A stretch of DNA of 64,000 bases from Bacteroidota bacterium (GTDB lineage Bacteria > Bacteroidota > JABWAT01), in the NCBI GenBank assembly GCA_023151185.1, contig JAKLJL010000003.1, forward strand, positions 186,001 through 250,000, written 5' to 3'. Position numbers and translations under genes: made by a program. The notes beneath the pieces are model-generated. The model was not told the DNA's origin. It made no database searches and saw only the letters and a program-made list of their open reading frames with translations. Shown one piece after another: positions 1 through 64,000 of the stretch (positions within the stretch are counted from its first letter, which is position 1; each line of letters begins with the position of its first letter).

Positions 1-836
1 TTAAGTTCAATCGCCTTTTCAAAATATTTAATCGCATTTTGGAAATCTTCATTCCCAAGATAAAGAACACCGATGTTATACTTCAATGCTTCATTGTTTG
101 GAGAGGCTTCTGATGCCTCAAGGAAGGCTTGTAAAGCTTCTTTTCCTCTGTCTGCGGTTATGTAGGTTTGCGCGATGCTTTCATAAATCCAGTCCTGACT
201 TAGTGTCTTGGTGTTTTTATGTTTGTTCAGAAATGCCAGGGCCCCGTCATAATCCTTAAGGTTATTGTAGGCAAGCAGGATAAGCTGCACAGATTCCTGG
301 TCGGGCTGTCGTCTTGCGTGGAATTCCTCCATTGTAGAAATGGCTTCCCGGTACATCTGGGCATTGTAAAGTGAAATTGCAGCATTGTAGTAGGTTTGAG
401 CAGAATCAGGTAAAATGGTTGATGCTTTTTTAAAGGACTCAACGGCACGGAGGTAATTATCCGGATTATCTGCGCCCTTATTCATCAGAGCAATTCCTTC
501 ATTGACTGCAACCACCCAGGCATTTTTAATCCGGTTTTCTGCGTCCTGTTTCTGAGCTGGGGTGAGACCAAGCTTTAAGGCCTGACGGTAAGCTTCCGTC
601 ATTTCAAGTGGCTGCTTCATATCAAAAAGAATAGTCCCTTTCAGGAACCAGGCTTCAGCATTTCCAGGGTTTTTTGCCAGTTCATTATTTACAGAGGCTA
701 ACGCCTTGTCATTTTGTTTTTGTTGATAGTACATTCTGGCTGAGGTCATTTCCTTTGACCCGCAACCATCAATACCCATCATGACGAATCCGATCATCAG
801 AACGGAAATCACCGTCAGTACGGATTTCAGTTTCAT
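1..836 (-). CDS. TPR-repeat lipoprotein, 3' end outside window
   Basis: The reading frame is open from the ATG at 836 to the first base of the window, so the C-terminus is missing; about 278 residues are visible. The first 24 residues form a hydrophobic signal sequence ending IDGC, a somewhat atypical lipobox, so a membrane-anchored lipoprotein is likely. The rest is built of tetratricopeptide-like helical repeats (for example the segments beginning AEAWFLKG, AQTYYNAA and EALKYNIG), which normally bind other proteins. A Bacteroidetes-type promoter lies just upstream (875-905) and an AGGAG-like ribosome site precedes the ATG. No enzymatic domain is visible. The partner and exact role are unknown; the call as a TPR lipoprotein is firm, anything more specific would be guesswork. 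Confidence 0.8.
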   Translation of the reverse strand, partial: MKLKSVLTVISVLMIGFVMMGIDGCGSKEMTSARMYYQQKQNDKALASVNNELAKNPGNAEAWFLKGTILFDMKQPLEMTEAYRQALKLGLTPAQKQDAENRIKNAWVVAVNEGIALMNKGADNPDNYLRAVESFKKASTILPDSAQTYYNAAISLYNAQMYREAISTMEEFHARRQPDQESVQLILLAYNNLKDYDGALAFLNKHKNTKTLSQDWIYESIAQTYITADRGKEALQAFLEASEASPNNEALKYNIGVLYLGNEDFQNAIKYFEKAIEL

Positions 837-874
837 TTGTGACTCCTGGTTTGATTTGTGAAAAAAATAAGTTG

Positions 875-905
875 CAAAAGTACCATTCCGGCCGGACTTA
901 TTCAA
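875..905 (-). promoter_or_regulatory. Bacteroidetes-type promoter of the TPR lipoprotein gene
   Basis: On the minus strand TTG (903-905) is followed by exactly 20 nt and then TACTTTTG (875-882). This matches the Bacteroidetes primary-sigma consensus TTG/TTTG, 19-21 nt, TAnnTTTG. The start codon at 836 lies about 38 nt downstream. Confidence 0.65.
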
Positions 906-916
906 TTAGATGTTCA

Positions 917-1939
917 TTACGGTTGGAAAAGATCTCCGGAGAGACCCGGAGCTGTAAAACCGAGTTTCTGCCGGGCCAACCGGGTTATCTCCCGGCCACG
1001 GGCAGTTCTGACCAGATAGCCTTCCTGAATCAGATACGGTTCATATACTTCTTCAAGCGTTCCGGATTCCTCGCCAACAGCAACAGCCAGTGAACTGATG
1101 CCAACAGGACCTCCGTTGAACTTTTCAACCAGAGTCGTCAGAATCCGTTTGTCCATCTCATCCAGGCCGAGTTCATCGACATCAAGAGCATTCAGGGCCA
1201 TATCAGCGATGGCCCGGTTGATAGACCCATTGCCTTTCATCTGGGCAAAATCCCGGGTCCGGCGCAGAAGCCGGTTGGCAATCCTGGGAGTACCCCTCGA
1301 CCTTTTGGCAATTTCCATGGCACCGTTTTCATCAATCGGAACCTGGAGCAGACCTGCACTGCGGTTTATAATCTGAAATAACAGGGCATGATCGTAATAA
1401 TCGAGCCTGAAGTTGATCCCGAAACGGGCACGAAGTGGTGCGGTCAGAAGTCCGGACCGGGTTGTGGCACCTACCAGCGTAAATCTGGGAAGACCAATTT
1501 TGACACTCCGGGCATTCGGGCCGGCATCAATCATGATATCAAGCTGAAAATCCTCCATTGCCGAATACAAATATTCCTCGACAACGGCATTCAGCCGGTG
1601 AATCTCATCAATGAACAGAACATCCCCCTGATCAAGATTGGTCAGAATTCCCGCAAGATCCGATGGCTTATCCAGAACCGGGCCACTGGTGGAAACGATC
1701 CGGGCTCCCATTTCATTGGCGATAATGTAGGAGAGAGTGGTTTTACCCAGACCGGGCGGACCAAAAAGCAGGACGTGGTCGAGGGGTTCTTTCCGTTTTT
1801 TTGCTGCGCCGACAAAAACTGTCAGGTTATCGGTAATTTTCTGCTGGCCGACAAACTCTCCGAAGGATTTCGGACGAAGGGCTGCTTCTGCATCTTTTTC
1901 AGTTGTTCCGGGGGCTTTGTCTAAAAGGGGTGAACTCAT
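917..1939 (-). CDS. ruvB: Holliday junction branch-migration ATPase RuvB
   Basis: RuvB is the hexameric motor that, with RuvA, drives Holliday junction migration in recombinational repair. The 340-residue product has the family length and order: Walker A GPPGLGKT near residues 60-67, Walker B DEIHRL near 111-116, the sensor stretch GATTRSG, and a C-terminal winged helix with the family [12 protein letters not shown] pattern. The ATG at 1939 is preferred over a TTG at 1948 because RuvB proteins need little N-terminal extension and a possible promoter ends directly before it. No ruvA or ruvC is in the window. Divergent from the rrf2-like gene. Confidence 0.96.
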
Positions 1940-1945
1940 AGCTGA

Positions 1946-1977
1946 CAAAGAACGGAATTTATCCTGCAGTAATCAAC
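1946..1977 (-). promoter_or_regulatory. Possible ruvB promoter with very short leader
   Basis: Minus strand: TTG (1974-1976), 20 nt, GTTCTTTG (1946-1953). The second element matches the TTTG half of TAnnTTTG but lacks the TA. If real, transcription would begin within a few bases of the ATG at 1939. Confidence 0.3.
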
Positions 1978-2100
1978 TGATTCCAACCGGCCCGTTTTCC
2001 GTTAAAAGATCACCGGTTCGGGTGATTTCTAATGAAATGAGACCCTCCAGGCCTGATTTGTGCCTAAAAAATGAGTATTTTCCGGTGAAAAGGAAAAAGT

Positions 2101-2535
2101 ATGTTCTACTCCAAAAAAACAGAATATCTCATTCAGGCCCTGTTGGTTATTGCTGATTCCTACGACACGGGAATTTATGTTTCTGTGGATACGATCCGCC
2201 AGAAGGCAGACCTTCCCCGGGCGTTAACGTTAAAACTCCTGAATTCACTGGTCAAGGATAAAATTCTGGAATCCAATCTGGGTCCTGCCGGCGGATTCCG
2301 GTTTGTGAAAGCGCCATCAGAAGTTTACTTATACCAGATCAAGAGTTATTTCGACCCGGTTTCTCACCTTGAGGGTTGTGCTCTTGGGTTATCGTTTTGT
2401 TCTGAAGAACGCCCGTGTGCCCTTCATGAAACCTGGAAGGGCCTCCGCCAGCCAATCCGGGATTTTTTTGAAACCACCTCCGTCCAGGCTCTGGTTGCTG
2501 AATACCGCAAGAACAACCGGCTCCTGGGCCACTGA
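2101..2535 (+). CDS. Rrf2-family (IscR/NsrR-like) Fe-S transcriptional regulator
   Basis: This 144-residue protein is a winged-helix regulator of the Rrf2 family. Residues 1-70 carry the helix-turn-helix and the GPAGGFR wing. Cysteines 93, 100 and 106 plus His109 occupy the positions of the family's Fe-S ligands (pattern C-x6-C-x5-C-x2-H), so it probably senses Fe-S status, nitric oxide or redox. The ATG at 2101 has an AAAAGGA ribosome site six bases upstream. Its stop codon directly abuts the GTG of the following SDR gene, so the two are translated together. The specific regulon (IscR, NsrR or other) cannot be read from the sequence. Confidence 0.85.
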   Translation: MFYSKKTEYLIQALLVIADSYDTGIYVSVDTIRQKADLPRALTLKLLNSLVKDKILESNLGPAGGFRFVKAPSEVYLYQIKSYFDPVSHLEGCALGLSFCSEERPCALHETWKGLRQPIRDFFETTSVQALVAEYRKNNRLLGH

Positions 2536-3279
2536 GTGTCAGGCTCATCACGGGATAAACAGGTTGTTCTGATCACCGGCGCCTCCTCCGGCATCGGGTT
2601 TGAAACAGCGGTCCTGCTTTCTTCACGTCACAAGGTTATTGCGACCGTCCGCGATCAGGCTCACATCCGGCAACTTCAGGAAAAAATGGCTGAGGCCGGG
2701 GCTTCCTTTGACACTGAAATTCTGGATGTTCAGGATGAGGGCGGAATCTGGGCACTGACGGGACTGATCCGGATGAAATACGGGCGGATTGATGCGGTTG
2801 TAAACACGATCGGCTACGGACTTGCAGGTCCGGTTGAAGAGACTTCCTGTGGTGAGGCAATAAAGCAGTTTGATATTCACTTCTTCGGGATTCACCGGGT
2901 CGTAAGGGCTGTCTTACCTTTGATGCGGATACAAAAAAGCGGGTTAATCATCAATCTTTCTTCCAATTTAGGGAAGCCGGTTCCGATGACCGGTTTCTGG
3001 TCGGCATCACAGGCGGCGATTCAGGTCTACAGTGAGGCCTTGCGGGAAGAAGTTGCTCCGTTCGGAATTACCGTTCACCTCATCAGCCAAACCGCAACGA
3101 CCGGAACTCTGGCCAAAAAACTGGAAATTGCAGTCAACTCGTTTTCTGAACACTCGCCCTACTACCCGCTAACCCGGAAGGCGCTTCAATCCATCCGGGA
3201 GCTGACTGGAAAAGATGCTGCCAGTACCGCTCTGGCAGCCCGTATTTCTGCCCTGATCGAAGGGAAAACTGTCCGTTAG
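2536..3279 (+). CDS. SDR-fold protein with substituted catalytic residues
   Basis: A 247-residue Rossmann-fold short-chain dehydrogenase/reductase homolog. The nucleotide-binding TGASSGIG motif is intact at residues 14-21 and the catalytic-region serines (NLSSN, about 140-144) remain. However the invariant YxxxK is replaced: the aligned segment FWSASQ has Trp155 for Tyr and Gln159 for Lys, and the NNAG motif reads NTIG. Dehydrogenase activity is therefore unlikely; a cofactor-sensing, structural or redox-binding role is possible. It starts with GTG immediately after the stop of the Rrf2 gene (TGAGTG), so it is probably coupled to that regulator and may serve its pathway. Confidence 0.8.
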   Translation: MSGSSRDKQVVLITGASSGIGFETAVLLSSRHKVIATVRDQAHIRQLQEKMAEAGASFDTEILDVQDEGGIWALTGLIRMKYGRIDAVVNTIGYGLAGPVEETSCGEAIKQFDIHFFGIHRVVRAVLPLMRIQKSGLIINLSSNLGKPVPMTGFWSASQAAIQVYSEALREEVAPFGITVHLISQTATTGTLAKKLEIAVNSFSEHSPYYPLTRKALQSIRELTGKDAASTALAARISALIEGKTVR

Positions 3280-3281
3280 TC

Positions 3282-3525
3282 TTATTTCACCAGTAAAATA
3301 CGTTGAGTCACTTGCCTGCCCTGCCAGATTCCTTTCACCAGATACATCCCGGATGCCTGTCCGTCAAGAGTCAGCCCAACTGAATTCAAACCGGCTTCTG
3401 CTGTTACCGAGACTGAGTTGACTTTCTGCCCGAGAACAGAATACACCTCAAAGGTTACCGTTCCTGCGCCGGGAAGGGTGAAGGGAATCCGGGTTTCCGG
3501 GTTAAACGGATTCGGATAGGCGGGC
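3282..3525 (-). repeat. Near-identical 244-bp 3' cassette, copy 1
   Basis: This segment encodes the T9SS sorting domain. It aligns without gaps to 5489-5732 with five base differences, only one of which changes an amino acid (Tyr for Cys before PNPFNP). The gene bodies on the other side diverge strongly. Confidence 0.9.
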
Positions 3526-5471
3526 TTGAGGGAAAAGGAGTGTGGTGAGGCTTCAGTTGGATCTTCAACACCATCCGGACCAGATTTGTAAGAATACAGG
3601 GTGAAGCCCCTGTCACCATGGGTGACGATAACTTTGTTGCCATCTGCTGAAATCCCGGTATTTTTTAAAGCTGACTCAAAATAACCGGCAAACACAGGAG
3701 ATTCCGGATTTGATATATTGTAAACTGCAATTGGTAAATAGGGGATGTTTTCAAAGGCATTTTTGGTTGTCTGAATCAATAAATAGTGATCAATAAATGC
3801 ACTTGAGCCCACCAGGGCACCGGGATTTATTTCGGAGATTTTCTGAAATTGGTTTTCTGCTGTTTCCCGGTAAAGGGTTACTTTTTTTTCACTGTTCAAT
3901 GCGAAAATATTTTTTTGTTTGATAAGCGAACCTGGCTTGTCCTCTTTTCCAAAAGAACCCTCTGATGAACCTGAAACCCAACCCGTCCATGGATAAGTAT
4001 ACCTTAAAATACCAGAGTCCGGACAGGCAAGGAAAATCCGGTTGCTATCCACATAAAAATCACTGATAACAGCTTGGGTAATAAAGGAACCGATATCTGA
4101 AGGATTTTTCGGGTTTTTGACATTGATCAGATGGACAAATGAATGACCATCAGTACTCCATTTATCCTTGCTCAGCAAAATAACCAAAATGGTATCCTGC
4201 ACCCTAAGTTTGGAGATCGTTTCAAAATCCGCTGAAGTTTGATGCCAGTTTTCAAAAACCGGATTATTTGATTTGGAAATCACCCCAAAGTTATCAGAAT
4301 ACGCAGCAAATAAATAGTCACCCTGGCCATCCAAAGCGTTAAGGCTTTCACCTATTACGTCGCTTGTACCTAAATAGGCACTTCTTTTAAGAACAGCATT
4401 ACCTGATTGATCTACAGCAAAATATTTATATCCGCTATACTCAGGAATATAAATTTCGTTTCCCTTTATAACGGGTTTTGTCATATTTCCCGCCTCGCGG
4501 GTGCTGAACTTCCATTTAAAAACGGAATCCGACACTTTAGAATAATAGGTAAGCCCAAAACTTCCATCTGTTGAAATGAGATTGTTATTACCCATCCAAA
4601 AACTGCTTCCAACGAAATAGGGGTTTTGAGAATTAATCTCAATTGGGGTTTTTATATCACTGATATCAACTAAAATGAAACCATACCCACCCCATCCTAA
4701 TTCAAAATAACCCAGAATCTGACCTTTTATTTTTATAAATTCTCCACCCTGCCCCAAATCCAGAGAATCGGTTAATTCGAACTTACTGCTTTCTGAATTA
4801 GAATAAACAAGCATTTTGTTTTTATACTCTGAGGATCCCACGAAAAGATGGTTGTCCTTTCCGGCCAAACAAAAAGAATAAGCTTTTTGCTTTAACTCAA
4901 TTGAATCTGACACAACAGGTTGCAGCGGATTTTGGAGGCCGGCAATATAAATGGTTTTGCCGATCAAAAAACATAGCTGCCCGCCTGCAAGGGCAAAGCT
5001 ATTCACGTAACCCGGAACCCGGGTCGAGTATTTTGGATGGGTTTCATCCGAAATATCATAAACTGACAGAATTCCGTTGATATTCAAAAAGGCAACTGAT
5101 CCCAAAACACGGATGTCCTGCTCATGCCCGGCTGAAACCGGCGTTTTGGAAATTAACATGGGCAGGTATCTGTTCGAAATATTGATGATAAAAAATGAAC
5201 TTCCCATCAAATAAAGGCGGTCACCAGAAAGATAGGAGCTTGTTACACTTTCGCCCAAATCCAATTTTGCAATCTCAAGCAAGGTGTCCTTAACTGAAAT
5301 ATCACCAGTCACCAGTAACGATCCGCAGGTAAAAAATACTGCATCCTCATTTCCCTCAATGGTTGTGACTGGGCCATAATTCCATCTGAAAACCTGTTCA
5401 AAACCGGGAACCTGAGCCTGGATCAGGCTGCCTGAGACCATCAACATGAAAACCAGAAAAGTACGCTTCAT
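3282..5471 (-). CDS. Secreted beta-propeller-like protein with T9SS sorting domain (paralog 1)
   Basis: The product (about 729 residues) begins with a signal peptide (MKRTFLVFMLM...IQAQ). The ATG at 5471 is chosen over one at 5486 because AGAGGA sits six bases upstream of it. The central part has many short repeats of LVIVD/beta-propeller character (patterns such as VYDISDETHP and LVDISDIKTP). The last 80 residues are a type IX secretion C-terminal sorting domain (YPNPFNPET, then SVLGQKV, ending RILLVK). The protein is expected to cross the outer membrane and be displayed or released. It is paralogous to the next gene upstream and lies two bases after it. The body is more AT-rich than the paralog, while the 3' end is almost identical. 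Function of the propeller is unknown. Confidence 0.8.
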   Translation of the reverse strand: MKRTFLVFMLMVSGSLIQAQVPGFEQVFRWNYGPVTTIEGNEDAVFFTCGSLLVTGDISVKDTLLEIAKLDLGESVTSSYLSGDRLYLMGSSFFIINISNRYLPMLISKTPVSAGHEQDIRVLGSVAFLNINGILSVYDISDETHPKYSTRVPGYVNSFALAGGQLCFLIGKTIYIAGLQNPLQPVVSDSIELKQKAYSFCLAGKDNHLFVGSSEYKNKMLVYSNSESSKFELTDSLDLGQGGEFIKIKGQILGYFELGWGGYGFILVDISDIKTPIEINSQNPYFVGSSFWMGNNNLISTDGSFGLTYYSKVSDSVFKWKFSTREAGNMTKPVIKGNEIYIPEYSGYKYFAVDQSGNAVLKRSAYLGTSDVIGESLNALDGQGDYLFAAYSDNFGVISKSNNPVFENWHQTSADFETISKLRVQDTILVILLSKDKWSTDGHSFVHLINVKNPKNPSDIGSFITQAVISDFYVDSNRIFLACPDSGILRYTYPWTGWVSGSSEGSFGKEDKPGSLIKQKNIFALNSEKKVTLYRETAENQFQKISEINPGALVGSSAFIDHYLLIQTTKNAFENIPYLPIAVYNISNPESPVFAGYFESALKNTGISADGNKVIVTHGDRGFTLYSYKSGPDGVEDPTEASPHSFSLKPAYPNPFNPETRIPFTLPGAGTVTFEVYSVLGQKVNSVSVTAEAGLNSVGLTLDGQASGMYLVKGIWQGRQVTQRILLVK

Positions 5472-5488
5472 AATATCCTCTAACATTA

Positions 5489-5732
5489 TTATTTCACCAG
5501 TAAAATGCGTTGAGTCACTTGTCTGCCCTGCCAGATTCCTTTCACCAGATACATCCCGGATGCCTGTCCGTCAAGAGTCAGCCCAACTGAATTCAAACCG
5601 GCTTCTGCTGTCACCGAGACTGAGTTGACTTTCTGCCCGAGAACAGAATACACCTCAAAGGTTACCGTTCCTGCGCCGGGAAGGGTGAAGGGAATCCGGG
5701 TTTCCGGGTTAAACGGATTTGGACAGGCGGGC
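5489..5732 (-). repeat. Near-identical 244-bp 3' cassette, copy 2
   Basis: Second copy of the sorting-domain cassette; see 3282-3525. The high nucleotide identity against strongly diverged upstream parts points to gene conversion or cassette exchange. Confidence 0.9.
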
Positions 5733-7660
5733 AGAAGAGAAAATTGGGCTGGATGCCGGGTGTCTGTTTCATCCACATCTGCAGGTTCTGTGATTTTATC
5801 ATAAACAGTAAATCCGCTATACCCATGAGTTACCACCAGGCGGGTTTCATCAGCAGCTATCCCGGTTACAGGAATTGAAAAGTCTGCCCGGGTTTCCAGT
5901 TCCGGTTTTTCCGGATTCTTAAATGTGTATGCCCAGACTGATTTGGAATACAGAAACTGTTCTGCCGGATCATACTGTGTCAGGAAAAGGCGATGTCCGG
6001 AAAACGTAATATCCGCAAGAGGATGGTCCAGGCTGAAGCCGGAAAGTTTATTAAATACTCCCGGGCTGCTTTCTTTCCAAAGTGAAATACCAGATTCACC
6101 GTAAATAAAAATCAGGTCCTCATAGAAGTAAATAGCTTCGGGTTTCTCTTCTTCAGCAAATGGCTCAGACAGAACAGGGTCAGCATTTGGTGAAAAGGGA
6201 AACAGAGTAAACCGGATGCCTTCACTGGGCAGGACCATAAAAAGGCGGTTCCCCGAAAATGCTATTTTCGAAACCGGAGTGGTTGATTGGAATCCTGCAG
6301 TTTCATCCCGGACAGGCAATTTTCCTTCGCTAAAAGGATACTGATACATCAGACCCATTCCCGGAATCCGGTCCAGTCTGACCAGATATGAATCCTGAAT
6401 AGCCAGGTCAGCTACCATTTGAAAGCCACCAGCGGGAGCAAGTGTGCCCAATACGGAACAAGACGGGTTCATTTTCCGAACCGACACAGATTCTGACCGG
6501 ATAAGAAACAAAAGGGAGTCAGATACGACAGCCCGGGAGATTCCTTCTCCGGTTACGTCTGATAAACCTTCGTCGTAGAAGAAACGGAGACCGGGTTTTT
6601 TCCCTTTTTCCAGTTGAAATATCTGAAACCCCTGCAGTTCAGGAATAATCAGTAGATTTTTTTTCAACTCTGGATTTACCATAAAATTTCCACCGTAATA
6701 AACAGCTTTACGCACTGGTTCCAGATTTGGGGGGCCATAATCAACCAACCCGCTGGTTGCATTACAGACCAGCAGGTGGTTGGGTGCCCGGTAAAAATCA
6801 CCGGAGGACTGTATGCAGGCAGCCGGATGCAGAAAAACCGGCCGGGCGGGATCTGAGAAATCGACCTGCTGCAGAGTCAACCCAACCCTCTGTGCATTGA
6901 AAATTCCCAGGATGCTGCCACATTTTCTGATTTTTTCTGAACTGCCCCGATAAGGAAATGATTGGGTAAGCTGGAACCTCCCATCAGAATCCGGGCTGTA
7001 CATCCGGATTTCCCTACCGGGAAGAACAGCAATGAGGTGGTGTCCCAAATCGGTGAGCAGTGCCCCTGACTGGAGTGAATCCAGCAGGATTTTGTCTGTG
7101 ATCACCGGATGGACTGGATTCTCAAGGGAAGCAACCAGAATTTCGCTTTTCCGGCTTAAGAAGAGCTTGCCTGAAACCGTTGCCATGTCATTGAATCCTG
7201 ATTTCAGGGAGTCAGTCAGAATTGGATTCAGTTCGTCTGAAAGGTTCAGGACATCAATTTCAGACTCCGAAAGGAGGTAGGCTGCAGTACCGGAAATAAC
7301 GACTTTCGGTCGATAACCGCGCCTGATTTTTGTTTTTGACAGGAGAACCGGATTTTCCGGGTAGGTTACATCGAGGATGAAAAGGTGCTCACCCAGTAGA
7401 TAAAGTCTGTTTTGCAGATAAACAGAATATCCGGTTTCTTCTCCCAGATCCAGACTTCCCAATTCAAGAAGGGTATCTTTTAATGAAATATCAGCAGAAA
7501 TCAGGATCCGGCCGGACGTAAAGAAAACGGTATCACCAGTGCCTGAGATGGAATTTACCTGCCCGTAGCGCCATTCAAAGGCAGATTTAAAAGCGGTAAT
7601 CGGTCCCCGGGCGTGGGCAGAGAAAAAAACGGGAATCAGGAGAATCAGAAGAGATTTCAC
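5489..7660 (-). CDS. Secreted beta-propeller-like protein with T9SS sorting domain (paralog 2)
   Basis: The GTG at 7660 gives a 723-residue protein with a clean signal peptide (VKSLLILLIPVFFSAHA); a TTG at 7726 would add 22 residues and is less likely. The body resembles the downstream paralog in its opening (WRYG...VFFTSG, DISLKDTLLEL) and in repeated short propeller-like units, and the C-terminal 80 residues are the same type IX sorting domain (PNPFNPET...RILLVK). Export through the T9SS is inferred. It follows the clpC terminator and is probably transcribed with paralog 1. Catalytic residues are not recognisable; the protein may be an adhesin or surface-binding protein. Confidence 0.78.
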   Translation of the reverse strand: MKSLLILLIPVFFSAHARGPITAFKSAFEWRYGQVNSISGTGDTVFFTSGRILISADISLKDTLLELGSLDLGEETGYSVYLQNRLYLLGEHLFILDVTYPENPVLLSKTKIRRGYRPKVVISGTAAYLLSESEIDVLNLSDELNPILTDSLKSGFNDMATVSGKLFLSRKSEILVASLENPVHPVITDKILLDSLQSGALLTDLGHHLIAVLPGREIRMYSPDSDGRFQLTQSFPYRGSSEKIRKCGSILGIFNAQRVGLTLQQVDFSDPARPVFLHPAACIQSSGDFYRAPNHLLVCNATSGLVDYGPPNLEPVRKAVYYGGNFMVNPELKKNLLIIPELQGFQIFQLEKGKKPGLRFFYDEGLSDVTGEGISRAVVSDSLLFLIRSESVSVRKMNPSCSVLGTLAPAGGFQMVADLAIQDSYLVRLDRIPGMGLMYQYPFSEGKLPVRDETAGFQSTTPVSKIAFSGNRLFMVLPSEGIRFTLFPFSPNADPVLSEPFAEEEKPEAIYFYEDLIFIYGESGISLWKESSPGVFNKLSGFSLDHPLADITFSGHRLFLTQYDPAEQFLYSKSVWAYTFKNPEKPELETRADFSIPVTGIAADETRLVVTHGYSGFTVYDKITEPADVDETDTRHPAQFSLLPACPNPFNPETRIPFTLPGAGTVTFEVYSVLGQKVNSVSVTAEAGLNSVGLTLDGQASGMYLVKGIWQGRQVTQRILLVK

Positions 7661-7742
7661 AAGCCACCTGCAGAAAACTGGGATTTTCCGATAGTCGGTA
7701 AATCCAACAGAAAAATCAACAGGCAATTAAGGGAAAATTAAC

Positions 7743-7771
7743 AAAAAACCCCGCTGGTTGCGGGGTTTTTT
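7743..7771 (-). terminator. Rho-independent terminator after clpC
   Basis: A six-pair GC stem (7749-7754 with 7760-7765, five-base loop) is flanked by A and T runs on both sides. On the minus strand it lies nine bases beyond the clpC stop. The symmetrical runs could allow function in both directions. Confidence 0.85.
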
Positions 7772-7779
7772 AACGAAGG

Positions 7780-10335
7780 TTAGTTTTGGATGGGTTCTTC
7801 GCCGGCGGGCTCTTTGGTTTTCTTTTTTGGAGCTTCGGTGAACTTCAGGACGTTTTCCTTCGCATCCAGTTTAACCACAAGTTTGGTTCCTTCCGGGAAC
7901 TTCCCAAGCAGGATTTCTTCGGCAAGCGGATCCTCGATGTATTTCTGAAGGGCTCTGCGCAGCGGTCTTGCACCGAATTTCGGATCGAAGCCCTTTTCAG
8001 CGAGGTATTCCTTGGCCTTTTTGTCAAGTTCCACTTCGATGCCGAGTTCGGTGATCCGTTTCAGCAGGCGGGCAACGGAAATGTCGATTATTCTGATCAT
8101 GTGTTCCAGTTCCAGCGGATGGAAGACAATGACGTCATCCAGACGGTTCAGGAATTCCGGATTGAAGACTTTTTTCAAGGCATCTTCAATGGTGGATTTC
8201 ATGTTCTGGTAACTGGCATTGGTTGCTTCTTTTCCCGGAGGGGCAAATCCGATACCGGCTCCCATGTTTTTAATATCCCGGGCCCCGATGTTGGAGGTCA
8301 TGATGATGATCGTGTTTCTGAAATCAACCCGGCGCCCGAGTCCATCCGTCAGAATCCCGTCATCCAGAACCTGAAGCAGAATATTGAAAATATCCGGATG
8401 GGCTTTTTCAATTTCGTCAAGCAGAATTACCGAGTAGGGTTTCCGTCTTACTTTTTCGGTCAACTGACCGCCTTCTTCGTAGCCAACATATCCCGGAGGA
8501 GCCCCGACCAGCCGGGATACCGAGAATTTTTCCATATACTCACTCATGTCAATCCGAACCAGGGACTCCTCGGAGTCAAACAGAAACCGGGCGAGTGTTT
8601 TTGCCATTTCCGTTTTTCCAACGCCGGTCGGGCCGAGGAAAATGAAGGATCCGATCGGTCTGGCAGGATCTTTGAGTCCGGCACGGGACCGGCGGATGGC
8701 CTTGGTCAGTTTTTCGACGGCTTCTTCCTGGCCGATGATTTCGGTTTTCAGAAGTTCGGCCATTTTGAGCAGCTTATCATTTTCGGCCTGTGCAATTTTA
8801 TGAACCGGAATGCTGGTCATCATCGAAACGACTTCGGCGACATTCTGTTCTGAGACGGTGTAGAATTTCTCAGCCTGGTCATTTTCCCATTTGGCTTTGG
8901 CTGCTTCGAGGTCTTCGAGAAGTCGTTTTTCCTTGTCCCGCAGCCGGGCCGCTTCTTCAAAATTCTGGTTTTTCACCACTGAGGTCTTCTGACCTTTTAC
9001 CTCTTCGATTCGGGATTCCAGTTCAACAATTTCCTTCGGAACCGAAATATTGGCCAGGTGGACCCGGGAACCGGCTTCGTCCAGTACATCAATGGCTTTG
9101 TCGGGCAGGAACCGGTCGGTAATATACCGGTCACTGAGTTTCACGGCAGCCTTGATGGCTTCGGGCGTGTAGTGAACGTTATGGTGTTCCTCGTACTTGT
9201 GTTTAATGTTATTGAGGATCTGGCCGGTTTCTTCAACCGTGGTCGGATCGATCATGATTTTTTGAAACCGGCGGTCAAGGGCCCCATCCTTTTCAATAAA
9301 CTGGCGGTATTCATCGAGGGTGGTTGCGCCGATGCAATGCAGTTCACCCCGGGCAAGTGCCGGTTTGAAAATGTTTGACGCATCGAGGGAACCTGAGGCC
9401 CCGCCGGCGCCGACGATGGTGTGGAGCTCATCAATAAATAAAATCACTTCCCGCGCTTTTTCAAGTTCGGTCATGACCGCTTTCATCCGTTCCTCGAACT
9501 GGCCCCGGTACTTTGTTCCGGCAACCAGGGCTGCCAGATCAAGCGTTACCACCCGTTTGTCGAAAAGAACACGGCTTACTTTTTTCTGGACGATCCGGAG
9601 GGCAAGTCCTTCGGCAATCGCTGTCTTTCCAACCCCGGGTTCACCGATCAGAACCGGATTGTTTTTCTTCCGGCGTGAAAGAACCTGAGCCACCCGTTCA
9701 ATTTCCTTCTCACGGCCCACGATCGGATCAAGTTTATCTTCCTTTGCCAGTTTGGTTAAATCACGGCCGAAACTGTCGAGTACAGGTGTTTTGCTTTTAT
9801 CCATTTTTTTCTCTGACTGTGAGGACGAAGACCCGGATCCGGATGGAGTTCCTGTGCTGCCCTGAGACGCCTGGGGCTGGGGTGGCGGTGTGCTGCTTTT
9901 CCCGCTGATAATGTTGTCGAGTTCACTGCGGACGGCATCATAGGTGATCCCGAACTGCATCAGAATCTGGGCGGCAACGTTTTCATCGTCCCGCATCAGA
10001 GACAGCAGCAGATGTTCAGTCCCGATGACATCCGACTTGTACAGTTTGGCTTCGAGGTACGTGATTTTGAGGACCTTTTCGGCTTGTTTCGTTAAGGGTA
10101 TGTTGCCGATGGTCAGGGTGCCTGAAGTGGGCTTAACCGAATCTTCGATGGCTTTTTTCAGCTTGTACAGATCGACACCCAGATTCCGGATGATTTTAAC
10201 TGCTATTCCTTCCCCTTCCCGGATAATGCCCAGCAGGAGGTGTTCCGTCCCGATGTAGTCATGTCCGAGTTTCAGGGCTTCTTCCCGGGAATACCGGATT
10301 ACATCCTGAACCCGGTTTGAAAAGTTACCTTCCAT
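7780..10335 (-). CDS. clpC: ATP-dependent Clp protease ATPase subunit ClpC
   Basis: ClpC is a Hsp100 unfoldase that feeds substrates to ClpP. The ATG at 10335 (AAAGG ribosome site, protein starting [11 protein letters not shown] as in other ClpC proteins) gives 851 residues; a longer frame from TTG at 10386 has no family support. Order of domains: two Clp-N repeats (about 3-145), a Ser/Gly/Pro-rich linker (about 150-180), AAA-1 with Walker A GEPGVGKT near 231-238, a UVR segment in the middle domain ([18 protein letters not shown]), AAA-2 with GPTGVGKTE, and the D2 small domain. Transcribed alone, from a promoter at 10374-10405 to the terminator at 7743. clpP is not in the window. Confidence 0.96.
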
Positions 10336-10373
10336 AAAAACCTTTATTAAATGATCAGATGCAGAAATTTCCG

Positions 10374-10405
10374 TTAAATTAGACAAGTATTCGGTGATTT
10401 ACAAA
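10374..10405 (-). promoter_or_regulatory. Probable clpC promoter
   Basis: Minus strand: TTTG (10402-10405), 20 nt, TAATTTAA (10374-10381), about 39 nt before the clpC ATG. The -33 element and spacing fit the Bacteroidetes promoter; the -7 element keeps TA and TT but not the final TG. Confidence 0.45.
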
Positions 10406-10530
10406 CCTGTCCGACATTCAAGAAAACCGGATCGGAGGTTTTAGTTCCCGTTTTGCCGGGGTGATTCTGCTGTCAGAGCCGGCAGTTTTCAAAGAAGGTG
10501 AAACAACCCGGGAGGACGGTTGTGTGGATT

Positions 10531-10562
10531 TTTGAAAAAGTCGGGCGGGTGTCTTACCTTTG
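10531..10562 (+). promoter_or_regulatory. Bacteroidetes-type promoter of manA
   Basis: TTTG (10531-10534), 20 nt, TACCTTTG (10555-10562): a full match to TTTG-N19-21-TAnnTTTG. The manA ATG is 24 nt downstream, so the leader is short. Confidence 0.7.
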
Positions 10563-10585
10563 AAGTCAGAAAAATCGCAGACTTT

Positions 10586-11779
10586 ATGACCCAGTTTCTC
10601 CCCAAATCCTACCGGCTTCACTCTTTTGTGCAACCCTATGACTGGGGAACACGGGACGAAAAGGCCTTTATCCCGGCATTTTTAGGTGAACAGCCTGAAC
10701 CGGGTGTTCCCTATGCCGAACTGTGGATTGGGGCCCACCCCAAACTGCCGTCAGTACTGCAGGATCTTAACCTGCCGCTGAATGAGGCAATCCGTCAGTT
10801 TCCAGAAGACATTCTGGGCCGGAAATCCATCGAGAAATTCGGTCAGGAGCTTCCCTTTCTGCTGAAAATTCTGTCGGCCGGCCAGGCCCTTTCCATTCAG
10901 CTTCATCCGGCGAAGCATCAGGCCGAACGGCTTCATCGAAAAGACCCGGTCAACTACCCGGATGCCAATCATAAACCCGAAATTGCCATCGCCCTCGATT
11001 CACTTGTGGCGCTTGCCGGATTTCAGGCCCCGGCAGAAATCGGGTCAGCATTGAGAAAATACAGGGAAATTGAGTTGTTCACCGGCCCGGTTCCAGATGG
11101 CCCGGCAGATGAAATTCTTATTAAACAGTTATACACCCGCCTGATGAAGCAGGATGGAAACCAGGCCCTCCTTGATTCGGTTCTTCCCCGGATTGCAGAG
11201 AAAATGTCGGCGTTGGCCGACCCGGCTCCGGCCGAATCCCAGTTTTTAAAACAGTACCGCCGGTATGGAAATGATATCGGATTGTTTTCCTTCTTTTTTC
11301 TGAATCTGGTCGAACTGAGGGCCGGACAGGCGGTTTTTACCGGACCGGGAGTTCCGCATGCTTATCTGGAAGGCAATATTGTGGAATGTATGGCCAATTC
11401 AGACAATGTCGTCCGGGCAGGGCTGACGCCAAAATTCAGGGACATTGAAACTCTTCTTGAAATCATTGAATTTTCCTTTGGCCGGTACCCGGTGTTCAAC
11501 ACCGGACAGGAGCAGGATCAGGTTAGATTCAGGACGGCGGCCGATGAGTTTGAGCTGATTCTGAATTCGAAACCTGCCGGTTACACCGCCGGGCTGAAAA
11601 CCGGCGGCAAACCGGTTATACTTCTGGTGACCGAAGGCCGACTGGCCATTGAATCCGCCGGGCAAACTGATCAGTTTAACCGGGGACAGGCAGTTCTTCT
11701 GCCGGCCTGCCTTGACATCTGCCAGGTATCTGCCCCCGTCGGCGCGGCCTGGTACTCTGTTACTGTTCCTGATCTGTAA
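10586..11779 (+). CDS. manA: Mannose-6-phosphate isomerase, class I
   Basis: A zinc enzyme interconverting mannose 6-phosphate and fructose 6-phosphate, supplying mannose units for polysaccharides. The 397-residue protein has the family landmarks: YDWG near the N-terminus, QLHP (zinc ligands Gln and His, about 105-108), HKPE (Glu ligand, about 129-132) and GVPHAYLEG (His ligand, about 264-272). The ATG at 10586 is chosen over an upstream TTG because the promoter at 10531-10562 lies inside that extension. It is followed after 29 bases by the GH30 gene, probably in one transcript. It may also feed mannose precursors to the polysaccharide locus, which is inference. Confidence 0.93.
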   Translation: MTQFLPKSYRLHSFVQPYDWGTRDEKAFIPAFLGEQPEPGVPYAELWIGAHPKLPSVLQDLNLPLNEAIRQFPEDILGRKSIEKFGQELPFLLKILSAGQALSIQLHPAKHQAERLHRKDPVNYPDANHKPEIAIALDSLVALAGFQAPAEIGSALRKYREIELFTGPVPDGPADEILIKQLYTRLMKQDGNQALLDSVLPRIAEKMSALADPAPAESQFLKQYRRYGNDIGLFSFFFLNLVELRAGQAVFTGPGVPHAYLEGNIVECMANSDNVVRAGLTPKFRDIETLLEIIEFSFGRYPVFNTGQEQDQVRFRTAADEFELILNSKPAGYTAGLKTGGKPVILLVTEGRLAIESAGQTDQFNRGQAVLLPACLDICQVSAPVGAAWYSVTVPDL

Positions 11780-11808
11780 TCCATTAACCCAATCCGAAAG
11801 GAAACTCC

Positions 11809-13269
11809 ATGACCTCCGTAACCCGCCTTGTACTTGCTGCCACCTTCCCGCTGGCTGCTTTTTCCTGTAAACCTCCCGAAAAACCGGCAGAAGGACCGGC
11901 AATTCCTGATTTTACCACTGCCGATGTCGTGGTAACCGCCAAGGAAACCGGACAAAAGCTGGCGTCTGCCGGCTCACAATCCTTTACCAGCCTTGCCCAG
12001 CCGGTAGAAAATGAACCGGCCATTCTGGTCGATCCGTCCCATCAGTTCCAGACTCTGGTCGGAATCGGTGGTGCGCTGACTGATGCATCTGCAGAAACGT
12101 ATTACAAACTGCCGAAAGAGAAACAGAAAGAACTGATCGAAGCCTACTTTTCCACGGATAAGGGAATCGGTTATTCTCTGGGCCGTACCCACATCAACTC
12201 CTGCGATTTTTCGAGCAGCAGTTATGCCTACACCGAAACAGACGGGGATACACTCCTGAAAAACTTCTCCATTGATCCTGACCGGAAATACCGCATCCCG
12301 CTGATTAAGGAAGCAATTGCCGCGGCAGGCGGGAAACTGACCCTGTTTGCCTCACCCTGGAGTCCGCCGGCCTGGATGAAATCGAACAAGGATATGCTTC
12401 ATGGCGGAAAGCTTCTGCCCGAATACCAGCAAGCCTGGGCAGATTACTACGTCAGATTTATGCAGGAATATCAAAAGGAAGGAATTCCATTCTGGGGCCT
12501 TACCGTCCAGAATGAACCGATGGCCACCCAAACCTGGGAATCCTGTATTTACACGGCTGAAGAAGAACGGGATTTCGTAAAAAACTACCTGGGACCTACT
12601 CTGGCAAAGTCAGAATTCAAAGATGCCAAACTGATCATCTGGGATCATAACCGTGGACTCATGGTTCAACGGGCAGCAACCGTGTATAACGATCCGGAAG
12701 CCTCGAAATACGTCTGGGGAACGGGTTTTCACTGGTATGTTGGCGATCATTTTGATAACGTCCAGCTTCATGCCGAAGCATTCCCGGATAAAAATCTGAT
12801 TTTCACGGAAGGATGCAATTACCCCTTCAATTATGACAGCCTTGCCAACTGGCACTGGGGTGAAAATTACGGAAAATCCCTCGTTAACGACCTGAATGCA
12901 GGAACGGCTGCCTGGACGGACTGGAATATTTTGCTGGATGAAACCGGCGGACCCAATCACGTGAATAATTTTTGCTATGCCCCGGTTATCGGGAATACTA
13001 AAACCGGTGAACTGGTCTATATGGCCTCCTATTACTACCTGGGTCATTTTTCCAAATTCATCCGGCCGGGTGCCAAACGGGTTCTCTGTTCCTCAAATGA
13101 TGATGAGCTTCAGGCAACGTCCTTCCTGAATCCGGACGGAACCCTGGCAACAGTGGTTTTAAACCTCACCGGCAAGCAGAAAGAGTTCAACGTCTGGATC
13201 AGCGGTAAAACGGTGAAAACAACCTCACCGGCACATTCCATCCTCACAGTTATCGCCAAGGCCAACTAA
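11809..13269 (+). CDS. GH30-family glycoside hydrolase lipoprotein (glucosylceramidase-like)
   Basis: The 486-residue protein starts with a lipoprotein signal (LAAFSC, Cys20) and then a TIM-barrel of glycoside hydrolase family 30. The acid/base is Glu236 in TVQNEPMA and the nucleophile Glu334 in IFTEGCN; SPWSPPAWMKSN is a further family motif. The C-terminal beta domain (about 405-486) ends the protein. Family members cleave beta-glucosyl or beta-xylosyl linkages by a retaining mechanism; the substrate is not predictable here. A good AAAGGA ribosome site precedes the ATG, 29 bases after manA. A strong terminator follows. Confidence 0.9.
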   Translation: MTSVTRLVLAATFPLAAFSCKPPEKPAEGPAIPDFTTADVVVTAKETGQKLASAGSQSFTSLAQPVENEPAILVDPSHQFQTLVGIGGALTDASAETYYKLPKEKQKELIEAYFSTDKGIGYSLGRTHINSCDFSSSSYAYTETDGDTLLKNFSIDPDRKYRIPLIKEAIAAAGGKLTLFASPWSPPAWMKSNKDMLHGGKLLPEYQQAWADYYVRFMQEYQKEGIPFWGLTVQNEPMATQTWESCIYTAEEERDFVKNYLGPTLAKSEFKDAKLIIWDHNRGLMVQRAATVYNDPEASKYVWGTGFHWYVGDHFDNVQLHAEAFPDKNLIFTEGCNYPFNYDSLANWHWGENYGKSLVNDLNAGTAAWTDWNILLDETGGPNHVNNFCYAPVIGNTKTGELVYMASYYYLGHFSKFIRPGAKRVLCSSNDDELQATSFLNPDGTLATVVLNLTGKQKEFNVWISGKTVKTTSPAHSILTVIAKAN

Positions 13270-13282
13270 CAGAGCCAGGTTT

Positions 13283-13314
13283 AAAAAATGCCGGGTACCA
13301 CCCGGCATTTTTTT
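13283..13314 (+). terminator. Rho-independent terminator after manA-GH30
   Basis: A 12-pair perfect stem (13285-13296 with 13300-13311, three-base loop) is followed by T residues to 13314. It starts 14 bases after the GH30 stop. Confidence 0.9.
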
Positions 13315-13458
13315 GGGGGTAATTTTTCAGAAAATTCATTGGTCCTACCTGACTTTTTCCCGGTCAACCTCCGGTTCCGGTGCTGAACCGGTCCCTCAGT
13401 AGTCCGGCCCATTGACCTTTCTTTGTACACTTTCAGGGAAAAACCAGCCTGTCTGCCG

Positions 13459-13466
13459 TATCTTTG
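13459..13466 (+). promoter_or_regulatory. Possible obgE -7 element, giving a near-leaderless transcript
   Basis: TATCTTTG matches TAnnTTTG and ends four bases before the obgE ATG at 13471. No TTTG or TTG lies at the expected 19-21 nt upstream, so the assignment is tentative. Confidence 0.35.
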
Positions 13467-13470
13467 CAGA

Positions 13471-14517
13471 ATGAAATTTATAGATGAAACCCAGATTTAC
13501 TTAAAAGCCGGCGACGGCGGTAACGGATGTGTGGCCTTCCGGAGAGAGAAGTTTGTACCAAAGGGCGGGCCTGGCGGGGGTGACGGCGGTAACGGCGGCT
13601 CAATCTACATGACTGGTGACCGGAACATCAACACCCTGCTTGATCTCAGATATCAGAAAAAATACCAGATTTCCCGGGCCCAGCATGGAATGGGATCCCT
13701 CTGCCATGGCAAAGATTCAGACGATATTGTGATCCCGGTCCCGCTTGGAACCGTGGTTACCGACCTGACCACCGGAAAGGTCATTGCGGAAATCACTGAA
13801 CACGAACAGAAAACCTGCATTGCCCGTGGCGGGCGGGGTGGCCTAGGAAATGCCAATTTTGCAACCTCGACCAACCGGGCACCCCGGTATGCCACCGAAG
13901 GGAAGCCGGGTGAAGAACGGGAAGTCAGGGTTGAACTGAAACTCCTCGCCGATGTTGGTCTGGTGGGGTTCCCGAATGCAGGAAAGTCGACTCTGATCTC
14001 GGCCATTTCATCCGCAAGACCGAAAATTGCAGATTATCCGTTTACAACCCTGATTCCCAATCTCGGGATTGTTTATCATGATGCAGCCCAAAGTTTTGTA
14101 ATGGCCGATATGCCCGGAATCATTGAAGGGGCCGCCGAAGGAAAAGGGTTGGGAATCCAGTTTCTTAAACACATCGAACGGAATCACGTCCTTGCATTTG
14201 TCATTCCGGCCGATTCACCCGATTTTTCGGAAGAACTGAAAGTGCTGCGCAGTGAGTGCAGGAAGTTTTCCCGGTCACTCAGTTCAAAACCGTACGTGGT
14301 CATCCTGTCGAAACTGGATCTGGTTCAGGATGAAGCAGAATTTAAAGCGAAACGAAAAAAACTAACAGCCAGAGTACCCGTTCATGAACTGTCTGCGGTG
14401 ACCGAAACCGGTACCCGGGAACTGGTTCATTCCCTCTGGTCCATGATTTCCGAGTCAAAACAACAGGCGCTTGAGGCCACCCAGCCGGTCAGGACCGAGG
14501 AACCCTGGCGCCCCTGA
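13471..14517 (+). CDS. obgE: GTPase ObgE/CgtA
   Basis: Obg is an essential GTPase that associates with the 50S ribosomal subunit and the stringent response. The 348-residue product has the glycine-rich Obg fold (1-158, with GDGGNG, GGPGGGDGG and GGRGGLGN) and a G domain (G1 GFPNAGKST at 166-174, G3 DMPGIIEGA, G4-like SKLD). A longer frame from TTG at 13423 is rejected because ATG 13471 gives the exact family start MKFIDE. The usual variable C-terminal domain is short. dprA follows seven bases later. Confidence 0.95.
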   Translation: MKFIDETQIYLKAGDGGNGCVAFRREKFVPKGGPGGGDGGNGGSIYMTGDRNINTLLDLRYQKKYQISRAQHGMGSLCHGKDSDDIVIPVPLGTVVTDLTTGKVIAEITEHEQKTCIARGGRGGLGNANFATSTNRAPRYATEGKPGEEREVRVELKLLADVGLVGFPNAGKSTLISAISSARPKIADYPFTTLIPNLGIVYHDAAQSFVMADMPGIIEGAAEGKGLGIQFLKHIERNHVLAFVIPADSPDFSEELKVLRSECRKFSRSLSSKPYVVILSKLDLVQDEAEFKAKRKKLTARVPVHELSAVTETGTRELVHSLWSMISESKQQALEATQPVRTEEPWRP

Positions 14518-14524
14518 TCTTCCC

Positions 14525-15625
14525 ATGATGACAGTGCCGAAAAAAACCGAACTCGTGCTCCTGCTCAGGCAGGTGCCCGGGCTGGGGGAAACGAACATTC
14601 GTCGCCTCCTGAACTATTATTCCAGCTTTGATGAACTGAAATCCGTCTCTGCGCGCCATCTTGAGGCGATTGACGGCATCGGTCCGAAACGGGCTGCCGA
14701 AACAGCTTCATTCCGGTTTGACCAGGATGTGCTGGAGAAGGAACTCCGGTTCCTCGAAAAAAATGAAATTGATCTTTTAACGCCGTGGACTGATAACTAT
14801 CCCGAAGTCTTAAAACCACTCGACGGAATGCCCCTGATTCTCTATTGGATGGGAAACCGTAAGGTACTTGAAGAACCGGGACTTGCCATTGTCGGAACCC
14901 GCCAGCCGACGTCGTACGGTCAGCGGGCCGCCGAGTATTTTTCGCGGGATCTCGTCCGGGCAGGATTGACCATTGTGTCCGGTTTCGCCCGGGGAATTGA
15001 TACAGCAGCCCATTTGGGAGCTTTGGCTGAAGGTGGCAGAACCATTGCAGTTCTAGGATCGGGGTTTAACTATCTCTACCCGGCTGAAAATAAACCACTG
15101 GTTCCCAGGATTCTCGAATCCGGCGGACTGCTGACCGAGTATCCACCGTTTACCCGGCCTGATCCGGCTTTTTTCCCAGAGAGAAACCGCCTCATTTCGG
15201 GACTCAGTCTCGGGACTCTGGTGGTCGAAGCTGCCGAAACCGGCGGAGCCCTGATTACTGCCGCCTATGCCCTCGATCAGAATAAGGAAGTTTTTGCTGT
15301 GCCCGGCGAGATTTTTCAGGACCGCAGTAAGGGAACCAACCGCCTGATTCTGAACGGGCAGGCCAAACTGGTCCTGTCTGCGGGAGACATTTTATCTGAA
15401 CTCAGAGGATTTTCATCCCGTAAACCGGAACCCCGGATTTTACCGGAGCTCACTCTGTTCGAAGAAAAGATTTACGGAATCCTGAGCCAGGAACCGCTTC
15501 ATATTGATGTTTTGGGAGATGCAAGTGAGATGTCATCTGCAGAACTGATGATTCATCTGCTGTCGCTTGAGTTTAAGGGAGCAATCCGGCAGTTGCCCGG
15601 GAAGTATTTTATCCGGATGGAGTGA
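14525..15625 (+). CDS. dprA: DNA-processing protein DprA (Smf)
   Basis: DprA protects incoming single-stranded DNA and loads RecA during natural transformation. The 366-residue protein begins with a helix-hairpin-helix/SAM-like part (PGLGETNIRRLL, IDGIGPKRA, residues 1-70), followed by the Rossmann-like DprA core with GTRQPTSYG, SGFARGIDTAAH, GSGFNYLYPAEN and FPERNRLISGLS. The C-terminal 60 residues resemble the DML1 winged helix. The start is ATG at 14525 or 14528, seven bases after obgE, so the pair is co-transcribed. No other competence gene is in view. Confidence 0.92.
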   Translation: MMTVPKKTELVLLLRQVPGLGETNIRRLLNYYSSFDELKSVSARHLEAIDGIGPKRAAETASFRFDQDVLEKELRFLEKNEIDLLTPWTDNYPEVLKPLDGMPLILYWMGNRKVLEEPGLAIVGTRQPTSYGQRAAEYFSRDLVRAGLTIVSGFARGIDTAAHLGALAEGGRTIAVLGSGFNYLYPAENKPLVPRILESGGLLTEYPPFTRPDPAFFPERNRLISGLSLGTLVVEAAETGGALITAAYALDQNKEVFAVPGEIFQDRSKGTNRLILNGQAKLVLSAGDILSELRGFSSRKPEPRILPELTLFEEKIYGILSQEPLHIDVLGDASEMSSAELMIHLLSLEFKGAIRQLPGKYFIRME

Positions 15626-15678
15626 TCCGGATCAGAGTCATCTTCAGGTTAAGTCAGCAGGCAGGTACCGGCCGGGGA

Positions 15679-15900
15679 TTAGTTTCTGTAGCTGGAGTAG
15701 TCAATATCATACAGCATCAGCTTAGAGAAAAAAGCAGTCGAGTCGAGATCTTCTGAAATTTTCAGAATAATTTCAACGCCGTCTGCAGAGCCTTTGCTGA
15801 CCTGAACCGGGGCCAGGTGATATTGAGTCATCAGTTCAAGCAGAAGATCCAGTTCAAGCTGGGTCACGCATTTCAGCCGGATCATGTGATCGGTTTCCAT
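15679..15900 (-). CDS. Small conserved-looking protein of unknown function
   Basis: A 73-residue protein from ATG at 15900; a longer frame reaching 16077 is mostly Pro/Arg/Cys-rich non-coding-like sequence and is rejected. The pattern (strand IRLKCVT, helix QLELDLLLELMTQY, strand PVQVSKG, strand GVEIILKI, helix, strand LMLYDIDY) suggests a small alpha/beta sandwich of ACT or ferredoxin-like shape, which is only an inference. It is the last gene on this strand and may have its own regulation, since a LacI-type palindrome lies 72 bases upstream. Confidence 0.5.
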   Translation of the reverse strand: METDHMIRLKCVTQLELDLLLELMTQYHLAPVQVSKGSADGVEIILKISEDLDSTAFFSKLMLYDIDYSSYRN

Positions 15901-15971
15901 ATTACTTTTTATTCTTCCGGAGACTCTGCAAAAACCGTGCCCCGGTAAGAAACCCCGTCCTATTTCAGTTT

Positions 15972-15985
15972 TGTAAACGTTTACA
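15972..15985. promoter_or_regulatory. Perfect LacI/GalR-type palindrome TGTAAACGTTTACA
   Basis: A 14-bp perfect palindrome with the central CG and TGTAAA arms characteristic of LacI/GalR/CcpA operators. It lies between the leucine dehydrogenase stop and the small gene at 15679-15900. No LacI-family regulator is in the window. Confidence 0.5.
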
Positions 15986-16039
15986 TTTCCTGGTGAACAG
16001 AAAAGTGGACAGGCTGGTGACCGAAAAGGGGGGCAGATC

Positions 16040-16072
16040 CTCCCGGGATCCGGCTGAGGTGAATCCCGGGAG
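16040..16072 (-). terminator. Possible hairpin terminator after leucine dehydrogenase
   Basis: CTCCCGGGAT (16040-16049) and ATCCCGGGAG (16063-16072) form a 10-bp perfect stem with a 13-nt loop. On the minus strand the stem is followed shortly by CCCCCCTTTT, a weak T tract, so termination is likely but not certain. Confidence 0.45.
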
Positions 16073-16121
16073 AACATTCTGCCTGTAAAACCGTTGACCG
16101 GATGCAGGCAGCACCGGAAAT

Positions 16122-17240
16122 TTACCGGTGGCGCCCGCTCATCTCTCCGAGACGGCCGGAAAACTCACTTTTGCTGACGTAAACCGATTTGATTCCGCCG
16201 ATCAGTTCAAGCCGTTTTTCTGCAAACAGGTTGGCTGCCTCATAGGTCGGGATTTTATTTTCCCGGGCAATTGAGTAAATTTTAAGCATCAGGTCATAAA
16301 TTCCCCGGGCCTGTGAGAGGGCTTTTTCCTGATTATACCCTTCAAGCTCATTGGCCACATTGATCAGTCCGCCGGCATTGATAACGTAATCAGGAGCGTA
16401 CAGAATTCCTTTTTCAATTAAAGCCAGTCCATGGCGTTTTTCATCAGCAAGCTGGTTATTGGCGGCACCGGCGATGATTTTCGCCTTCAGTTTCGGAATG
16501 GAGTCGTCATTGACGGTGGCACCCAGCGCACAGGGCGAATATACATCGACATTCAGGTCGAACAGTTCAGACGGCGAAACTCCGGTTGCGCCGTAATCTT
16601 TGACTACCCGTGCCACCCGTTCATCGTCGATATCCGTAATGTAGACTTTGCAGCCTTCTTTAACCAGATGTCCGACCAGATAGGAGCCCACATGCCCGGC
16701 TCCCTGAACGGCAACCGATTTACCCGACAGGATATCCGTCCCGAACAGTTCCTTTACCGTTGCCTTGATCCCCATGTAAACCCCAAGGGCAGTTACAGGA
16801 GAAGGATCACCGGAGCCACCCAGTTGTTTCGAAATACCGGTCACATATTTCGTTTCCATCCTGACCCACTCCATATCCCGGGTTTCGGTGCCCACATCTT
16901 CGGCAGTAATGTACCGGCCGGCAAGACCTTCAATGTACCGTCCGAAGGACCGGAACAGAGCTTCATTCTTATCGGTCTTCGGGTTGCCGATGATCACGGC
17001 TTTCCCGCCGCCGAGGTTCAGTCCGGCAGCAGCAGCCTTGTAGGTCATACCTCTCGACAGGCGCAATACATCATTCAGTGCGGCTTCTTCATTTTCATAA
17101 GCCCACATCCGGGTACCGCCGAGGGCAGGCCCCAGGGTTGTGTTGTGAATGGCGATGATGGCCCTGAGTCCGGTTTTGTTATCAGAGAGAAAAACCACCT
17201 GTTCGTGATCTTTCAGACTCATCGATTTAAATACTTCCAT
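16122..17240 (-). CDS. Leucine dehydrogenase (Glu/Leu/Phe/Val dehydrogenase family)
   Basis: This NAD-dependent enzyme deaminates branched-chain amino acids to oxo acids. The 372-residue length is typical. The substrate domain has GPALGGTRM and LNLGGGKAV with the catalytic lysine at about residue 80, and the Rossmann domain has the GAGHVG motif followed by ITDID, the acidic residue favouring NAD. C-terminal segments AGAANNQL and NAGGLINV are conserved in the family. The ATG at 17240 has an AGAGGAG site eight bases upstream. It starts 21 bases after the ABC ATPase gene and is probably in the same operon, though a metabolic link to metal-cofactor uptake is not obvious. Confidence 0.9.
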
Positions 17241-17261
17241 TGAAGTTCTCCTCTGGTTTGG

Positions 17262-18053
17262 TCATGGTTTGGTTGTTTCTGAAGGGATGGCATCCGGGTG
17301 GATGCAAATCTGGGTCATCGTCTGATCTTTCAGGATGGATACCGGAATCCGGAATGCTTCCCGGATGGCGGATCCGGTAAATACCGTTTCCGGCGGGCCG
17401 GACCTGAAAACGGATCCGTTGGTTAAAATGATGCTGTGGGTCGAAAAACTGGCGGCCAGTGACAGGTCATGACAGGCCAGAATAACCGTGGTTTTCATCT
17501 CCTGCTGTAATTTTTTCAGCAGTTTGAAAACATCAAGCTGATGTTTCAGATCCAGATGTGCCGTCGGTTCATCCAGAATAATTACCGATGCCTCCTGGGC
17601 CAGTGCCCGGGCAATCCAGACCCGCTGAATTTCGCCTCCGGAAAGCTGACTGACAGGCTGATTTTTTAACCCGTAAATATCCGTCTGGTGCATGGACCGG
17701 TCAATCAGGAGGTGGTCAGTCTCAGCCAGGAGTCCCAGCCAGCCCAGGTAAGGGGTTCTGCCGGTGGCGACAAGTTCACCGGCGGTCATGCTGAACAGCA
17801 GATCCTGCTTCTGGGGGACGTAGGCAATTTGTCCGCTTCGGCGGCCTGAATGATCACCGGGCGAAAAGGTCAGGGTTCCGGCTTCGGGTTTCAGAATGCC
17901 GCACAGCAGTTTGAGCAGGGTAGATTTTCCGCTGCCGTTGCTGCCTGTTACCGCAGTAAAACTGCCATCCGGAACTGAGAGGCTGATCTGATTCAGTACC
18001 GGACGGGGGTGGCCCGGATACCGGCAGGAAACGGAATCCAGCTGAAAGATCAT
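17262..18053 (-). CDS. ABC importer ATPase, BtuD/FecE type
   Basis: The cytoplasmic ATPase of a type II importer for cobalamin, heme or siderophores. The 263-residue protein has Walker A GSNGSGKST (about 37-45), Q-loop AYVPQKQ, signature QLSGGE, Walker B VIILDEPTAHLD and the switch-histidine ACHDLS. Its gene overlaps the permease gene by four bases. With the permease, binding protein and TonB receptor upstream, the full path from outer membrane to cytoplasm is present. Cobalamin is the best guess from the binding protein. Confidence 0.92.
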   Translation of the reverse strand: MIFQLDSVSCRYPGHPRPVLNQISLSVPDGSFTAVTGSNGSGKSTLLKLLCGILKPEAGTLTFSPGDHSGRRSGQIAYVPQKQDLLFSMTAGELVATGRTPYLGWLGLLAETDHLLIDRSMHQTDIYGLKNQPVSQLSGGEIQRVWIARALAQEASVIILDEPTAHLDLKHQLDVFKLLKKLQQEMKTTVILACHDLSLAASFSTHSIILTNGSVFRSGPPETVFTGSAIREAFRIPVSILKDQTMTQICIHPDAIPSETTKP

Positions 18054-19030
18054 GGGTGTTGTTTCCTCATCAGATACATGAAAAACGGAGCACCGATAAA
18101 GGCTGTCACGGCACCGACCGGCAGTTCAACCGGGAACAGGACCGAACGGGCAATCCAGTCAGAAATCATCACCAGAATTCCGCCGGCCAGAAAACAGAAC
18201 GGCAGCAGAAACCGGTGATCAAACCCGTAAAGCCGGCGGAGAATATGCGGAACGACCAGGCCGGCAAAGCCGATAATGCCGCTTACACACACGGCCAGTG
18301 ACGTTAAAACGGACACGTAAAGATAGGAGAGTTTCTTTATCCGGTCAACGGGAATCCCAACCTGTTCAGCCACTTCTTCTCCGGTTAGAATGAGGTTGTA
18401 GGCGTAGGAATTCCGGTAAATGAGAGCAAAAACGAGTAAAACAACCGGAAAAAGAGAAAAGACCGTTTGCGGGCTTCCGAGGCTCAGGTTCCCCATCAGC
18501 CAGGTGACGGCGGTCCGGAGACCGTCTCCCAGAAAAGTAAAGGACATGAAAATCAGGGCTGAAACAAAAGCTCCGGTCATGACACCGCCCAGAAGAAGCC
18601 GGCCGTTATCCAGTTTACCGAACCGAAGTCCCGACAGGTAAACAACCGCCGTTACCAGTGCGGCACCGGAAAACGCACCTGCAACCTGAAAAGTAACCAG
18701 AGATAATCCGAAAAAAAGCGGGAAAATTGCACCGAGAGACGCTCCGGAACTGATTCCGAGAATGTAAGGTTCAGCCAGTGGATTCCTGACGGTCAATTGC
18801 AGAACCAGCCCGGAAACCGCCAGTGCACCCCCGGTCATCAGGCCGTTGAGAACTCTGGGAAGTCTCAGGTCCCACAGAATGGATGAAATGACCGGATCTT
18901 CCAGTCCGGAAAGCAATTCAGCCGGACTGAAACTGCCGGGCTGGACAGCAAGTGCAAAAAGAAAAGTGACAGCAGCCCCGGCCAGCCAGAAAGAAAGATG
19001 CAGCCAGAAAACAGGCAGGCGGAAAGTCAT
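18050..19030 (-). CDS. ABC importer permease, FecCD/BtuC type
   Basis: A 326-residue polytopic membrane protein with about nine or ten membrane spans, of the FecCD family. Characteristic segments are LRLPRVLNGLMTGGALAVSG, RNPLAEPYILGISSGASLGA, and GIIGFAGLVVPHILR. It forms a homodimer with the ATPase. It overlaps both neighbours by four bases (ATGA arrangement), so the stoichiometry is set by translational coupling. Confidence 0.93.
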   Translation of the reverse strand: MTFRLPVFWLHLSFWLAGAAVTFLFALAVQPGSFSPAELLSGLEDPVISSILWDLRLPRVLNGLMTGGALAVSGLVLQLTVRNPLAEPYILGISSGASLGAIFPLFFGLSLVTFQVAGAFSGAALVTAVVYLSGLRFGKLDNGRLLLGGVMTGAFVSALIFMSFTFLGDGLRTAVTWLMGNLSLGSPQTVFSLFPVVLLVFALIYRNSYAYNLILTGEEVAEQVGIPVDRIKKLSYLYVSVLTSLAVCVSGIIGFAGLVVPHILRRLYGFDHRFLLPFCFLAGGILVMISDWIARSVLFPVELPVGAVTAFIGAPFFMYLMRKQHP

Positions 19031-19923
19031 GGGTAGAGTTTCCTGTTCAGATCAATAACTGCCAGGACCGACCTGGGGCCGGGTCTGAGGAAAATATCCG
19101 GATCAACCCGGTACACCTGCCCGTTGCGGACAGCCGACAGGTTCTTCAGCGGGCCGTCAGAAAAAGAGGCCGGGAAAGCAGCCGGTGACGGCCATAAAAT
19201 GACATCCGGATCCAGTTTGAGAAGGCCTTCCGGATTAATGACCGGGTACCGTTCAGGTCCTGGAGGAACCGGATTTCCGGCACCGGCAAGTGCCAGCAGG
19301 TCATCCAGAAAAGATCCCCGGGCAGCAGTGATCAGCGGGGATTCGTTCAGTAGAATGAGGGCGGTTTTCTTGTTCTGCGGAAGGGGTAACCGGGAAACCT
19401 GCCGGTCCATACCGGCAGCAAGAGAATCGGCAGCAGCCTGATGGCCGGTTACACTGCCGAGAAGTCTGACCGATTCCAGAATTCCGTTCCAGCCTGTCGG
19501 ATTAATGGCGAAAACCGGAATCCCGGCGTTTTTTGCCCGGTCGTAAATGGCTTTCGGATTCCCGTCGGCGGTTACCAGAATCAAGTCAGGGTTCATCCGG
19601 AGGATCAGTTCAGGGTTTGGGGTGATCAGCCCGCCGGCTTTGGGTTTCTGTCTGGCGGCGTCGGGAAAGTTGCAGAAATCCGTTACGCCTGCAATCTGGC
19701 TGCCGGCGCCAATGGCAAATAAAATCTCGGTGATATTCGGGGCCAGTGAAATGATTCGCCCGGGAGAGTCGGGAACCGTGACCTGCTGGCCCAGTGCATC
19801 TGCAATCAGTTTCCCGGGTTCCGCTTTCCGGTCGGGCCTGCATCCCAGAAAAACGGCAGGGAAGAGTAAAAATGTCAGAAACCGGCGGGGACCAGCTTTC
19901 CGGAAAAAACCGGTCAGTTCCAT
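19027..19923 (-). CDS. Substrate-binding lipoprotein, BtuF-like
   Basis: A periplasmic class III binding protein, lipid-anchored (VFLGC lipobox near residue 28). The opening SLAPNITEILFAIGAGSQ, GVTDFCNFP and NPDLILV segments closely follow the BtuF pattern of cobalamin-binding proteins. The ATG at 19923 is preferred over an in-frame GTG at 19929; both overlap the end of the TonB receptor gene. About 298 residues. Cobalamin specificity is likely but a siderophore or heme cannot be excluded. Confidence 0.88.
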   Translation of the reverse strand: MELTGFFRKAGPRRFLTFLLFPAVFLGCRPDRKAEPGKLIADALGQQVTVPDSPGRIISLAPNITEILFAIGAGSQIAGVTDFCNFPDAARQKPKAGGLITPNPELILRMNPDLILVTADGNPKAIYDRAKNAGIPVFAINPTGWNGILESVRLLGSVTGHQAAADSLAAGMDRQVSRLPLPQNKKTALILLNESPLITAARGSFLDDLLALAGAGNPVPPGPERYPVINPEGLLKLDPDVILWPSPAAFPASFSDGPLKNLSAVRNGQVYRVDPDIFLRPGPRSVLAVIDLNRKLYP

Positions 19924-21812
19924 ATCCACCAGGTCAGACCCAGGTGAACCCGTGAAATGGGCATCGGGTATCCCTGATACAATTCATAGGGTTCGTTGGT
20001 GATATTTTCCCAGATCAGATGGAAGAGAATATCCGAAACTCTGGCTTTTACACTCAGATCAACCTTTTTTATTGCTCCGGAATGTTCTGACGGATCGGTC
20101 ATCAGGGTTAGATACCGGCTGTCGGGATAGATTGCTTTTCCGCTGGTCTGCAGGGTCCCTTCGAATCCGGCTTTCAGGTAAAGATGGTCGGTGAAGTACA
20201 GATCCGACCAGAAAAGTCCCAGTTTCAGATGATGGGCCGGTAAAATTCCGGAGTCTGTAAACAGGTACCGGCCTTCCGTTTCCAGGCTGCCCACCTGATG
20301 AACAAACTGAACATGCAGCGAAGTGGAAGAAAAATCAGGAGAGGGTCCGGTCCAGGATAATGAATCCGGTAAAACACGTCCCAGAGAATATCCGGCACCT
20401 TCTGACCGGAACCGGGTAAAGGCCACCCCGGCATTCCAGGTAAACTGATCTTCCTCACGGGTAATATCGGCTGTTATCAGGCGGATTCTGTCGGTTCCGG
20501 AATAGGTTTTACCCAGATCCAGCAGCCGGGCATCCAGCCAGGAAACGGGACGTACTGTCCGGGAAAAGGAGGACGACAACCGGAAACCATCAACCCTGAT
20601 GGAGCCGGAAATCCCGAACCGGGAGGCGTCTTCCTGACGGTCATTGAATTCTCTGCGGTACTCGGTCTGCAGAAAAATACCCTGCCAGACGGTCTCGATT
20701 CCGGCAGAAACCGGAACGTGAAGATACCGGGTGTTGCTGTAAAGAAAAGAACTTTCTTTCAGTAACTCTGATCTGATACCGCCGGAAAGCAGAAGTGTAA
20801 CCGGTTCGAGTGTTACCGAACTGCGGCTGGTGGCAGTTAAAGTCTCATACCGGGAAGAAAACCGGGATGCTGTGGAGTTCCAGTCATCAGCAGGGCGATC
20901 AGTACGGGAATAGCCGGTCTGATACCCGGTCAGCAGCCGGTGTCCGGCAACCAATCCGCCAAGAGTATCCGAAAAATCCCAGAAAATCTGGGCCAGAAAA
21001 AGTCTGTGGGTGGCGGTTGCATCCTGATTCATGAATCTGACGGCAATCGGATTGGACCGGGAACTCTGCCCGGCAGCAGCCAGAGAATCATCAATTCCAC
21101 CGGGATTTCCCGAATCCAGCCGGTCAGAGGAAAAAAAATACCCGAGTGAATGGTGATCTGAAAGGGTTTGACTGACAGCAGCCGTTACCTGATACTGGTC
21201 CGAAAAACCGGGGAGAATACCGGTTGTTCCGGAAGAACCCTCGAACGGTCCGTCAAATGTTTTACGGCCAAAAGTGAACCGTCCGGCGAGAGATTCAGAA
21301 AACCGGGCCGAAAAACTGCCTTCGAAAAGCTGGAGATTGTCGAATCCCTGCTGATATCCGATTGTTGCAACAGGAATCAGGTAGGGCGAAGGAGAGGTTT
21401 CAGTCTGCCAGAGAACAGGTGCCGTTCCGCCGGAAACCCCATCCGGACTAAGCAGTGAAAGGGAACTGAACGTCAAAAAGGACGGGTGAAGCTGATGGGT
21501 GACCGGTGAAGTGATTTCCATTCCGTTGAGTACCAGAGACTGATCAGCCGGTCTCAGGCCATGTATAAAAAAGGCGGATGGCTGTCCGGGTCCGTAGGTT
21601 GCATACCGGATACCGGGTGCTGAAAGGCTCCGGGCATCGGTGAGGTCATACCCGGCCGAGTAGGCCCGGGTTGAATCCGAAAACCGGTTAATGAATTGTG
21701 CTGCCTGCCGGGCCGTCAGGCGTTCTGAGGTGGTAACGTGTGAATGCCCGGTGGTATCCGGCCCGGCCTGGGGCAAAAGCAGGCTGGAAACAACAAGGGT
21801 CAGAAAAGTCAT
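19914..21812 (-). CDS. TonB-dependent outer-membrane receptor (BtuB-like)
   Basis: A 632-residue outer-membrane protein with an N-terminal signal sequence, a plug domain (about 28-130; DARSLSAPGIRYATYGPGQPS and IHGLRPADQSLVLNGMEI), and a C-terminal barrel rich in alternating aromatic beta strands. The last residues, VHLGLTWWIWN, end in an aromatic-rich barrel strand. It is somewhat short for a receptor and no clear TonB box is visible. Its position immediately before the BtuF/C/D-like genes indicates that it imports the same ligand. No cobalamin riboswitch is visible upstream. Confidence 0.85.
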   Translation of the reverse strand: MTFLTLVVSSLLLPQAGPDTTGHSHVTTSERLTARQAAQFINRFSDSTRAYSAGYDLTDARSLSAPGIRYATYGPGQPSAFFIHGLRPADQSLVLNGMEITSPVTHQLHPSFLTFSSLSLLSPDGVSGGTAPVLWQTETSPSPYLIPVATIGYQQGFDNLQLFEGSFSARFSESLAGRFTFGRKTFDGPFEGSSGTTGILPGFSDQYQVTAAVSQTLSDHHSLGYFFSSDRLDSGNPGGIDDSLAAAGQSSRSNPIAVRFMNQDATATHRLFLAQIFWDFSDTLGGLVAGHRLLTGYQTGYSRTDRPADDWNSTASRFSSRYETLTATSRSSVTLEPVTLLLSGGIRSELLKESSFLYSNTRYLHVPVSAGIETVWQGIFLQTEYRREFNDRQEDASRFGISGSIRVDGFRLSSSFSRTVRPVSWLDARLLDLGKTYSGTDRIRLITADITREEDQFTWNAGVAFTRFRSEGAGYSLGRVLPDSLSWTGPSPDFSSTSLHVQFVHQVGSLETEGRYLFTDSGILPAHHLKLGLFWSDLYFTDHLYLKAGFEGTLQTSGKAIYPDSRYLTLMTDPSEHSGAIKKVDLSVKARVSDILFHLIWENITNEPYELYQGYPMPISRVHLGLTWWIWN

Positions 21813-21813
21813 A

Positions 21814-22230
21814 TCAGAACGGATTCATTCCGGATGAGATCCGGGTTTTGGTTTCATACGCCAGTTTGGTGATATATCTGACCGAGGGAACCAGTTCTTC
21901 CGGGTTGGCTGATGCCAGCGGCACAGAATCAAAAACAATCAGATTGTCTGCCCCTTCCATTTTCATCAGGGAAAATCCGCCGTAATCCATTCCCATATTA
22001 TTCCGGATCAGGAAATCGAGGAGTTCCGGCTCGGGCTGAACCGGTCCTGCAACCGAAAAATATTTCAGCATGGGTTCGCCGGACTGGTTGGCAATGGTAA
22101 TGACAATAACTTCCTGTATGGCCCCGTTTTCCATCGGCAGCCTGAGCAGATAGTTCTGATGGATTTCGGTGTAGGTTCCGCCCAGCCGGGTAGAAACGGT
22201 TTCGACTATTTCCAGAAACGTGTACGGCAT
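21814..22230 (-). CDS. YbjN/CesT-chaperone-like fold protein, function unknown
   Basis: A 138-residue soluble protein without signal sequence. The layout (helix FLEIVETVSTRLG, strands NYLLRLPM and EVIVITIANQSG, strands LKYFSVAGPV, helix PELLDFLIRNNM, strand GGFSLMKME, long final helix) resembles the YbjN/type III secretion-chaperone fold. This is a structural guess only. It sits two bases from the TonB receptor and three bases from the lipoprotein gene, so it belongs to the same operon. Confidence 0.55.
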   Translation of the reverse strand: MPYTFLEIVETVSTRLGGTYTEIHQNYLLRLPMENGAIQEVIVITIANQSGEPMLKYFSVAGPVQPEPELLDFLIRNNMGMDYGGFSLMKMEGADNLIVFDSVPLASANPEELVPSVRYITKLAYETKTRISSGMNPF

Positions 22231-22233
22231 AAA

Positions 22234-23223
22234 TTACCTGGTCAGTTCGTCAAATAACATTTTAATAATGATCCCGGTTGCGACAATGCCATTGTTTTCG
22301 ATGGTTTTTTTGTCATCAGTCTGGTTCTCACAAATAACTGCGAAGGAAACGGCCTGTCCCTGATATTCAATCAGACCGAAATCCCCTTTCAGTTTAAACG
22401 TTCCGCCCGACCGGTGGGCCAAAGTAAAACCAGGTGAGTCAATGGGCATAAACCGGGGGGCCATGGTGTCATCATTGGCATTCCGCATCCAGGTCAGAAT
22501 CTGGCTGCTGGCATCGGGGCTCACGATTTCACCCTGATACAGCTTTTCTGCAAAGGCCGTCAGGTCGGCAGCCGTAGAATAGGCCACTCCGAAGTTTTTG
22601 GACTCCTCGGTTGCCTGTTTGGTGTCGTACCGCAGAAACTTATTCAGCAGGCGGGTATCGGTCAAACCCCAGCCGGCAAGTGTTTTGTTGACATATCCGG
22701 TAGCTGAGGGAACATCTTTTCCAAGCTGGTCAATGATAAGGTTGGTGGCAATGTTGTCACTCGAAATAATGGCAAGGGCAGCCAGATCAGACGCCAGAAA
22801 GGGATAAGATCCTTCCAGAAACTGCAGTTCACCCGAGCCGGAAACCTTATCTTTCGGCAGGATGGAGATCCGGGCATCTTTTTTTACCAGCCCCGTTTCT
22901 GCGGCGTTCAGCCAGGCTGCCACGACCGGGACTTTGATCATTGACGTAACCGGAATCCGTTCCCGGGAATTGATCGAAATCTGACGTCCGGATTTCAGAT
23001 TGCGGGCCATAACCCCAACCCGTACCTGATACTGATCGGCAATGGCAGCAATTTTCTGTTCAATGGTCTGAACGGCAGCCGGTGGTACCGTATCTGCAAC
23101 TGCTTCGGTCGTTTGGGTCCAGACACCGCCCGGTTTCGGGGTTGAAGCCGGCTGACTTCCGGTGCATCCGGTGAACAGGCCGGCAGAAATAAGAACGAAA
23201 ACAAAGAATCGGGTGTTTTTCAT
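22234..23223 (-). CDS. Class A beta-lactamase-fold lipoprotein, probably not a classical beta-lactamase
   Basis: The ATG at 23223 gives a 329-residue lipoprotein (LFTGC, Cys20). The serine-hydrolase fold is clear: SxxK as Ser94-Met-Ile-Lys97, SDN at 155-157 and the third motif region HRSGGT (270-275) in place of KTG. The omega-loop pattern with the general base Glu166 of true class A enzymes is not recognisable (the segment is LRYDTKQATEESKN). It may be a peptidoglycan-acting or penicillin-binding paralog, or an inactive relative. It heads the operon with the YbjN-like and B12-uptake genes. Longer frame to 23421 rejected. Confidence 0.75.
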   Translation of the reverse strand: MKNTRFFVFVLISAGLFTGCTGSQPASTPKPGGVWTQTTEAVADTVPPAAVQTIEQKIAAIADQYQVRVGVMARNLKSGRQISINSRERIPVTSMIKVPVVAAWLNAAETGLVKKDARISILPKDKVSGSGELQFLEGSYPFLASDLAALAIISSDNIATNLIIDQLGKDVPSATGYVNKTLAGWGLTDTRLLNKFLRYDTKQATEESKNFGVAYSTAADLTAFAEKLYQGEIVSPDASSQILTWMRNANDDTMAPRFMPIDSPGFTLAHRSGGTFKLKGDFGLIEYQGQAVSFAVICENQTDDKKTIENNGIVATGIIIKMLFDELTR

Positions 23224-23243
23224 GAAGTCCTTCACTGAGTCCG

Positions 23244-23251
23244 CTAAGATA
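23244..23251 (-). promoter_or_regulatory. Possible -7 element for the beta-lactamase-fold operon
   Basis: On the minus strand TATCTTAG matches TAnnTTTG at five of six fixed positions and lies 20 nt before the ATG at 23223. A convincing -33 element was not found. Confidence 0.3.
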
Positions 23252-23455
23252 GGAAAGGATTTCCGGCAGGAAAAACCGGCATCCGTGTAAAAGTTTCTTT
23301 TCAGGCCTGAAACTGGTAAATTGCAGAAGTACACCGGTTTCCGGATGCCCGGAAGGGATCCCGGACCGGAACCTGTCGTCCAACCCGTACTTTTTAACCG
23401 GATAAGGTGTCTATCGGTCAATGGCTATCGCACAAAACGAAAAAGGAATGCATGT

Positions 23456-25033
23456 ATGAAGCCTGCCGCCGCCTTATTATGGGTTGATGATGAAATTGAC
23501 CTTCTTTCTGCACCGATCACCTTCCTGCGGAACAAGGGATACGAAGTTGAACCGGTTTCTTCGGGTTTCGATGCTCTTGATTTTCTTTCCCGCCAAACGG
23601 TCGACCTGGTGTTCCTTGATGAAAATATGCCGGGAATGGGGGGGCTTGCCACCCTTGCCGAAATCAAACGCCTGTATCCGAACCTGCCTGTGGTGATGAT
23701 AACCAAGTCTGAAGCCGAAACTCTGATGGAAGAGGCGATCGGGAAGCAGATTGCGGACTTTCTGATCAAGCCCGTCAACCCGAACCAGATTCTGCTTTCC
23801 ATTAAAAAAATTCTGGAAAATACCCGGATAAAAACGGAAGTAACCAGCCGGGATTACCTCCAAAACCTGAGGGCACTTTCTCTGGATATTGAGGAAGCCC
23901 GCACGCCGGACGACTGGCTGAAAGTCAATCAGGATCTCATCCGGTGGGAACTTCAGGTCGCTGAACTAAAGGATGATAACCTGAACACCATGCTGGCTGA
24001 TCAGAGAAAAGCCGCCAACACCCGGTTTACCCGGTTTGTGGAAGATAACTACAAAGGCTGGCTGTCCCGGAAGGCCGGCGACCGTCCGGTGCTGAGTGTG
24101 GATATTCTGGACCAGATGGTGCTGCCTGCCGTGAAAACCGGGAAGCCGGTATTTTTCATTGTGATTGACTGCCTGCGGGCTGATCAGTGGAGCCAGTTTG
24201 AACAGAAACTGGCCGAATGGTACACGGCTGAAACCAAATATTACTTTTCTATTCTTCCGACGGCAACCCCGTTCTCCCGGAATTCTCTGTTTTCCGGCCT
24301 GTTCCCTTCCGAAATCGAAAACCGGTATCCCGATCTCTGGTCTTATTCCGTCGAAAATGAAGAGTCCCTGAATGCCCATGAAGATGAGCTGATGAAGGAG
24401 TTTTTCAAACGGAAGGCCCATTCCTTCAAACAGGATCCCCGTTACTTTAAAATCAATACGGCCAACGATGCCAAAACCATGGAATCTGCCATCGGGAACC
24501 TGATCCGGAATGAACTGACGGCGATTGTCGTAAATTTTGTGGATATGGTCTCGCATGCCCGCAGCGATATGGCCATTCTTAAAGAACTTGCCCCGGATGA
24601 AGCCGCCTACCGGAGTCTTTCCAACTCCTGGTTCGAACATTCCTTTCTCAGGGATCTGCTGCAAACCCTCAGCCGGCATCAGGTTACCGTGGTTGTGACG
24701 AGTGATCACGGCTGTGTAAGATGTTTCAGGGGTTCAAAAGTCGCTGCAGACCGGGAAACCTCGACCAATCTTCGGTACAAGTACGGCCGGAATCTGAATT
24801 CTGATCCGAAAGATTCGCTGATCATCCGTAACCCGAATGAGTACCGTCTGCCCAAACTGACCGGCAATACCAATTATATCATCGCCAAGAACGACGTGGT
24901 TTTCCTTTATCCGAACAATTACAACTATTTCCAGAATCAGTTCAGGGATACGTTCCAGCATGGGGGAATCTCAATGGAGGAAATGCTGGTTCCGGTTTCT
25001 GTCCTGACACCCAAAAACTCCGGCAGGTCCTGA
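23456..25033 (+). CDS. porX: PorX-type response regulator with PglZ phosphodiesterase/phosphatase domain
   Basis: PorX is the response regulator governing type IX secretion genes. The 525-residue protein has a receiver domain (1-120; acidic pair Asp11/Asp12, phospho-acceptor Asp55 in VFLDENMPG, Lys105) and a PglZ/alkaline-phosphatase-like domain (about 210-510) with metal-site motifs VIDCLRADQW, TATPFSRNSLFSGLFPSEI (Thr nucleophile), FVDMVSHAR and TSDHGCVRC. Length matches known PorX proteins. The ATG at 23456 is chosen; a longer TTG frame from 23321 lacks receiver homology. It shares one base with tsaE. It fits with the two T9SS cargo genes at 3.3-7.7 kb. Confidence 0.9.
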   Translation: MKPAAALLWVDDEIDLLSAPITFLRNKGYEVEPVSSGFDALDFLSRQTVDLVFLDENMPGMGGLATLAEIKRLYPNLPVVMITKSEAETLMEEAIGKQIADFLIKPVNPNQILLSIKKILENTRIKTEVTSRDYLQNLRALSLDIEEARTPDDWLKVNQDLIRWELQVAELKDDNLNTMLADQRKAANTRFTRFVEDNYKGWLSRKAGDRPVLSVDILDQMVLPAVKTGKPVFFIVIDCLRADQWSQFEQKLAEWYTAETKYYFSILPTATPFSRNSLFSGLFPSEIENRYPDLWSYSVENEESLNAHEDELMKEFFKRKAHSFKQDPRYFKINTANDAKTMESAIGNLIRNELTAIVVNFVDMVSHARSDMAILKELAPDEAAYRSLSNSWFEHSFLRDLLQTLSRHQVTVVVTSDHGCVRCFRGSKVAADRETSTNLRYKYGRNLNSDPKDSLIIRNPNEYRLPKLTGNTNYIIAKNDVVFLYPNNYNYFQNQFRDTFQHGGISMEEMLVPVSVLTPKNSGRS

Positions 25034-25464
25034 TGAAATCCGCCATTTACTTTTCCGACAGTCCGAAAGCAACCTTTGACCTGGGCCGGCGACTTGCTGC
25101 CCACCTGACCGGCAACGAATGCGTTGCCCTGACCGGCGATCTGGGTGCAGGTAAAACCCAGATGGTGAAAGGGTTCTGTGCCGGACTTGGAATCCGGGAA
25201 GACCTCATCAGTTCTCCGACTTTTTCGATCGTGAATGAGTACCTGGGCCGGTGCCCGGTGTATCATTTTGACTTTTACCGCATCGAAAAGGCTGATGAAC
25301 TCTGGGATATCGGGATTGAAGATTACTTTTCCCGAACGGCCGTGAAACTGGTTGAGTGGGCCGAACTTTTTCCGGAAGTTCTGCCAAAGACCGTCATCCG
25401 GGTTCATATCACCGAAGTCAACAGTCACGACCGCAAGATCGAAGTGTTTGCTCCCGCCCGGTAA
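25033..25464 (+). CDS. tsaE: tRNA threonylcarbamoyladenosine biosynthesis ATPase TsaE
   Basis: TsaE is the ATPase that, with TsaB and TsaD, makes t6A37 in tRNA. The 143-residue product has Walker A GDLGAGKTQ (about 36-44), SSPTFSIVNEY and YHFDFYRI, which are family signatures, and the LVEWAE segment. It overlaps the porX stop by one base (TGATG), so it is translated from the same message. Confidence 0.95.
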   Translation: MKSAIYFSDSPKATFDLGRRLAAHLTGNECVALTGDLGAGKTQMVKGFCAGLGIREDLISSPTFSIVNEYLGRCPVYHFDFYRIEKADELWDIGIEDYFSRTAVKLVEWAELFPEVLPKTVIRVHITEVNSHDRKIEVFAPAR

Positions 25465-25474
25465 CTTCCGGGTG

Positions 25475-25486
25475 CGTGACGTCACG
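25475..25486. promoter_or_regulatory. 12-bp perfect palindrome after tsaE
   Basis: CGTGACGTCACG is self-complementary. It lies ten bases after the tsaE stop and upstream of the locus regulator promoter. It has no T tract, so a protein-binding site is as likely as a terminator. Confidence 0.3.
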
Positions 25487-25512
25487 TTTCGGGCACTCTG
25501 CCATCCCTCCTG

Positions 25513-25544
25513 TTTGACACCCTCATAAAATAATTGTACTATTG
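25513..25544 (+). promoter_or_regulatory. Promoter of the polysaccharide-locus regulator
   Basis: TTTG (25513-25516), 20 nt, TACTATTG (25537-25544), a single mismatch from TTTG-N20-TAnnTTTG. The ATG at 25568 is 24 nt downstream. The -7 element overlaps the inverted repeat at 25540-25564. Confidence 0.6.
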
Positions 25545-25564
25545 AGTAAAATTCTTACTCAATA
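25540..25564. promoter_or_regulatory. Perfect 10-5-10 inverted repeat, probable operator
   Basis: TATTGAGTAA (25540-25549), spacer AATTC, TTACTCAATA (25555-25564). The site covers the end of the -7 element and the expected transcription start, three bases before the regulator ATG. Autorepression by the adjacent winged-helix protein is the simplest reading. Confidence 0.65.
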
Positions 25565-25567
25565 TAT

Positions 25568-26110
25568 ATGCTTGATACCCTCATTACCTCCAAAACACGG
25601 GTAAAACTTCTTCTGAAGTTTTTCCTGAATGCCGAAACCAGGGCCTACCTGCGCGGTCTGGAGGACGAACTGGGTGAAAACAGCAATGCCCTCCGGCTGG
25701 AACTGAACCGTCTTTCCAAAGCCGGTCTCCTCGAAAGCTCCACAGAAGGCCGTCAGAAATTCTACCATGCCAACCAGAATCACCCGTTATTTCCCGAATT
25801 GCATTCGGTCGTCCGGAAATATCTGGGAATTGATCAGGTGATTGAATCAGTCCTTAAAAATCTCGGAAATGTCGAATTTGCCTTTGTGACGGGTGATTAT
25901 GCCCGGGGTAAAGATTCGGGCATTATTGATCTGACTCTGGTGGGTGAAGTCAACCGGGAGTATCTGGCCCATCTGGTCGCCAAAACCGAAAAACTGATCA
26001 AGCGGAAAGTAAGAACCCTGGTGCTTTCGAATGAGGAATACAGCCAGCTTGCCGGCACACTTCAGATGGAAAAGGCCATTGTCGTCTGGAAAAAAGAAGA
26101 AGAAAATTAA
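25568..26110 (+). CDS. Winged-helix regulator fused to a nucleotidyltransferase-like domain
   Basis: A 180-residue protein. Residues 1-80 are an ArsR-like winged helix (ITSKTRVKLLLKFFLNAETRAYL, helix ENSNALRLELNRLSKAGLL, wing GRQKFYHANQNHPLFPEL). Residues 95-175 resemble a minimal nucleotidyltransferase (VTGDYARGKDSGIIDLTLVG compared with GSxARG..SDIDL), but Ser of GS is Asp and one catalytic acidic residue seems missing, so it probably binds a ligand rather than catalyses. It stands first in the polysaccharide locus, behind an operator-like palindrome, and is the obvious candidate for locus control. No ribosome site is visible. Confidence 0.7.
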   Translation: MLDTLITSKTRVKLLLKFFLNAETRAYLRGLEDELGENSNALRLELNRLSKAGLLESSTEGRQKFYHANQNHPLFPELHSVVRKYLGIDQVIESVLKNLGNVEFAFVTGDYARGKDSGIIDLTLVGEVNREYLAHLVAKTEKLIKRKVRTLVLSNEEYSQLAGTLQMEKAIVVWKKEEEN

Positions 26111-26137
26111 CCCGTTAGCTTCGGGTGGCAATTTCTG

Positions 26138-26154
26138 CCGGATCCCGGATCCGG
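26138..26154. promoter_or_regulatory. Perfect 8-1-8 palindrome upstream of wzm
   Basis: CCGGATCC, C, GGATCCGG, in the 120-bp gap between the regulator and wzm. No T run follows, so an attenuator or a protein-binding site is more likely than a simple terminator. Confidence 0.35.
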
Positions 26155-26230
26155 TAGAGAGCAACCTGAAATCAACCTGACAGAACATTTTTTTAAACCT
26201 GAAAATCACCGCAAAAAAAAAACTGACTTT

Positions 26231-27046
26231 ATGCCCAAAATTATTATTGATGCCTCGACAAAAGGTCTGAATCTTAATCTGAAAGAACTCTATGCCTATA
26301 AAGACCTGCTGTTTACGCTGGCCTACCGGGATCTGAGAGTCCGGTATGCCCAAACGGTTCTGGGGTTTTTGTGGGCAGGACTTCAGCCCCTGGCAACGCT
26401 GGTTATTTTCACACTGGTTTTCGGACGGGTTGCAAAAGTGGATACCGGCTCAATTCCTTACCCGCTGTTTGCCCTTGCCGGGATGAGTGCCTGGACCTAT
26501 TTTGCGTTTGTTATGAATCAGGCCGGAACATCAGTCATCGGTGCCCGTGGGATGATTACCAAAATTTACTTTCCAAGACTGATTATCCCGCTGTCAAAAT
26601 CCATTGTTGGTCTGGTCGATTTTTTCGTCACCTTCTCCTTCCTGCTGATTCTGATGACCTATTACGGGATCTGGCCAACGGTAAATGTGGTTTTTTTCCC
26701 GTTCTTTCTTTTTCTGTCCCTGCTTTCGGGGCTGACGGTCGGAATCTGGCTCAGTGCCCTCACCGTCCGGTTCAGAGATTTCCAGCATATTGTATCCTAC
26801 ATCAGTCAGTTGGGTATTTACCTGACTCCCATTGCCTACCCGGCCAGCCTGGTTCCCGATCATTTACGGGTTTTATTTTTTTTGAACCCGATGGCAGGGG
26901 TGATTGAAGGTTTCCGGTGGTCACTGATCGGAACGGAAGCACCCGATCCGCTGATGTTTCTGTCTGCAGGCCTGATGGTTGTTCTGTTTATCACCGGTCT
27001 GTATTATTTCAGAAAAACAGAAAAAACAATGGCAGACATCGTATGA
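26231..27046 (+). CDS. wzm: Polysaccharide ABC exporter permease Wzm
   Basis: The membrane subunit of the ABC-2 exporter that moves lipid-linked polysaccharide across the inner membrane. The 271-residue protein has about six membrane spans and family motifs LAYRDLRVRYAQTVLGFLWAG near the N-terminus and LTPIAYP with a LNPMAG segment toward the C-terminus. Its partner ATPase Wzt is at 30952, separated by three genes. Overlaps the next gene by four bases. Confidence 0.93.
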   Translation: MPKIIIDASTKGLNLNLKELYAYKDLLFTLAYRDLRVRYAQTVLGFLWAGLQPLATLVIFTLVFGRVAKVDTGSIPYPLFALAGMSAWTYFAFVMNQAGTSVIGARGMITKIYFPRLIIPLSKSIVGLVDFFVTFSFLLILMTYYGIWPTVNVVFFPFFLFLSLLSGLTVGIWLSALTVRFRDFQHIVSYISQLGIYLTPIAYPASLVPDHLRVLFFLNPMAGVIEGFRWSLIGTEAPDPLMFLSAGLMVVLFITGLYYFRKTEKTMADIV

Positions 27047-28461
27047 AAAAAATCGCCGTTATCGGTGCCGGGCCGGCAGGAATTACTGCCGCCTACGAAC
27101 TTTCGAAAGCCGGACTTGAGGTTCATGTTTATGAGGCGGGTGATCAGGTAGGCGGGCTTGCAAGAACCATTGACCTTTGGGGACAGCGGGTGGATATTGG
27201 TCCGCACCGGTTTTTCAGCAATGATCCGCGGATCAATCTGCTCTGGCTCGAAGTTATCGGGCAGGATTATGAAATGGTGGACCGTCTTACCCGGATTTAT
27301 TACAAAGGTAAGTTTTTCCACTACCCGCTCAGGGTGTTTAATGCACTTAAAAATCTGGGTATTTTTGAAGCTGCGCGGTGCATGGTCAGCTATGGACTGG
27401 AGCGGATGAAGCCCGCGAAGCCGGCAGTTTCTTTTGAGGATTGGGTCACCAGCCGGTTCGGCAAGCGCCTTTTCCAGATCTTTTTCAAAACCTATACCGA
27501 AAAACTCTGGGGAATTCCCTGTTCTGAACTGGATCCGGAATTTGCCGTTCAGCGAATAAAAAAACTCTCCCTTTGGGAAGCTGTAAAAAATGCCCTTTCC
27601 GGTGGCCGGGGAAACAAACATAAAACACTGGTCGATCAGTTTGCTTACCCTAAAGCAGGCACCGGGATTGTCTACCGGAGAATGGCGGAGGCTGTTCAGG
27701 CCCGTGGCGGAAAGGTCCACCTGAATTCACCCGTAAAAAAAGTGATTCAAACCGGCCAGACAGCAACCGGGATCCTGCTTGCAGACGGAACGGATCTCCA
27801 GTTTGATCATATTATTTCTACCATGCCGATCTCTCTGATGGTAAGTCAGCTGGATTCTGCTCCTGAAACCGTTAGGGAAAGTGCCCTGAAGCTCAGGTTC
27901 AGGAATACCATCCTGGTCTATCTGGAAATTGGCGGTCAAAACCTCTTCCCGGATAACTGGCTGTATGTTCATGCCTCAGAATTGAAAACCGGGCGGATCA
28001 CCAATTTCCGGAACTGGGTTCCTGAAATCATCAACGGTAAGGACTCAACCATTCTGGTTCTGGAATATTGGTGCTATGATGAAGATCCGGAATGGAAGGC
28101 CGAGGATGAGTACCTGATCGGTCTCGCTGAAAAAGAAATCGGATTAACAGGGTTAACTGACGGGTATCCGGTCTTAAACGGAAAAGTGGTCAGGCTTCAC
28201 AGGTGTTATCCGGTTTACTCGACCGGTTATAAGGAAATCCTGACTCCGGTGACTGATTATTTAAAAACCGTTCCAGGACTGACAGTTATCGGCCGTTACG
28301 GTTCGTTCAAATATAATAACCAGGACCACAGTATTCTTATGGGTATGCTGGCTGCTGAAAACATTGCCAAAAATACTACTCACGATCTCTGGCAGATTAA
28401 CACAGATTATGAGTACCAGGAGTCGGCTGTCATCACCAAAACCGGGCTGGTAAGGCAGTGA
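27043..28461 (+). CDS. FAD-dependent amine-oxidase-fold protein (UDP-galactopyranose mutase/protoporphyrinogen oxidase-like)
   Basis: The ATG at 27043, inside the wzm stop (ATGA), gives 472 residues beginning MKKIAVIGAGPAGITAAYELSKAG, a dinucleotide-binding fingerprint. EVHVYEAGDQVGGLARTI and the C-terminal TVIGRYGSFKYNNQDHSILMG complete the FAD site. Relatives are common in O-antigen loci and are annotated loosely as mutases or oxidoreductases. The sugar substrate cannot be deduced; it may rearrange or oxidise a nucleotide sugar or lipid-linked sugar. A longer frame from 26917 overlaps wzm and is rejected. Confidence 0.8.
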   Translation: MKKIAVIGAGPAGITAAYELSKAGLEVHVYEAGDQVGGLARTIDLWGQRVDIGPHRFFSNDPRINLLWLEVIGQDYEMVDRLTRIYYKGKFFHYPLRVFNALKNLGIFEAARCMVSYGLERMKPAKPAVSFEDWVTSRFGKRLFQIFFKTYTEKLWGIPCSELDPEFAVQRIKKLSLWEAVKNALSGGRGNKHKTLVDQFAYPKAGTGIVYRRMAEAVQARGGKVHLNSPVKKVIQTGQTATGILLADGTDLQFDHIISTMPISLMVSQLDSAPETVRESALKLRFRNTILVYLEIGGQNLFPDNWLYVHASELKTGRITNFRNWVPEIINGKDSTILVLEYWCYDEDPEWKAEDEYLIGLAEKEIGLTGLTDGYPVLNGKVVRLHRCYPVYSTGYKEILTPVTDYLKTVPGLTVIGRYGSFKYNNQDHSILMGMLAAENIAKNTTHDLWQINTDYEYQESAVITKTGLVRQ

Positions 28462-29978
28462 AATCAGTCCTTTCCAGATGCCTGCCTTACCTCGGAATTG
28501 CTCTTCTTGGCCTTTGGTCCTTCCCGGGTAATTTTACCTCCTCGGATGGTGAAGACCGGTACCGGGTTGGCCATGCGATCCTGACTCAGGGGCTGCCGGA
28601 TGTTTCGGGTTATGGTGATTCGGTCAACCGGTCAGAGTTCAGAGATGACCAGGGTACTTTCAGATCTTACTTCGGTCTGGGGCAGAGTCTTTTGTTTATT
28701 CCAATGGATCTTCCCGGAACCCTTTTGACCGGAATTCTGGATCTGGACCCTGCCGTTGAGTTCAAGATGAAAATGGGAATAACAGCCGCTATTCATCTGG
28801 TGGTCATTCTGTGGCTCCTGTTCTGGGCAGTCCGAAAAATATCACGTGAGCTGGAGTTGCCTGAACCGGTTTCTCTCTTTGCAGCTGTAACAGCAGTATT
28901 CGGGACTTTGAACTGGAGTCTTGCACGGGCCGGGCAGGAAGAGCCCTGGCTTGCAATGCTTCTGATCCTTGCACTTGGTTCGGGTCTCCGGTTTCAGCGG
29001 GAAGGGCGTTCGGTGAACCTGGCTAAAATGACTGCTTTTTTAAGCGCAGGACTTCTGTTCCGTCCTTCATTTCTGACTGTAGTTTTAATAGGTGCAGTCT
29101 GGAGTTTTTATCTCATCCGGGCATCAGACAGACAACTGGCAGTCAGGCTTTTTTCCTGGTGGAGCCTTGCAGCAGTGTGTATCGGCACCAGTTACTTTTT
29201 CTGGAACCTGTACCGCACAGGAAACGGTCTGAATTTTGGATACGGGCAGGCGGGAGGTACTTTCACCGGCAGCTTTATAAACGGGTTTATTCAGCCGGTA
29301 GTTGGTACAGACAAAGGGGTGATCTGGACAACCCCCTGGGTTCTTCCGGGAACGATTCTGGTAATTGCACTGTGGCGGCGCCTTTCTGAACCGGTAAAAA
29401 CGGCCGGTCTCCTGTTTTTGATTCTGCTGACAGCCAATCTTCTGTTTCACTCTACCTGGTTTCTCTGGGCCGGTGATAATACGTATGGAGCCCGGTTTCA
29501 GGCCCATCTGTTCCCGGTTGCTGCCATTCTTTTCTGGGCCGCATTTGACCGGGCTTTGCCGGCTGCGAGGCAGGTTGTTATGAAAGGGGTTGTGGCTCTG
29601 ATTGTAATTCTGCAAATTCCATCAATCACCTTCTGGGAAACACTGGAATATCTGCAATGTGAACGGGGCGGCTGGACGGAACTCTCAGAAAACGGCAGCC
29701 CGACAGGAGCCTTAGGCCAGATTTCCATGCGGTATCAGAATATTGTGTCAAAAGCTGCGACCGGCCAGGTTTTTCAGTTCAGTCCGCCGGGCAAGCCGGA
29801 GCCGGTATTGTCCGATTATGCTGCAACCTGGAATTTCTGGCCCTGGACGGTTTCTTCCTGCATCCCGGAATCAGCCTGGACTCCGTTGTTTCTGTCCTGG
29901 ATGTCACTGCCGGCCTTCTCATTTATCCTGATTTTTAACCGGTCAGGAAAAACCCTGAATAAAACTAAAGGAGCCTAG
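28458..29978 (+). CDS. Polytopic membrane protein, GT-C/glycosyltransferase 39-like
   Basis: A 506-residue protein with about ten membrane spans. The N-terminal periplasmic loop contains SSDGEDRYRVGHAI, a DGE/D motif position reminiscent of GT-C enzymes that use polyprenyl-phosphate sugars. It starts at GTG within the stop of the previous gene (GTGA). It probably adds a sugar in the periplasm or acts on the lipid carrier. Exact family is uncertain. Confidence 0.6.
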   Translation: MKSVLSRCLPYLGIALLGLWSFPGNFTSSDGEDRYRVGHAILTQGLPDVSGYGDSVNRSEFRDDQGTFRSYFGLGQSLLFIPMDLPGTLLTGILDLDPAVEFKMKMGITAAIHLVVILWLLFWAVRKISRELELPEPVSLFAAVTAVFGTLNWSLARAGQEEPWLAMLLILALGSGLRFQREGRSVNLAKMTAFLSAGLLFRPSFLTVVLIGAVWSFYLIRASDRQLAVRLFSWWSLAAVCIGTSYFFWNLYRTGNGLNFGYGQAGGTFTGSFINGFIQPVVGTDKGVIWTTPWVLPGTILVIALWRRLSEPVKTAGLLFLILLTANLLFHSTWFLWAGDNTYGARFQAHLFPVAAILFWAAFDRALPAARQVVMKGVVALIVILQIPSITFWETLEYLQCERGGWTELSENGSPTGALGQISMRYQNIVSKAATGQVFQFSPPGKPEPVLSDYAATWNFWPWTVSSCIPESAWTPLFLSWMSLPAFSFILIFNRSGKTLNKTKGA

Positions 29979-29980
29979 AT

Positions 29981-30946
29981 ATGATCGTTAAAGCTGCAGT
30001 CCTGCTGGGTACTTTTTTCATTACCGCCTTGATTCAATCCTGCTCGCCTGATGAGGACGGAGGGGGCGGGGGAACTGATCCGGATCTCAGAATTCCGGTT
30101 AAAAAAGTGCTGAAATATGCCACCCGGACTGATCAGGATTCTTTGCTGATGGTGACAACGGCTGATTCCATTTTTAAAATCGGAGTCTCCGGTTCAGGAC
30201 GTGCTTACACAGGACCCAATCCGTTTGGATTTACTTACTTCTCGACTGATAACCACTCGATTGTGATGGTAAATCCGGGTGGATATCTGCTCAGGGTCAA
30301 TTCGGATTTATCCGGCGTCCAGCGGAACTTTACTTCAACCCACTCTAAAGACTACCGGTTGCATCATTTTATAACCAGCAGTTCAATAACCCTGCTGGGC
30401 TATGACTGTCTGAATATTGACTACAATTTTACCGCCTCGACCCCGGGGTATCCTGCAAAAATCACAACACCCGGTCAAACCGGCAATGCAGACGTTCTGG
30501 GATTCGCCTTCGGATCGGGTGAGGACTATATCTATTATGGCCAGAACGGGGGGTATTACATTGCCAAAGGCACCTTTGCTGATGGGTTTAACAAGGTCGT
30601 AACGGTAACGAAAAAGACCGCACCTTATCTGGTTAAAACTACGAACGCCCTGCTTTTGGGAAATACCGTGATTGCCGGTACTTCGGTCTTCACCCAAACT
30701 CTGCTTCAACCTGGTGAATCGTTCATTTCGGGGAGCATCCTGACAAAAAGTGGTGATGTTTCGGTTCTGGTCGAAAGCGGCTCCGAAATTTTTATCAAAC
30801 TGGTTCAGGAAACCTCGAGTGCTGTTTCGCTGAGCAGTCCCAAATTCACCCTGAATAAAAGTAATTATGCCTTTCTTTCCTGGAATGGCACCGATGTTAT
30901 TTACCAGGACAAATCAAGTTTAAATCTGATCATCAAAAAACTCTGA
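29981..30946 (+). CDS. Lipoprotein with acidic export signal, function unknown
   Basis: A 321-residue lipoprotein (ALIQSC). The residues after the cysteine, SPDEDGG followed by a glycine run, resemble the acidic lipoprotein export signal that directs Bacteroidetes lipoproteins to the cell surface. The rest is predicted beta-rich, with repeated short strand patterns consistent with a propeller, and no recognised motif. It sits two bases after the GT-C gene and five bases before wzt, so it is inside the exporter operon. A surface anchor or polysaccharide-binding role is possible but unproven. Confidence 0.6.
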   Translation: MIVKAAVLLGTFFITALIQSCSPDEDGGGGGTDPDLRIPVKKVLKYATRTDQDSLLMVTTADSIFKIGVSGSGRAYTGPNPFGFTYFSTDNHSIVMVNPGGYLLRVNSDLSGVQRNFTSTHSKDYRLHHFITSSSITLLGYDCLNIDYNFTASTPGYPAKITTPGQTGNADVLGFAFGSGEDYIYYGQNGGYYIAKGTFADGFNKVVTVTKKTAPYLVKTTNALLLGNTVIAGTSVFTQTLLQPGESFISGSILTKSGDVSVLVESGSEIFIKLVQETSSAVSLSSPKFTLNKSNYAFLSWNGTDVIYQDKSSLNLIIKKL

Positions 30947-30951
30947 GACTT

Positions 30952-32208
30952 ATGTCGGATATCGCAGTTAAAATCGAAAACCTGTCCAAGCTTTACCATA
31001 TCGGAGAGGCCGCATCCGGATCTCTGGCCGAAACCATTTCCGGTAAATTTAAAAAGGTTTTCCGGACCACCGCCCGGCAGAATGACCCCACTGAATTCTG
31101 GGCACTCAAAGATGTCTCCTTCGAGATAAAACGGGGTGAAGTCGTTGGGGTTATTGGAAAAAATGGAGCCGGGAAAAGCACTCTTCTGAAAATATTGAGC
31201 AGGATAACCGAGCCTACTACCGGAAAAATTGAAATTAATGGGAGAGTTGGCTCTTTACTTGAAGTAGGTACCGGTTTTCACCCCGAACTGACGGGCCGCG
31301 AAAATATTTACCTCAACGGCGCCATTCTGGGAATGGCCCGCGCTGAAATTAAATCCAAATTCGATGAAATTGTTGATTTCTCCGGGATCGAAAAGTTTAT
31401 TGATACACCGGTAAAACGATATTCCTCGGGAATGTATGTACGGCTGGCTTTTTCAGTTGCAGCCCACCTGGAACCGGAAATTCTGATCATTGATGAAGTT
31501 CTGGCAGTTGGAGATGCTGAATTTCAAAAGAAGAGCCTGGGCAAAATGCAGGATGTCGCTGGTCATGGCAGAACTGTAATATTTGTAAGCCATAATATGA
31601 GCGCTGTTAAAAAGCTTTGCAGCAAAGGAATAGTACTAATAAACGGATCTTTATCTTATGCTGGAACCAGCGAAGAGGCTGCAAATTATTATTTTTCAAA
31701 TAATAATGCATTGCATTTAGTTAGTATTAAAAACAGAAAAGATATAAAGGGTGACCAGAGTATTCTTGTTGAAAATATTGAAATTCTAAACAACAGAAAT
31801 AACCCGGTAGGTGAACTGATTGTTGGAGAATCGTGCAAGATAAAATTTAGTTTTTCATTAAGAGAAGAAATCCAAATGGAAAAATTGTTTTTTGCGATTC
31901 AAATTTATGACATAAATGAGAAGTTACAAACAACTATTGCAAGTGATGAATTGGGGATAAATTTCCCTGATTTGGCGAAAAATGGGCAATTTGTTATTGA
32001 AATCGACAGATTAAATTTAAGGGCCGGGGATTATTATATAAATTATATGATCAGTAAAAAAGTTTCTAATGCAACCCCCCATGTAATAATTAATCATCTG
32101 CAGCACGCAAAGGCTTTTCACGTAATGACTTCAGATTTTTATAATAGTGGAGTTCTGCTTCGGTCAGCAGGATATCTTCAGGATGCAAGGATTTATACTG
32201 AAAGATGA
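30952..32208 (+). CDS. wzt: Polysaccharide ABC exporter ATPase Wzt with C-terminal substrate-binding domain
   Basis: The ATPase partner of Wzm. Walker A GKNGAGKST is at 69-77, the signature YSSGM at 157-161, Walker B ILIIDE at 177-182 and the switch histidine at 214. Residues from about 255 to 418 form the extra C-terminal domain that in Wzt proteins recognises the non-reducing end of the finished chain. The DNA encoding residues beyond about 210 changes abruptly to AT-rich with few CCGG words, so the specificity domain appears to have been exchanged. Overlaps the next gene by four bases. Confidence 0.93.
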   Translation: MSDIAVKIENLSKLYHIGEAASGSLAETISGKFKKVFRTTARQNDPTEFWALKDVSFEIKRGEVVGVIGKNGAGKSTLLKILSRITEPTTGKIEINGRVGSLLEVGTGFHPELTGRENIYLNGAILGMARAEIKSKFDEIVDFSGIEKFIDTPVKRYSSGMYVRLAFSVAAHLEPEILIIDEVLAVGDAEFQKKSLGKMQDVAGHGRTVIFVSHNMSAVKKLCSKGIVLINGSLSYAGTSEEAANYYFSNNNALHLVSIKNRKDIKGDQSILVENIEILNNRNNPVGELIVGESCKIKFSFSLREEIQMEKLFFAIQIYDINEKLQTTIASDELGINFPDLAKNGQFVIEIDRLNLRAGDYYINYMISKKVSNATPHVIINHLQHAKAFHVMTSDFYNSGVLLRSAGYLQDARIYTER

Positions 32209-32843
32209 GGATTCTTGTTTTAACCGATTCCCTTGGACTCCCAAGATCTTTTCCGGCAGTTGTCAAAGTTGAAAATACTTGGGTGAATCAATTAACACAA
32301 CACCATGAGGTAGTTGCATTTTCTTATGGCGGTGGAACCATTGATCAATTGTTTTCTCAGGTTGAATATTTGAAATTATACAATCCAGATTTTGTTCTTA
32401 TTCAGGCTGGGATTGTAGATTGTGCCCCCAGAGCTTTAAGCAAAATAGAGAATATTATTATAAATAATTACAATATAACTAAACGAATATTTTCAAAGAT
32501 ATTTTCCGAAAGTGATCTTGTAGCCTTAAGGCGAGTAAGAAAAAAGACATATACGCCACTAAACAAATTTGAGTATTTTGTTGATAGATTTATTCAGCAA
32601 TTTGGAAGCAGACTATATTGGATAGGAATTCTGCCTCCGTTACAAGGTTATGAAAAAAAAGTCCCCGGGATAACAAAGAATGTAGCCCAGTATAACCGTT
32701 TACTTGAGGTAAAATTGGGGTCGAGGTTTATTTCAACCAATAATTTCACCAAGAATGATATAATGACTGATTTCATTCACCTGACTGAGAAGGGAAATGG
32801 AAATCTTGTAAAATTAATTTTAGAGAGATTAAATGTAAAATGA
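32205..32843 (+). CDS. SGNH-hydrolase-like protein
   Basis: A 212-residue cytosolic protein of likely SGNH/GDSL fold: LTDSLG near residue 8 (serine position), IQAGIVD as block III and DFIHLT near the C-terminus (Asp/His pair). These enzymes esterify or de-esterify sugars. It is very AT-rich, overlaps wzt and the next gene by four bases, and clearly belongs to the imported module. Possible role: acyl removal or transfer on a nonulosonic acid precursor. Assignment by motif only. Confidence 0.65.
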   Translation: MRILVLTDSLGLPRSFPAVVKVENTWVNQLTQHHEVVAFSYGGGTIDQLFSQVEYLKLYNPDFVLIQAGIVDCAPRALSKIENIIINNYNITKRIFSKIFSESDLVALRRVRKKTYTPLNKFEYFVDRFIQQFGSRLYWIGILPPLQGYEKKVPGITKNVAQYNRLLEVKLGSRFISTNNFTKNDIMTDFIHLTEKGNGNLVKLILERLNVK

Positions 32844-34516
32844 AAATCATTGCAGAAAGTGCTTTCAATCATCAGGGGAACCTGGACTATTTATTAAAAC
32901 TCGCTTCCGCAGCAAAAACGGCAGGTGCTGATTATTTTACTGTTCAGATTTATAGCACTGACTTTTTTTGTGACAGGGCCTATTCCAAATACGAGATCTG
33001 CAAGGAAACCGAACATTCCGCTGAACACTGGTCTGATTTGTACCGTCACTGCCAGTCCATTGGAATGGAACTGATTCCCTGCGTTCTGGACAACTGGGCA
33101 CTGGATCTTATTGGAACCTGGAAATTCGATTTCATTAAATTGCATGCTACCGACCTTCTGAATATTCCCTTTCTCTTAGCCATAAAGGAGAAAAAATACC
33201 CTGTAATTTTTGAAACACAATGTGCAACGAAAAAGGATATCAATGAAGCACTGTCAATCCTTGGAGATCAGGTTTCAGTATTGTTTCATGGATTTAGCAA
33301 CTATCCGACCGAATATGATGATCTGAATCTTGATGCACTTGATTACCTGAAACTGGAATGGGAGAAACCAACCGGTTTTGCAGATCATACTCAGGATACC
33401 CTTGGTGTTCCTGTTATGCTATTAGCAAAGGGTACTGATTTTATTGAAAAACACATCACGATTTCCAGAAATGACCGTCAATACGACTGGCAGGTTAGCC
33501 TGGAACCGCATGAATTTGCTGTTATGGTGAACAACATCCGTCAATACTCCAAAACCCTCGGTTCAGGATATAAGCATCCTGTACAAAATGAAATGCCATT
33601 TAGAACAGTGATGTATAAAAAGTTTACGGGGGATATTCAAGCCCCTGTTGTTGTAAGAAGCAACACAGGGGCTGATTATTATGACTGGAAATACAGAAAT
33701 TATGATAAAAGCAAAGTTGTCGGAGCTGTTATTGCCCGGCTTAAGAGCCAAAGACTGAAACAAAAAGTCTTTCTTCCACTTTGTAATGATTTGATGGTAT
33801 TCGATATGATATCGAGAGTAAAAACATCAAAAAAACTTTCAGGAATTGTTTTGGCAAGTTCCTGGCTTGATGAAGATAAACCATTACTTTCTGAAGGAGA
33901 AAAACGGGGTATTTCAACTTACGGTGGTGACCCTCTTTCTGTTGTGGAAAGATTAATTTCAGTCGCTGAATCCAATCAGGCCTGGGGTGTTTTCAGGATT
34001 ACAGGGGATAACCCTTTGACTGATCCGGTGATTATTGATCACATGATCGACCTTTTTACTGAAAATAAATTGGATTACGTTAGGGCCAATAATTTGCCTT
34101 TCGGGATAACTGCGGAATTGTTTTCTGTGAAATATTTAATTGATCTTTATACCAAAATGCTAAATCCTTTGCAATCAGAATACCTGACCTGGTTTGTTTT
34201 ATTGGATAAGGAAGGGCGAAAGGGAGCAATTGATTTTAATTCTGATCTTCCGTCTCTTTTCAAAGTGAACTATTCGGTTGATTATGAAACAGAATACACC
34301 CGGGTTAAACGATTAATTTCAAAAACAGGTAAACAGGATTTTTCTGCCATTTCACTGAAGGATATCATTGAGAATTCTGAATTTGATAATCTGATGGATA
34401 CTGAGTCCGAAATAAAACTGCCAGGTCAAACCAAAATGAAGTACATGGATTTTATAAGTGAACTAAAATCAATGAGCTATATTATCAGGAAACCCCTATC
34501 TCTGGGAGATTTATAA
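32840..34516 (+). CDS. Fusion: NeuB-like nonulosonate synthase plus SpsF-like cytidylyltransferase
   Basis: A 558-residue two-domain protein. Residues 1-255 are a NeuB-type TIM barrel (GFADHT, IEKHITI metal-site segments; ETQCAT). It has no C-terminal SAF (antifreeze-like) domain. Residues 292-505 are an SpsF/NeuA-like nucleotidyltransferase (VVGAVIARLKSQRLKQK replacing ARMGSTRLPGK, and TGDNPLTDP). One protein could thus condense PEP with an aldose and activate the product with CMP. The Lys and Arg spacing in the nucleotide loop is unusual. The order of synthase before activating domain is rare. Lower GC than the locus average. Confidence 0.8.
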   Translation: MKIIAESAFNHQGNLDYLLKLASAAKTAGADYFTVQIYSTDFFCDRAYSKYEICKETEHSAEHWSDLYRHCQSIGMELIPCVLDNWALDLIGTWKFDFIKLHATDLLNIPFLLAIKEKKYPVIFETQCATKKDINEALSILGDQVSVLFHGFSNYPTEYDDLNLDALDYLKLEWEKPTGFADHTQDTLGVPVMLLAKGTDFIEKHITISRNDRQYDWQVSLEPHEFAVMVNNIRQYSKTLGSGYKHPVQNEMPFRTVMYKKFTGDIQAPVVVRSNTGADYYDWKYRNYDKSKVVGAVIARLKSQRLKQKVFLPLCNDLMVFDMISRVKTSKKLSGIVLASSWLDEDKPLLSEGEKRGISTYGGDPLSVVERLISVAESNQAWGVFRITGDNPLTDPVIIDHMIDLFTENKLDYVRANNLPFGITAELFSVKYLIDLYTKMLNPLQSEYLTWFVLLDKEGRKGAIDFNSDLPSLFKVNYSVDYETEYTRVKRLISKTGKQDFSAISLKDIIENSEFDNLMDTESEIKLPGQTKMKYMDFISELKSMSYIIRKPLSLGDL

Positions 34517-34517
34517 A

Positions 34518-35552
34518 ATGACTTATATTATTGGGGAAATCGGCCAAAATCATAATGGTTCTGTTGACCTGGCAAAATTGATTGTTGAGCTGGTAGCACG
34601 GCCGGTCCATGAAGATTTGTTCGGTCTGAATTTAAAACCCATGAATGCAGTAAAGCTGACGAAACGGGATTTAAATGAAGAACTCTCTGAATCCCAAATG
34701 AAAAAGGCATATAACAGTCCGCATTCCTTCGGGAAAACTTATGGTGAACACCGTGCTTTTCTCGAACTTTCGGATGAACAGCATTTTGAAGTTTACACCT
34801 ATGCAAAATCAAAAGGCCTGGATTTTGTGGAAACTTTGTGTGCCATTGGCACTCTGAGTATTTTAAAATTATTTACCCCCGATTTTTTAAAAGTTGCCAG
34901 CAGGGATCTGACAAATCTGCCTTTGCTTGCCGCACTTGCTGAAACAAGGATTCCCATAATCCTGTCGACGGGCATGAGCGGAAAAGATGAATTGGATGAT
35001 GCACTCGAAGTAATTACCAGGTACCATTCCCATATCAGTATTCTGCATTGTGTTTCTGAATACCCAACCCGCCCTGAAAATCTGAACCTGAATTCAATCC
35101 CCTATTTAATTGAGAATTACCCTGATTATACCATAGGATTCTCTGATCACACTGTTGGAATTACCGCACCGGTTGCAGCGGTTGCATTGGGGGCAAAAAT
35201 TGTCGAAAAACATATTACAATCGACAGAAGAATGAAGGGGACAGATCAGGCAGGATCTTTGGGACCGGATGGCGTTAACCGGATGGTCCGGGACATCCGG
35301 CTTCTGGAAATGTCAATTGGTGAAAAAATCATGACTATTCCGGAAGGTGTTTCTGCAGCAAAACTAAAACTGGAAAGATCAATTGCCGCAAAACGGGAAT
35401 TAATGCCCGGTGACCTGATTACAGAATCAGATTTACACATGCTGAGTCCAGGAGATGGATTTAAATGGCGTGATCGTGCCAACGTTATTGGGAAAACAGT
35501 CAAAACCAAAATTCCAAAAGATGAGATCATCTATCCAGGATTAATTCAATGA
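34518..35552 (+). CDS. neuB: NeuB/SpsE-family nonulosonic acid synthase with SAF domain
   Basis: A 344-residue PEP-condensing synthase. It starts with IGEIGQNHNG (metal and PEP site), contains GFSDHTVGI and EKHITID, and ends with the SAF domain (about 286-344: SIAAKRELMPGDLI...). The segment FGKTYGEHR with long insertion is also seen in phosphate-using or other NeuB variants. It is adjacent to the NeuB-cytidylyltransferase fusion, so two NeuB proteins act in one locus. GGGAG ribosome site nine bases before the ATG. Overlaps the phosphatase gene. Confidence 0.85.
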   Translation: MTYIIGEIGQNHNGSVDLAKLIVELVARPVHEDLFGLNLKPMNAVKLTKRDLNEELSESQMKKAYNSPHSFGKTYGEHRAFLELSDEQHFEVYTYAKSKGLDFVETLCAIGTLSILKLFTPDFLKVASRDLTNLPLLAALAETRIPIILSTGMSGKDELDDALEVITRYHSHISILHCVSEYPTRPENLNLNSIPYLIENYPDYTIGFSDHTVGITAPVAAVALGAKIVEKHITIDRRMKGTDQAGSLGPDGVNRMVRDIRLLEMSIGEKIMTIPEGVSAAKLKLERSIAAKRELMPGDLITESDLHMLSPGDGFKWRDRANVIGKTVKTKIPKDEIIYPGLIQ

Positions 35553-36058
35553 CATTACCCAAGCTGGTTTTTACTGATATTGATGGTGTCTGGACAGATG
35601 GGGGAATGTATTACGATCAAACCGGGAATGAATGGAAAAAATTCAATACTTCCGACAGTGCCGGTGTCCTGTTCTTAAAAAGACTGAATATCCCAGTTTG
35701 TATCATCACTGGGGAAAAGACTGAAATTCTAAGACGCAGGGCAGAAAAACTTAATGTGACACTTGTTTACCAGGGAATTTCAGACAAATTATCGGTCGCA
35801 CAGGAAGTTTGCAGGGAAATGGGGATTGATCTTTCAGAAACGGCCCATATCGGGGATGACATTGGTGATATTCAACTGCTATCAGCCGTTGGTTTTTCAG
35901 CAGCTCCTTCAAATTCACCGGATTATATAAAAAAAATTGTCCACCATGTTACGAACCGGGCAGGTGGGGAGGGTGCCTTCAGAGAATTTACTGAGTATAT
36001 TATTGTTTCTTCCGGAATTTCAACCGAGTTTTTTCTCTCGGGTTCAAAAACTGCCTGA
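35549..36058 (+). CDS. KdsC-like HAD phosphatase
   Basis: A 169-residue HAD phosphatase of the KdsC/NeuA C-terminal type: FTDIDGVWTDG (Asp nucleophile), ITGEKTEI and HIGDDIGD. Such enzymes remove the phosphate from KDO 8-phosphate or from nonulosonate 9-phosphates. Coupled by ATGA to neuB, so it probably dephosphorylates the NeuB product, implying a phosphorylated-precursor route as for KDN or animal-type sialic acid. Confidence 0.85.
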   Translation: MTLPKLVFTDIDGVWTDGGMYYDQTGNEWKKFNTSDSAGVLFLKRLNIPVCIITGEKTEILRRRAEKLNVTLVYQGISDKLSVAQEVCREMGIDLSETAHIGDDIGDIQLLSAVGFSAAPSNSPDYIKKIVHHVTNRAGGEGAFREFTEYIIVSSGISTEFFLSGSKTA

Positions 36059-36084
36059 AATAGTCGACAATTCCCCTTAAAAAA

Positions 36085-37593
36085 ATGAACCTAAACCCAC
36101 CGTTCCAATTTAAACTTGCCTCTGATGTGGTCCCGCTGCTGAACCGGATGGAACAGGAATTGGACACAGATTCCTTTGTCATCCGGTCGGTTAACATCTG
36201 GCCGTTAATCCGGGTACAATTCGGATATCAGCTTCACCTGTCGTTTCAGAAGGACGGAAATGGTGAACCGGGGTCTGCGCCGGACCTAACCAGACGGTTT
36301 CTTCAAAAATCAGAACGACTGGTTTTTGCAGCACTGGATAAAGCAGCAAAGCTACGGGATTTATTTCCATGGAAACCAAAATTGACTCCACCACTCGCAT
36401 TTGCACTGAGTCATGCACGCAATTCTGCTCCGGTCTCAAAATTCAAAAGACTGAATCCTTATCTTGATCCATTTCTGGAAGCCTTTTCAAGAAATGGCTG
36501 GTCTTTGTTCTATTATGAAAAGAAATCAGGAATACCCGGCTCCCGGATACCCTATTTCCGGGCATCGAAACTACCGGTGGTCCAAGTTACTCCGTGTCCG
36601 GTCACTCCGGATGAGATCTTAAAAATAGAAACTATCAATTCCATCCTGACAGGTTTTTTGTCTGCTCTTGATCCGGAACTTTCTGTTGTTTTTAGCCGGA
36701 TTGATGTCCGTCGGTTGACCGAAAACCTGTTTAAAACAGAGGCATATTTTACCCAAATTCTGGAAAAAATCCGGCCCGAACTGGTAATTCTCTATAATTA
36801 TTACAACCTGGATGGGTTGGGATTAATTCTTGCATCAAAGCACCTGGGTGTCCCAAGCCTTGAATTACAGCACTCAGCCATCTCTGACCACCATTTTGCC
36901 TATGGTCCCTGGACAGCAACACCAACCGGTGGATATTCATTATTGCCTGATTGGTTTTGGGTTTGGAGTCAGGCAGATAAAAAACTGATCGAAACCAATT
37001 TTCGCCTGCTTGAACCGGACAACCGCGTTTTCATTGGGGGAAACCAATGGATTAATTTCTGGAGGGACCAGTTTCAGCGGGATGAAGCAAGGAAATTCAG
37101 AGTCAAAATTCCGGCGGAAAAAAAGACCATTTTACTTTGCCTTCAGGGCATCGGAATTCCGGAGTTTATCGTCCAGCTCATGAAAAGCCGGGAGTTTAAC
37201 TGGCTTGTTCGGTTTCATCCACGGTATCCAGGTGATAAACAGCAGATCTTTGACCTGAAGGAAGACAATATTCCACTTGAAACAGAAGTCGCAAACCGGG
37301 AAGACCTGTACACCTTATTCTCACTTGCAGATTACACGGTTACATTTACTTCGGGGACAGCACTGGAATCTGCTGCGTTTGGCACTCCTGTTATTATCAC
37401 AGGCGAAAACGGCCGGCGCAGTTACAGGATGCAGATTGAATCAGGACAGTTTTTCTTTGCCGGTTCGGGAGAAGATTTTCTGGAAATTGTAAATTCCGGC
37501 CGGCTCCCCGCCAGATCAGAAAACCTGATTCAACTCTCAAAGGCAGATACGGACAGGATAATTTCACAACTCACAGGAGTCGGGGAAAAATGA
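36085..37593 (+). CDS. Predicted GT-B-fold glycosyltransferase, possible nonulosonate transferase
   Basis: A 502-residue soluble protein not assigned to a family with certainty. The second half has a GT-B-like pattern: RFHPRYPGD (histidine loop as in CDP-glycerol-phosphotransferase- and sialyltransferase-like folds) and FTSGTALESAAFGTPVI (the donor-binding Ser-Gly-Thr loop). LELQHSAISDHHFAYGPW in the middle is another conserved-looking acidic/His motif. It directly follows the NeuB-NeuB-phosphatase set, so a transferase for the CMP-sugar is a reasonable guess. Gap of 26 bases before, ATGA overlap after. Confidence 0.55.
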   Translation: MNLNPPFQFKLASDVVPLLNRMEQELDTDSFVIRSVNIWPLIRVQFGYQLHLSFQKDGNGEPGSAPDLTRRFLQKSERLVFAALDKAAKLRDLFPWKPKLTPPLAFALSHARNSAPVSKFKRLNPYLDPFLEAFSRNGWSLFYYEKKSGIPGSRIPYFRASKLPVVQVTPCPVTPDEILKIETINSILTGFLSALDPELSVVFSRIDVRRLTENLFKTEAYFTQILEKIRPELVILYNYYNLDGLGLILASKHLGVPSLELQHSAISDHHFAYGPWTATPTGGYSLLPDWFWVWSQADKKLIETNFRLLEPDNRVFIGGNQWINFWRDQFQRDEARKFRVKIPAEKKTILLCLQGIGIPEFIVQLMKSREFNWLVRFHPRYPGDKQQIFDLKEDNIPLETEVANREDLYTLFSLADYTVTFTSGTALESAAFGTPVIITGENGRRSYRMQIESGQFFFAGSGEDFLEIVNSGRLPARSENLIQLSKADTDRIISQLTGVGEK

Positions 37594-38285
37594 CAACTGC
37601 TTCAGTTATCAGCAGGATCAACCGGTTATTTTCGGGACCCAAAGAGCAGAAAAATATTATCTCAACCGTTTTGAAGGGTAATTTTGAAATCCACGAAAAA
37701 GCTGTTGTCCAGTTTTCTGAATTACGGGGAACTGTTTCCGTCGGGCCGGGAAGTCTTCTGCACAGGGTTCTGATTGATGGCCGGGTCTCGGTTGGCAGAA
37801 ATACCACAATTAACGGCCCCGGAACCGAAATTTACTCACTTTTAAATCCGGTCACAATCGGAAGTTTCTGCTCAATTGCACGCCTGACCTCAATTCAGGA
37901 ACATAACCACCGGTCTGATACCCTGACGACGTATAACATCCGGTACCGGATTTTTGGGGAAAAGTACGGTTCAGATGCGACTTCGAAAGGTCCGGTTACA
38001 ATCGGGAATGATGTCTGGATCGGGACTCAGTGTTCCATTCTGACCGGAGTCACCATTGGGCATGGAGCCATTATTGCAGCAAATTCGGTGGTTACTTCGG
38101 ATATCCCACCTTACGCCATTGCCGGCGGCACGCCTGCCAAAGTCCTTAAATACCGGTTTCCACCGGAAATCATCCAACGGCTTCTGGATATTCAGTGGTG
38201 GAACTGGGAAACGGACCGGATAGTAAAAAATGAGCATCTTTTTAAACAGCCGATGACGCTGGATTTACTGGATTCCCTGCAATGA
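37590..38285 (+). CDS. Hexapeptide-repeat acetyltransferase
   Basis: A 231-residue left-handed beta-helix acyltransferase of the xenobiotic/CatB type: GSFCSIARL, GNDVWIGTQCSILTGVTIGHGAIIAANSVVTSDIPPYAIAGGTPAKVLKYRF. The HNHR near residue 109 (EHNHRSD) supplies the catalytic histidine. Donor is acetyl-CoA; acceptor probably a sugar or lipid-linked chain. Coupled by ATGA on both sides. Confidence 0.85.
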   Translation: MTTASVISRINRLFSGPKEQKNIISTVLKGNFEIHEKAVVQFSELRGTVSVGPGSLLHRVLIDGRVSVGRNTTINGPGTEIYSLLNPVTIGSFCSIARLTSIQEHNHRSDTLTTYNIRYRIFGEKYGSDATSKGPVTIGNDVWIGTQCSILTGVTIGHGAIIAANSVVTSDIPPYAIAGGTPAKVLKYRFPPEIIQRLLDIQWWNWETDRIVKNEHLFKQPMTLDLLDSLQ

Positions 38286-39394
38286 ACCTTCTCTTCGTCA
38301 GCCATGATAATTACGGATACGGGGCCACACAATCCCTTCTGACCCTTCTGAAAGGGATCAGAAACGGGTTCCCTGAAATCCGGATCGAGGTCCTTTTGCC
38401 CGGAAACGGGTTTCTGAATGACCAGCTTAACCGGCTGACTATCCCATATTATCAGACTCCGGTACCCCGGTGGATGCTGAAAAAAAAGGACCTGGGGCCA
38501 ATAAACAGAATCAAGGCCCTGGCCCGGACCTTTCGGGCTGCCTGGCGGCTGAAAAACCGATATACGGGTGCACACCGGCCTGACTTTATCATTTCAAACA
38601 CGTCAGTTTCGGGACTTGGCTTTATGCTTGCAAAGTTAACCGGTGCCCGGCATGTACTGTACGTTCGTGAATTCGGAAGGGTAGATTATTACCTGGAGCC
38701 CGCAGGCGGTACTTTTCAAATGAAAATTGCCTGCCGGTTTTCTGACCGGGTTGTGGTGAACTCAGAGGCGGTTAAGAACTGGGTTTCAACCGTGTACAAG
38801 ACTGGCGGGGCCGTGACCGTTTACAATGGGTTTGACCCGGACCAGTTTCCGGTGAAGCAGATGAAGCCCGGAGACCGTCCCTTTACAGTTGCTCAGATTG
38901 CCGCCTTTTCTCCCGGGAAAGGACACAGTCTGGTTCTGGAAGCTTTTGCCCGGTTTCTTGCCAGCCACCCGGATTCCCGCCTGATCCTTGCGGGCGATGG
39001 CGATTTGTCACTGGTAACCTCCAATCCGGCATGGCCCGGTTTGGCTGAATCGGTTTCTCTGCCGGGGTTTGTCGAAAAAATCAGTGACGTGTTTTCACTG
39101 ACCGACGCCGTTATCGTTGCGTCAGACGCTGAGGCCTTTGGCCGGGTTACAGCAGAGGCGATGCTTTCAGGCGTACCGGTTATCGGAAGAAAAACAGGCG
39201 GTACTCCGGAATTAATCCGTCACGGAGAAACCGGACTCCTGTTCGGAACTGCCACTGAACTTGAAGAATCGTTGGAACTGCTCTTCGCCAACCCCGGGCT
39301 TAAAGAAAAAATCGGCGGTGCGGCAAGAGAATTTGCACGCGGGGCCTTTTCAATTGAATCCTATACCCGGAATTTTATTCATCAGCTTACTTAA
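38282..39394 (+). CDS. Glycosyltransferase family 4
   Basis: A 370-residue GT-B retaining glycosyltransferase. N-terminal acceptor domain with DNYGYGATQSLLTLL; C-terminal donor domain with KPGDRPFTVAQIAAFSPGKG, AGDGDL and the E-x7-E motif EAFGRVTAE. Cytosolic, membrane-associated, adds a sugar to the growing repeat. Donor not predictable. Fifteen bases separate it from the WbsX gene. Confidence 0.9.
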   Translation: MNLLFVSHDNYGYGATQSLLTLLKGIRNGFPEIRIEVLLPGNGFLNDQLNRLTIPYYQTPVPRWMLKKKDLGPINRIKALARTFRAAWRLKNRYTGAHRPDFIISNTSVSGLGFMLAKLTGARHVLYVREFGRVDYYLEPAGGTFQMKIACRFSDRVVVNSEAVKNWVSTVYKTGGAVTVYNGFDPDQFPVKQMKPGDRPFTVAQIAAFSPGKGHSLVLEAFARFLASHPDSRLILAGDGDLSLVTSNPAWPGLAESVSLPGFVEKISDVFSLTDAVIVASDAEAFGRVTAEAMLSGVPVIGRKTGGTPELIRHGETGLLFGTATELEESLELLFANPGLKEKIGGAAREFARGAFSIESYTRNFIHQLT

Positions 39395-39409
39395 ATTCAG
39401 CAGAACCTT

Positions 39410-40510
39410 ATGAAAATCAGACCATTGGCCTTTTACCTGCCGCAATTTCACCCGATTCCGGAAAATGATTTATGGTGGGGGAAAGGGTTTACCGAGTGGA
39501 CAAATGTGACAAAGGCAAAACCTCTGTTTAAAGGGCATAATCAGCCCCGGTATCCGGCAGATTTGGGATATTATGATCTGAGGTTGCCCGAAACCCGGGC
39601 GGCCCAGGCTCAGTTGGCAAAGGAAAACGGGATTCATGGCTTTATCTATTACCATTACTGGTTTAACGGAAGGCGGATTCTGAACCGTCCGGCAGATGAA
39701 ATCCTGAAACTGGGTGAGCCCGATTTCCCGTTTTGTTTTTGCTGGGCCAATCATGACTGGACCAAACGGTGGTCGGGAAATGAAGGAGAAATTCTTCTGA
39801 AACAGAATTATGATCTGGCCGACGATCTGGACCACATCCGGTTCATGATGCCTTTTTTCAGGGACGACCGGTATGTGAAAGTGGATGGTAAGCCCGTTTT
39901 CATTGTATTCAGGCCTTCCAATTTCCCATATCCTTTCAAACAGACTGCACAGGCCTGGCGTGAAGAGGCTGTTAAGCAGGGTCTTCCGGGGCTTTACCTG
40001 ATTGGCATTGAAAGCGACCATAAAGTGATCAGGGATTCACCGGCAGATCTGGGTACCGATGCCAATGCTGAATTTCAACCCAACTGGCCCAATCTCGGAA
40101 AGCCGGTCGGCCGGGATCTGGTCAGCAGAATCTTGCGGAAATTTAAACTGACCTCTGACCATTTTATCCGGAAATCCTTCTATCTGTACGATGATATTGT
40201 GAAACGGGACCTGGACCGGAAACCTGCCGGTTATCTGCTCTACCCGGGGGTGACGCCTGACTGGGATAACACCGCCAGAGTTGCCACCGGCGGACAGGTT
40301 TTTCTGGGGTCAACTCCTGAAAAGTACGGATTCTGGCTTGAACAGAAAATCAAAAAATTTACTCCCCCGACCCCGGAAGAAAATTTCATTTTCATTAATG
40401 CCTGGAATGAATGGGCAGAAGGAAATTACCTCGAGCCGGATGCCCGTTGGGGAAGCGCCTATCTGGAAAAAACAAAAGAAGTCATTTTTAGGGCAAACCA
40501 GACCAAATGA
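39410..40510 (+). CDS. WbsX-family protein (GH99-like)
   Basis: A 366-residue protein matching the WbsX family found in O-antigen and cell-wall loci: LAFYLPQFHPIPENDLWWGKGFTEWTN, GFIYYHYWF, CWANHDWTKRW and NAWNEWAEGNYLEPD. The fold is related to glycoside hydrolase family 99 barrel enzymes; the activity is unproven and may be transfer or hydrolysis. Lies between GT genes, so it is part of repeat-unit assembly or modification. Confidence 0.88.
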   Translation: MKIRPLAFYLPQFHPIPENDLWWGKGFTEWTNVTKAKPLFKGHNQPRYPADLGYYDLRLPETRAAQAQLAKENGIHGFIYYHYWFNGRRILNRPADEILKLGEPDFPFCFCWANHDWTKRWSGNEGEILLKQNYDLADDLDHIRFMMPFFRDDRYVKVDGKPVFIVFRPSNFPYPFKQTAQAWREEAVKQGLPGLYLIGIESDHKVIRDSPADLGTDANAEFQPNWPNLGKPVGRDLVSRILRKFKLTSDHFIRKSFYLYDDIVKRDLDRKPAGYLLYPGVTPDWDNTARVATGGQVFLGSTPEKYGFWLEQKIKKFTPPTPEENFIFINAWNEWAEGNYLEPDARWGSAYLEKTKEVIFRANQTK

Positions 40511-41469
40511 AAAAAGTTGCGGTCATTGTTGTCACTTATAACGGATCAAAATGGGTGAACCGTTGTTTCGGCAGTTTGCGCGATCCGGAATTTCCCGTTA
40601 AAGTCATAGCCGTGGATAATGGATCTTCAGACGGGACCCCTGAGCAGATTTCGGAAGCCTTCGGGGAGGTGCAGCTTGTCAGGACACAAAAAAATCTGGG
40701 TTTCGGACAGGCAAATAACCTGGGAATCCGGCTGGCGCTGGCCGGAGGGGCGGATTACGTTTTTCTGCTGAATCAGGATGCCTGGGTAGAAAAAGGAACC
40801 CTCAGCAAACTTGTTGAAACCGCTGAAAAACACCCGGATTACGGAATCGTGAGCCCGGTTCACCTGACCGGCCCGGGTGATAAGCCTGACCGACAGTTTC
40901 TGGTTTACAGTTCAGAGGAAAAATGTCCGGGACTTATATCTGATCTGCTTTCCGGGCGGCAGCTCCGTGAAGTTTACTCAACCTCATTTGTAAATGCAGC
41001 CGCCTGGCTGGTTTCAAAAGCCTGTCTGGAAAAAACCGGCGGATTTGATCCGGTTTTCTTTATGTACGGTGAAGATGATGATTATCTGAACCGGGTTTTT
41101 TACAGAGGATTAAAGGTCGGAATTGTTCCGGGAATTTACATCCACCATGACCGGGAGGAACGGAAATCATCCATTTCCCAGGTTGCCTACCTGAAAAAAT
41201 ATCTGTTAAAAACCCAGACAGTCACCCTTGTGAATCCAAACTTACCTGCGGCACCGGGGCGGTATATGGGCAAACTGCTGATGCAGATTTTCCGGCATCT
41301 GATTTTTCTGAGAGTTCGGTATCTGGCAGCAAGTCTTTCGGTCTGGCAGATTCTGTGGAAAAAAAGAAAGTCCTTCCGGGACAGCAAGAACGCCAAATTA
41401 ACCGGTAAGTCCTTTTTATTTCTGCAGCCGGAAGCGGGTGTTTCTGCAAAGGAAGGCCTGTTGAAATGA
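40507..41469 (+). CDS. Glycosyltransferase family 2 (rhamnosyltransferase-like)
   Basis: A 320-residue GT-A enzyme: VVTYNGSKWV, VDNGSSDGTPE nucleotide-binding segment, FLLNQDAWV (DxD-like), and MYGEDDDYLNRV, typical of WbbL-type rhamnosyltransferases. The C-terminus carries a basic helix pair for membrane contact. Acceptor unknown. ATGA overlaps on both sides. Confidence 0.88.
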   Translation: MKKVAVIVVTYNGSKWVNRCFGSLRDPEFPVKVIAVDNGSSDGTPEQISEAFGEVQLVRTQKNLGFGQANNLGIRLALAGGADYVFLLNQDAWVEKGTLSKLVETAEKHPDYGIVSPVHLTGPGDKPDRQFLVYSSEEKCPGLISDLLSGRQLREVYSTSFVNAAAWLVSKACLEKTGGFDPVFFMYGEDDDYLNRVFYRGLKVGIVPGIYIHHDREERKSSISQVAYLKKYLLKTQTVTLVNPNLPAAPGRYMGKLLMQIFRHLIFLRVRYLAASLSVWQILWKKRKSFRDSKNAKLTGKSFLFLQPEAGVSAKEGLLK

Positions 41470-42395
41470 CCATTTCCGTCATTATTCCCTGTTATAACGG
41501 GGCCAGGTTTATTTCCGAGACACTTGAAAGCGTTGTTTTGCAGGCAATTCCCGGGCTTGACCTGATTCTTGTGGATGACGGATCAACCGATGACAGCATC
41601 CGGGTTGCCGGTGAATTTTTTAGGGCTCACCCGGAAATTCCTTCCAGAGTGATTCAGCAGGCCAACGCCGGTGCAAACGCAGCCAGAAATACCGGTCTTG
41701 CCGCCGCCGCCGGTGACTGGGTTCTGTTTCTGGATTCGGATGACCGCCTTCGGCCCGGGGCATTGAAAACCCTTCTGGCTGCATCAGACGGAGCAGATGC
41801 CGTTTACGGTGACTATATCCGGATTGATCAGGATGGCAAGCCAATTGGTGAAAGAAAATTCCCATTTTACCCCGAAATGGGTTACCTGAATATTCTGGAT
41901 AAAGCCCCGATCACCAGTTCTGTTGTTTTGAAAAGAGAAAAAATCAGCAGGAAGTGGGAAAATCCGTTTGATTGCTCGGATGAGTTCATATTTTTCTCAG
42001 GGTTGGCCCTGGACGGACTCAGATTTAAACACTGCGGTTCCTTTGTTCTGGACTACCGGGTCTATTTTTCTGAAACCCGGAAAACCAGCCGTGCCAAAGA
42101 TCAGGCAGTTTCACTTTCTGAAACGTACCTGACCCATTTCGAACGGCTTAAGAAGGAAAGCCGGCTTGGGAAACTGGAACAGGTCTATTTCAATGCCGTT
42201 TTTGTTTATTTCTTTAATCTCTTTTCAGAAAGAAAGGAGTGGCAACGGGCACTGAAATTTTACTCACTGGTCTCAGTAAAAACCTGGTTACTGCTTCCGT
42301 TTTACCGAAGTATATTTCCGGTCACAGGGATTAAAACATTTACCAAAAGAACGGTTTTTCTTGCCTTGAACTGGCTTAGAAAGGGCATAAAATGA
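41466..42395 (+). CDS. Glycosyltransferase family 2
   Basis: A 309-residue GT-A enzyme: IIPCYNGARFISETLESV, VDDGSTDDS, FLDSDDRLRPGA (DxD) and CSDEFIFFSGLA where the ED motif usually lies. The C-terminal part (about 225-309) is hydrophobic and basic, suggesting membrane association. ATGA coupled to both neighbours. Confidence 0.88.
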   Translation: MTISVIIPCYNGARFISETLESVVLQAIPGLDLILVDDGSTDDSIRVAGEFFRAHPEIPSRVIQQANAGANAARNTGLAAAAGDWVLFLDSDDRLRPGALKTLLAASDGADAVYGDYIRIDQDGKPIGERKFPFYPEMGYLNILDKAPITSSVVLKREKISRKWENPFDCSDEFIFFSGLALDGLRFKHCGSFVLDYRVYFSETRKTSRAKDQAVSLSETYLTHFERLKKESRLGKLEQVYFNAVFVYFFNLFSERKEWQRALKFYSLVSVKTWLLLPFYRSIFPVTGIKTFTKRTVFLALNWLRKGIK

Positions 42396-43474
42396 TCAAT
42401 GTCACAAAATCTTTCCTTCCGCCGCTTGATGAGTATACCCGGTATCTTGAAGGGATCTGGGACCGAGGGCATCTCACCAATCACGGTCCGCTGGTATTTG
42501 AACTGGAAGATAAACTCAGATCTTTCTTCGGTGTAAAGCATGTTTTCCTGATAACCAACGGAACGGTTGCCCTCCAGATTGCGATCCGGGCTGCCGGTTT
42601 GAAAGGCGAGGTGATTACCACCCCGTTCTCTTATGTCGCCACAACCTCGAGTCTGGCCTGGGAAGGGTGCAAACCTGTTTTTGCGGATATTGATGAAGCA
42701 ACTTTTTGCCTGGATCCGGATTCGGTTAAAAATAAGATCACTCCGGAAACCACCGGAATTCTGGCAACTCATGTTTACGGGTTTCCGTCTGCGGTTGAAG
42801 CCCTGAAGGAAATTGCCGATTCCCGCAACCTGACTTTGATTTATGATGCTGCCCATGCTTTCGGATGCACCTATAAGGGACAATCCCTGGCCTCATACGG
42901 GGATGTTTCCATGGTTAGTTTTCATGCGACGAAACTGTTTCACACCATAGAAGGCGGGCTTCTTCTCACCAACCGGGATGACCTGGCCCATAAAATTTCC
43001 TATATGCGCAATTTCGGTCATAACGGACCGGAGGATTTCTTTGATGCGGGAATCAACGGGAAAGCATCCGAATTCCAGGCAGCGATGGGACTTGCTGTTT
43101 TTCCCTACCTTGACCGGATTCTCTCTCTCAGAAAAGCACGGTCTGACCAATACCGGACGGAACTCGCCGGGGTGGATCTGCTCATTCCATCCATTCCTGC
43201 AGGACTGGAATTTAATTATGGGTATTTCCCGGTACTTTTCAGAACCGAAGCCGATTTGCTTAAGGTAAAAACAGCCTTGAATGCCTACCAGATTTATCCC
43301 CGGCGGTACTTTTATCCGTCATTGAACACGGTTAATTATGTGGAAAGGCAAAGCTGCCCGGTCTCAGAATCCCTTTCACCACGGGCATTGTGTCTGCCCT
43401 TGTATCCTGACCTGAAAGAAACGGAAGTGACGATGATCTGCCGGATTCTCCGTGAGGCAATGGGACGGCCGTGA
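42392..43474 (+). CDS. DegT/DnrJ/EryC1/StrS sugar aminotransferase
   Basis: A PLP-dependent aminotransferase of 360 residues that puts an amino group on a keto nucleotide sugar. Motifs: ITNGTVALQIA (phosphate cup), YDAAHAFG (Asp binding pyridine N), and FHATKLFHTIEGG with the Schiff-base lysine. The next gene encodes a PglD-type acetyltransferase, so the pair probably makes an N-acetylated amino-sugar (for example Fuc3NAc, Qui3NAc or Qui4NAc). No dehydratase is in the window. Confidence 0.93.
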   Translation: MINVTKSFLPPLDEYTRYLEGIWDRGHLTNHGPLVFELEDKLRSFFGVKHVFLITNGTVALQIAIRAAGLKGEVITTPFSYVATTSSLAWEGCKPVFADIDEATFCLDPDSVKNKITPETTGILATHVYGFPSAVEALKEIADSRNLTLIYDAAHAFGCTYKGQSLASYGDVSMVSFHATKLFHTIEGGLLLTNRDDLAHKISYMRNFGHNGPEDFFDAGINGKASEFQAAMGLAVFPYLDRILSLRKARSDQYRTELAGVDLLIPSIPAGLEFNYGYFPVLFRTEADLLKVKTALNAYQIYPRRYFYPSLNTVNYVERQSCPVSESLSPRALCLPLYPDLKETEVTMICRILREAMGRP

Positions 43475-44142
43475 TGTCTGAACCTGCACTTAAAAGTCAG
43501 AATCCGGTTTTGATCGTCGGTGCCGGACGCCATGCCCTTGAAATCTTCAGATATTATGAAGATGCAGGAAGAGGTGCAGAGGTTGCTGGCTTTCTGACCG
43601 AGGGCCGGTATTATACCGGGAAGGAACAACTCCCCCTGCCGGTGGATACGGTTGAAAACTGGCTGGCACTTCCTGCGGATAAAAGATCGGGCGACCGTCT
43701 CCTTGTTGCCATTGGCTCTTCTGAACGGAGGCATCTGATTGCGGTGCTGGAAGCGGCCGGTGCCCGGTTTGATACCCTGATTCACCCAACTGCCTATGTC
43801 GGGCGTGAAGTGATGATCGAAACCGGGGTCCAGATTGGCCCCGGATGCATTCTGACTACCGAAATCCGGGTTGGTGCCCATTCCATCCTGAACATCGGCT
43901 GTTCCCTGAGTCATGATGTAACACTTGGCCGGATGTGCACACTTTCCCCCGGTGTCCGGCTGGCCGGGAAGGTCACAGCCGGGCCGGGTGTTTTCTTTGG
44001 GATCGGTGCAGTCGTCATTGATAAAATAACAATCGGGGAAGGCAGTATTATTGCTGCAGGTGCCTGTGTGACCCGTGACATCCCGCCTGGCGTTATGGCG
44101 GCAGGGGTTCCGGCTACAATCCGGAAACAGGTGACTTCATGA
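43474..44142 (+). CDS. PglD/NeuD-family sugar N-acetyltransferase
   Basis: A 222-residue protein with an N-terminal Rossmann-like nucleotide-sugar domain (VLIVGAGRHALEIFRYY) and a left-handed beta-helix (from about 100: HPTAYVGREVMIE...GAGVFFGIGAVVIDK). The catalytic histidine is expected in SLSHDVTLG. The ATG at 43474 lies within TGATG; a GTG at 43471 is possible. It acetylates the amino group introduced by the aminotransferase just upstream. Confidence 0.88.
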   Translation: MSEPALKSQNPVLIVGAGRHALEIFRYYEDAGRGAEVAGFLTEGRYYTGKEQLPLPVDTVENWLALPADKRSGDRLLVAIGSSERRHLIAVLEAAGARFDTLIHPTAYVGREVMIETGVQIGPGCILTTEIRVGAHSILNIGCSLSHDVTLGRMCTLSPGVRLAGKVTAGPGVFFGIGAVVIDKITIGEGSIIAAGACVTRDIPPGVMAAGVPATIRKQVTS

Positions 44143-45095
44143 AGCTTCCGCTGATTTCGGTTGTGGTTACCGTTTACAATTTTGAGTCCTGGATCCGGCA
44201 GGCTGTTCAGAGCATTCTGGATCAGAAAGGTCCATTTGATCTGGAAATTGTGGTAATTGACGATGCCTCAACCGATGGATCGGTAGAAGTTCTTAACTCC
44301 TTTACGGATCCCAGAGTGAAGCTCATCCGCCACCCCGAAAACAAAGGCCCGAATTTTTCGGTCAATGAAGGATTTTCGCTTGTCAAAGGTGAATTTATTG
44401 CCCGTCTTGATGGGGATGATGCCTATGAACCGGATTTTTTTGCAAAAGCACTGCTGGCTTTTCAGGCAGAACCCGGTGCCGGGTTCCTTTACGGTGATTT
44501 TAAAACGATGGACTCAACCGGGCGGGTAACCAATCCGCATGCCAGGCCGGCACGGCCGCCGGGTCCCGGAATCCGGAATGAATTCAGGTACATTCTTGAA
44601 AATTATTACATCAATGCTCCGACGTTGATCGGCCGGCGTGAGGCCTGGGAAAAGGCACTTCCTGTTCCACCTGAATTTTCTTTCCTCGATTGGTATATGT
44701 CCCTGTCAATGAGCCTTGGGTTTTCTGCCATTTACCTGCCTGAGGTTTTGGCCTCATATCGGATCCACAATGCCGGAATGCACCGGACCATGATCCGTGA
44801 CCGCCGGGGGGAACAGATCACCCGGATGGTTCTGAACCGGTTTATTCCGGCCGGACTCCAGAATGGTCTGATTACCCATTCTGACCGGTCGGTTATTTTA
44901 TCCGCCAACTACCGGACTCTGGCCCTGAAATATTTTGGATCCGGAATGATGAAAGAGGCTGCCGTCTGCTTTCGGGATGCTGTATCCGCCAGGCCATCCC
45001 TTCTGCTGTCACCCGGATTTCTGAAGTACTTTGCCGGAAGTCACTTTCCGGGAATTTACCGGCTTTTAAAGCGGGCAGGAGGACGTCAGGCATGA
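44139..45095 (+). CDS. Glycosyltransferase family 2
   Basis: A 318-residue GT-A enzyme: VVVTVYNFESWIRQAVQSIL, VIDDASTDGSVE, ARLDGDDAYEPDF (DxD), and SFLDWYMSLS. Typical for adding a sugar to an undecaprenyl-linked unit. ATGA overlap on both sides. Confidence 0.88.
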   Translation: MKLPLISVVVTVYNFESWIRQAVQSILDQKGPFDLEIVVIDDASTDGSVEVLNSFTDPRVKLIRHPENKGPNFSVNEGFSLVKGEFIARLDGDDAYEPDFFAKALLAFQAEPGAGFLYGDFKTMDSTGRVTNPHARPARPPGPGIRNEFRYILENYYINAPTLIGRREAWEKALPVPPEFSFLDWYMSLSMSLGFSAIYLPEVLASYRIHNAGMHRTMIRDRRGEQITRMVLNRFIPAGLQNGLITHSDRSVILSANYRTLALKYFGSGMMKEAAVCFRDAVSARPSLLLSPGFLKYFAGSHFPGIYRLLKRAGGRQA

Positions 45096-46411
45096 TTCTG
45101 CTCGGGAATTACAATTTTTATCCGTTTCACGCCGGCGGTTCTGAAGTGTACGTTGCCGGACTGGCCCGGTATCTTCAGGACCAGGGAGAAAAGGTCCGGA
45201 TTGTAGCTGCCATTCCGGCGGATACCTACCCGCCTGTTTTTACCGGTACTCAGATCCGGGTCGCCTTTTACACTCACGAAAACCTGATGGTTGCCGGTGT
45301 CTGGCTTAAGGCAGAATCCACCCGCCAGATTTATGCCAAGTACGATCCTGTCCATGTTGCCGATTGGATTAACTTTTTCCGGCAGTTTCCAGACTGGCTT
45401 CCTGCTGTTTTCCATCTGCATGGCTATACCGGGACGGTGAATACTGCGATTTCAGAGGCGGTCAGGAGTCTGGCTCCGCAGGTTCCTTTTCTGTTCAGTT
45501 ACCACACCCCGGTATCCTGCCCGAAGGGGACCCTGTACCGGATGAACCGGGAAACCTGCACCCTTGTACCGGATGTACAGCCCTGTACAGCCTGTTTGCT
45601 GAACCACTATGCCGGAATCCCCGAATGGCTTGCCCCGCCGGTTTCCCTGCTGCTGCCCCCGGTTTCTGCAGGAATTTTGCCAGCCCGGTTGAAGATGAAA
45701 AGTCTGGTCAGCGATGAACTGGATTCCTTCCGGAAGTTAACTGACCAGGTTGATCACTGGTATGTTTTTTCAGACTATATCCTGGACCGGGTCAGAGCCG
45801 GAAAAGTTCCACCGGAAAAAATCACCCGGATCCGGCATGGTATTTCACCTTTTTTTACCGGCGGAAGCCCGGATCGGCCGGGGCCAGAACTTCCTGTAAC
45901 TTTTATTTTTATGGGCCGGCTTGAAAAAATAAAAGGAATCCTGACTCTCATTAACGCCTGGCAAATGCTGCCGGAATCTGATGAACGAAAGCTGATCCTG
46001 ATCGGCATGCTCAAACCGGAAACTCCAGCCGAAATTAAACTGGCTATTGAGGGCCTGGCCCGGCGGAAGGATGTAGAAATCAGATCCGGGGTTTCACGGG
46101 AAAAAATTCCGGCTGTACTGGACTCGGGTCATTGTATGATCATCCCGTCTGAATGGGTCGAGATCGGACCTTTGGTTTTTCATGAGGCGATTGCCCGTGG
46201 CTTAAATGTTCTGGCTTCAGACATCGGCGGTACCCGGGAACTGGCCTCGGTTTACGGGGCAGGATGCCGGACCTTTAAAACGGGTGATGCCGGTGACCTC
46301 AGGCAGAAAATTCAGGACTTTTCCTGGCAACCGGTTCACAAACCGGTTCAGACTGAAACAGAACATTACCAGCAGGTTTACAGCCGGTATCCTGGCAGGA
46401 GGACCCCATGA
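45092..46411 (+). CDS. Glycosyltransferase family 4
   Basis: A 439-residue GT-B enzyme. The acceptor domain begins LLGNYNFYPFHAGGSEVYVAGLARYL; the donor domain has FIFMGRLEKIKGIL and EIGPLVFHEAIARGLNVLASD, the E-x7-E equivalent. Cysteines around MNRETCTLVPDVQPCTACLLNHY (C-x8-C-x2-C) resemble a zinc-finger-like loop seen in some GT4 proteins. ATGA coupled. Confidence 0.85.
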   Translation: MILLGNYNFYPFHAGGSEVYVAGLARYLQDQGEKVRIVAAIPADTYPPVFTGTQIRVAFYTHENLMVAGVWLKAESTRQIYAKYDPVHVADWINFFRQFPDWLPAVFHLHGYTGTVNTAISEAVRSLAPQVPFLFSYHTPVSCPKGTLYRMNRETCTLVPDVQPCTACLLNHYAGIPEWLAPPVSLLLPPVSAGILPARLKMKSLVSDELDSFRKLTDQVDHWYVFSDYILDRVRAGKVPPEKITRIRHGISPFFTGGSPDRPGPELPVTFIFMGRLEKIKGILTLINAWQMLPESDERKLILIGMLKPETPAEIKLAIEGLARRKDVEIRSGVSREKIPAVLDSGHCMIIPSEWVEIGPLVFHEAIARGLNVLASDIGGTRELASVYGAGCRTFKTGDAGDLRQKIQDFSWQPVHKPVQTETEHYQQVYSRYPGRRTP

Positions 46412-47589
46412 AATCCGGAAAAACACCGCAGATTGTCTTTCTTCTCAGCCATCCGATCCAGTATTTCAGTCCCATGCTGGCTGATCTGGCCGGTACGTGG
46501 GGTGACCGTTTCGAAGTCTGGTATTGCTCGGATGCCGGTCTTAAGGCCCATCACGATTCGGAATTCGGGGTAACCTATCAGTGGGACATTCCGCTGCTCG
46601 AAGGATATGCCAGCCGGTTTTTCCCGAACCGGAGTCCGAAACCGTCTGTATCCGCTTTTTCGGGATTATTCAACCCGGGTCTGATCGCCGAAATCTTCCG
46701 CAGAAAACCGGAGATCCTGATTCTTCACGGGTGGGGATATCCGACCCATATTCTGGCCATTCTGGCAGCCCGCCTTACCGGAACCCGGGTCTGGCTTCGT
46801 GCCGAGACGCCGGCAAACCAGGAAAACATGAAAACCGGTTTCCGCCAAAACCTGAAGAAATTTCTCCTCAGACAGTTTATTTTCCGTCAGGCTGACCGCT
46901 TCCTGTTTATCGGCAGCCGGAACCGGCTTTTCTTTGAACAGTTCGGGGCAAGACCTGAACAGCTTATTTTTACCCCGTATGCAGTTGATCACCGGAATTT
47001 TCATCCTGGAACTGAAGAAGTCAAAGCCGCATGGAAATCGGCACAGAATATCCCTGAAAACCACGTGACGGTGCTGTTCTGCGGAAAGCTGATTCACAAA
47101 AAACGGCCGGACCTGCTGCTGGAGGCCAGCAGACTTCTTTCTGACCTGCCGCATACACTTGTTATTGCCGGTGACGGCGAGATGAAACCAGCCCTGACTG
47201 AATTTGCAGAAGCCCACAGTCTCTCTGTCCGGTTTTTAGGCTTTCAGAATCAAACTCAGATTCCGGCGGTTTATGCGGGATGTGATCTTTTTGTTCTGCC
47301 GTCGACACTGGGTGAAACCTGGGGTCTGGTCGTGAATGAAGCCATGGCCTCCGGGCTGCCGGTGATTACCTCTGATACGACCGGCTGCTCGGCTGATCTG
47401 GTCGAAAAGGGTGTAAATGGTGACGTTTTCCCGGATGGAAATGCCCAGGCACTTGCTGCCTGCCTCCGACCGTTCCTGTTGGATCCTGAACTCAGACGGT
47501 CTGCCGGCCGGGCGTCTCTGGACCGGATTTCCGGTTATACGATCGGGGTGATCACCCAAAATCTGACAGGAGCCGAAGCCGGAAAATGA
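46408..47589 (+). CDS. Glycosyltransferase family 4
   Basis: A 393-residue GT-B enzyme. Acceptor domain opens SHPIQYFSPMLADLA, common in this family. Donor domain: FCGKLIHKKRPDLLLEA, VIAGDGEMKP and LGETWGLVVNEAMASGLPVITSD with the E-x7-E motif. Coupled to both neighbours by ATGA. Confidence 0.9.
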   Translation: MKSGKTPQIVFLLSHPIQYFSPMLADLAGTWGDRFEVWYCSDAGLKAHHDSEFGVTYQWDIPLLEGYASRFFPNRSPKPSVSAFSGLFNPGLIAEIFRRKPEILILHGWGYPTHILAILAARLTGTRVWLRAETPANQENMKTGFRQNLKKFLLRQFIFRQADRFLFIGSRNRLFFEQFGARPEQLIFTPYAVDHRNFHPGTEEVKAAWKSAQNIPENHVTVLFCGKLIHKKRPDLLLEASRLLSDLPHTLVIAGDGEMKPALTEFAEAHSLSVRFLGFQNQTQIPAVYAGCDLFVLPSTLGETWGLVVNEAMASGLPVITSDTTGCSADLVEKGVNGDVFPDGNAQALAACLRPFLLDPELRRSAGRASLDRISGYTIGVITQNLTGAEAGK

Positions 47590-48623
47590 ACATCATCTAC
47601 GTTGGCCACCTTCAGGAAAAAAGCAATTCGTTTGCCCGGTTTAAAACTCTCGGCATGATGGGCCATTCCGTTTTTCCGGTGGATATTGATTCCTGGTTAT
47701 TTACCGGTCATCCGGTTTGGGACCGTACTCACCATTTTCTGAATTTCGGTCCCGGTATTTACCGGCTGGGGAAGGAAGTTCTCCGGCTGAACCGGCAGGT
47801 TCAGGCAGATCTGATCTGGATGGATAACAAACCTTTCATTCCCGCCGGGTGTATGCGCCGGATCAGGCAGGAATCCAATACCAGACTCATTGCCGTGATT
47901 ACCGACGATGCGTTCGGCAAAGCAAAAGACGGATGGCAGATTTTAAAGAAAACAATGCCGCTGTACGACTTCCATTTCGTTCAGCGGACAGTAAATATTG
48001 CGGAATATCAGGCCCTCGGGGCCCGTCAGGTTCTGGAATGTGACCGGTCCTTTGACCCGACCCGGCACTTTCCGGTGGTGTTGTCTGACGGGGATCAAAA
48101 CAAATACGGCTCTGAAGTTGGATTTATCGGAACCTATGCGCCTCATCGGGCCAGAGTGCTTGCCGGCCTGATCCGGAAAGGAATTCCGGTTTCAGTCTGG
48201 GGAAATGACTGGTCCGGTAAACCGGAATGGCAGATCATTGAACCAGCTTACCGCGGTGCGGCAGTTTATGGCGAAGCGTACCGGAAAGTTCTTTCGGGGA
48301 TGAAAATTGCCCTTCACTTTCTCCGGAAGGAAAACCGGGATGATCAGGACAGCCGGACCTTTGAAATTCCGGCTTGCGGTGCGTTTATGCTGGCAGAACG
48401 GACACCCAAACATCAGCGGTATTTCGCCGAAAGGAAAGAAGCAGAGTTTTTCGGTTCTGAAGAAGAACTGGAACAGAAAATCAGGTATTATCTGGATCAT
48501 CCTGAAAAACGGCAGGAAATTGCTGCTGCCGGAAGGAAAAGAATGGAAGCAGGCGACTGTTCGCATGAAGGCCGGCTGAACCAGATTCTCTCTGTAGTAA
48601 CTTTATTCGAAAAGACAAGGTGA
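47586..48623 (+). CDS. CgeB-like glycosyltransferase
   Basis: A 345-residue protein of the CgeB/spore maturation-type GT-B group. GFIGTYAPHRARVLAGLI and SRTFEIPACGAFMLAERTPKH.R are family features, with a short helix-rich end. Gap of four bases to the next gene, which has a very different base composition. Confidence 0.8.
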   Translation: MNIIYVGHLQEKSNSFARFKTLGMMGHSVFPVDIDSWLFTGHPVWDRTHHFLNFGPGIYRLGKEVLRLNRQVQADLIWMDNKPFIPAGCMRRIRQESNTRLIAVITDDAFGKAKDGWQILKKTMPLYDFHFVQRTVNIAEYQALGARQVLECDRSFDPTRHFPVVLSDGDQNKYGSEVGFIGTYAPHRARVLAGLIRKGIPVSVWGNDWSGKPEWQIIEPAYRGAAVYGEAYRKVLSGMKIALHFLRKENRDDQDSRTFEIPACGAFMLAERTPKHQRYFAERKEAEFFGSEEELEQKIRYYLDHPEKRQEIAAAGRKRMEAGDCSHEGRLNQILSVVTLFEKTR

Positions 48624-48627
48624 CGTT

Positions 48628-49776
48628 ATGAAAGTAAGTATATCAGTCGGCGGGCGGTTTCATGCCTTTGATCTTGCAGGGTTTCTAGAAAAAAACGGTT
48701 ACTTAAATGAGTTGATCACCTCATATCCGGCCTTTACAGCCAAACCTTTTGGAGTACCTGAGAAAAAAGTAAAATCAATACTAGTAAAGGAATTAGTTGA
48801 GAGGTTTTTTAGGCAGATTTTGAAGCTGGAATTTCCAAAACCAGTTTCAGCCAATCTATATGATTGGCTTGCCTCCTTCAGATTTAGCAAAGGATCAGAT
48901 ATTTATATAATCTGGTCAAGTTATGCTCTTATTTCAATAAAAAGAATACGGAAAAAAAATAAAAATGCAACTATTGTTCTGGAACGGGGAAGTGCCCATA
49001 TTGCAGTTCAGAATAAATTGCTGGTCTCGGTTGGCGTGAAAAGACCAGTCTGGCAGTCAATCATTCAAAAAGAAGAAAAGGAATATCAGAAGGCAGATTT
49101 TATTTCACTTCCCAGCCAGTTCTCTATGCAGACATTTCTCGACTGCGGAATTGATCCAAAAAAATTGAATGTGAATCCTTATGGCGTGGATCTGTCTGGC
49201 TTTTTGCCAAACAGAAAAAAAGAACCTGTTTTCTGTATTGGGTATGTTGGAGTCATGTCTTCACAAAAAAATGTTAAGGGGTTAATTGAAGCCTGTGAAC
49301 AACTTATTGACAAGGGGTACTCATTAAAATTACTGCTTGTCGGCGGGCTTGAGATTGGTGGAGTGACTAAGGAATTCCTGACCTCTTTCGGCTGGGTTGA
49401 CTACGTGGGGAAGGTTCCCCAGAGTGAATTACAGACATATTACTGCAAAATGGACCTCTTTGTATTAAACTCAGTTCAGGACGGATTCGGTATGGTTATT
49501 TTACAGGCACTGGCATGTGGTGTACCCGTTATTGCAACTGAAAATACTGGGGCTCCTGATGTAGTCAGAGATGGCATTAACGGATATATTATTCCCGTCA
49601 ACGCAACTGTATGTCTCTCCGATAAAATTCGGTTTTTAATTGAAAACCCAAATCTTCTGCCAGAGCTGAGTCATAATGCAAGAAAGTCTGTTGAATCCGG
49701 ATTTTCTTGGGACGACTATGGTAACCGGTATATAAACTTTCTCCTTTCTTTAAAAACTCAAACCCAGTTGCAATGA
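48628..49776 (+). CDS. Glycosyltransferase family 4, AT-rich, probably acquired
   Basis: A 382-residue GT-B enzyme: ISVGGRFHAFDLAGFLEKNGYL at the start, GYVGVMSSQKNVKGLIEAC, DGFGMVILQALACGVPVIATENTGAPDVV (donor motif). Gene has clearly lower GC and few CCGG words compared with both neighbours, suggesting replacement by recombination. It is joined to the next gene by ATGA. Confidence 0.88.
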   Translation: MKVSISVGGRFHAFDLAGFLEKNGYLNELITSYPAFTAKPFGVPEKKVKSILVKELVERFFRQILKLEFPKPVSANLYDWLASFRFSKGSDIYIIWSSYALISIKRIRKKNKNATIVLERGSAHIAVQNKLLVSVGVKRPVWQSIIQKEEKEYQKADFISLPSQFSMQTFLDCGIDPKKLNVNPYGVDLSGFLPNRKKEPVFCIGYVGVMSSQKNVKGLIEACEQLIDKGYSLKLLLVGGLEIGGVTKEFLTSFGWVDYVGKVPQSELQTYYCKMDLFVLNSVQDGFGMVILQALACGVPVIATENTGAPDVVRDGINGYIIPVNATVCLSDKIRFLIENPNLLPELSHNARKSVESGFSWDDYGNRYINFLLSLKTQTQLQ

Positions 49777-50972
49777 AAATATTGACAGCAATTTACAGTC
49801 ATCCCGAGTTTTATCCACCCCTGCTGAATGCGGTTGATGAACTTGCAGGTGAAGCGGATGAGGTGATTGTTTTATGCCGCAACGTCAGGGAAACAGAGTA
49901 CAAGTACCCGCCCAATGTCCGGGTTAAGGCTCTGGGGCAGTTTGTTCCGATCAGGCAGGTGGAAAAGTCGGCTCTGTATTTAAAAATCTTCTGGTTTCTG
50001 CGGTTTTTCGGTTCAGCAGTGATCCTGGGATTCAAAAACAATTCCGCCGGAACTGTCTATATCGGCAACGATGTCATGGGTGCAGCCATCGGCATTACTC
50101 TGAAGCGCCTCGGGTTCAAAGGAAAGGTTGTTTATTATTGCCATGACCTGCTCGACATCTCGGTTCAGAGCTGGTATTCAGTCATGCGTCTTGCGAAAAA
50201 AATTGAATTGAGTCAAAACGGTGAAATCGACCTTCTCGCAATTCCGAATCTGGAACGGGCCAGAATCCTGAATCAGAGTTTTAAAAAACCCGCTGAGTTT
50301 TGTGTGGTTCCCAATTATCCGTCAAAAACCCAGTACTCCGGGTATTCGCAGACAGACCTCAACCGGATAAAAATGACCCATTTGGGAACCCGGATTAAAG
50401 AAGGCGACCGGCTGGTTGTGCGGTCTGGCGGCCTGATTCTGATCGGGGAAACCCTGGAAGCAGCGGCACTGCTCCCCGAAACCATCAAATTCCTGGTTCT
50501 GACCAATCTGATCTCACCTGAAATCAGACAAAAACTGGACACCAAACTGGATGAACTTAACCTGAAAGACCGATTTTTCTTTTTTGAAAATTTGAATAAT
50601 GACCAGTTCTACCAGCTCACTGCTGCCTGCGATGCGGGTTTGGCTCTGTATGACAATAAAAACATCAACAACCGGAATATGGCAACTGCAGGGAATAAAT
50701 TGTACCTCTATGTTAAATATGGTCTTCCGGTTGTCTCAAGCAACCAGCCGGATTTTGTAGAAATTCTGTCCCGCCATCCGGTTGGACTTGCAGTTAATCC
50801 GGATAGTCCTGCTGAAATTGCCAATGGGATTTCGGCCGTTCTTTCTGAAAGCAGTTACCGGAATGCTGCCCGGAAAATGTTTGAAAAGGAATGGAATTTT
50901 ACAACCGGTTTTTCGGAAGCAAGAGCCCGGATTCTTGCACTGGGAAATTCTGCCGAAACTGAAAAAGGATAA
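49773..50972 (+). CDS. Glycosyltransferase (GT-B-like)
   Basis: A 399-residue protein with GT-B features: KGKVVYYCHDLLDISVQS (middle), NLERARILNQSF, and LALYDNKNINNRNMATAGNKLYLYVKYGLPVVSSNQPDF near the C-terminus replacing the usual E-x7-E. Family is probably GT4 but the acid residue pattern is unusual, so activity is less certain. Native composition. Confidence 0.75.
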   Translation: MKILTAIYSHPEFYPPLLNAVDELAGEADEVIVLCRNVRETEYKYPPNVRVKALGQFVPIRQVEKSALYLKIFWFLRFFGSAVILGFKNNSAGTVYIGNDVMGAAIGITLKRLGFKGKVVYYCHDLLDISVQSWYSVMRLAKKIELSQNGEIDLLAIPNLERARILNQSFKKPAEFCVVPNYPSKTQYSGYSQTDLNRIKMTHLGTRIKEGDRLVVRSGGLILIGETLEAAALLPETIKFLVLTNLISPEIRQKLDTKLDELNLKDRFFFFENLNNDQFYQLTAACDAGLALYDNKNINNRNMATAGNKLYLYVKYGLPVVSSNQPDFVEILSRHPVGLAVNPDSPAEIANGISAVLSESSYRNAARKMFEKEWNFTTGFSEARARILALGNSAETEKG

Positions 50973-50976
50973 CTCC

Positions 50977-52392
50977 ATGCTGGAACGGTTTTTCCTCCAT
51001 GCGTATAAGTTCCCACTGCTTTTAATCCCGTATCTGCTGACTTTTGGGGTTTCTGAACCGGTTTGGGTCTTTTTTACCTCCTGGTTCAGTTCGGTTCTGA
51101 TTTTGATTCTGAGTATTTCAGGGCTGATTGTGCCTCATCCCCCCGATCGGCATTGGACCCAGCAGATCTTCCGCCCGGTCTTTCTGACTCAGGCCCTTTT
51201 TATCGGGTTTACCTGCATCTCGCCGCTTTTCTATTTTGCAGATAAGCTGGGATTCGTTTTTTTTGACTGGAATCCCGAAAATGTTTCAAGTGCAGAAGGC
51301 CTGTTTTATCTGGCTGAATGCCAGAGGTTGTATTTACTTGGGCAAATCGGATATACCATCGGGCTGCTCAGCTTTTCAGATTACTCGGCAAAACCAGTCT
51401 GGAAGCTCCAGATCAGAAATCAAACCGTCGTCCTGCTGAATCTTGGGCTCATGCTGATGGTGGTCTCTACCGGCCTTGCGTTTGTTCCGGGTCTTGAACA
51501 GCTTGCCAAAAAATTCCTGGTTCTGGGTTATGTTTCCGTCATCTTTTGTCTTGGCGTAGCCATTAATGAACATAACCGGCGGATGGTCTGGTTTTCAAGC
51601 CTGATTGTCATTTTTGCACTTGGGTATTCTCTCTTAACCGGAAGTAAGGAAGATTCGATTATTGTAATGGTAATCCTGGGGCTGATTCTGTTCCCCGTTT
51701 TCAGGTTAAAGATTGTTATACCGGGATTGATTGTGATCTATCTCTGGTTTGCCATTATGCCGGTTTTTTCGGTTGTTTACCGGAATTATGGCTGGTTTGG
51801 CGGATATGGTAAAATTGATGCTGCCCTGATGACCATAGAGGATATTTCGGCAATGCCAAAAAGCGATTACCAGGCCAAGAACTGGGCATTTTTCACCAAG
51901 CGGTTTTCTGAAGTTTCCATGTTTGAAGTTTTTCGCAGAAACACACCTGAATTTGTAGATTTTTATGGTTTTGAAATCATTAATAACTCGATTCTGGCGT
52001 TGATCCCCAGATTTGTCTGGCCGGATAAGCCCATTGCTGAAATGGTTGCAATGGAACGGGTGTGGGAAGCCGGAATTGTTGAACGGGATACTGCCGTGAG
52101 TGCCAAAACCCACTACTTTGTGGATTCCTATCTGTCATTCGGTGCGACAGGTGTTTTTTTCTTTTTATTGCTTCTGGGAAGCTTAACTGCCTATGCCAGT
52201 GTTTTTACCGAACGCCTGTTCGGTGGGTATTACTGGGGGTCGGCAATCATGTTTACCGGCCTTTTCAGAATTCTCTGGACCGGAACCTCATTCGAATTTG
52301 TATTCAATGCCATTCTCTATTCCTTTCTCCTGGCTTACGGATTTCACTTCGCAGGCAGAATGGTTGGGTATATCGTCAGGGAAGATACATGA
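50977..52392 (+). CDS. O-antigen polymerase/ligase-like membrane protein (Wzy- or WaaL-type)
   Basis: The ATG at 50977 gives 471 residues with about ten membrane spans and a large periplasmic loop near residues 265-365 (MPVFSVVYRNYGWFGGYGKID...RFVWPDKP). This layout fits Wzy polymerases and O-antigen ligases. With an ABC exporter in the same locus and no Wzx flippase, a ligase role is as plausible as polymerisation. A longer frame from 50782 overlaps the upstream gene and is rejected. Confidence 0.7.
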   Translation: MLERFFLHAYKFPLLLIPYLLTFGVSEPVWVFFTSWFSSVLILILSISGLIVPHPPDRHWTQQIFRPVFLTQALFIGFTCISPLFYFADKLGFVFFDWNPENVSSAEGLFYLAECQRLYLLGQIGYTIGLLSFSDYSAKPVWKLQIRNQTVVLLNLGLMLMVVSTGLAFVPGLEQLAKKFLVLGYVSVIFCLGVAINEHNRRMVWFSSLIVIFALGYSLLTGSKEDSIIVMVILGLILFPVFRLKIVIPGLIVIYLWFAIMPVFSVVYRNYGWFGGYGKIDAALMTIEDISAMPKSDYQAKNWAFFTKRFSEVSMFEVFRRNTPEFVDFYGFEIINNSILALIPRFVWPDKPIAEMVAMERVWEAGIVERDTAVSAKTHYFVDSYLSFGATGVFFFLLLLGSLTAYASVFTERLFGGYYWGSAIMFTGLFRILWTGTSFEFVFNAILYSFLLAYGFHFAGRMVGYIVREDT

Positions 52393-53438
52393 GGATTTTG
52401 TTTCTTGGCGGAAGTTTTAACGGGGAACAGGGCGGTGTTGAACGGTATAACCGGTCACTCCTGCATCAGCTCAGGTCGTTAAACCACGACGTCAAAGCCC
52501 TGTCGGTAAATGACAGTTCCACCCGGGATGTTTCCGGATTTAACCGGAATTTTAAAAAACTGATTCTGGCCTATCTGGTCAATCTCCCCTTCTGCGATGC
52601 GGTGATTCTGGGCCACAGGAATTTCCTTCCGCTGATATGGCCGGCAGTTTTTCTTTTTAAAAAGCGCATTTTAACTGCCCACGGTATCGAGGTTTGGGGT
52701 TCTCAACCTCGTTTTATCCGGTTGTCATACCGGTTTCTCCATCAGGTCTGGCCGGTAAGTTCTTTTACTTTAACCAAACTCGGCGAAAATTTCGGTCATA
52801 GGGTTCAGCCGGTGCTGATCCCGAATACACTGCCTGGTCACTTTTCGGTTGCTTCAGAAGAGTCGGTCCGGGAAAAACAAAGTAACCCGGGTTCGGTTCG
52901 GTTTCTGTCCGTTACCCGGTTATCAAAGTCAGAAAATTATAAAAATGTTGACCTCTGTCTCGATGCGCTTTTTTCCTGGGAACCCCCGTCAGGGCTTTCC
53001 TGGCAGTATGATCTGGTGATTCATGGCGATGATGCGGCCAGAATAGAGAAAATGGCAGAGAAGAACAGGAACATCCGGATTCACTCTCAGGTAACGGATG
53101 ATCATCTGAAAACTATTTACAAACAATCAACCCATTTCTTACTTCCGTCAACCGGCGAAGGTTTTGGTATTGTTTACCTTGAAGCAATGGCAAACGGACT
53201 TATCTGTCTGGGGGCAAATGCTGGCGGTGTGCCCGATGTCATTCAGGATCAGGAAAACGGATTTCTTTGCCAAAGTCCTGTGACTGCAGCCGAAATCAGA
53301 CAGGCGCTTACGGCGATGGTTCTCCCTGCTGAAAGGCTCAGGATCTCTCTTGCCGGGTGGAAGTCGGTCAGCCGGTTTACAGGAGAAGCTGTTACCGGAA
53401 AAGTAAACCAGGCCTTGAATTTACTGGAGAAAAAATAA
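52389..53438 (+). CDS. Glycosyltransferase family 4
   Basis: A 349-residue GT-B enzyme: FLGGSFNGEQGGVERYNRSLLHQL (N-terminal GGVE), LSVTRLSKSENYKNVDLCLDAL, PSTGEGFGIVYLEAMANGL (E-x7-E) and GGVPDVIQDQENGFLC. Overlaps the previous gene by ATGA and its TAA directly abuts asnB. Confidence 0.9.
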   Translation: MRILFLGGSFNGEQGGVERYNRSLLHQLRSLNHDVKALSVNDSSTRDVSGFNRNFKKLILAYLVNLPFCDAVILGHRNFLPLIWPAVFLFKKRILTAHGIEVWGSQPRFIRLSYRFLHQVWPVSSFTLTKLGENFGHRVQPVLIPNTLPGHFSVASEESVREKQSNPGSVRFLSVTRLSKSENYKNVDLCLDALFSWEPPSGLSWQYDLVIHGDDAARIEKMAEKNRNIRIHSQVTDDHLKTIYKQSTHFLLPSTGEGFGIVYLEAMANGLICLGANAGGVPDVIQDQENGFLCQSPVTAAEIRQALTAMVLPAERLRISLAGWKSVSRFTGEAVTGKVNQALNLLEKK

Positions 53439-55286
53439 ATGTGCGGAATAGCATTTGGGCCCGCATCCCCTGGAAATGAAGAAGTTCTTGCCTGTCTGGC
53501 TCACCGCGGGCCGGATGGAGAAGGGCAGCACCAATCCGGTGCAATGTGGATGGGTCACCGACGGCTCGCAATTATTGATCCGGATCCTCGATCCGCACAA
53601 CCGATGATTTCGTTATCCGGAAAGTCAGTTCTGGTTTTTAACGGAGAAATTTATAACTACAAAACTCTGAGGCAATACCTTGCCGGCAGGGGAATCCGGT
53701 TCAGGACAACAAGCGACACCGAGGTTGTCCTTGAAGGAATCGAATTGGACGGACCTGAATTTATTTCCCGCCTCGATGGAATTTTTGCCATTATCTGGCT
53801 GAACAGGGAAACCGGCAGTCTGGTCATTTCACGGGATCAGGCGGGTAAAAATCCGCTTTACGGGTGCATCCGGGATGGGTTGGTTCTTGCTTCCGAAATT
53901 AAGGGAATCATGAAATTAAAACCCGGGCATAAATTTAACCTTTCTGCAGAGGGCCTCGGGAACTATTTAAGGTACGGATTTATCCCGGAGCCGATGACCT
54001 TGTGGGAGGATATTTTTATGTTCCCTTCCGGGTACACTGCAGTTCTCAGAATTCCGGATTCCGGAAAACTGAATCCCGGAAGTTACGGATTTCCTTCAGA
54101 ATGGATTCTGACTCCTTTGCCGCTTGATCCTTCACCGGCTGCGCCTCCCGTTGCCGGGACAGAGAAGAAACAGGTTCAAAGCCTGGTTCTTTCGGCAATT
54201 GAGAAAAGACTTGTCGCCGATGTCCCGGTTGGTACCTTTCTTTCAGGGGGCATCGATTCTTCACTGCTGGTGGGTGCCATGGTGAAAGAGTTCGGATTGA
54301 AACCGGTCACCGCCTCTGTTTTATTTGATGATCCTGAGCATTCAGAAGAAGACAGAATCCGGCTGATTCTGGCGAAGTGGAAAACGGATCATACCGATGT
54401 CCGCCTTAAAACCGAAGAAATTAAAACCTGGATTCCCGAGGCACTTTCTGCTTATGACCATCCCTCCATCGATGGGGTCAATACCTTTATCGTTTCAAAA
54501 GCAGTCAGAAAATCCGGTCTTAAGGTAGCTGTTTCCGGGTTGGGCGGTGATGAACTTTTTCAGGGATACAACACCTTTAGCCAGGCCAGAAACCTGAACC
54601 GGATTCCCGGTTTTCTGTCCCCTTTTCTGCGGGCAGCCGGTCAGCTTTCCGGTAAGGAGTCCTGGATCCGGGCTTCGGAGGCAACCGGAATGAAGTCCCC
54701 TTTTCAGCCCGTCTCCTCCATCCGGGCGTTATATTCAGAATTATCTCTTAAAAAACTGTCCGGAACGGATTTTACCGGATGGAATCCGGCCGTCAGCCCG
54801 TTCGATGAGTTTCATTTTCAGAATCTGAAGGGGGATTCGCTTCTGATTGCACAGGAATGGTTCGGGTATATGAAAAATATGCTCATCCGGGATACCAACA
54901 TCATGTCGATGGCCAATTCACTTGAAGTCCGGGCTCCGTTTACAGACAGGAGTCTTCTGGCCTGGATGCTCCAGGTTCCGGACAGGATCAAGCGGCCGGT
55001 TTCAGTTAAAAAGCAGTTTTTAACTGACTCCTGCTCAGACTGGCTGCTTCCTGAAATTGTCAAAAGCCGTAAAATGGGGTTTCTCCTTCCGATGGGACAG
55101 TGGCTGACAGGCCCGCATCTGAGCCTGGTTGAACAAAAACTGGTGGCTCTTTCCCGGTTCCCTCAAACTGCCGGACTGGAACAAACCGGATTGAATCTGA
55201 TTCAGGAAACCCGGCAGAATCCGGCCAGGTGGCCCTGGTTGTGGCAATTGGTTGTTTTGGGACAGGTTCTGGAGGGAACTGAATGA
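53439..55286 (+). CDS. asnB: Asparagine synthase (glutamine-hydrolysing)-like amidotransferase
   Basis: A 615-residue class II amidotransferase. Mature Cys1 is in MCGIAFG; other glutaminase motifs are LAHRGPDGEG, VFNGEIYN and SDTEVVLE. The synthetase half has the ATP pyrophosphatase loop FLSGGIDSS and SGLGGDELFQGY. In polysaccharide loci such proteins are thought to amidate uronic acids or amino acids on sugars rather than to supply asparagine. Overlaps acyltransferase 3 by ATGA. Confidence 0.9.
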   Translation: MCGIAFGPASPGNEEVLACLAHRGPDGEGQHQSGAMWMGHRRLAIIDPDPRSAQPMISLSGKSVLVFNGEIYNYKTLRQYLAGRGIRFRTTSDTEVVLEGIELDGPEFISRLDGIFAIIWLNRETGSLVISRDQAGKNPLYGCIRDGLVLASEIKGIMKLKPGHKFNLSAEGLGNYLRYGFIPEPMTLWEDIFMFPSGYTAVLRIPDSGKLNPGSYGFPSEWILTPLPLDPSPAAPPVAGTEKKQVQSLVLSAIEKRLVADVPVGTFLSGGIDSSLLVGAMVKEFGLKPVTASVLFDDPEHSEEDRIRLILAKWKTDHTDVRLKTEEIKTWIPEALSAYDHPSIDGVNTFIVSKAVRKSGLKVAVSGLGGDELFQGYNTFSQARNLNRIPGFLSPFLRAAGQLSGKESWIRASEATGMKSPFQPVSSIRALYSELSLKKLSGTDFTGWNPAVSPFDEFHFQNLKGDSLLIAQEWFGYMKNMLIRDTNIMSMANSLEVRAPFTDRSLLAWMLQVPDRIKRPVSVKKQFLTDSCSDWLLPEIVKSRKMGFLLPMGQWLTGPHLSLVEQKLVALSRFPQTAGLEQTGLNLIQETRQNPARWPWLWQLVVLGQVLEGTE

Positions 55287-56317
55287 TCGGTCCCGGTACC
55301 TTCCGGTTCATTCTGGCATTTATCGTGGTGGTGTACCACGCAACCGGCTATATTGCCATCGGGCACATGGCTGTTTATGCCTTTTTTATTCTGAGCGGGT
55401 ACTGGATTTCCCGGATGTATACCGAATCCTATCAGTTTGTAAGCCGTCCCTATCTGACGTTCATGACCAGCCGGATGCTGCGGTTGTACCCGGTTTACCT
55501 GACTTCAATTGCACTGTTTCTTTTTGTCTGGCTGATCTTTTATTTCTTCAGTCTGCCTGACTCGGGATACCGTTTTCTTTATGGCCCGGTCCTGACCGGG
55601 GAGTTCTGGCTCCGGAATCTGTCTCTGTTGTTTTTTGATCCTTATGATAACAAACTGATTGGTCCGGCCTGGTCACTTGATTTTGAAGTTCAGTTTTATC
55701 TTCTGGCCCCGGTTTTTTTATGGATTCACAGGAAGTGGAAAGCCGTTGTTCCGCTGTTCCTGATCAGCCTGGTGCTGTTTCTGGTTCTGTATTATTCCGG
55801 CCTCACCGGGATGCTGAGACTGGCCCTGTACCTGCCGTTTTTCTTCATCGGGATGATTCTTTACCTGAACAGGATTCTAACCGTCAGTTCTGTCTGGTAC
55901 TGGGGATCACTGCTGGTTTTCTGGCTTGTATTTCTGCTGCCGTACCCCATTCCGGATCTGTACCAGACGCTGATTGTGAAACGGAATTTTTCTTTTGCCG
56001 GGTTGAATGCAACTGAAGTTTACAACGTCTTGCTGGCGCTTCTGCTCACTCCGTTTATTGTCCGGAATCTGCACCGGCCGTCAGGGAAAACTGACCGTCA
56101 ACTGGGAAATCTGTCTTACCTGATCTACCTGTTCCACTGGATCTTTTTGATCCCCTACGGAAGTGTGTTTCAAAACCCCGGAATGGTGAAGGTTTTCGGC
56201 TATTCTCTTTATATTTTCGCAACTCTGTCGGTTTCAGTGCTGTTCCTGTTTCTGGTCGATGCACCGGCTGAAAAATTCAGAAAATCCTGGCTGAAATCGA
56301 AGGGGTATAAAAGCTGA
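55283..56317 (+). CDS. Acyltransferase family 3 membrane protein
   Basis: A 344-residue polytopic protein with about ten spans. The first span has FILAFIVVVYHATG with the conserved His, followed by FFILSGYWISRMY, and RMLRLYPVYL. AT3 proteins O-acetylate sugars across the membrane. The FHW end segment is typical. A 60-base gap separates it from the MBOAT gene. Confidence 0.88.
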   Translation: MIGPGTFRFILAFIVVVYHATGYIAIGHMAVYAFFILSGYWISRMYTESYQFVSRPYLTFMTSRMLRLYPVYLTSIALFLFVWLIFYFFSLPDSGYRFLYGPVLTGEFWLRNLSLLFFDPYDNKLIGPAWSLDFEVQFYLLAPVFLWIHRKWKAVVPLFLISLVLFLVLYYSGLTGMLRLALYLPFFFIGMILYLNRILTVSSVWYWGSLLVFWLVFLLPYPIPDLYQTLIVKRNFSFAGLNATEVYNVLLALLLTPFIVRNLHRPSGKTDRQLGNLSYLIYLFHWIFLIPYGSVFQNPGMVKVFGYSLYIFATLSVSVLFLFLVDAPAEKFRKSWLKSKGYKS

Positions 56318-56377
56318 TATGAGGTTTTTGAAGATTAAAAGTGCAGAGAAACAGAACTAAAATGACATCAGGATACC

Positions 56378-57820
56378 ATGCTTTTTAATTCCTTCGACTT
56401 TCTTGTCTTTTTTCTGGTTACATTCAGTCTCTATTTCCGGATTCAGCCAGAATACCGTTGGGTTCTGCTCCTGACGGCCAGTTGCTATTTTTACATGTTT
56501 TTCATTCCGGTTTACATTCTGATCCTGTTTTTTACCATTATTATTGATTATTTCGCCGGAATCTGGATAGAAAAAACTCAGGGCCCGCACAGAAGGTATT
56601 TTCTGATAGCAAGTCTGGCCGCCAATATTGGCGTTCTGGCAGTTTTTAAATACTTCAACTTTTTTATTGATAACATCAACGACCTCAACGGAGTCCTTCA
56701 TCTCTGGAATGAGGACCTGTCCTACCTTCCCATTATCTTACCGATCGGACTTTCATTCCACACTTTTCAGGCGATGAGTTACACCATCGAAGTGTACCGG
56801 GGGCACCAGAAAGCAGAACGGCATTTCGGAATCTACTCACTGTATGTCATGTTTTACCCGCAATTGGTTGCAGGCCCGATCGAACGTCCACAGAATATCC
56901 TGTCTCAGTTTCACCGGGTAAATCAGTTCAGTTATGAAAACCTGTATTCCGGCCTCAGAATGATTCTTCTGGGACTATTCAAAAAGGTAGTCATTGCTGA
57001 CCGGCTGGCAATCGTTGTCGATACGGTTTATAACAATCCGTATGACTGGCACGGATTCAGTCTGGTGATTGCCACTGTGCTTTTCGCTTTCCAGATTTAC
57101 TGCGATTTTTCAGGTTACTCGGATATTGCAGTCGGCACTGCACGAACCATGGGGTATCACCTGATCCAAAACTTCAGGCAACCCTACTTCTCTAAAAACA
57201 TATCAGAATTCTGGACCCGGTGGCATATTTCCCTTTCGAGCTGGTTTAAAGATTACCTGTACATTCCCCTTGGCGGAAACCGGGTCAAACTACCCAGAGT
57301 GTATTTTAATTTGCTGTTCGTTTTTGTGGTCAGCGGACTGTGGCACGGTGCCAACTGGACGTTTATCGTCTGGGGACTGATCCATGGTATTTTGCTGATT
57401 CTGTTAATGATGTCCAATAAACTGTTGCCGGATTTCAAATTGCCGTCACCTCTTGCTGTTTTGGTTACCTTCTTTTTCGTGGTAGTTTCCTGGATTTTTT
57501 TCAGAGCTGTCAATATTTCTGAAGCAACTCATATTCTAACTCAAATGTTTGACTTCACAGATGGATACTTTGCCCTTGCAAAGGCAGACCTCCATGGTCT
57601 TCCTGATACCTATCTCGGCTTGCCCCTCTGGAAGTTCCTCCTGACCCTTTCAATGGTGCCGGTTCTGCTGATCCTCGATTACCTGATTTATTCAAAGAAA
57701 TATAAACTTATTTATTCGTTTCCGGTTTGGCGGCAGTGGATGGTTTATTATGCCTTTATTTTAAGCATTCTCTTCTTTGGTGTTTTTAACTCGAACCAGT
57801 TCATTTATTTCCAATTCTGA
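56378..57820 (+). CDS. MBOAT-family O-acyltransferase
   Basis: A 480-residue membrane protein of the AlgI/PatA-like MBOAT family: LFNSFDFLVFFLVTF at the start, YCDFSGYSDIAVG, FWTRWHISLSSWFKDYLYIPLGG, and SGLWHGANWTFIVWGLIHG with the catalytic His. It transfers an acyl group across the inner membrane, presumably with the SGNH protein that follows. TM content is high throughout. Confidence 0.93.
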   Translation: MLFNSFDFLVFFLVTFSLYFRIQPEYRWVLLLTASCYFYMFFIPVYILILFFTIIIDYFAGIWIEKTQGPHRRYFLIASLAANIGVLAVFKYFNFFIDNINDLNGVLHLWNEDLSYLPIILPIGLSFHTFQAMSYTIEVYRGHQKAERHFGIYSLYVMFYPQLVAGPIERPQNILSQFHRVNQFSYENLYSGLRMILLGLFKKVVIADRLAIVVDTVYNNPYDWHGFSLVIATVLFAFQIYCDFSGYSDIAVGTARTMGYHLIQNFRQPYFSKNISEFWTRWHISLSSWFKDYLYIPLGGNRVKLPRVYFNLLFVFVVSGLWHGANWTFIVWGLIHGILLILLMMSNKLLPDFKLPSPLAVLVTFFFVVVSWIFFRAVNISEATHILTQMFDFTDGYFALAKADLHGLPDTYLGLPLWKFLLTLSMVPVLLILDYLIYSKKYKLIYSFPVWRQWMVYYAFILSILFFGVFNSNQFIYFQF

Positions 57821-57821
57821 T

Positions 57822-58802
57822 ATGAATCCTCATCTGAAATCTGGTCTGTTCTTTCTTGGGCTTCTTCTGCTGATTCTTGTCTTTGTGGATTTTATGATTA
57901 CTACCGGACTGAAAAGTTCGGATATGAGAGATATGAACAGGGTCAATAAAGCCGCAAACAAAGAGTATGTTCCTCAAATTGCTGTTTTTGGTTCTTCGGT
58001 AAGTGAAATGGGAATTAAGTCTTACCGGATTCAACAGCAAACAGGGCTTTCAGTTTTTAATTTTTCCTTCAGTGGCACGCGGTATATTCAGTACAGAGGG
58101 CTGATCAGAAAGTTAAATGCCGAGAAGGAAGGAACCCGGATTGTAATTCTTGCAGAAACCTATTTTTCCTTTACACCGGTAAAGGCTCTCACCGCATTTG
58201 AAAATTATCTGCCGTACCTCACGGATGAAAGAATTTATAACCCTCTCTACCAGATACAGCCTGAATTGGTCTGGAAATCGAAATGGGTTCCCTTCTATAA
58301 ATTTGCCTGGGTGCCTCACACCTATTATCTCTATTCGTTAAATGGATGGTCCCGGATTCTGAATCCGGATACCCGGGTTGATACACTTTTAGGATGGACA
58401 CCGGTTAACCGGGGGTGGGAAGTTGATCAGGATGAACAGCTCAGAAAAGCAAAATATTTTGAGGTTAAGATCGATACCGGAATTGTGAAGGATTACGTGA
58501 ACTGCATCCGGGAATTAAAGGCAGCCGGCCGGACAGTTATTTTAATCCTTCCCCCGATCTATACAGAGATTTCAAAAAAAATTACCGATTTTTCTCCTAT
58601 CCGGAAAACGTTGTCTTCAATTGGAAATGCAGAAAAGGTGCCTTTTTGGGATTTTACTTCAAGTCAGATTTGTGACGATAAAAGTCTGTTCTATAACTCA
58701 AATCACCTGAATGTAACCGGCGCCACTCTTTTCTCTGGCATGATTGCCGACAGTATCAATCAGCTTCTGGGCCCCGAAAGCGGCGGGTTTAAGCCAGAAT
58801 GA
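57822..58802 (+). CDS. Membrane-anchored SGNH-type acetyltransferase partner
   Basis: The ATG at 57822 gives 326 residues: one N-terminal membrane span then a periplasmic SGNH-like domain. GSSVSEMGI near residue 55 is the serine block and YNSNHLNVTGA near the C-terminus gives the Asp/His part. The pairing with MBOAT is as in AlgJ/AlgX or PatB systems, and suggests periplasmic O-acetylation of the exported chain. Only one base lies between the MBOAT stop and its ATG. Confidence 0.8.
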   Translation: MNPHLKSGLFFLGLLLLILVFVDFMITTGLKSSDMRDMNRVNKAANKEYVPQIAVFGSSVSEMGIKSYRIQQQTGLSVFNFSFSGTRYIQYRGLIRKLNAEKEGTRIVILAETYFSFTPVKALTAFENYLPYLTDERIYNPLYQIQPELVWKSKWVPFYKFAWVPHTYYLYSLNGWSRILNPDTRVDTLLGWTPVNRGWEVDQDEQLRKAKYFEVKIDTGIVKDYVNCIRELKAAGRTVILILPPIYTEISKKITDFSPIRKTLSSIGNAEKVPFWDFTSSQICDDKSLFYNSNHLNVTGATLFSGMIADSINQLLGPESGGFKPE

Positions 58803-59926
58803 AAAAGAGTCCCATGAATATCCTGCACCTGACCCCTTCCTACAAACCTGCCTGGGTCTATGGCGGACCGACGGTTTCGGTTTCCCAACTGGCTGCCTGG
58901 CAGGTCAAGGCCGGTTGCCGGGTAACGGTTCTCACAACCGGGGCAAACGGTGCCGGAGATTTCCCCGTGGCCGATTTTGTGGATGACGACGGAGTCAGAG
59001 TCATCCGGAAAAGACGGATTACCGGCGACCATACCCATTTCTCGCCGGGTCTGATCTGGACTCTTATCCGGATTTCAGGTCAGTTCGATGTCATTCACCT
59101 GCATTCCTGGTGGAATCTTGTTGCCTTACCTGCCGCTGCCGTCTTGTCGCTGAAAAAGGGAAATTTTGTTTTTTCTCCCCGGGGAATGTTCAGCACCTAT
59201 ACTATCAGCAGCCGTGCAAGAAACTGGTTTCATTTTAACGCCGCACCGGCTCTTCTCCGCAGATTCCGGTTTCATGCAACCAGCCGGGCTGAAGCCTCCG
59301 AAATCAGCCGTATTTTACCGAATGCCTCTATCCGGATTCTTCCCAATTACATTCCGCTGCCTGACTCTGTCCTAAAGGAAAACAGGGGGTTCTCACCGAT
59401 GAAGTTCCTTTTTTACTCCCGGATTCATGACAAAAAGGGATTGGAACTGACTTTTTCCTGCCTTGCCGAACTGAAAGACCTTCCCTGGAATCTGACCATT
59501 GCCGGTGACGGCGAGCCGGATTATTGTGCCAGATTAAAAGATCTGGCTGCCAGTCTGGGACTTTCCGGTCGCATCACCTGGACCGGATTTATTTCTGCGG
59601 AAGGAAAGCAGGATCTTTTTATGAACTCCGGGGTGATGATTTTGCTGTCTAAAAATGAGAATTTCGGGAATTCAGTTATCGAAAGCCTGGCTTTCGGTGT
59701 TCCGGTTCTGGTCAGTGATCAGGTTGGAGCCGGGGAATGGGTTTCGGGCAGCAACTGGGGCTGGGTGGTTCCGCTTGAAAAGGATAAAATTGTGGAAACT
59801 CTTCGGGACATTATCTCCTCCGAAGCGGCTCTTCATCTGATTTCACAGCGGGCACCGGCCGAGGTCCAGGCTCAGTTCAACAGTACCCGGCTTGCGCAGG
59901 ACTATCTGGACTTTTATTCGGAATAG
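58799..59926 (+). CDS. Glycosyltransferase family 4
   Basis: A 375-residue GT-B enzyme: LHLTPSYKPAWVYGGPTVSVSQLA, FYSRIHDKKGLELTFSCL, IAGDGEPDY and KNENFGNSVIESLAFGVPVLVSD with E-x7-E. Overlaps the SGNH gene by ATGA; six bases before the next gene. Confidence 0.9.
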   Translation: MKKSPMNILHLTPSYKPAWVYGGPTVSVSQLAAWQVKAGCRVTVLTTGANGAGDFPVADFVDDDGVRVIRKRRITGDHTHFSPGLIWTLIRISGQFDVIHLHSWWNLVALPAAAVLSLKKGNFVFSPRGMFSTYTISSRARNWFHFNAAPALLRRFRFHATSRAEASEISRILPNASIRILPNYIPLPDSVLKENRGFSPMKFLFYSRIHDKKGLELTFSCLAELKDLPWNLTIAGDGEPDYCARLKDLAASLGLSGRITWTGFISAEGKQDLFMNSGVMILLSKNENFGNSVIESLAFGVPVLVSDQVGAGEWVSGSNWGWVVPLEKDKIVETLRDIISSEAALHLISQRAPAEVQAQFNSTRLAQDYLDFYSE

Positions 59927-59932
59927 GTGTTT

Positions 59933-60805
59933 ATGACCGATTTTTCCTTTATCATTCTTTCCTTCAATGAAGAACTTCACCTTCCCCGGCTTCTGAATTC
60001 ACTCAGGGAACTGAAGGCGCCGGTCTTTCTGATCGATTCAGGAAGCACAGATGCTACTTTGCAGATTGCTGCAGAATTTGGGGCGACTGTACTTTCTCAT
60101 CCCTTCGAGAACCACCCGAAGCAATGGGACTGGGCGTTAAAAAATGCTCCTGTAACGACACCCTGGGTTATTGGGCTCGATTCTGATCATATTATTTCAC
60201 CCGAGTTATTTGTCCGTCTGAAAAACTTCAGGGCCCAGGATGTCCCCGAAGGTGTTTCGGGTATTTACTTCAACCGGAAAAATTATTTCAAAGGACGCTG
60301 GATCCGTCACGGCGGGTATTTTCCCCGGTATCTGCTGAAAATGTTCAGGAAATCAGACGGATCTTCCGATCTGAATGAAAATATGGACCACCGGTTTCTT
60401 GTTTCAGGACGCACCATCATCTGGAAAGACGGCTATCTCTACGAAGAAAATCTCAAAGAAAACTCAATCTCATTCTGGATCGCAAAACATAACCGGTACA
60501 GCGACCTGGTTGCCCGTGAAGAAATCGAACGGAGAGAAAAACTCCGGGTTCAGTCGGTTAAACCGGCTTTTTGGGGAAATCCGGATCAGAGAATTGCCTG
60601 GCTAAAGAAAAAATGGTGGAATTTTCCGTTGTTCCTTCGCCCGTTTATTTACTTTTTCTACCGGTATATTATCCAGCTTGGAATTCTCGACGGCCGGGAA
60701 GGTCTGATTTTCCATTTTCTTCAGGGCTTCTGGTTCAGGATGGTTGTCGATATTAAAATTGCAGAACTGACCGGAAAGTTCAGAGAGGAAGCAGAAAAAA
60801 AATGA
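59933..60805 (+). CDS. Glycosyltransferase family 2, WaaE/KdtX-like
   Basis: The ATG at 59933 (AGGTG ribosome site) gives 290 residues; GTG at 59927 is an alternative. FIILSFNEELHLPRLLNSL, LIDSGSTDATLQIA, KQWDWALKN and GLDSDHIIS (DxD) are typical of the WaaE/KdtX branch, often first-sugar transferases of lipid-linked or core oligosaccharides. It overlaps the WcaF-like gene by ATGA, a pair commonly seen together. Confidence 0.88.
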   Translation: MTDFSFIILSFNEELHLPRLLNSLRELKAPVFLIDSGSTDATLQIAAEFGATVLSHPFENHPKQWDWALKNAPVTTPWVIGLDSDHIISPELFVRLKNFRAQDVPEGVSGIYFNRKNYFKGRWIRHGGYFPRYLLKMFRKSDGSSDLNENMDHRFLVSGRTIIWKDGYLYEENLKENSISFWIAKHNRYSDLVAREEIERREKLRVQSVKPAFWGNPDQRIAWLKKKWWNFPLFLRPFIYFFYRYIIQLGILDGREGLIFHFLQGFWFRMVVDIKIAELTGKFREEAEKK

Positions 60806-61332
60806 AGTTCAATCTGCAGTCTTTCAATAATTCCTGGTATAACCCCGGGTCGTCAGTTAAAATCGGTTGCTGGATGCTGGTTTCGAGAATTTTTTTCGAG
60901 ACTTTCTTCCCGTGGCCTTCAAGTCTGAAACGGAGACTTTTAACTGCTTTCGGTGCGGATATTGGAGCCGGGGTGGTGATCAAACCACGGGTTCAGATAA
61001 AATATCCCTGGTTCCTGAAAGCAGGGATGAATACCTGGATCGGTGAACGGGTCTGGATTGATAATCTGGGAATGGTCACTCTGGGTGAAAATTCAATTCT
61101 CTCGCAGGGTGTTTACCTCTGTACCGGAAATCATAATTTTAAGAAGGAATCCTTTGATCTGATGGTTGGCCCGATCACAATCGGGAATTCAGTCTGGATC
61201 GGGGCAATGTCGGTAGTGGGGCCGGGGGTTACTGCAGCAGACGGGTGTGTTGTCTCTCTCGGGTCGGTTGTCAAATCAAATCTGACGGAATCCGGAATTT
61301 ATTCAGGAAACCCGGCCGTTAAAATCAGGTAA
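60802..61332 (+). CDS. WcaF-like hexapeptide acetyltransferase
   Basis: A 176-residue left-handed beta-helix protein of the WcaF type: GVVIKPRVQIKYPWFLKAGMNTWIGERVWIDNL, GNHNF (catalytic His) and GNSVWIGAMSVVGPGVTA. It acetylates a sugar unit. Last gene of the polysaccharide locus. Confidence 0.88.
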   Translation: MKFNLQSFNNSWYNPGSSVKIGCWMLVSRIFFETFFPWPSSLKRRLLTAFGADIGAGVVIKPRVQIKYPWFLKAGMNTWIGERVWIDNLGMVTLGENSILSQGVYLCTGNHNFKKESFDLMVGPITIGNSVWIGAMSVVGPGVTAADGCVVSLGSVVKSNLTESGIYSGNPAVKIR

Positions 61333-61369
61333 AAAAAAGGGGCAGCCGGAATGGGTTTCCAACTGCCCC
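61331..61369 (-). terminator. Hairpin terminator for the secreted-protein gene at 61398
   Basis: GGGGCAG (61339-61345) pairs with CTGCCCC (61363-61369) and an inner GGAA/TTCC pairing lies in the loop. The run of eight A at 61331-61338 becomes a T tract on the minus strand. On the plus strand no T run follows, so it mainly serves the minus-strand gene. Confidence 0.75.
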
Positions 61370-61397
61370 GGTAAGGGATATAAAGTTATTCCGCGGT

Positions 61398-61859
61398 TCA
61401 TTTAATCACTCCGTAGGCAATCAGGCGTGCATGGTCACGCTGTCCGATTGCTACGAAGAAAGGATCTCCGCCTTCGCCACTGTCTTTCAGTACCTGACTG
61501 TACCACTCGGGGTATTGAAGAATCTGACCTGCCAGATACGCTTTATACCGCATGGCCGCCGTCTCACCGCGTGTTCGCAACTGATCAATAACACCTGCCA
61601 GTGACTTGAAATTCATGTCAGGGTGCTTGATCTTTTCTCTGGCAATGATTTCCAGTGTGGACTCCACGATGGAAGTGTTGTCAGAAAGCAGATTTGACTT
61701 CATAACCGAATTCACATCAGGCCGCGTTGCTTTTGCTTTCGAAATTTGATTCAGTGCCGATTGTTCGGTTTCGGAATGGGCCAGATAACTGATCTGGGCC
61801 GGAGCAGATCCTGCAGCCAATGTTAAGGCTGTGGCAGCAAGAAAGAACATTCTTTTCAT
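61398..61859 (-). CDS. Small secreted protein, function unknown
   Basis: A 153-residue protein with a clean signal peptide (MKRMFFLAATALTLAAGSAPA). The mature part is mostly helical, with conserved-looking segments MRYKAYLAGQIL and YPEWYSQVLKDSGEG. A strong AAAGGAG site precedes the ATG. The family was not recognised. A possible TATACTTG -7 element (61926-61933, minus) lies upstream. Confidence 0.7.
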   Translation of the reverse strand: MKRMFFLAATALTLAAGSAPAQISYLAHSETEQSALNQISKAKATRPDVNSVMKSNLLSDNTSIVESTLEIIAREKIKHPDMNFKSLAGVIDQLRTRGETAAMRYKAYLAGQILQYPEWYSQVLKDSGEGGDPFFVAIGQRDHARLIAYGVIK

Positions 61860-62042
61860 ATTGAGGACTCCTTTGTTTATATATTTATGTTAACATGCGC
61901 CAGGACATTACTTACTAACGCATTGCAAGTATACGGCATAAATGTGTTAGGGTTGCCAGATTCAGGTATAATCCTGTCAATTCGTGTCGGGGTCTGTCTT
62001 AATCATTTTCTAATGTAAGCCTTGCTTAAGGAGTTGTTACGA

Positions 62043-62513
62043 ATGCATGAAGGTTTTATTTCCCGGCTGGCCGTAAGCCCGTTCCGGTTTAAGCTGTTTT
62101 TGCTCCGTTATTTGCCGATGGCCTTTCTTGCCGGACTTAAAATTGTGAGCTATTCTCCCGGAATGGCAGTTGTTTCGGTTCGGTATCGGTATCTGACCCA
62201 GAATCCCTTCCGGTCGGTCTACTTTGCCTGTCTGGCCATGGCGGCCGAGTTATCCTCCGGGCTTCTTGTCCTGGATTCAGCATCAAAAGGGCGGGTTTCT
62301 ACACTGGTTACGGGTCTGGAAGCCCGGTTTCTCAAGAAGGCAACCGGAGAAACTTATTTCACCTGCCCGGACGGTGACCGGATCCGGGCTGAAATCGGGA
62401 AAACCCTGCTGACCGGTAATCCTGTGACCTTTTCTGCCACTGCAACCGGTCTTGACCGGGAAGGAAATAAAATAGCAGAATTTACACTCCATTGGTCCTG
62501 CAAGAGGAAATGA
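62043..62513 (+). CDS. DUF4442-like hotdog-fold protein (putative thioesterase)
   Basis: A 156-residue protein. The ATG at 62043 has AAGGAG nine bases upstream; a TTG at 62022 overlaps that site. The helix plus strands with VVSVRYRYLTQNPFRSVYFACLAMAAELSSGLLVLDSA fits the DUF4442/PaaI-like hotdog fold, whose members are often acyl-CoA thioesterases. Catalytic residues are not certain. ATGA overlap with the ligase homolog. Confidence 0.65.
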   Translation: MHEGFISRLAVSPFRFKLFLLRYLPMAFLAGLKIVSYSPGMAVVSVRYRYLTQNPFRSVYFACLAMAAELSSGLLVLDSASKGRVSTLVTGLEARFLKKATGETYFTCPDGDRIRAEIGKTLLTGNPVTFSATATGLDREGNKIAEFTLHWSCKRK

Positions 62514-63958
62514 ACCCACCGGCTTTCCTCCGCCTTGCTGCAGAAGAGGTTCGGTTTCCCGGGCAATCGGATCTTGCTGCCTTCTTTTCGGGTGCCGACC
62601 CGGTTGAATCACTGGCCGCATTGATTTTCCTTTCGGGGAAAAAGACTAGACCACCGGTTACACCGTCAAAATTAAAAAACTATCTGTCCCGGATAACAGG
62701 ATACCCTTCCTGGCTGATTCAGGATTCTGCAGGACTGACTAAAAATCTGACCGAACTTGCCGCAGCTCTGACAACCGGACAATCGTCTCCCTCCGGAATA
62801 CCGGCACGGGAGATTTTTGCCTGGTTCTCTGGGGACCCGGGAAATGGAGCTCATTTTCCGGAAAGCCTGCTTGACCTGCTGTCCCGTGCAGACCGGATTG
62901 AACGGGAACTCCTTCTTGGTCTGCTGACTGGCCAGTTTGTCTCACCCTTTCAAAAACGGGACCTAATCCTTTCGTTCTGCCGGGTACATGGCTGCCATCC
63001 TTTCCCTGTAACCCGCAGGTTGTCCGGTTTTTCTTTCCGGGAAGATCCGGAAACTTTTCTGAAGCCTGAGGAACTTTCCGCCTCTCCCTTCCGGATTCCG
63101 TTCCCGGAATTCAGGGACGATTTTCCCATCACCCAACCCGGGGTTTCTGTAGAAGCTATCCCGGATGGAACCGAGAGCATGCTGCTTAGTACCGCAACAG
63201 AAATTCTGGCTGCAGACCGGGAGTTCATGGCAGTTGACCTGCCGGAAAAATCCGGTTATCCCCTATTTCCGGCTGATTCTGTTTTTACCGGCTGGAGTGT
63301 TCAGGACCGTCTGCCAAAAGGACCGGGTCGGAAATCCTGTGTGGTTCTTTCTGATTGCCTGATGTGGAAAGGGGAGTTGCTGGACCAGACTGAGTTTTCA
63401 GTCAGACGCCACCTGATTGAACAGATTTTGGAAAGTCAGCCCCCAACCGGAAATTTCAGTCTTTCGGAAGTCTATGAGGGGCTGACACCCGGGCAGGCCG
63501 GTGAGTTGATCCGCCAGCCGGAATTTAAGTCAGTATCCGGATTCAGAATCCGTGGGAAGACCGGATTTTCCGGCATTTTTCAAAAACCCGAAGGCGGGTA
63601 CTTTATTGCAGGTGCCCTGTATGTTCAAACCAGTGGATCTTCAGATCCGTCGGCTTATATTTGGACCGTGGGTGTCAGGCAGGGACAGACCTTCGTTCCT
63701 GCCGGGAAAGCCCATTTTCGTTTCAGCCCGGAAGAACAGGAGAGAGTAATCGGGTTTATCAAACTGAATACAGTTGAAAAAACCGGCCCGGTCCGGGTTT
63801 TAAAACCCGGATTGATTTTCGGGATGTTTTATGACCGTACCGTCCCTTCGACGAGGCATAAAGCAGGATTCAGACTGGAGGGGCTGAAAATAGTGGGTCT
63901 GTGCAGCGATAAAACCTGGGAGGAAATAACTGAAGCAGATCGGCTGAAACCGGTATAA
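62510..63958 (+). CDS. LigB-family ATP-dependent DNA ligase homolog, probably catalytically inactive
   Basis: A 482-residue protein aligning by eye with bacterial LigB/LigC-type ATP-dependent ligases: N-terminal DNA-binding domain (about 35-190; KLKNYLSRITGYPSWLIQDS), a degenerate adenylation domain (about 200-360), and an OB-fold (about 365-480; AGKAHFRFSPEEQERVIGFIKLNTVEKTGPVRV and TRHKAGFRLEGLKIVGL). Motif I KxDGxR is replaced: the only matching DG is in IPDGTE (217-222), so Lys is Ile and Arg is Glu. Motif IV EGxxxK reads SGFRIR and motif V is not recognisable. It may bind nicks without sealing. Its start overlaps the DUF4442 stop by ATGA. Confidence 0.7.
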   Translation: MNPPAFLRLAAEEVRFPGQSDLAAFFSGADPVESLAALIFLSGKKTRPPVTPSKLKNYLSRITGYPSWLIQDSAGLTKNLTELAAALTTGQSSPSGIPAREIFAWFSGDPGNGAHFPESLLDLLSRADRIERELLLGLLTGQFVSPFQKRDLILSFCRVHGCHPFPVTRRLSGFSFREDPETFLKPEELSASPFRIPFPEFRDDFPITQPGVSVEAIPDGTESMLLSTATEILAADREFMAVDLPEKSGYPLFPADSVFTGWSVQDRLPKGPGRKSCVVLSDCLMWKGELLDQTEFSVRRHLIEQILESQPPTGNFSLSEVYEGLTPGQAGELIRQPEFKSVSGFRIRGKTGFSGIFQKPEGGYFIAGALYVQTSGSSDPSAYIWTVGVRQGQTFVPAGKAHFRFSPEEQERVIGFIKLNTVEKTGPVRVLKPGLIFGMFYDRTVPSTRHKAGFRLEGLKIVGLCSDKTWEEITEADRLKPV

Positions 63959-63960
63959 AT

Positions 63961-63996
63961 AAAAAAGCCTCTGCACCTTACGGTACAGAGGCTTTC
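63961..63996 (+). terminator. Rho-independent terminator after the ligase homolog
   Basis: AAGCCTCTG and CAGAGGCTT form a stem of at least nine pairs (63965-63973 with 63986-63994) preceded by six A. The plus-strand T run is short (TTTC), so the downstream part, outside the window, may also be needed; the A run suits the opposite strand. Confidence 0.65.
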
Positions 63997-64000
63997 AAAA

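Follow-up and report, generated by a model that had tools for sequence, protein, structure and literature searches.

Gene conversion between tandem paralogues (concerted evolution) leaves a young tract in copies that diverged long ago, and the tract ends at the limits of homology. Two neighbouring genes of the Bacteroidota genome analysed here, designated A and B, share a tract of this kind, likewise ending at homology limits, but homogenisation is confined to the C-terminal export domain while the bodies keep diverging. Domain rearrangement and allelic exchange are described for the T9SS surface proteins of Porphyromonas gingivalis, with gene conversion and horizontal exchange put forward as the mechanisms (PMC5266723, part of the text). 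As far as that part goes, the common feature is that T9SS cargo proteins diversify through modular recombination, and the difference is that the parts shuffled there belong to known virulence factors (adhesin and catalytic domains), with the sorting domain regarded as conserved, whereas in A and B the sorting domain is itself the tract. PorZ of P. gingivalis consists of two beta-propellers and a T9SS C-terminal domain (5m11; PMC5121618, in part), an arrangement also predicted for A, but A and B show no match to the PorZ propeller family, which is matched by a separate gene of this genome (C3:47614). The TANFOR polymorphic toxins are likewise large modular Bacteroidetes proteins in a T9SS context, in the part considered of a paper dealing with T9SS (PMC7073777); by comparison with that part, A and B showed no recognisable toxin family, and here it is the body that varies and the C-terminus that is common. 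Among the papers listed, largely from outside the subscription journals, on conversion, recombination, shuffling and concerted evolution in T9SS proteins, only PMC5266723 bears on the question; in the portion of PMC7323717 covered, 'concerted evolution' occurs solely in a reference title. Since the process itself is already known, the weight of the present case lies in where conversion would act, the sorting domain as a converted tract being the new setting.

The window, a 64,000-nucleotide stretch of contig JAKLJL010000003.1, carries A and B in tandem on the minus strand, so that the shared blocks stand at the low-coordinate ends of both genes. The features are as follows:

5489..7660, minus strand: gene B, an open reading frame with a proposed GTG start at 7660; tandem paralogue upstream of A with a diverged body
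5472..5488, minus strand: spacer of 17 nt between the stop of B and the start of A, containing an AGAGGA stretch (read from the sequence)
3282..5471, minus strand: gene A, an open reading frame of 729 aa with an ATG start at 5471 (read from the sequence); putative signal peptide (by eye), two predicted beta-propellers, linker and T9SS type A sorting domain
4473..5418, minus strand: stretch of A (propeller 1) common to the orthologue in G001 (79% DNA identity; the match stops at codon 333)
3579..4496, minus strand: propeller 2 of A; any two of the three congeners share about 30% protein identity here, and their synonymous sites are close to saturation
3282-3525 (A) and 5489-5732 (B), minus strand: shared 244-nt block
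3492..3515 (A) and 5699-5722 (B), minus strand: PNPFNPET-coding stretch, the 5' edge of the tag, within which the A/B tract starts
3282..3512, minus strand: core of the tag in A, its final 231 nt, with three differences from B, all silent
5489..5719, minus strand: core of the tag in B, its final 231 nt, which probably received a conversion tract, the direction being judged from the orthologues of A

The proposed start of B has a GCAGGTGG stretch upstream and agrees with the end coordinate of the initial annotation. The two genes look like one operon, judging by their arrangement, and the N-termini of both translations appear hydrophobic by eye. The tags are recognised as type A T9SS sorting domains by TIGR04183 (39.7 bits for A and 34.3 for B, cut-off 23); for Pfam PF18962, A is above the cut-off of 27 (27.7) and B below it (22.5). 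Both proteins are presumably secreted.

A and B are probably exported, propeller-shaped proteins, as far as can be judged from a model of A. This AF2 model, built from four sequences, is of moderate confidence only (mean pLDDT 68.3, pTM 0.51), and propeller 2 corresponds to its residues 326-631. The top Foldseek match was PorZ (5m11, E 1.1e-16) with an aligned identity of 12%, many other double propellers scoring nearly equally; VIA-align rows for the model were WD-type propellers, PorZ being absent among the 50 matches listed, which decides nothing either way. Neither A nor B matched the PorZ N-terminal propeller family PF21544 at E values up to 1, so a PorZ identity was rejected despite the top fold match. 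The PorZ propeller match of the genome is C3:47614 (E 7.5e-18), PorZ being the sole component of the secretion machinery that was sought.

The initial annotation had described the last 244 bases of the two genes as differing at five positions, most of them silent. Four of these differences are indeed silent and one is a Tyr/Cys change (positions 236, 232, 124, 34 and 19, counting from the stop), and the match runs uninterrupted for at most 107 nt. Over 77 codons, with one more silent site included, the tags show four synonymous and no replacement differences (NG86, pS 0.066). The likeness ends at the stop codon, the bases past the two stops being different. It is beyond chance, as the 8128 tag pairs of the genome have a median nucleotide identity of 0.46, with 0.60 as the 99.5% quantile. 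A mis-resolved repeat might be suspected in a metagenome-type assembly, since short-read assemblies can produce such errors and the ends of contig C26 are identical; but the two copies differ at five places around an exact run of limited length, the pair lies deep inside a 361-kb contig, and the same pattern occurs in separately assembled relatives, which makes an assembly artefact very improbable.

Identity is far from equal over the whole genes. The bodies, already noted as diverged, share 27% protein identity, with 9-24 identical residues per 50-column block and a block nucleotide identity of 0.32-0.56, and the N-terminal part is likewise not near-identical. The body of the downstream gene A is more AT-rich, as had been stated (GC 0.403 versus 0.470 in B), and the GC of the tags is 0.520/0.525. 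Synonymous sites are saturated in the two propellers (pS 0.76-0.80), so that at synonymous sites, too, the tag is much younger than the sequence next to it. The orthologues of A in the sister species G001 and G002 allow the duplication to be placed relative to the tag. A shares 55% and 41% identity with them, whereas B shares 28-30% with A and with both orthologues. The body of A is itself a mosaic between species, with a break near the joint of the two predicted propellers. No orthologue of B was found in G001 or G002, so the age of B rests on its distance to A and to A's orthologues. In the tag, the synonymous distance of A is 0.9-1.1 to the orthologues and 0.07 to B. Accordingly, A was nearest to B in 100% of 2000 codon bootstraps for the tag, in 0% for the N-terminal part and for each of the two propellers, and in 0.25% for the linker. 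Apart from each other, A and B both had their best tag match among 270 tags in the A orthologue of G002, followed by that of G001. A search of genome contigs with the A/B body alignment returned two loci only, both in the two known congeners. Because A is no closer to B than A's orthologues are, yet the tag of A matches that of B and not theirs, it is well supported by these comparisons that the pair is not a recent duplicate and that an old duplication would have been followed by a recent common tag. Purifying selection might be invoked to hold the two tags alike, as the tag is presumably functional and its replacement sites are conserved; it is refuted, to the point of negligible probability, by the near identity of synonymous sites as well, against a pS of 0.53-0.60 between the orthologous tags and those of A and B, and by the low median identity of the genome's tags.

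The likeness of the tags would best be explained by recent gene conversion between old tandem paralogues, A over B, to which we assign a probability of about 0.78. A and B would be old tandem paralogues encoding secreted proteins, each with a type A sorting domain behind its body. After the split from the sister species, homologous recombination between the neighbours, with RecA-type recombination as the supposed agent, would have overwritten the sorting-domain DNA of B with that of A; this direction is probable in view of A's orthologues. The tract would begin at the conserved PNPFNP-coding stretch and finish with the stop codon, the points at which clear homology between the loci sets in and stops. 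The role of the tag in the protein would be unaltered, and A and B should share one secretion system.

Another explanation might be a recent tandem duplication of A, after which the body of one copy, from the clpC side to the tag, was replaced by a diverged allele of another strain (transformation with double crossover), the tag being a remnant of the duplicate. The locus itself offers an example of a body replaced between retained ends: in G001 and G002 the flanks and the tag are about 86-92% alike and the inside about 48%. Nevertheless, the duplication would have to end on the stop codon by coincidence, a place where a conversion tract stops simply for lack of further homology, and the divergence of A and B extends to their N-terminal part as well. 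Replacement of the body after duplication is thus considered unlikely.

The initial annotation had offered gene conversion and mobile C-terminal cassettes as alternatives and had proposed a genome-wide search for the cassette. The genome carries 129 T9SS type A sorting domains, those of A and B included, and the genus about 130-150 tags per genome; in this search the sole near copy of either tag was that of its neighbour, and no near copy was found in the relatives G001, G002 and G003. In the two congeners the best match was the orthologous gene's own tag (69-71%). Short matches of 23-99 nt occur at 28 other places of the genome, nearly all on the PNPFNPET-coding stretch. As the sole near copy is the neighbour's, the tag is not a dispersed mobile cassette, and a mobile element around it was rejected; although confined to the pair, the cassette does not belong to a recent duplication. 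Spread of a mobile cassette among cargo genes could account for the different histories of tag and body in several gene pairs, some on different contigs, but the own-genome search largely refutes it for the A/B tag, and the tracts of other pairs extend 99-537 nt into the body, so that there is no fixed cassette edge. It retains only a very small probability. Of the two alternatives conversion has stood, and the idea of one signal on varied bodies holds as homologous recombination, by which tags and bodies part both ways, and not as a mobile element.

Comparison of all T9SS C-terminal tags, also proposed at the outset, indicates that conversion-like cases recur. At least 85% identity is reached by 13 of the 8128 pairs: 6 of 38 same-strand pairs within 6 kb versus 7 of 8076 other pairs (Fisher p 1.2e-11; opposite-strand pairs within 6 kb are in neither group). 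The seven that are not close neighbours include whole-gene copies and one contig-end repeat. The contig-end copy (C26:286) was kept among the 8128 pairs and left out of the tag-versus-body and codon counts, and the inner of two tags in one frame (C3:55404) was left out of all three. The gene C11:34910 shares its body with a G002 gene (0.80; tag 0.63) and its tag with C4:82012 (0.91; body 0.54), C11:34910 and C4:82012 having more than 100 identical nt as an internal tract within tags otherwise less alike. In G001 and G002, nine tandem-cluster genes have tags 0.83-0.93 alike and bodies 0.49-0.76 alike. In one mirror case the body is common and the tag is not. Sorting-domain matches in G001 and G002 number 149 and 150, of which 69 and 74 tag genes were used. 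Among 97 tag genes sampled from eight other genomes, only two same-genome pairs had tags 85% alike (G034 and G003). A tag pS under half of the body pS was found in 13 of 73 alignable tandem pairs and also in 7 of 40 orthologue pairs, and is not discriminating as a test of tandem conversion; between-species exchange or replaced bodies, for instance, can also make a tag look young. Three of the seven orthologue pairs have almost the same tag in both species (pS 0.00-0.09), an indication that tag exchange between species may also occur. Reshuffling of tag and body thus appears, from these comparisons, to recur among tandem and a few dispersed cargo genes of this genome and its relatives, on which the same process as in A and B may act.

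T9SS Bacteroidota can hold more than a hundred cargo genes whose export tags belong to a single family. If recombination overwrites tags and exchanges bodies, the history of the cargo cannot be read from tag trees, and the tag itself can help to diversify the display on the cell surface. A comparison of strains for synonymous sites and breakpoints in their tags would offer a simple test of such reshuffling.

A more speculative and rather doubtful suggestion is that the start of the sorting domain serves as a recombination handle in the genus, the PNPFNP-coding DNA being held more similar among scores of cargo genes than the protein would require, so that bodies and tags might rejoin there by homologous recombination, with propellers exchanged at their joints too. 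If so, export tags would form the invariant ends of a surface proteome that undergoes shuffling. A codon bias acting as a phylum-wide translational signal is unsupported in small samples from other families (five genomes with 5 to 29 tags each, three more having too few). In this genus the codons CCG AAT CCG at the tag start are over-used, a count that was also run after thinning tags at least 80% alike.

Genes A and B are T9SS cargo genes that lie in tandem downstream of clpC, a putative terminator of which, read from the sequence, precedes the pair; their spacing is 17 nt, and they probably form one operon:

5489-7660, minus strand, gene B, downstream of clpC, first of the tandem pair
3282-5471, minus strand, gene A, second of the tandem pair

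The C-terminal part of both products is a T9SS type A sorting domain, here called the tag (TIGR04183, cut-off 23 bits; 39.7 bits in A and 34.3 bits in B). Over the final 244 nt A and B have five differences, of which four are silent, and over the final 231 nt three, all silent, with the near-identity breaking off exactly at the stop codon, while the bodies, that is, the genes without the tag, are only ~27% identical in protein and 0.32-0.56 in DNA (50-codon blocks). The initial annotation, which had described this near-identical cassette over diverged bodies, was therefore correct on the pair itself; it had offered gene conversion or mobile C-terminal cassettes as the cause.

The genome has 129 matches to TIGR04183, and pairwise comparison of 128 tags (8128 pairs) gave a median DNA identity of 0.46. 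Only 13 pairs reach at least 0.85: six of the 38 same-strand pairs within 6 kb versus seven of the 8076 others (p 1.2e-11). A search of the whole genome with the A tag returned 30 matches, namely A, B and 28 matches of 23-99 nt, almost all of them on the stretch coding PNPFNP at the 5' edge of the tag. No further near copy was found there besides that of the neighbouring gene, so that a mobile cassette does not explain the A/B tag. The tandem cargo genes at locus L110 (C22:1100-6900), 99% alike over 2328 nt and with tags 97.8% alike, are truly a recent duplicate, in contrast to A and B.

Gene conversion is the best reading of the A/B case, given a tag dS of 0.07, with no replacements in 77 codons, versus 0.9-1.1 between A and its orthologues, and an older split of the bodies. 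Among 60 genomes searched with the A body, this one included, orthologues were present in both congeners, G001 (JAFLBE010000120.1, 55% identical) and G002 (JAIUNL010000004.1, 41% identical, likewise adjoining clpC), and two further genomes gave weak matches; no B-like second copy was found in G001 or G002. Since B is equally far from A and from both orthologues (28-30% identity), the A/B split, judged by distance, predates the species split. In 2000 codon bootstraps B was nearest to A in all 2000 for the tag, in 0.25% for the linker and in 0 for both the propellers and the N-terminal part. Outside the pair, the tags of the A orthologues are the best match to both the A and the B tag (270 tags compared); thus, as far as sequence comparison can tell, the surviving tag is probably that of A, by which that of B was overwritten. 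The pair is a clean instance of a known process, here acting on an export tag.

The exchange pattern extends beyond this case. Six pairs in the genome have tags at least 85% alike while under 30% of the body length matches, and one pair (C21:308841/312742) shows the reverse, its bodies being 96% alike over 1144 nt, with a switch directly after the PNPFNP stretch. Genes C4:82012 and C11:34910, on different contigs, share more than 100 identical nt within tags that are otherwise less alike. A tandem cluster of nine genes common to G001 and G002 has tags 0.83-0.93 alike and bodies 0.49-0.76, and C11:34910 of the present genome matches one gene of this cluster at 0.80 in the body and 0.63 in the tag. 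Three gene pairs between G001 and G002 kept the body and not the tag. A tag pS below half of the body pS was found in 13 of 73 tandem pairs, yet also in 7 of 40 orthologue pairs, which speaks against a simple story.

Cargo genes L192/L231 and L193/L232 (G001/G002) have unlike tags and bodies 88% alike over 5.6 kb and 78% alike over 1.9 kb, respectively, the similarity fading from ~300 nt ahead of the tag. Intact cargo genes of the present genome are in three places followed by a short frame with an orphan or truncated sorting domain (C11:315961-316200, which matches the tag 1.7 kb upstream at 94%, C11:590058-590249 and C25:171216-171404); these domains may have arisen as by-products when tandem tags recombined. 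In the same genome, locus L076 (C3:53300-56300) contains an 808-aa frame with two successive sorting-domain matches (C3:55404 and C3:55716). An identical stretch of 375 nt or more is present at both ends of its contig C26, with tags at 286-498 and 152736-152948; the contig could be circular, or have a repeat at its ends.

In all three genomes, the codons CCG AAT CCG are far commoner at the first PNP of the tag than in the bodies of those genes (z 11 to 22 for the proline excess, thinned tag sets).

3492-3515, first PNP of the A tag, position compared for codon choice
5699-5722, first PNP of the B tag, position compared for codon choice

Frequency of CCG at the two PNP prolines and in the bodies
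This genome, 116 tags: 0.65/0.79; bodies 0.46
G001, 61 tags: 0.57/0.64; bodies 0.28
G002, 61 tags: 0.69/0.72; bodies 0.30

Body prolines preceding asparagine have no such excess (0.23-0.34), and conserved glycine and tyrosine codons of the tags in this genome show little or no bias (z -0.7 to 3.6). Some other tag positions are biased, e.g. a serine in this genome (z 13.0) and, in G001, a tyrosine (z 9.9). The PNP bias was not clear in other families, from which samples were small. It may be a DNA-level seed for exchange, common ancestry held alike through exchange, or a translation signal.

The body of A, too, is mosaic. DNA of G001 and G002 is 88-94% alike over most other compared stretches (83% in one short stretch), and their A orthologues (L063 823-3018 and L064 1234-3396, both minus strand) are 86-92% alike at both ends, whereas the interior is barely alignable at ~48% with synonymous sites near saturation, the ends and flanks being kept. 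Such divergence goes beyond fast amino-acid change and asks for replacement of the body by a different allele, as read from these alignments. A shares with its G001 orthologue one block (4473-5418, 79% alike) that ends at codon 333. The predicted fold of A (mean pLDDT 68.3) comprises two beta-propellers, the second at residues 326-631, a linker at ~630-659 and the tag; in this model, the breaks would thus fall near domain joints, between propellers 1 and 2 for A versus G001 and between linker and tag for A versus B, as observed on a small number of breaks.

The best Foldseek match of the A model was PorZ (5m11, E 1.1e-16, 12% identity), for which PMC5121618 describes a pair of propellers plus a T9SS C-terminal domain, as predicted for A. 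Numerous double-propeller proteins score almost as high. The family model rules out A and B as PorZ, and the genome has a separate candidate: a match to the PorZ propeller family at C3:47614-48087, within a 752-aa frame, is likely the PorZ of this genome.

Follow-up and report, generated by a model that had tools for sequence, protein, structure and literature searches.

Structure of the locus

Within the window (the whole stretch of 64,000 nucleotides that was analysed), positions 62510-63958 of the plus strand hold a gene for a 482-aa LigB/TIGR04120-like pseudo-ligase without the catalytic motifs, recognized by profile matches and motif alignments and found with the same decay in two further species. 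Directly upstream on the same strand lies a DUF4442 hotdog gene (62043-62513; PF14539, E 4e-8), and the two genes share four bases (ATGA), with the pseudo-ligase ATG at 62510 overlapping the hotdog stop codon TGA at 62511-62513. As the initial annotation held, the reading frame is whole and the gene is not an obvious pseudogene; the intact frame, together with homologs of the same architecture in two further assemblies, rules out a frame error or a fragment. A terminator had also been attributed to the gene, and a terminator-like hairpin with a 15-pair stem does follow it at 63963-63996 (a consensus match only), but judging by its T-run it would more readily end transcription on the minus strand than on the plus strand. 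Beside the hotdog/pseudo-ligase pair, the minus strand (61398-61859) encodes a protein of 153 aa whose start resembles a signal peptide and which recurs at this place in all three genomes of the genus with 58-92% identity.

Similarity to LigB-type DNA ligases

Searches against NCBIfam matched the protein to NF006701/PRK09247 (3.7e-21) and TIGR04120 (3.2e-19), at bit scores far under both curated cut-offs (69 against 400 bits for TIGR04120, 76 against 543 bits for PRK09247). Judged by these matches, it is a relative by descent of LigB-type ATP-dependent DNA ligases, with similarity beyond chance. Hidden Markov models built from live ligases, with E values given for a million sequences, resolved its parts unequally. 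The DNA-binding-domain (DBD) region (residues ~1-195; 62510-63094, plus strand) is much diverged, with an E value of 1.6e-3 over residues 22-89, and is all-helical in a predicted model; the nucleotidyltransferase-domain region (residues ~196-364; 63095-63601, plus strand) is decayed, gave no significant match and was placed by motif alignment. The OB-fold domain (residues ~365-482; 63602-63955, plus strand) is the best conserved part (E 3e-11), carries GPVR...STRHKAG and contains the best NCBIfam stretch (384-479). Of the good similarity initially claimed for both ends, the OB-fold half therefore held, whereas the N-terminal half is weak in the window protein, though strong in its genus relatives (6e-26 and 7e-34).

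The predicted model of the window protein (pLDDT 77, pTM 0.67) shows similarity to ligases of archaea and humans (Foldseek E 1.6e-22) and retains the motif I beta-hairpin, as a consistency check only, since its input alignment contained true ligases. The model for the G001 protein, from one of the other two genomes of the genus, is similar (pLDDT 80, Foldseek E 1.4e-28); a PDB sequence search with the window protein returned only weak matches, to the OB region. Profile matches, end-to-end matches in the genus relatives and the model with ligases in its alignment agree on the DBD-nucleotidyltransferase-OB architecture of the TIGR04120/PRK09247 family, and the three-domain LigB-type layout first read from the sequence is thus confirmed, as is significant similarity to ligases in profile search.

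Loss of the catalytic motifs

Alignment with canonical Bacteroidota ligases placed I217-P-D-G-T-E222 (63158-63175, plus strand) at motif I, a position also marked by the hairpin of the model, where KxDGxR is expected and KWDGIR is canonical in Bacteroidota; I217 thus takes the place of the nucleotidyl lysine of TIGR04120/PRK09247 ligases, and the alignments gave no lysine substituting for it in the hairpin. At motif IV, SGFRIR (63536-63553, plus strand, starting at S343) replaces EGLMLK. The catalytic glutamate of motif II (LDGE) and motif Ia (SRG) are gone, motif V (WWKWK) is missing with the loop before it, and motif VI has changed from RFPR to EGLK with loss of its arginines. The protein therefore lacks the glutamates of motifs II and IV, the lysines of IV and V and the arginine of VI; over the scored catalytic positions it has IDE-ARFKE or no equivalent, motif V being absent. 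The earlier readings of motifs I, IV and V were accordingly all correct. Canonical basic residues of the GRR loop, of RFPR and of the FRxG turn have also disappeared, which cautions against crediting the protein with the nick recognition of a true ligase. The best explanation of these replacements is that the window gene encodes a LigB-type ligase that would no longer adenylate or seal DNA.

Conservation and gene content in the genus

The class is represented in our collection by four genomes, three from the window genus (G000, which contains the window, G001 and G002) and one, G003, from a second, sister genus. In both G001 and G002 the gene occupies this locus as well, again overlapping the hotdog gene and lying between the same flanks. 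Both copies match TIGR04120 over the full length, yet are degenerate: motifs II, V and VI are gone, and motif I reads EWKPSGHE in G001 and EWKLSGKE in G002, with the lysine kept and the aspartate and arginine lost. Absence of the nucleotidyl lysine, as first proposed, is thus a property of the window copy but not of its genus relatives, while retention of a ligase-fold protein after loss of catalytic motifs proved to be genus-wide and not a pseudogene of one assembly. The decay would either predate the separation of the three species or have run in parallel. In G001, two nearly identical hexapeptide-type acyltransferase genes (L018:10158-10688 and 11638-12177) flank a methyltransferase gene.

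TIGR04120 and PF01068 searches of the window genome found no second ATP-dependent ligase-like gene, which removes an intact copy elsewhere in the genome as a candidate; LigA is present there, as in all 10 of the genomes tested. The genome also encodes a ligase-associated exonuclease (TIGR04122; G000:C4:22777-23736, 414 bits against a 325-bit cut-off), unlinked to the pseudo-ligase. Neither the Lhr-type helicase (TIGR04121) nor the MPE nuclease (TIGR04123) reached its cut-off in G000, G001, G002 or G003, and in G003 neither a ligase gene nor an exonuclease was found.

Dead and trimmed ligases across Bacteroidota

We surveyed 393 Bacteroidota genomes, many of them probably metagenome-assembled, and read motifs in a sample of the over-cut-off ligases, scoring nine catalytic residues; "dead" here is judged from residues. 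The ligases read in this way split sharply into a majority with all nine residues and a minority without many of them. Dead or trimmed ligases occurred in at least four families besides that of the window genus (f1). Dead full-length forms comprise those of f1; G302 in f32 (motif I FGSGLR); G100 (EWLVEGSR) and G104 (EHTYDGRR) in f17; and G226 (ENFSGLR), G389 (EKFNGLR) and G392 (EEFAGLR) in f16. Two ligases of f46, G271 (L087:6256-7878) and G384 (L098:2847-4418), are equivocal, keeping KWDGxR at motif I but having lysine or arginine in place of the glutamate of motif IV and lacking motif V; they are possibly half-dead, and that of G271 sits in a complete Exo-Lig-Lhr-MPE cluster. The ligase of G080 (L115:1764-3509), in a genus with three dead relatives, is otherwise canonical with asparagine for the motif I aspartate (EEKFNGMR).

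Trimmed forms go further. In f56, G376 encodes a 403-aa protein with the DBD joined to the OB-fold and the nucleotidyltransferase domain deleted, its gene overlapping that of the exonuclease, while another member of the family, G386, has a live ligase. Family f17 offers the most complete series, with, besides its dead full-length forms, a live ligase accompanied by exonuclease, Lhr and MPE (G394), DBD-OB proteins of ~238-311 aa beside the exonuclease (G393, G399, G401 and G405), and exonucleases fused to an OB-fold (G085, G395, G231, G363 and G396), some with a recognizable DBD fragment; the fusion in G396 still adjoins Lhr and MPE. In HMM searches the OB-folds of trimmed and fused forms scored from E 1e-4 (G393) to 1e-15, compared with under 5 bits for non-ligase open reading frames in a sampled background listing, and the two fusions tested with NCBIfam combined a full TIGR04122 match with a match to the C-terminal end of the ligase models. 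A basic signature in the OB-fold, R-[HKRT]-K-[SA]-G following a GP(V/T/I) turn, recurs in nearly every dead or trimmed form.

A single origin of the dead ligases was ruled out on the exonuclease tree, where exonucleases partnered with dead or trimmed ligases are not monophyletic (p-AU 0.0004) and the f16 trio sits inside a group of live relatives (SH-aLRT 97). Assuming that a lost activity never returns and that no lineage reacquired a live ligase by transfer, catalysis would have been lost at least five times (f1, f17, f32, f16 and f56), leaving f46 aside. Natural LigB ligases predicted from sequence to be dead, and DBD-OB or exonuclease-OB proteins that lack the catalytic domain, are apparently new; our search, which covered the open-access literature and left most subscription papers outside, found no earlier report of such natural pseudo-DNA-ligases.

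Association with the exonuclease

A ligase or ligase derivative was present in 128 of the 130 exonuclease-bearing genomes, and an exonuclease in 128 of the 129 with a ligase or derivative (p 5e-101, ignoring shared ancestry). The exonuclease occurs in every one of the 15 genomes whose ligase is dead, trimmed or equivocal (shared ancestry uncorrected), and its H-x-H-x-D-H metal-binding motif is intact in dead-ligase genomes. The exonuclease is unlinked to the ligase gene in the window genus and in G302 and adjacent or fused elsewhere, including the dead or equivocal ligases that adjoin it in f16, f17 and f46. Loss of Lhr and MPE was considered as a general cause and ruled out, since both persist beside the exonuclease-OB fusion of G396 and the full set of four genes is present in G271.

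Two further observations concern the exonuclease itself. Genomes of f2 have a second exonuclease of the TIGR04122 kind, under the cut-off at 250-290 bits and away from the ligase (for example, G079:C6:191169-192065), and G098 has only such a one. For the exonucleases of G207 and G404 (L096:6143-7174 and L155:4937-6043), no ligase-like gene was detected near, a possible end point of the series.

Selection and evolutionary rate

Between G001 and G002, the pseudo-ligase differs at.39,.29 and.58 of first, second and third codon positions, a third-position excess, and its dN/dS is 0.25, alike in all three domains. Neutral simulation at the same depth always produced at least 11 stops, and at a quarter of that depth always at least 4. 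Constraint on the gene is thus real but loose, in the form of purifying selection. Purifying selection also acts on trimmed forms, with dN/dS of 0.15 for the pair G399-G401 and, at unsaturated dS, of 0.26 for the OB part of the G085 and G395 fusions. The looseness is apparent in sequence identity, which between G001 and G002 is 51% for the pseudo-ligase, 91% for the hotdog protein and 94% for the exonuclease; the window copy is only 27-29% identical to its genus relatives, compared with 54-90% in neighbouring genes, and dN/dS is above that of the neighbouring genes. In the same two genomes, dS is 1.88 for the pseudo-ligase (L018:7291-8877 against L019:7229-8806) against 0.46 and 0.47 for the hotdog and exonuclease genes, a difference that may reflect allele replacement or unusually fast evolution.

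Alternative explanations

Such rapid divergence, with dN/dS above that of the neighbours, is what might be seen if ligase function had simply been lost in this lineage and the gene were decaying with its frame not yet broken. The frame is nevertheless intact in three species despite the stops that arose in every neutral run even at quarter depth, the codon-position pattern and dN/dS of about 0.25 are those of a constrained protein, and trimmed and fused forms elsewhere are under purifying selection too, so we regard decay as improbable. Continued enzymatic activity, by residual or altered nucleotidyl transfer through another residue or cofactor, might be read into the motif I lysine of G001 and G002 and the KWDGxR of G271 and G384; against it, the other ATP- and metal-binding motifs have been lost, including both motif V lysines, the loop before motif V is shortened, and in relatives from other families the whole domain is deleted. 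An active enzyme is therefore very hard to credit.

A new role specific to the genus, tied to the overlapping DUF4442 hotdog protein and apart from the exonuclease, would account for the ATGA overlap in three species and for an exonuclease that is unlinked in the genus. The coupling to a hotdog protein that the initial annotation mentioned is real in that start and stop overlap in all three species, but it is not supported as the defining feature of these proteins; most other dead ligases adjoin the ligase-associated exonuclease or form one chain with it. Of the ligase loci examined, those of the window genus alone showed a hotdog neighbour; none was found at the other loci searched, dead-ligase loci included, and the hotdog protein was accordingly rejected as a general partner. 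Overlaps of this kind are also common in bacterial operons, and the hotdog protein is far more conserved than the pseudo-ligase, so a hotdog-specific role seems fairly unlikely.

Proposed role of the pseudo-ligase

Dead and trimmed ligases recur and, in the surveyed genomes, are always accompanied by the partner exonuclease, which suggests a second, non-sealing job of the ligase. Taken jointly with the predicted loss of adenylation and sealing, we consider it moderately probable that the pseudo-ligase serves the TIGR04122 exonuclease as DNA clamp or adaptor without catalysis of its own, with the DBD and OB-fold kept by selection and sealing left to LigA. By analogy with other families, which supply most of the evidence from fusion, gene neighbourhood and co-occurrence, the window protein would bind DNA, contact the exonuclease and position or regulate it. 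The DBD and OB-fold of the ligase would bind the exonuclease itself, or hold DNA for it or present DNA to it; where ligation by the LigB-type enzyme became dispensable, LigA being present in all 10 genomes tested, the catalytic domain would decay and later disappear; and the remaining part could fuse to the exonuclease. For the wider proposition, we see an even chance that the ligase of the Exo-Lig-Lhr-MPE cluster has an ancestral second function as a DNA clamp for the exonuclease, of such importance that the pathway proceeds without ligation, with catalysis lost independently at least five times, the domain deleted in at least two lineages, and the window genus representing the dead full-length stage.

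Several points weigh against the clamp or adaptor role. In the window genus and in G302, where the exonuclease is unlinked, the partnership rests on analogy and co-occurrence, and the co-occurrence may be inherited from an ancestral operon. Basic residues of the DNA-contacting kind have been lost and the DBD of the window protein is barely recognizable. The much higher rate of evolution of the pseudo-ligase compared with the exonuclease and hotdog protein also fits relaxed constraint, and a different role may be signalled by the overlap with the hotdog gene.

Comparison with known systems and implications

LigB-type ATP-dependent DNA ligases (TIGR04120/PRK09247) are described as part of the Exo-Lig-Lhr-MPE repair cluster (Ejaz and Shuman 2018, as cited in PMC10140301). 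The pseudo-ligases resemble them in architecture, in the end-to-end profile match of the genus relatives and in the presence of the exonuclease in the genome, but differ in that the window copy lacks the nucleotidyl lysine and other motifs, the exonuclease is unlinked, and no Lhr or MPE exceeds its cut-off in the genus. Exonuclease-LigB fusions are known from Opitutus terrae and from Antarctic Dry Valley proteins, the ligase module of the latter being active (PMC10140301). The f17 fusions join the same two partners in one chain with the exonuclease N-terminal, but lack the nucleotidyltransferase domain, unlike the known fusions with their full ligase. A precedent for the proposal comes from human DNA ligase IV, whose DBD contacts Artemis, an MBL-family nuclease (PMC3664939), and which in an engineered inactive form aids repair without catalysis (PMC9638927): ligase DBD-nuclease contact and non-catalytic help are features in common, although natural Lig4 is active, its dead form is engineered, and it works in end joining with XRCC4 and not in a bacterial cluster.

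A gene annotated by profile as "DNA ligase" does not necessarily encode a ligase. The Exo-Lig-Lhr-MPE cluster is widespread in bacteria and its role has been described as unknown (PMC10140301); lineages that lack ligase catalysis or the catalytic domain, yet have the DBD, OB-fold and exonuclease, indicate which portion of the ligase is indispensable to the pathway. The same lineages suggest a direct ligase-exonuclease partnership that is open to testing.
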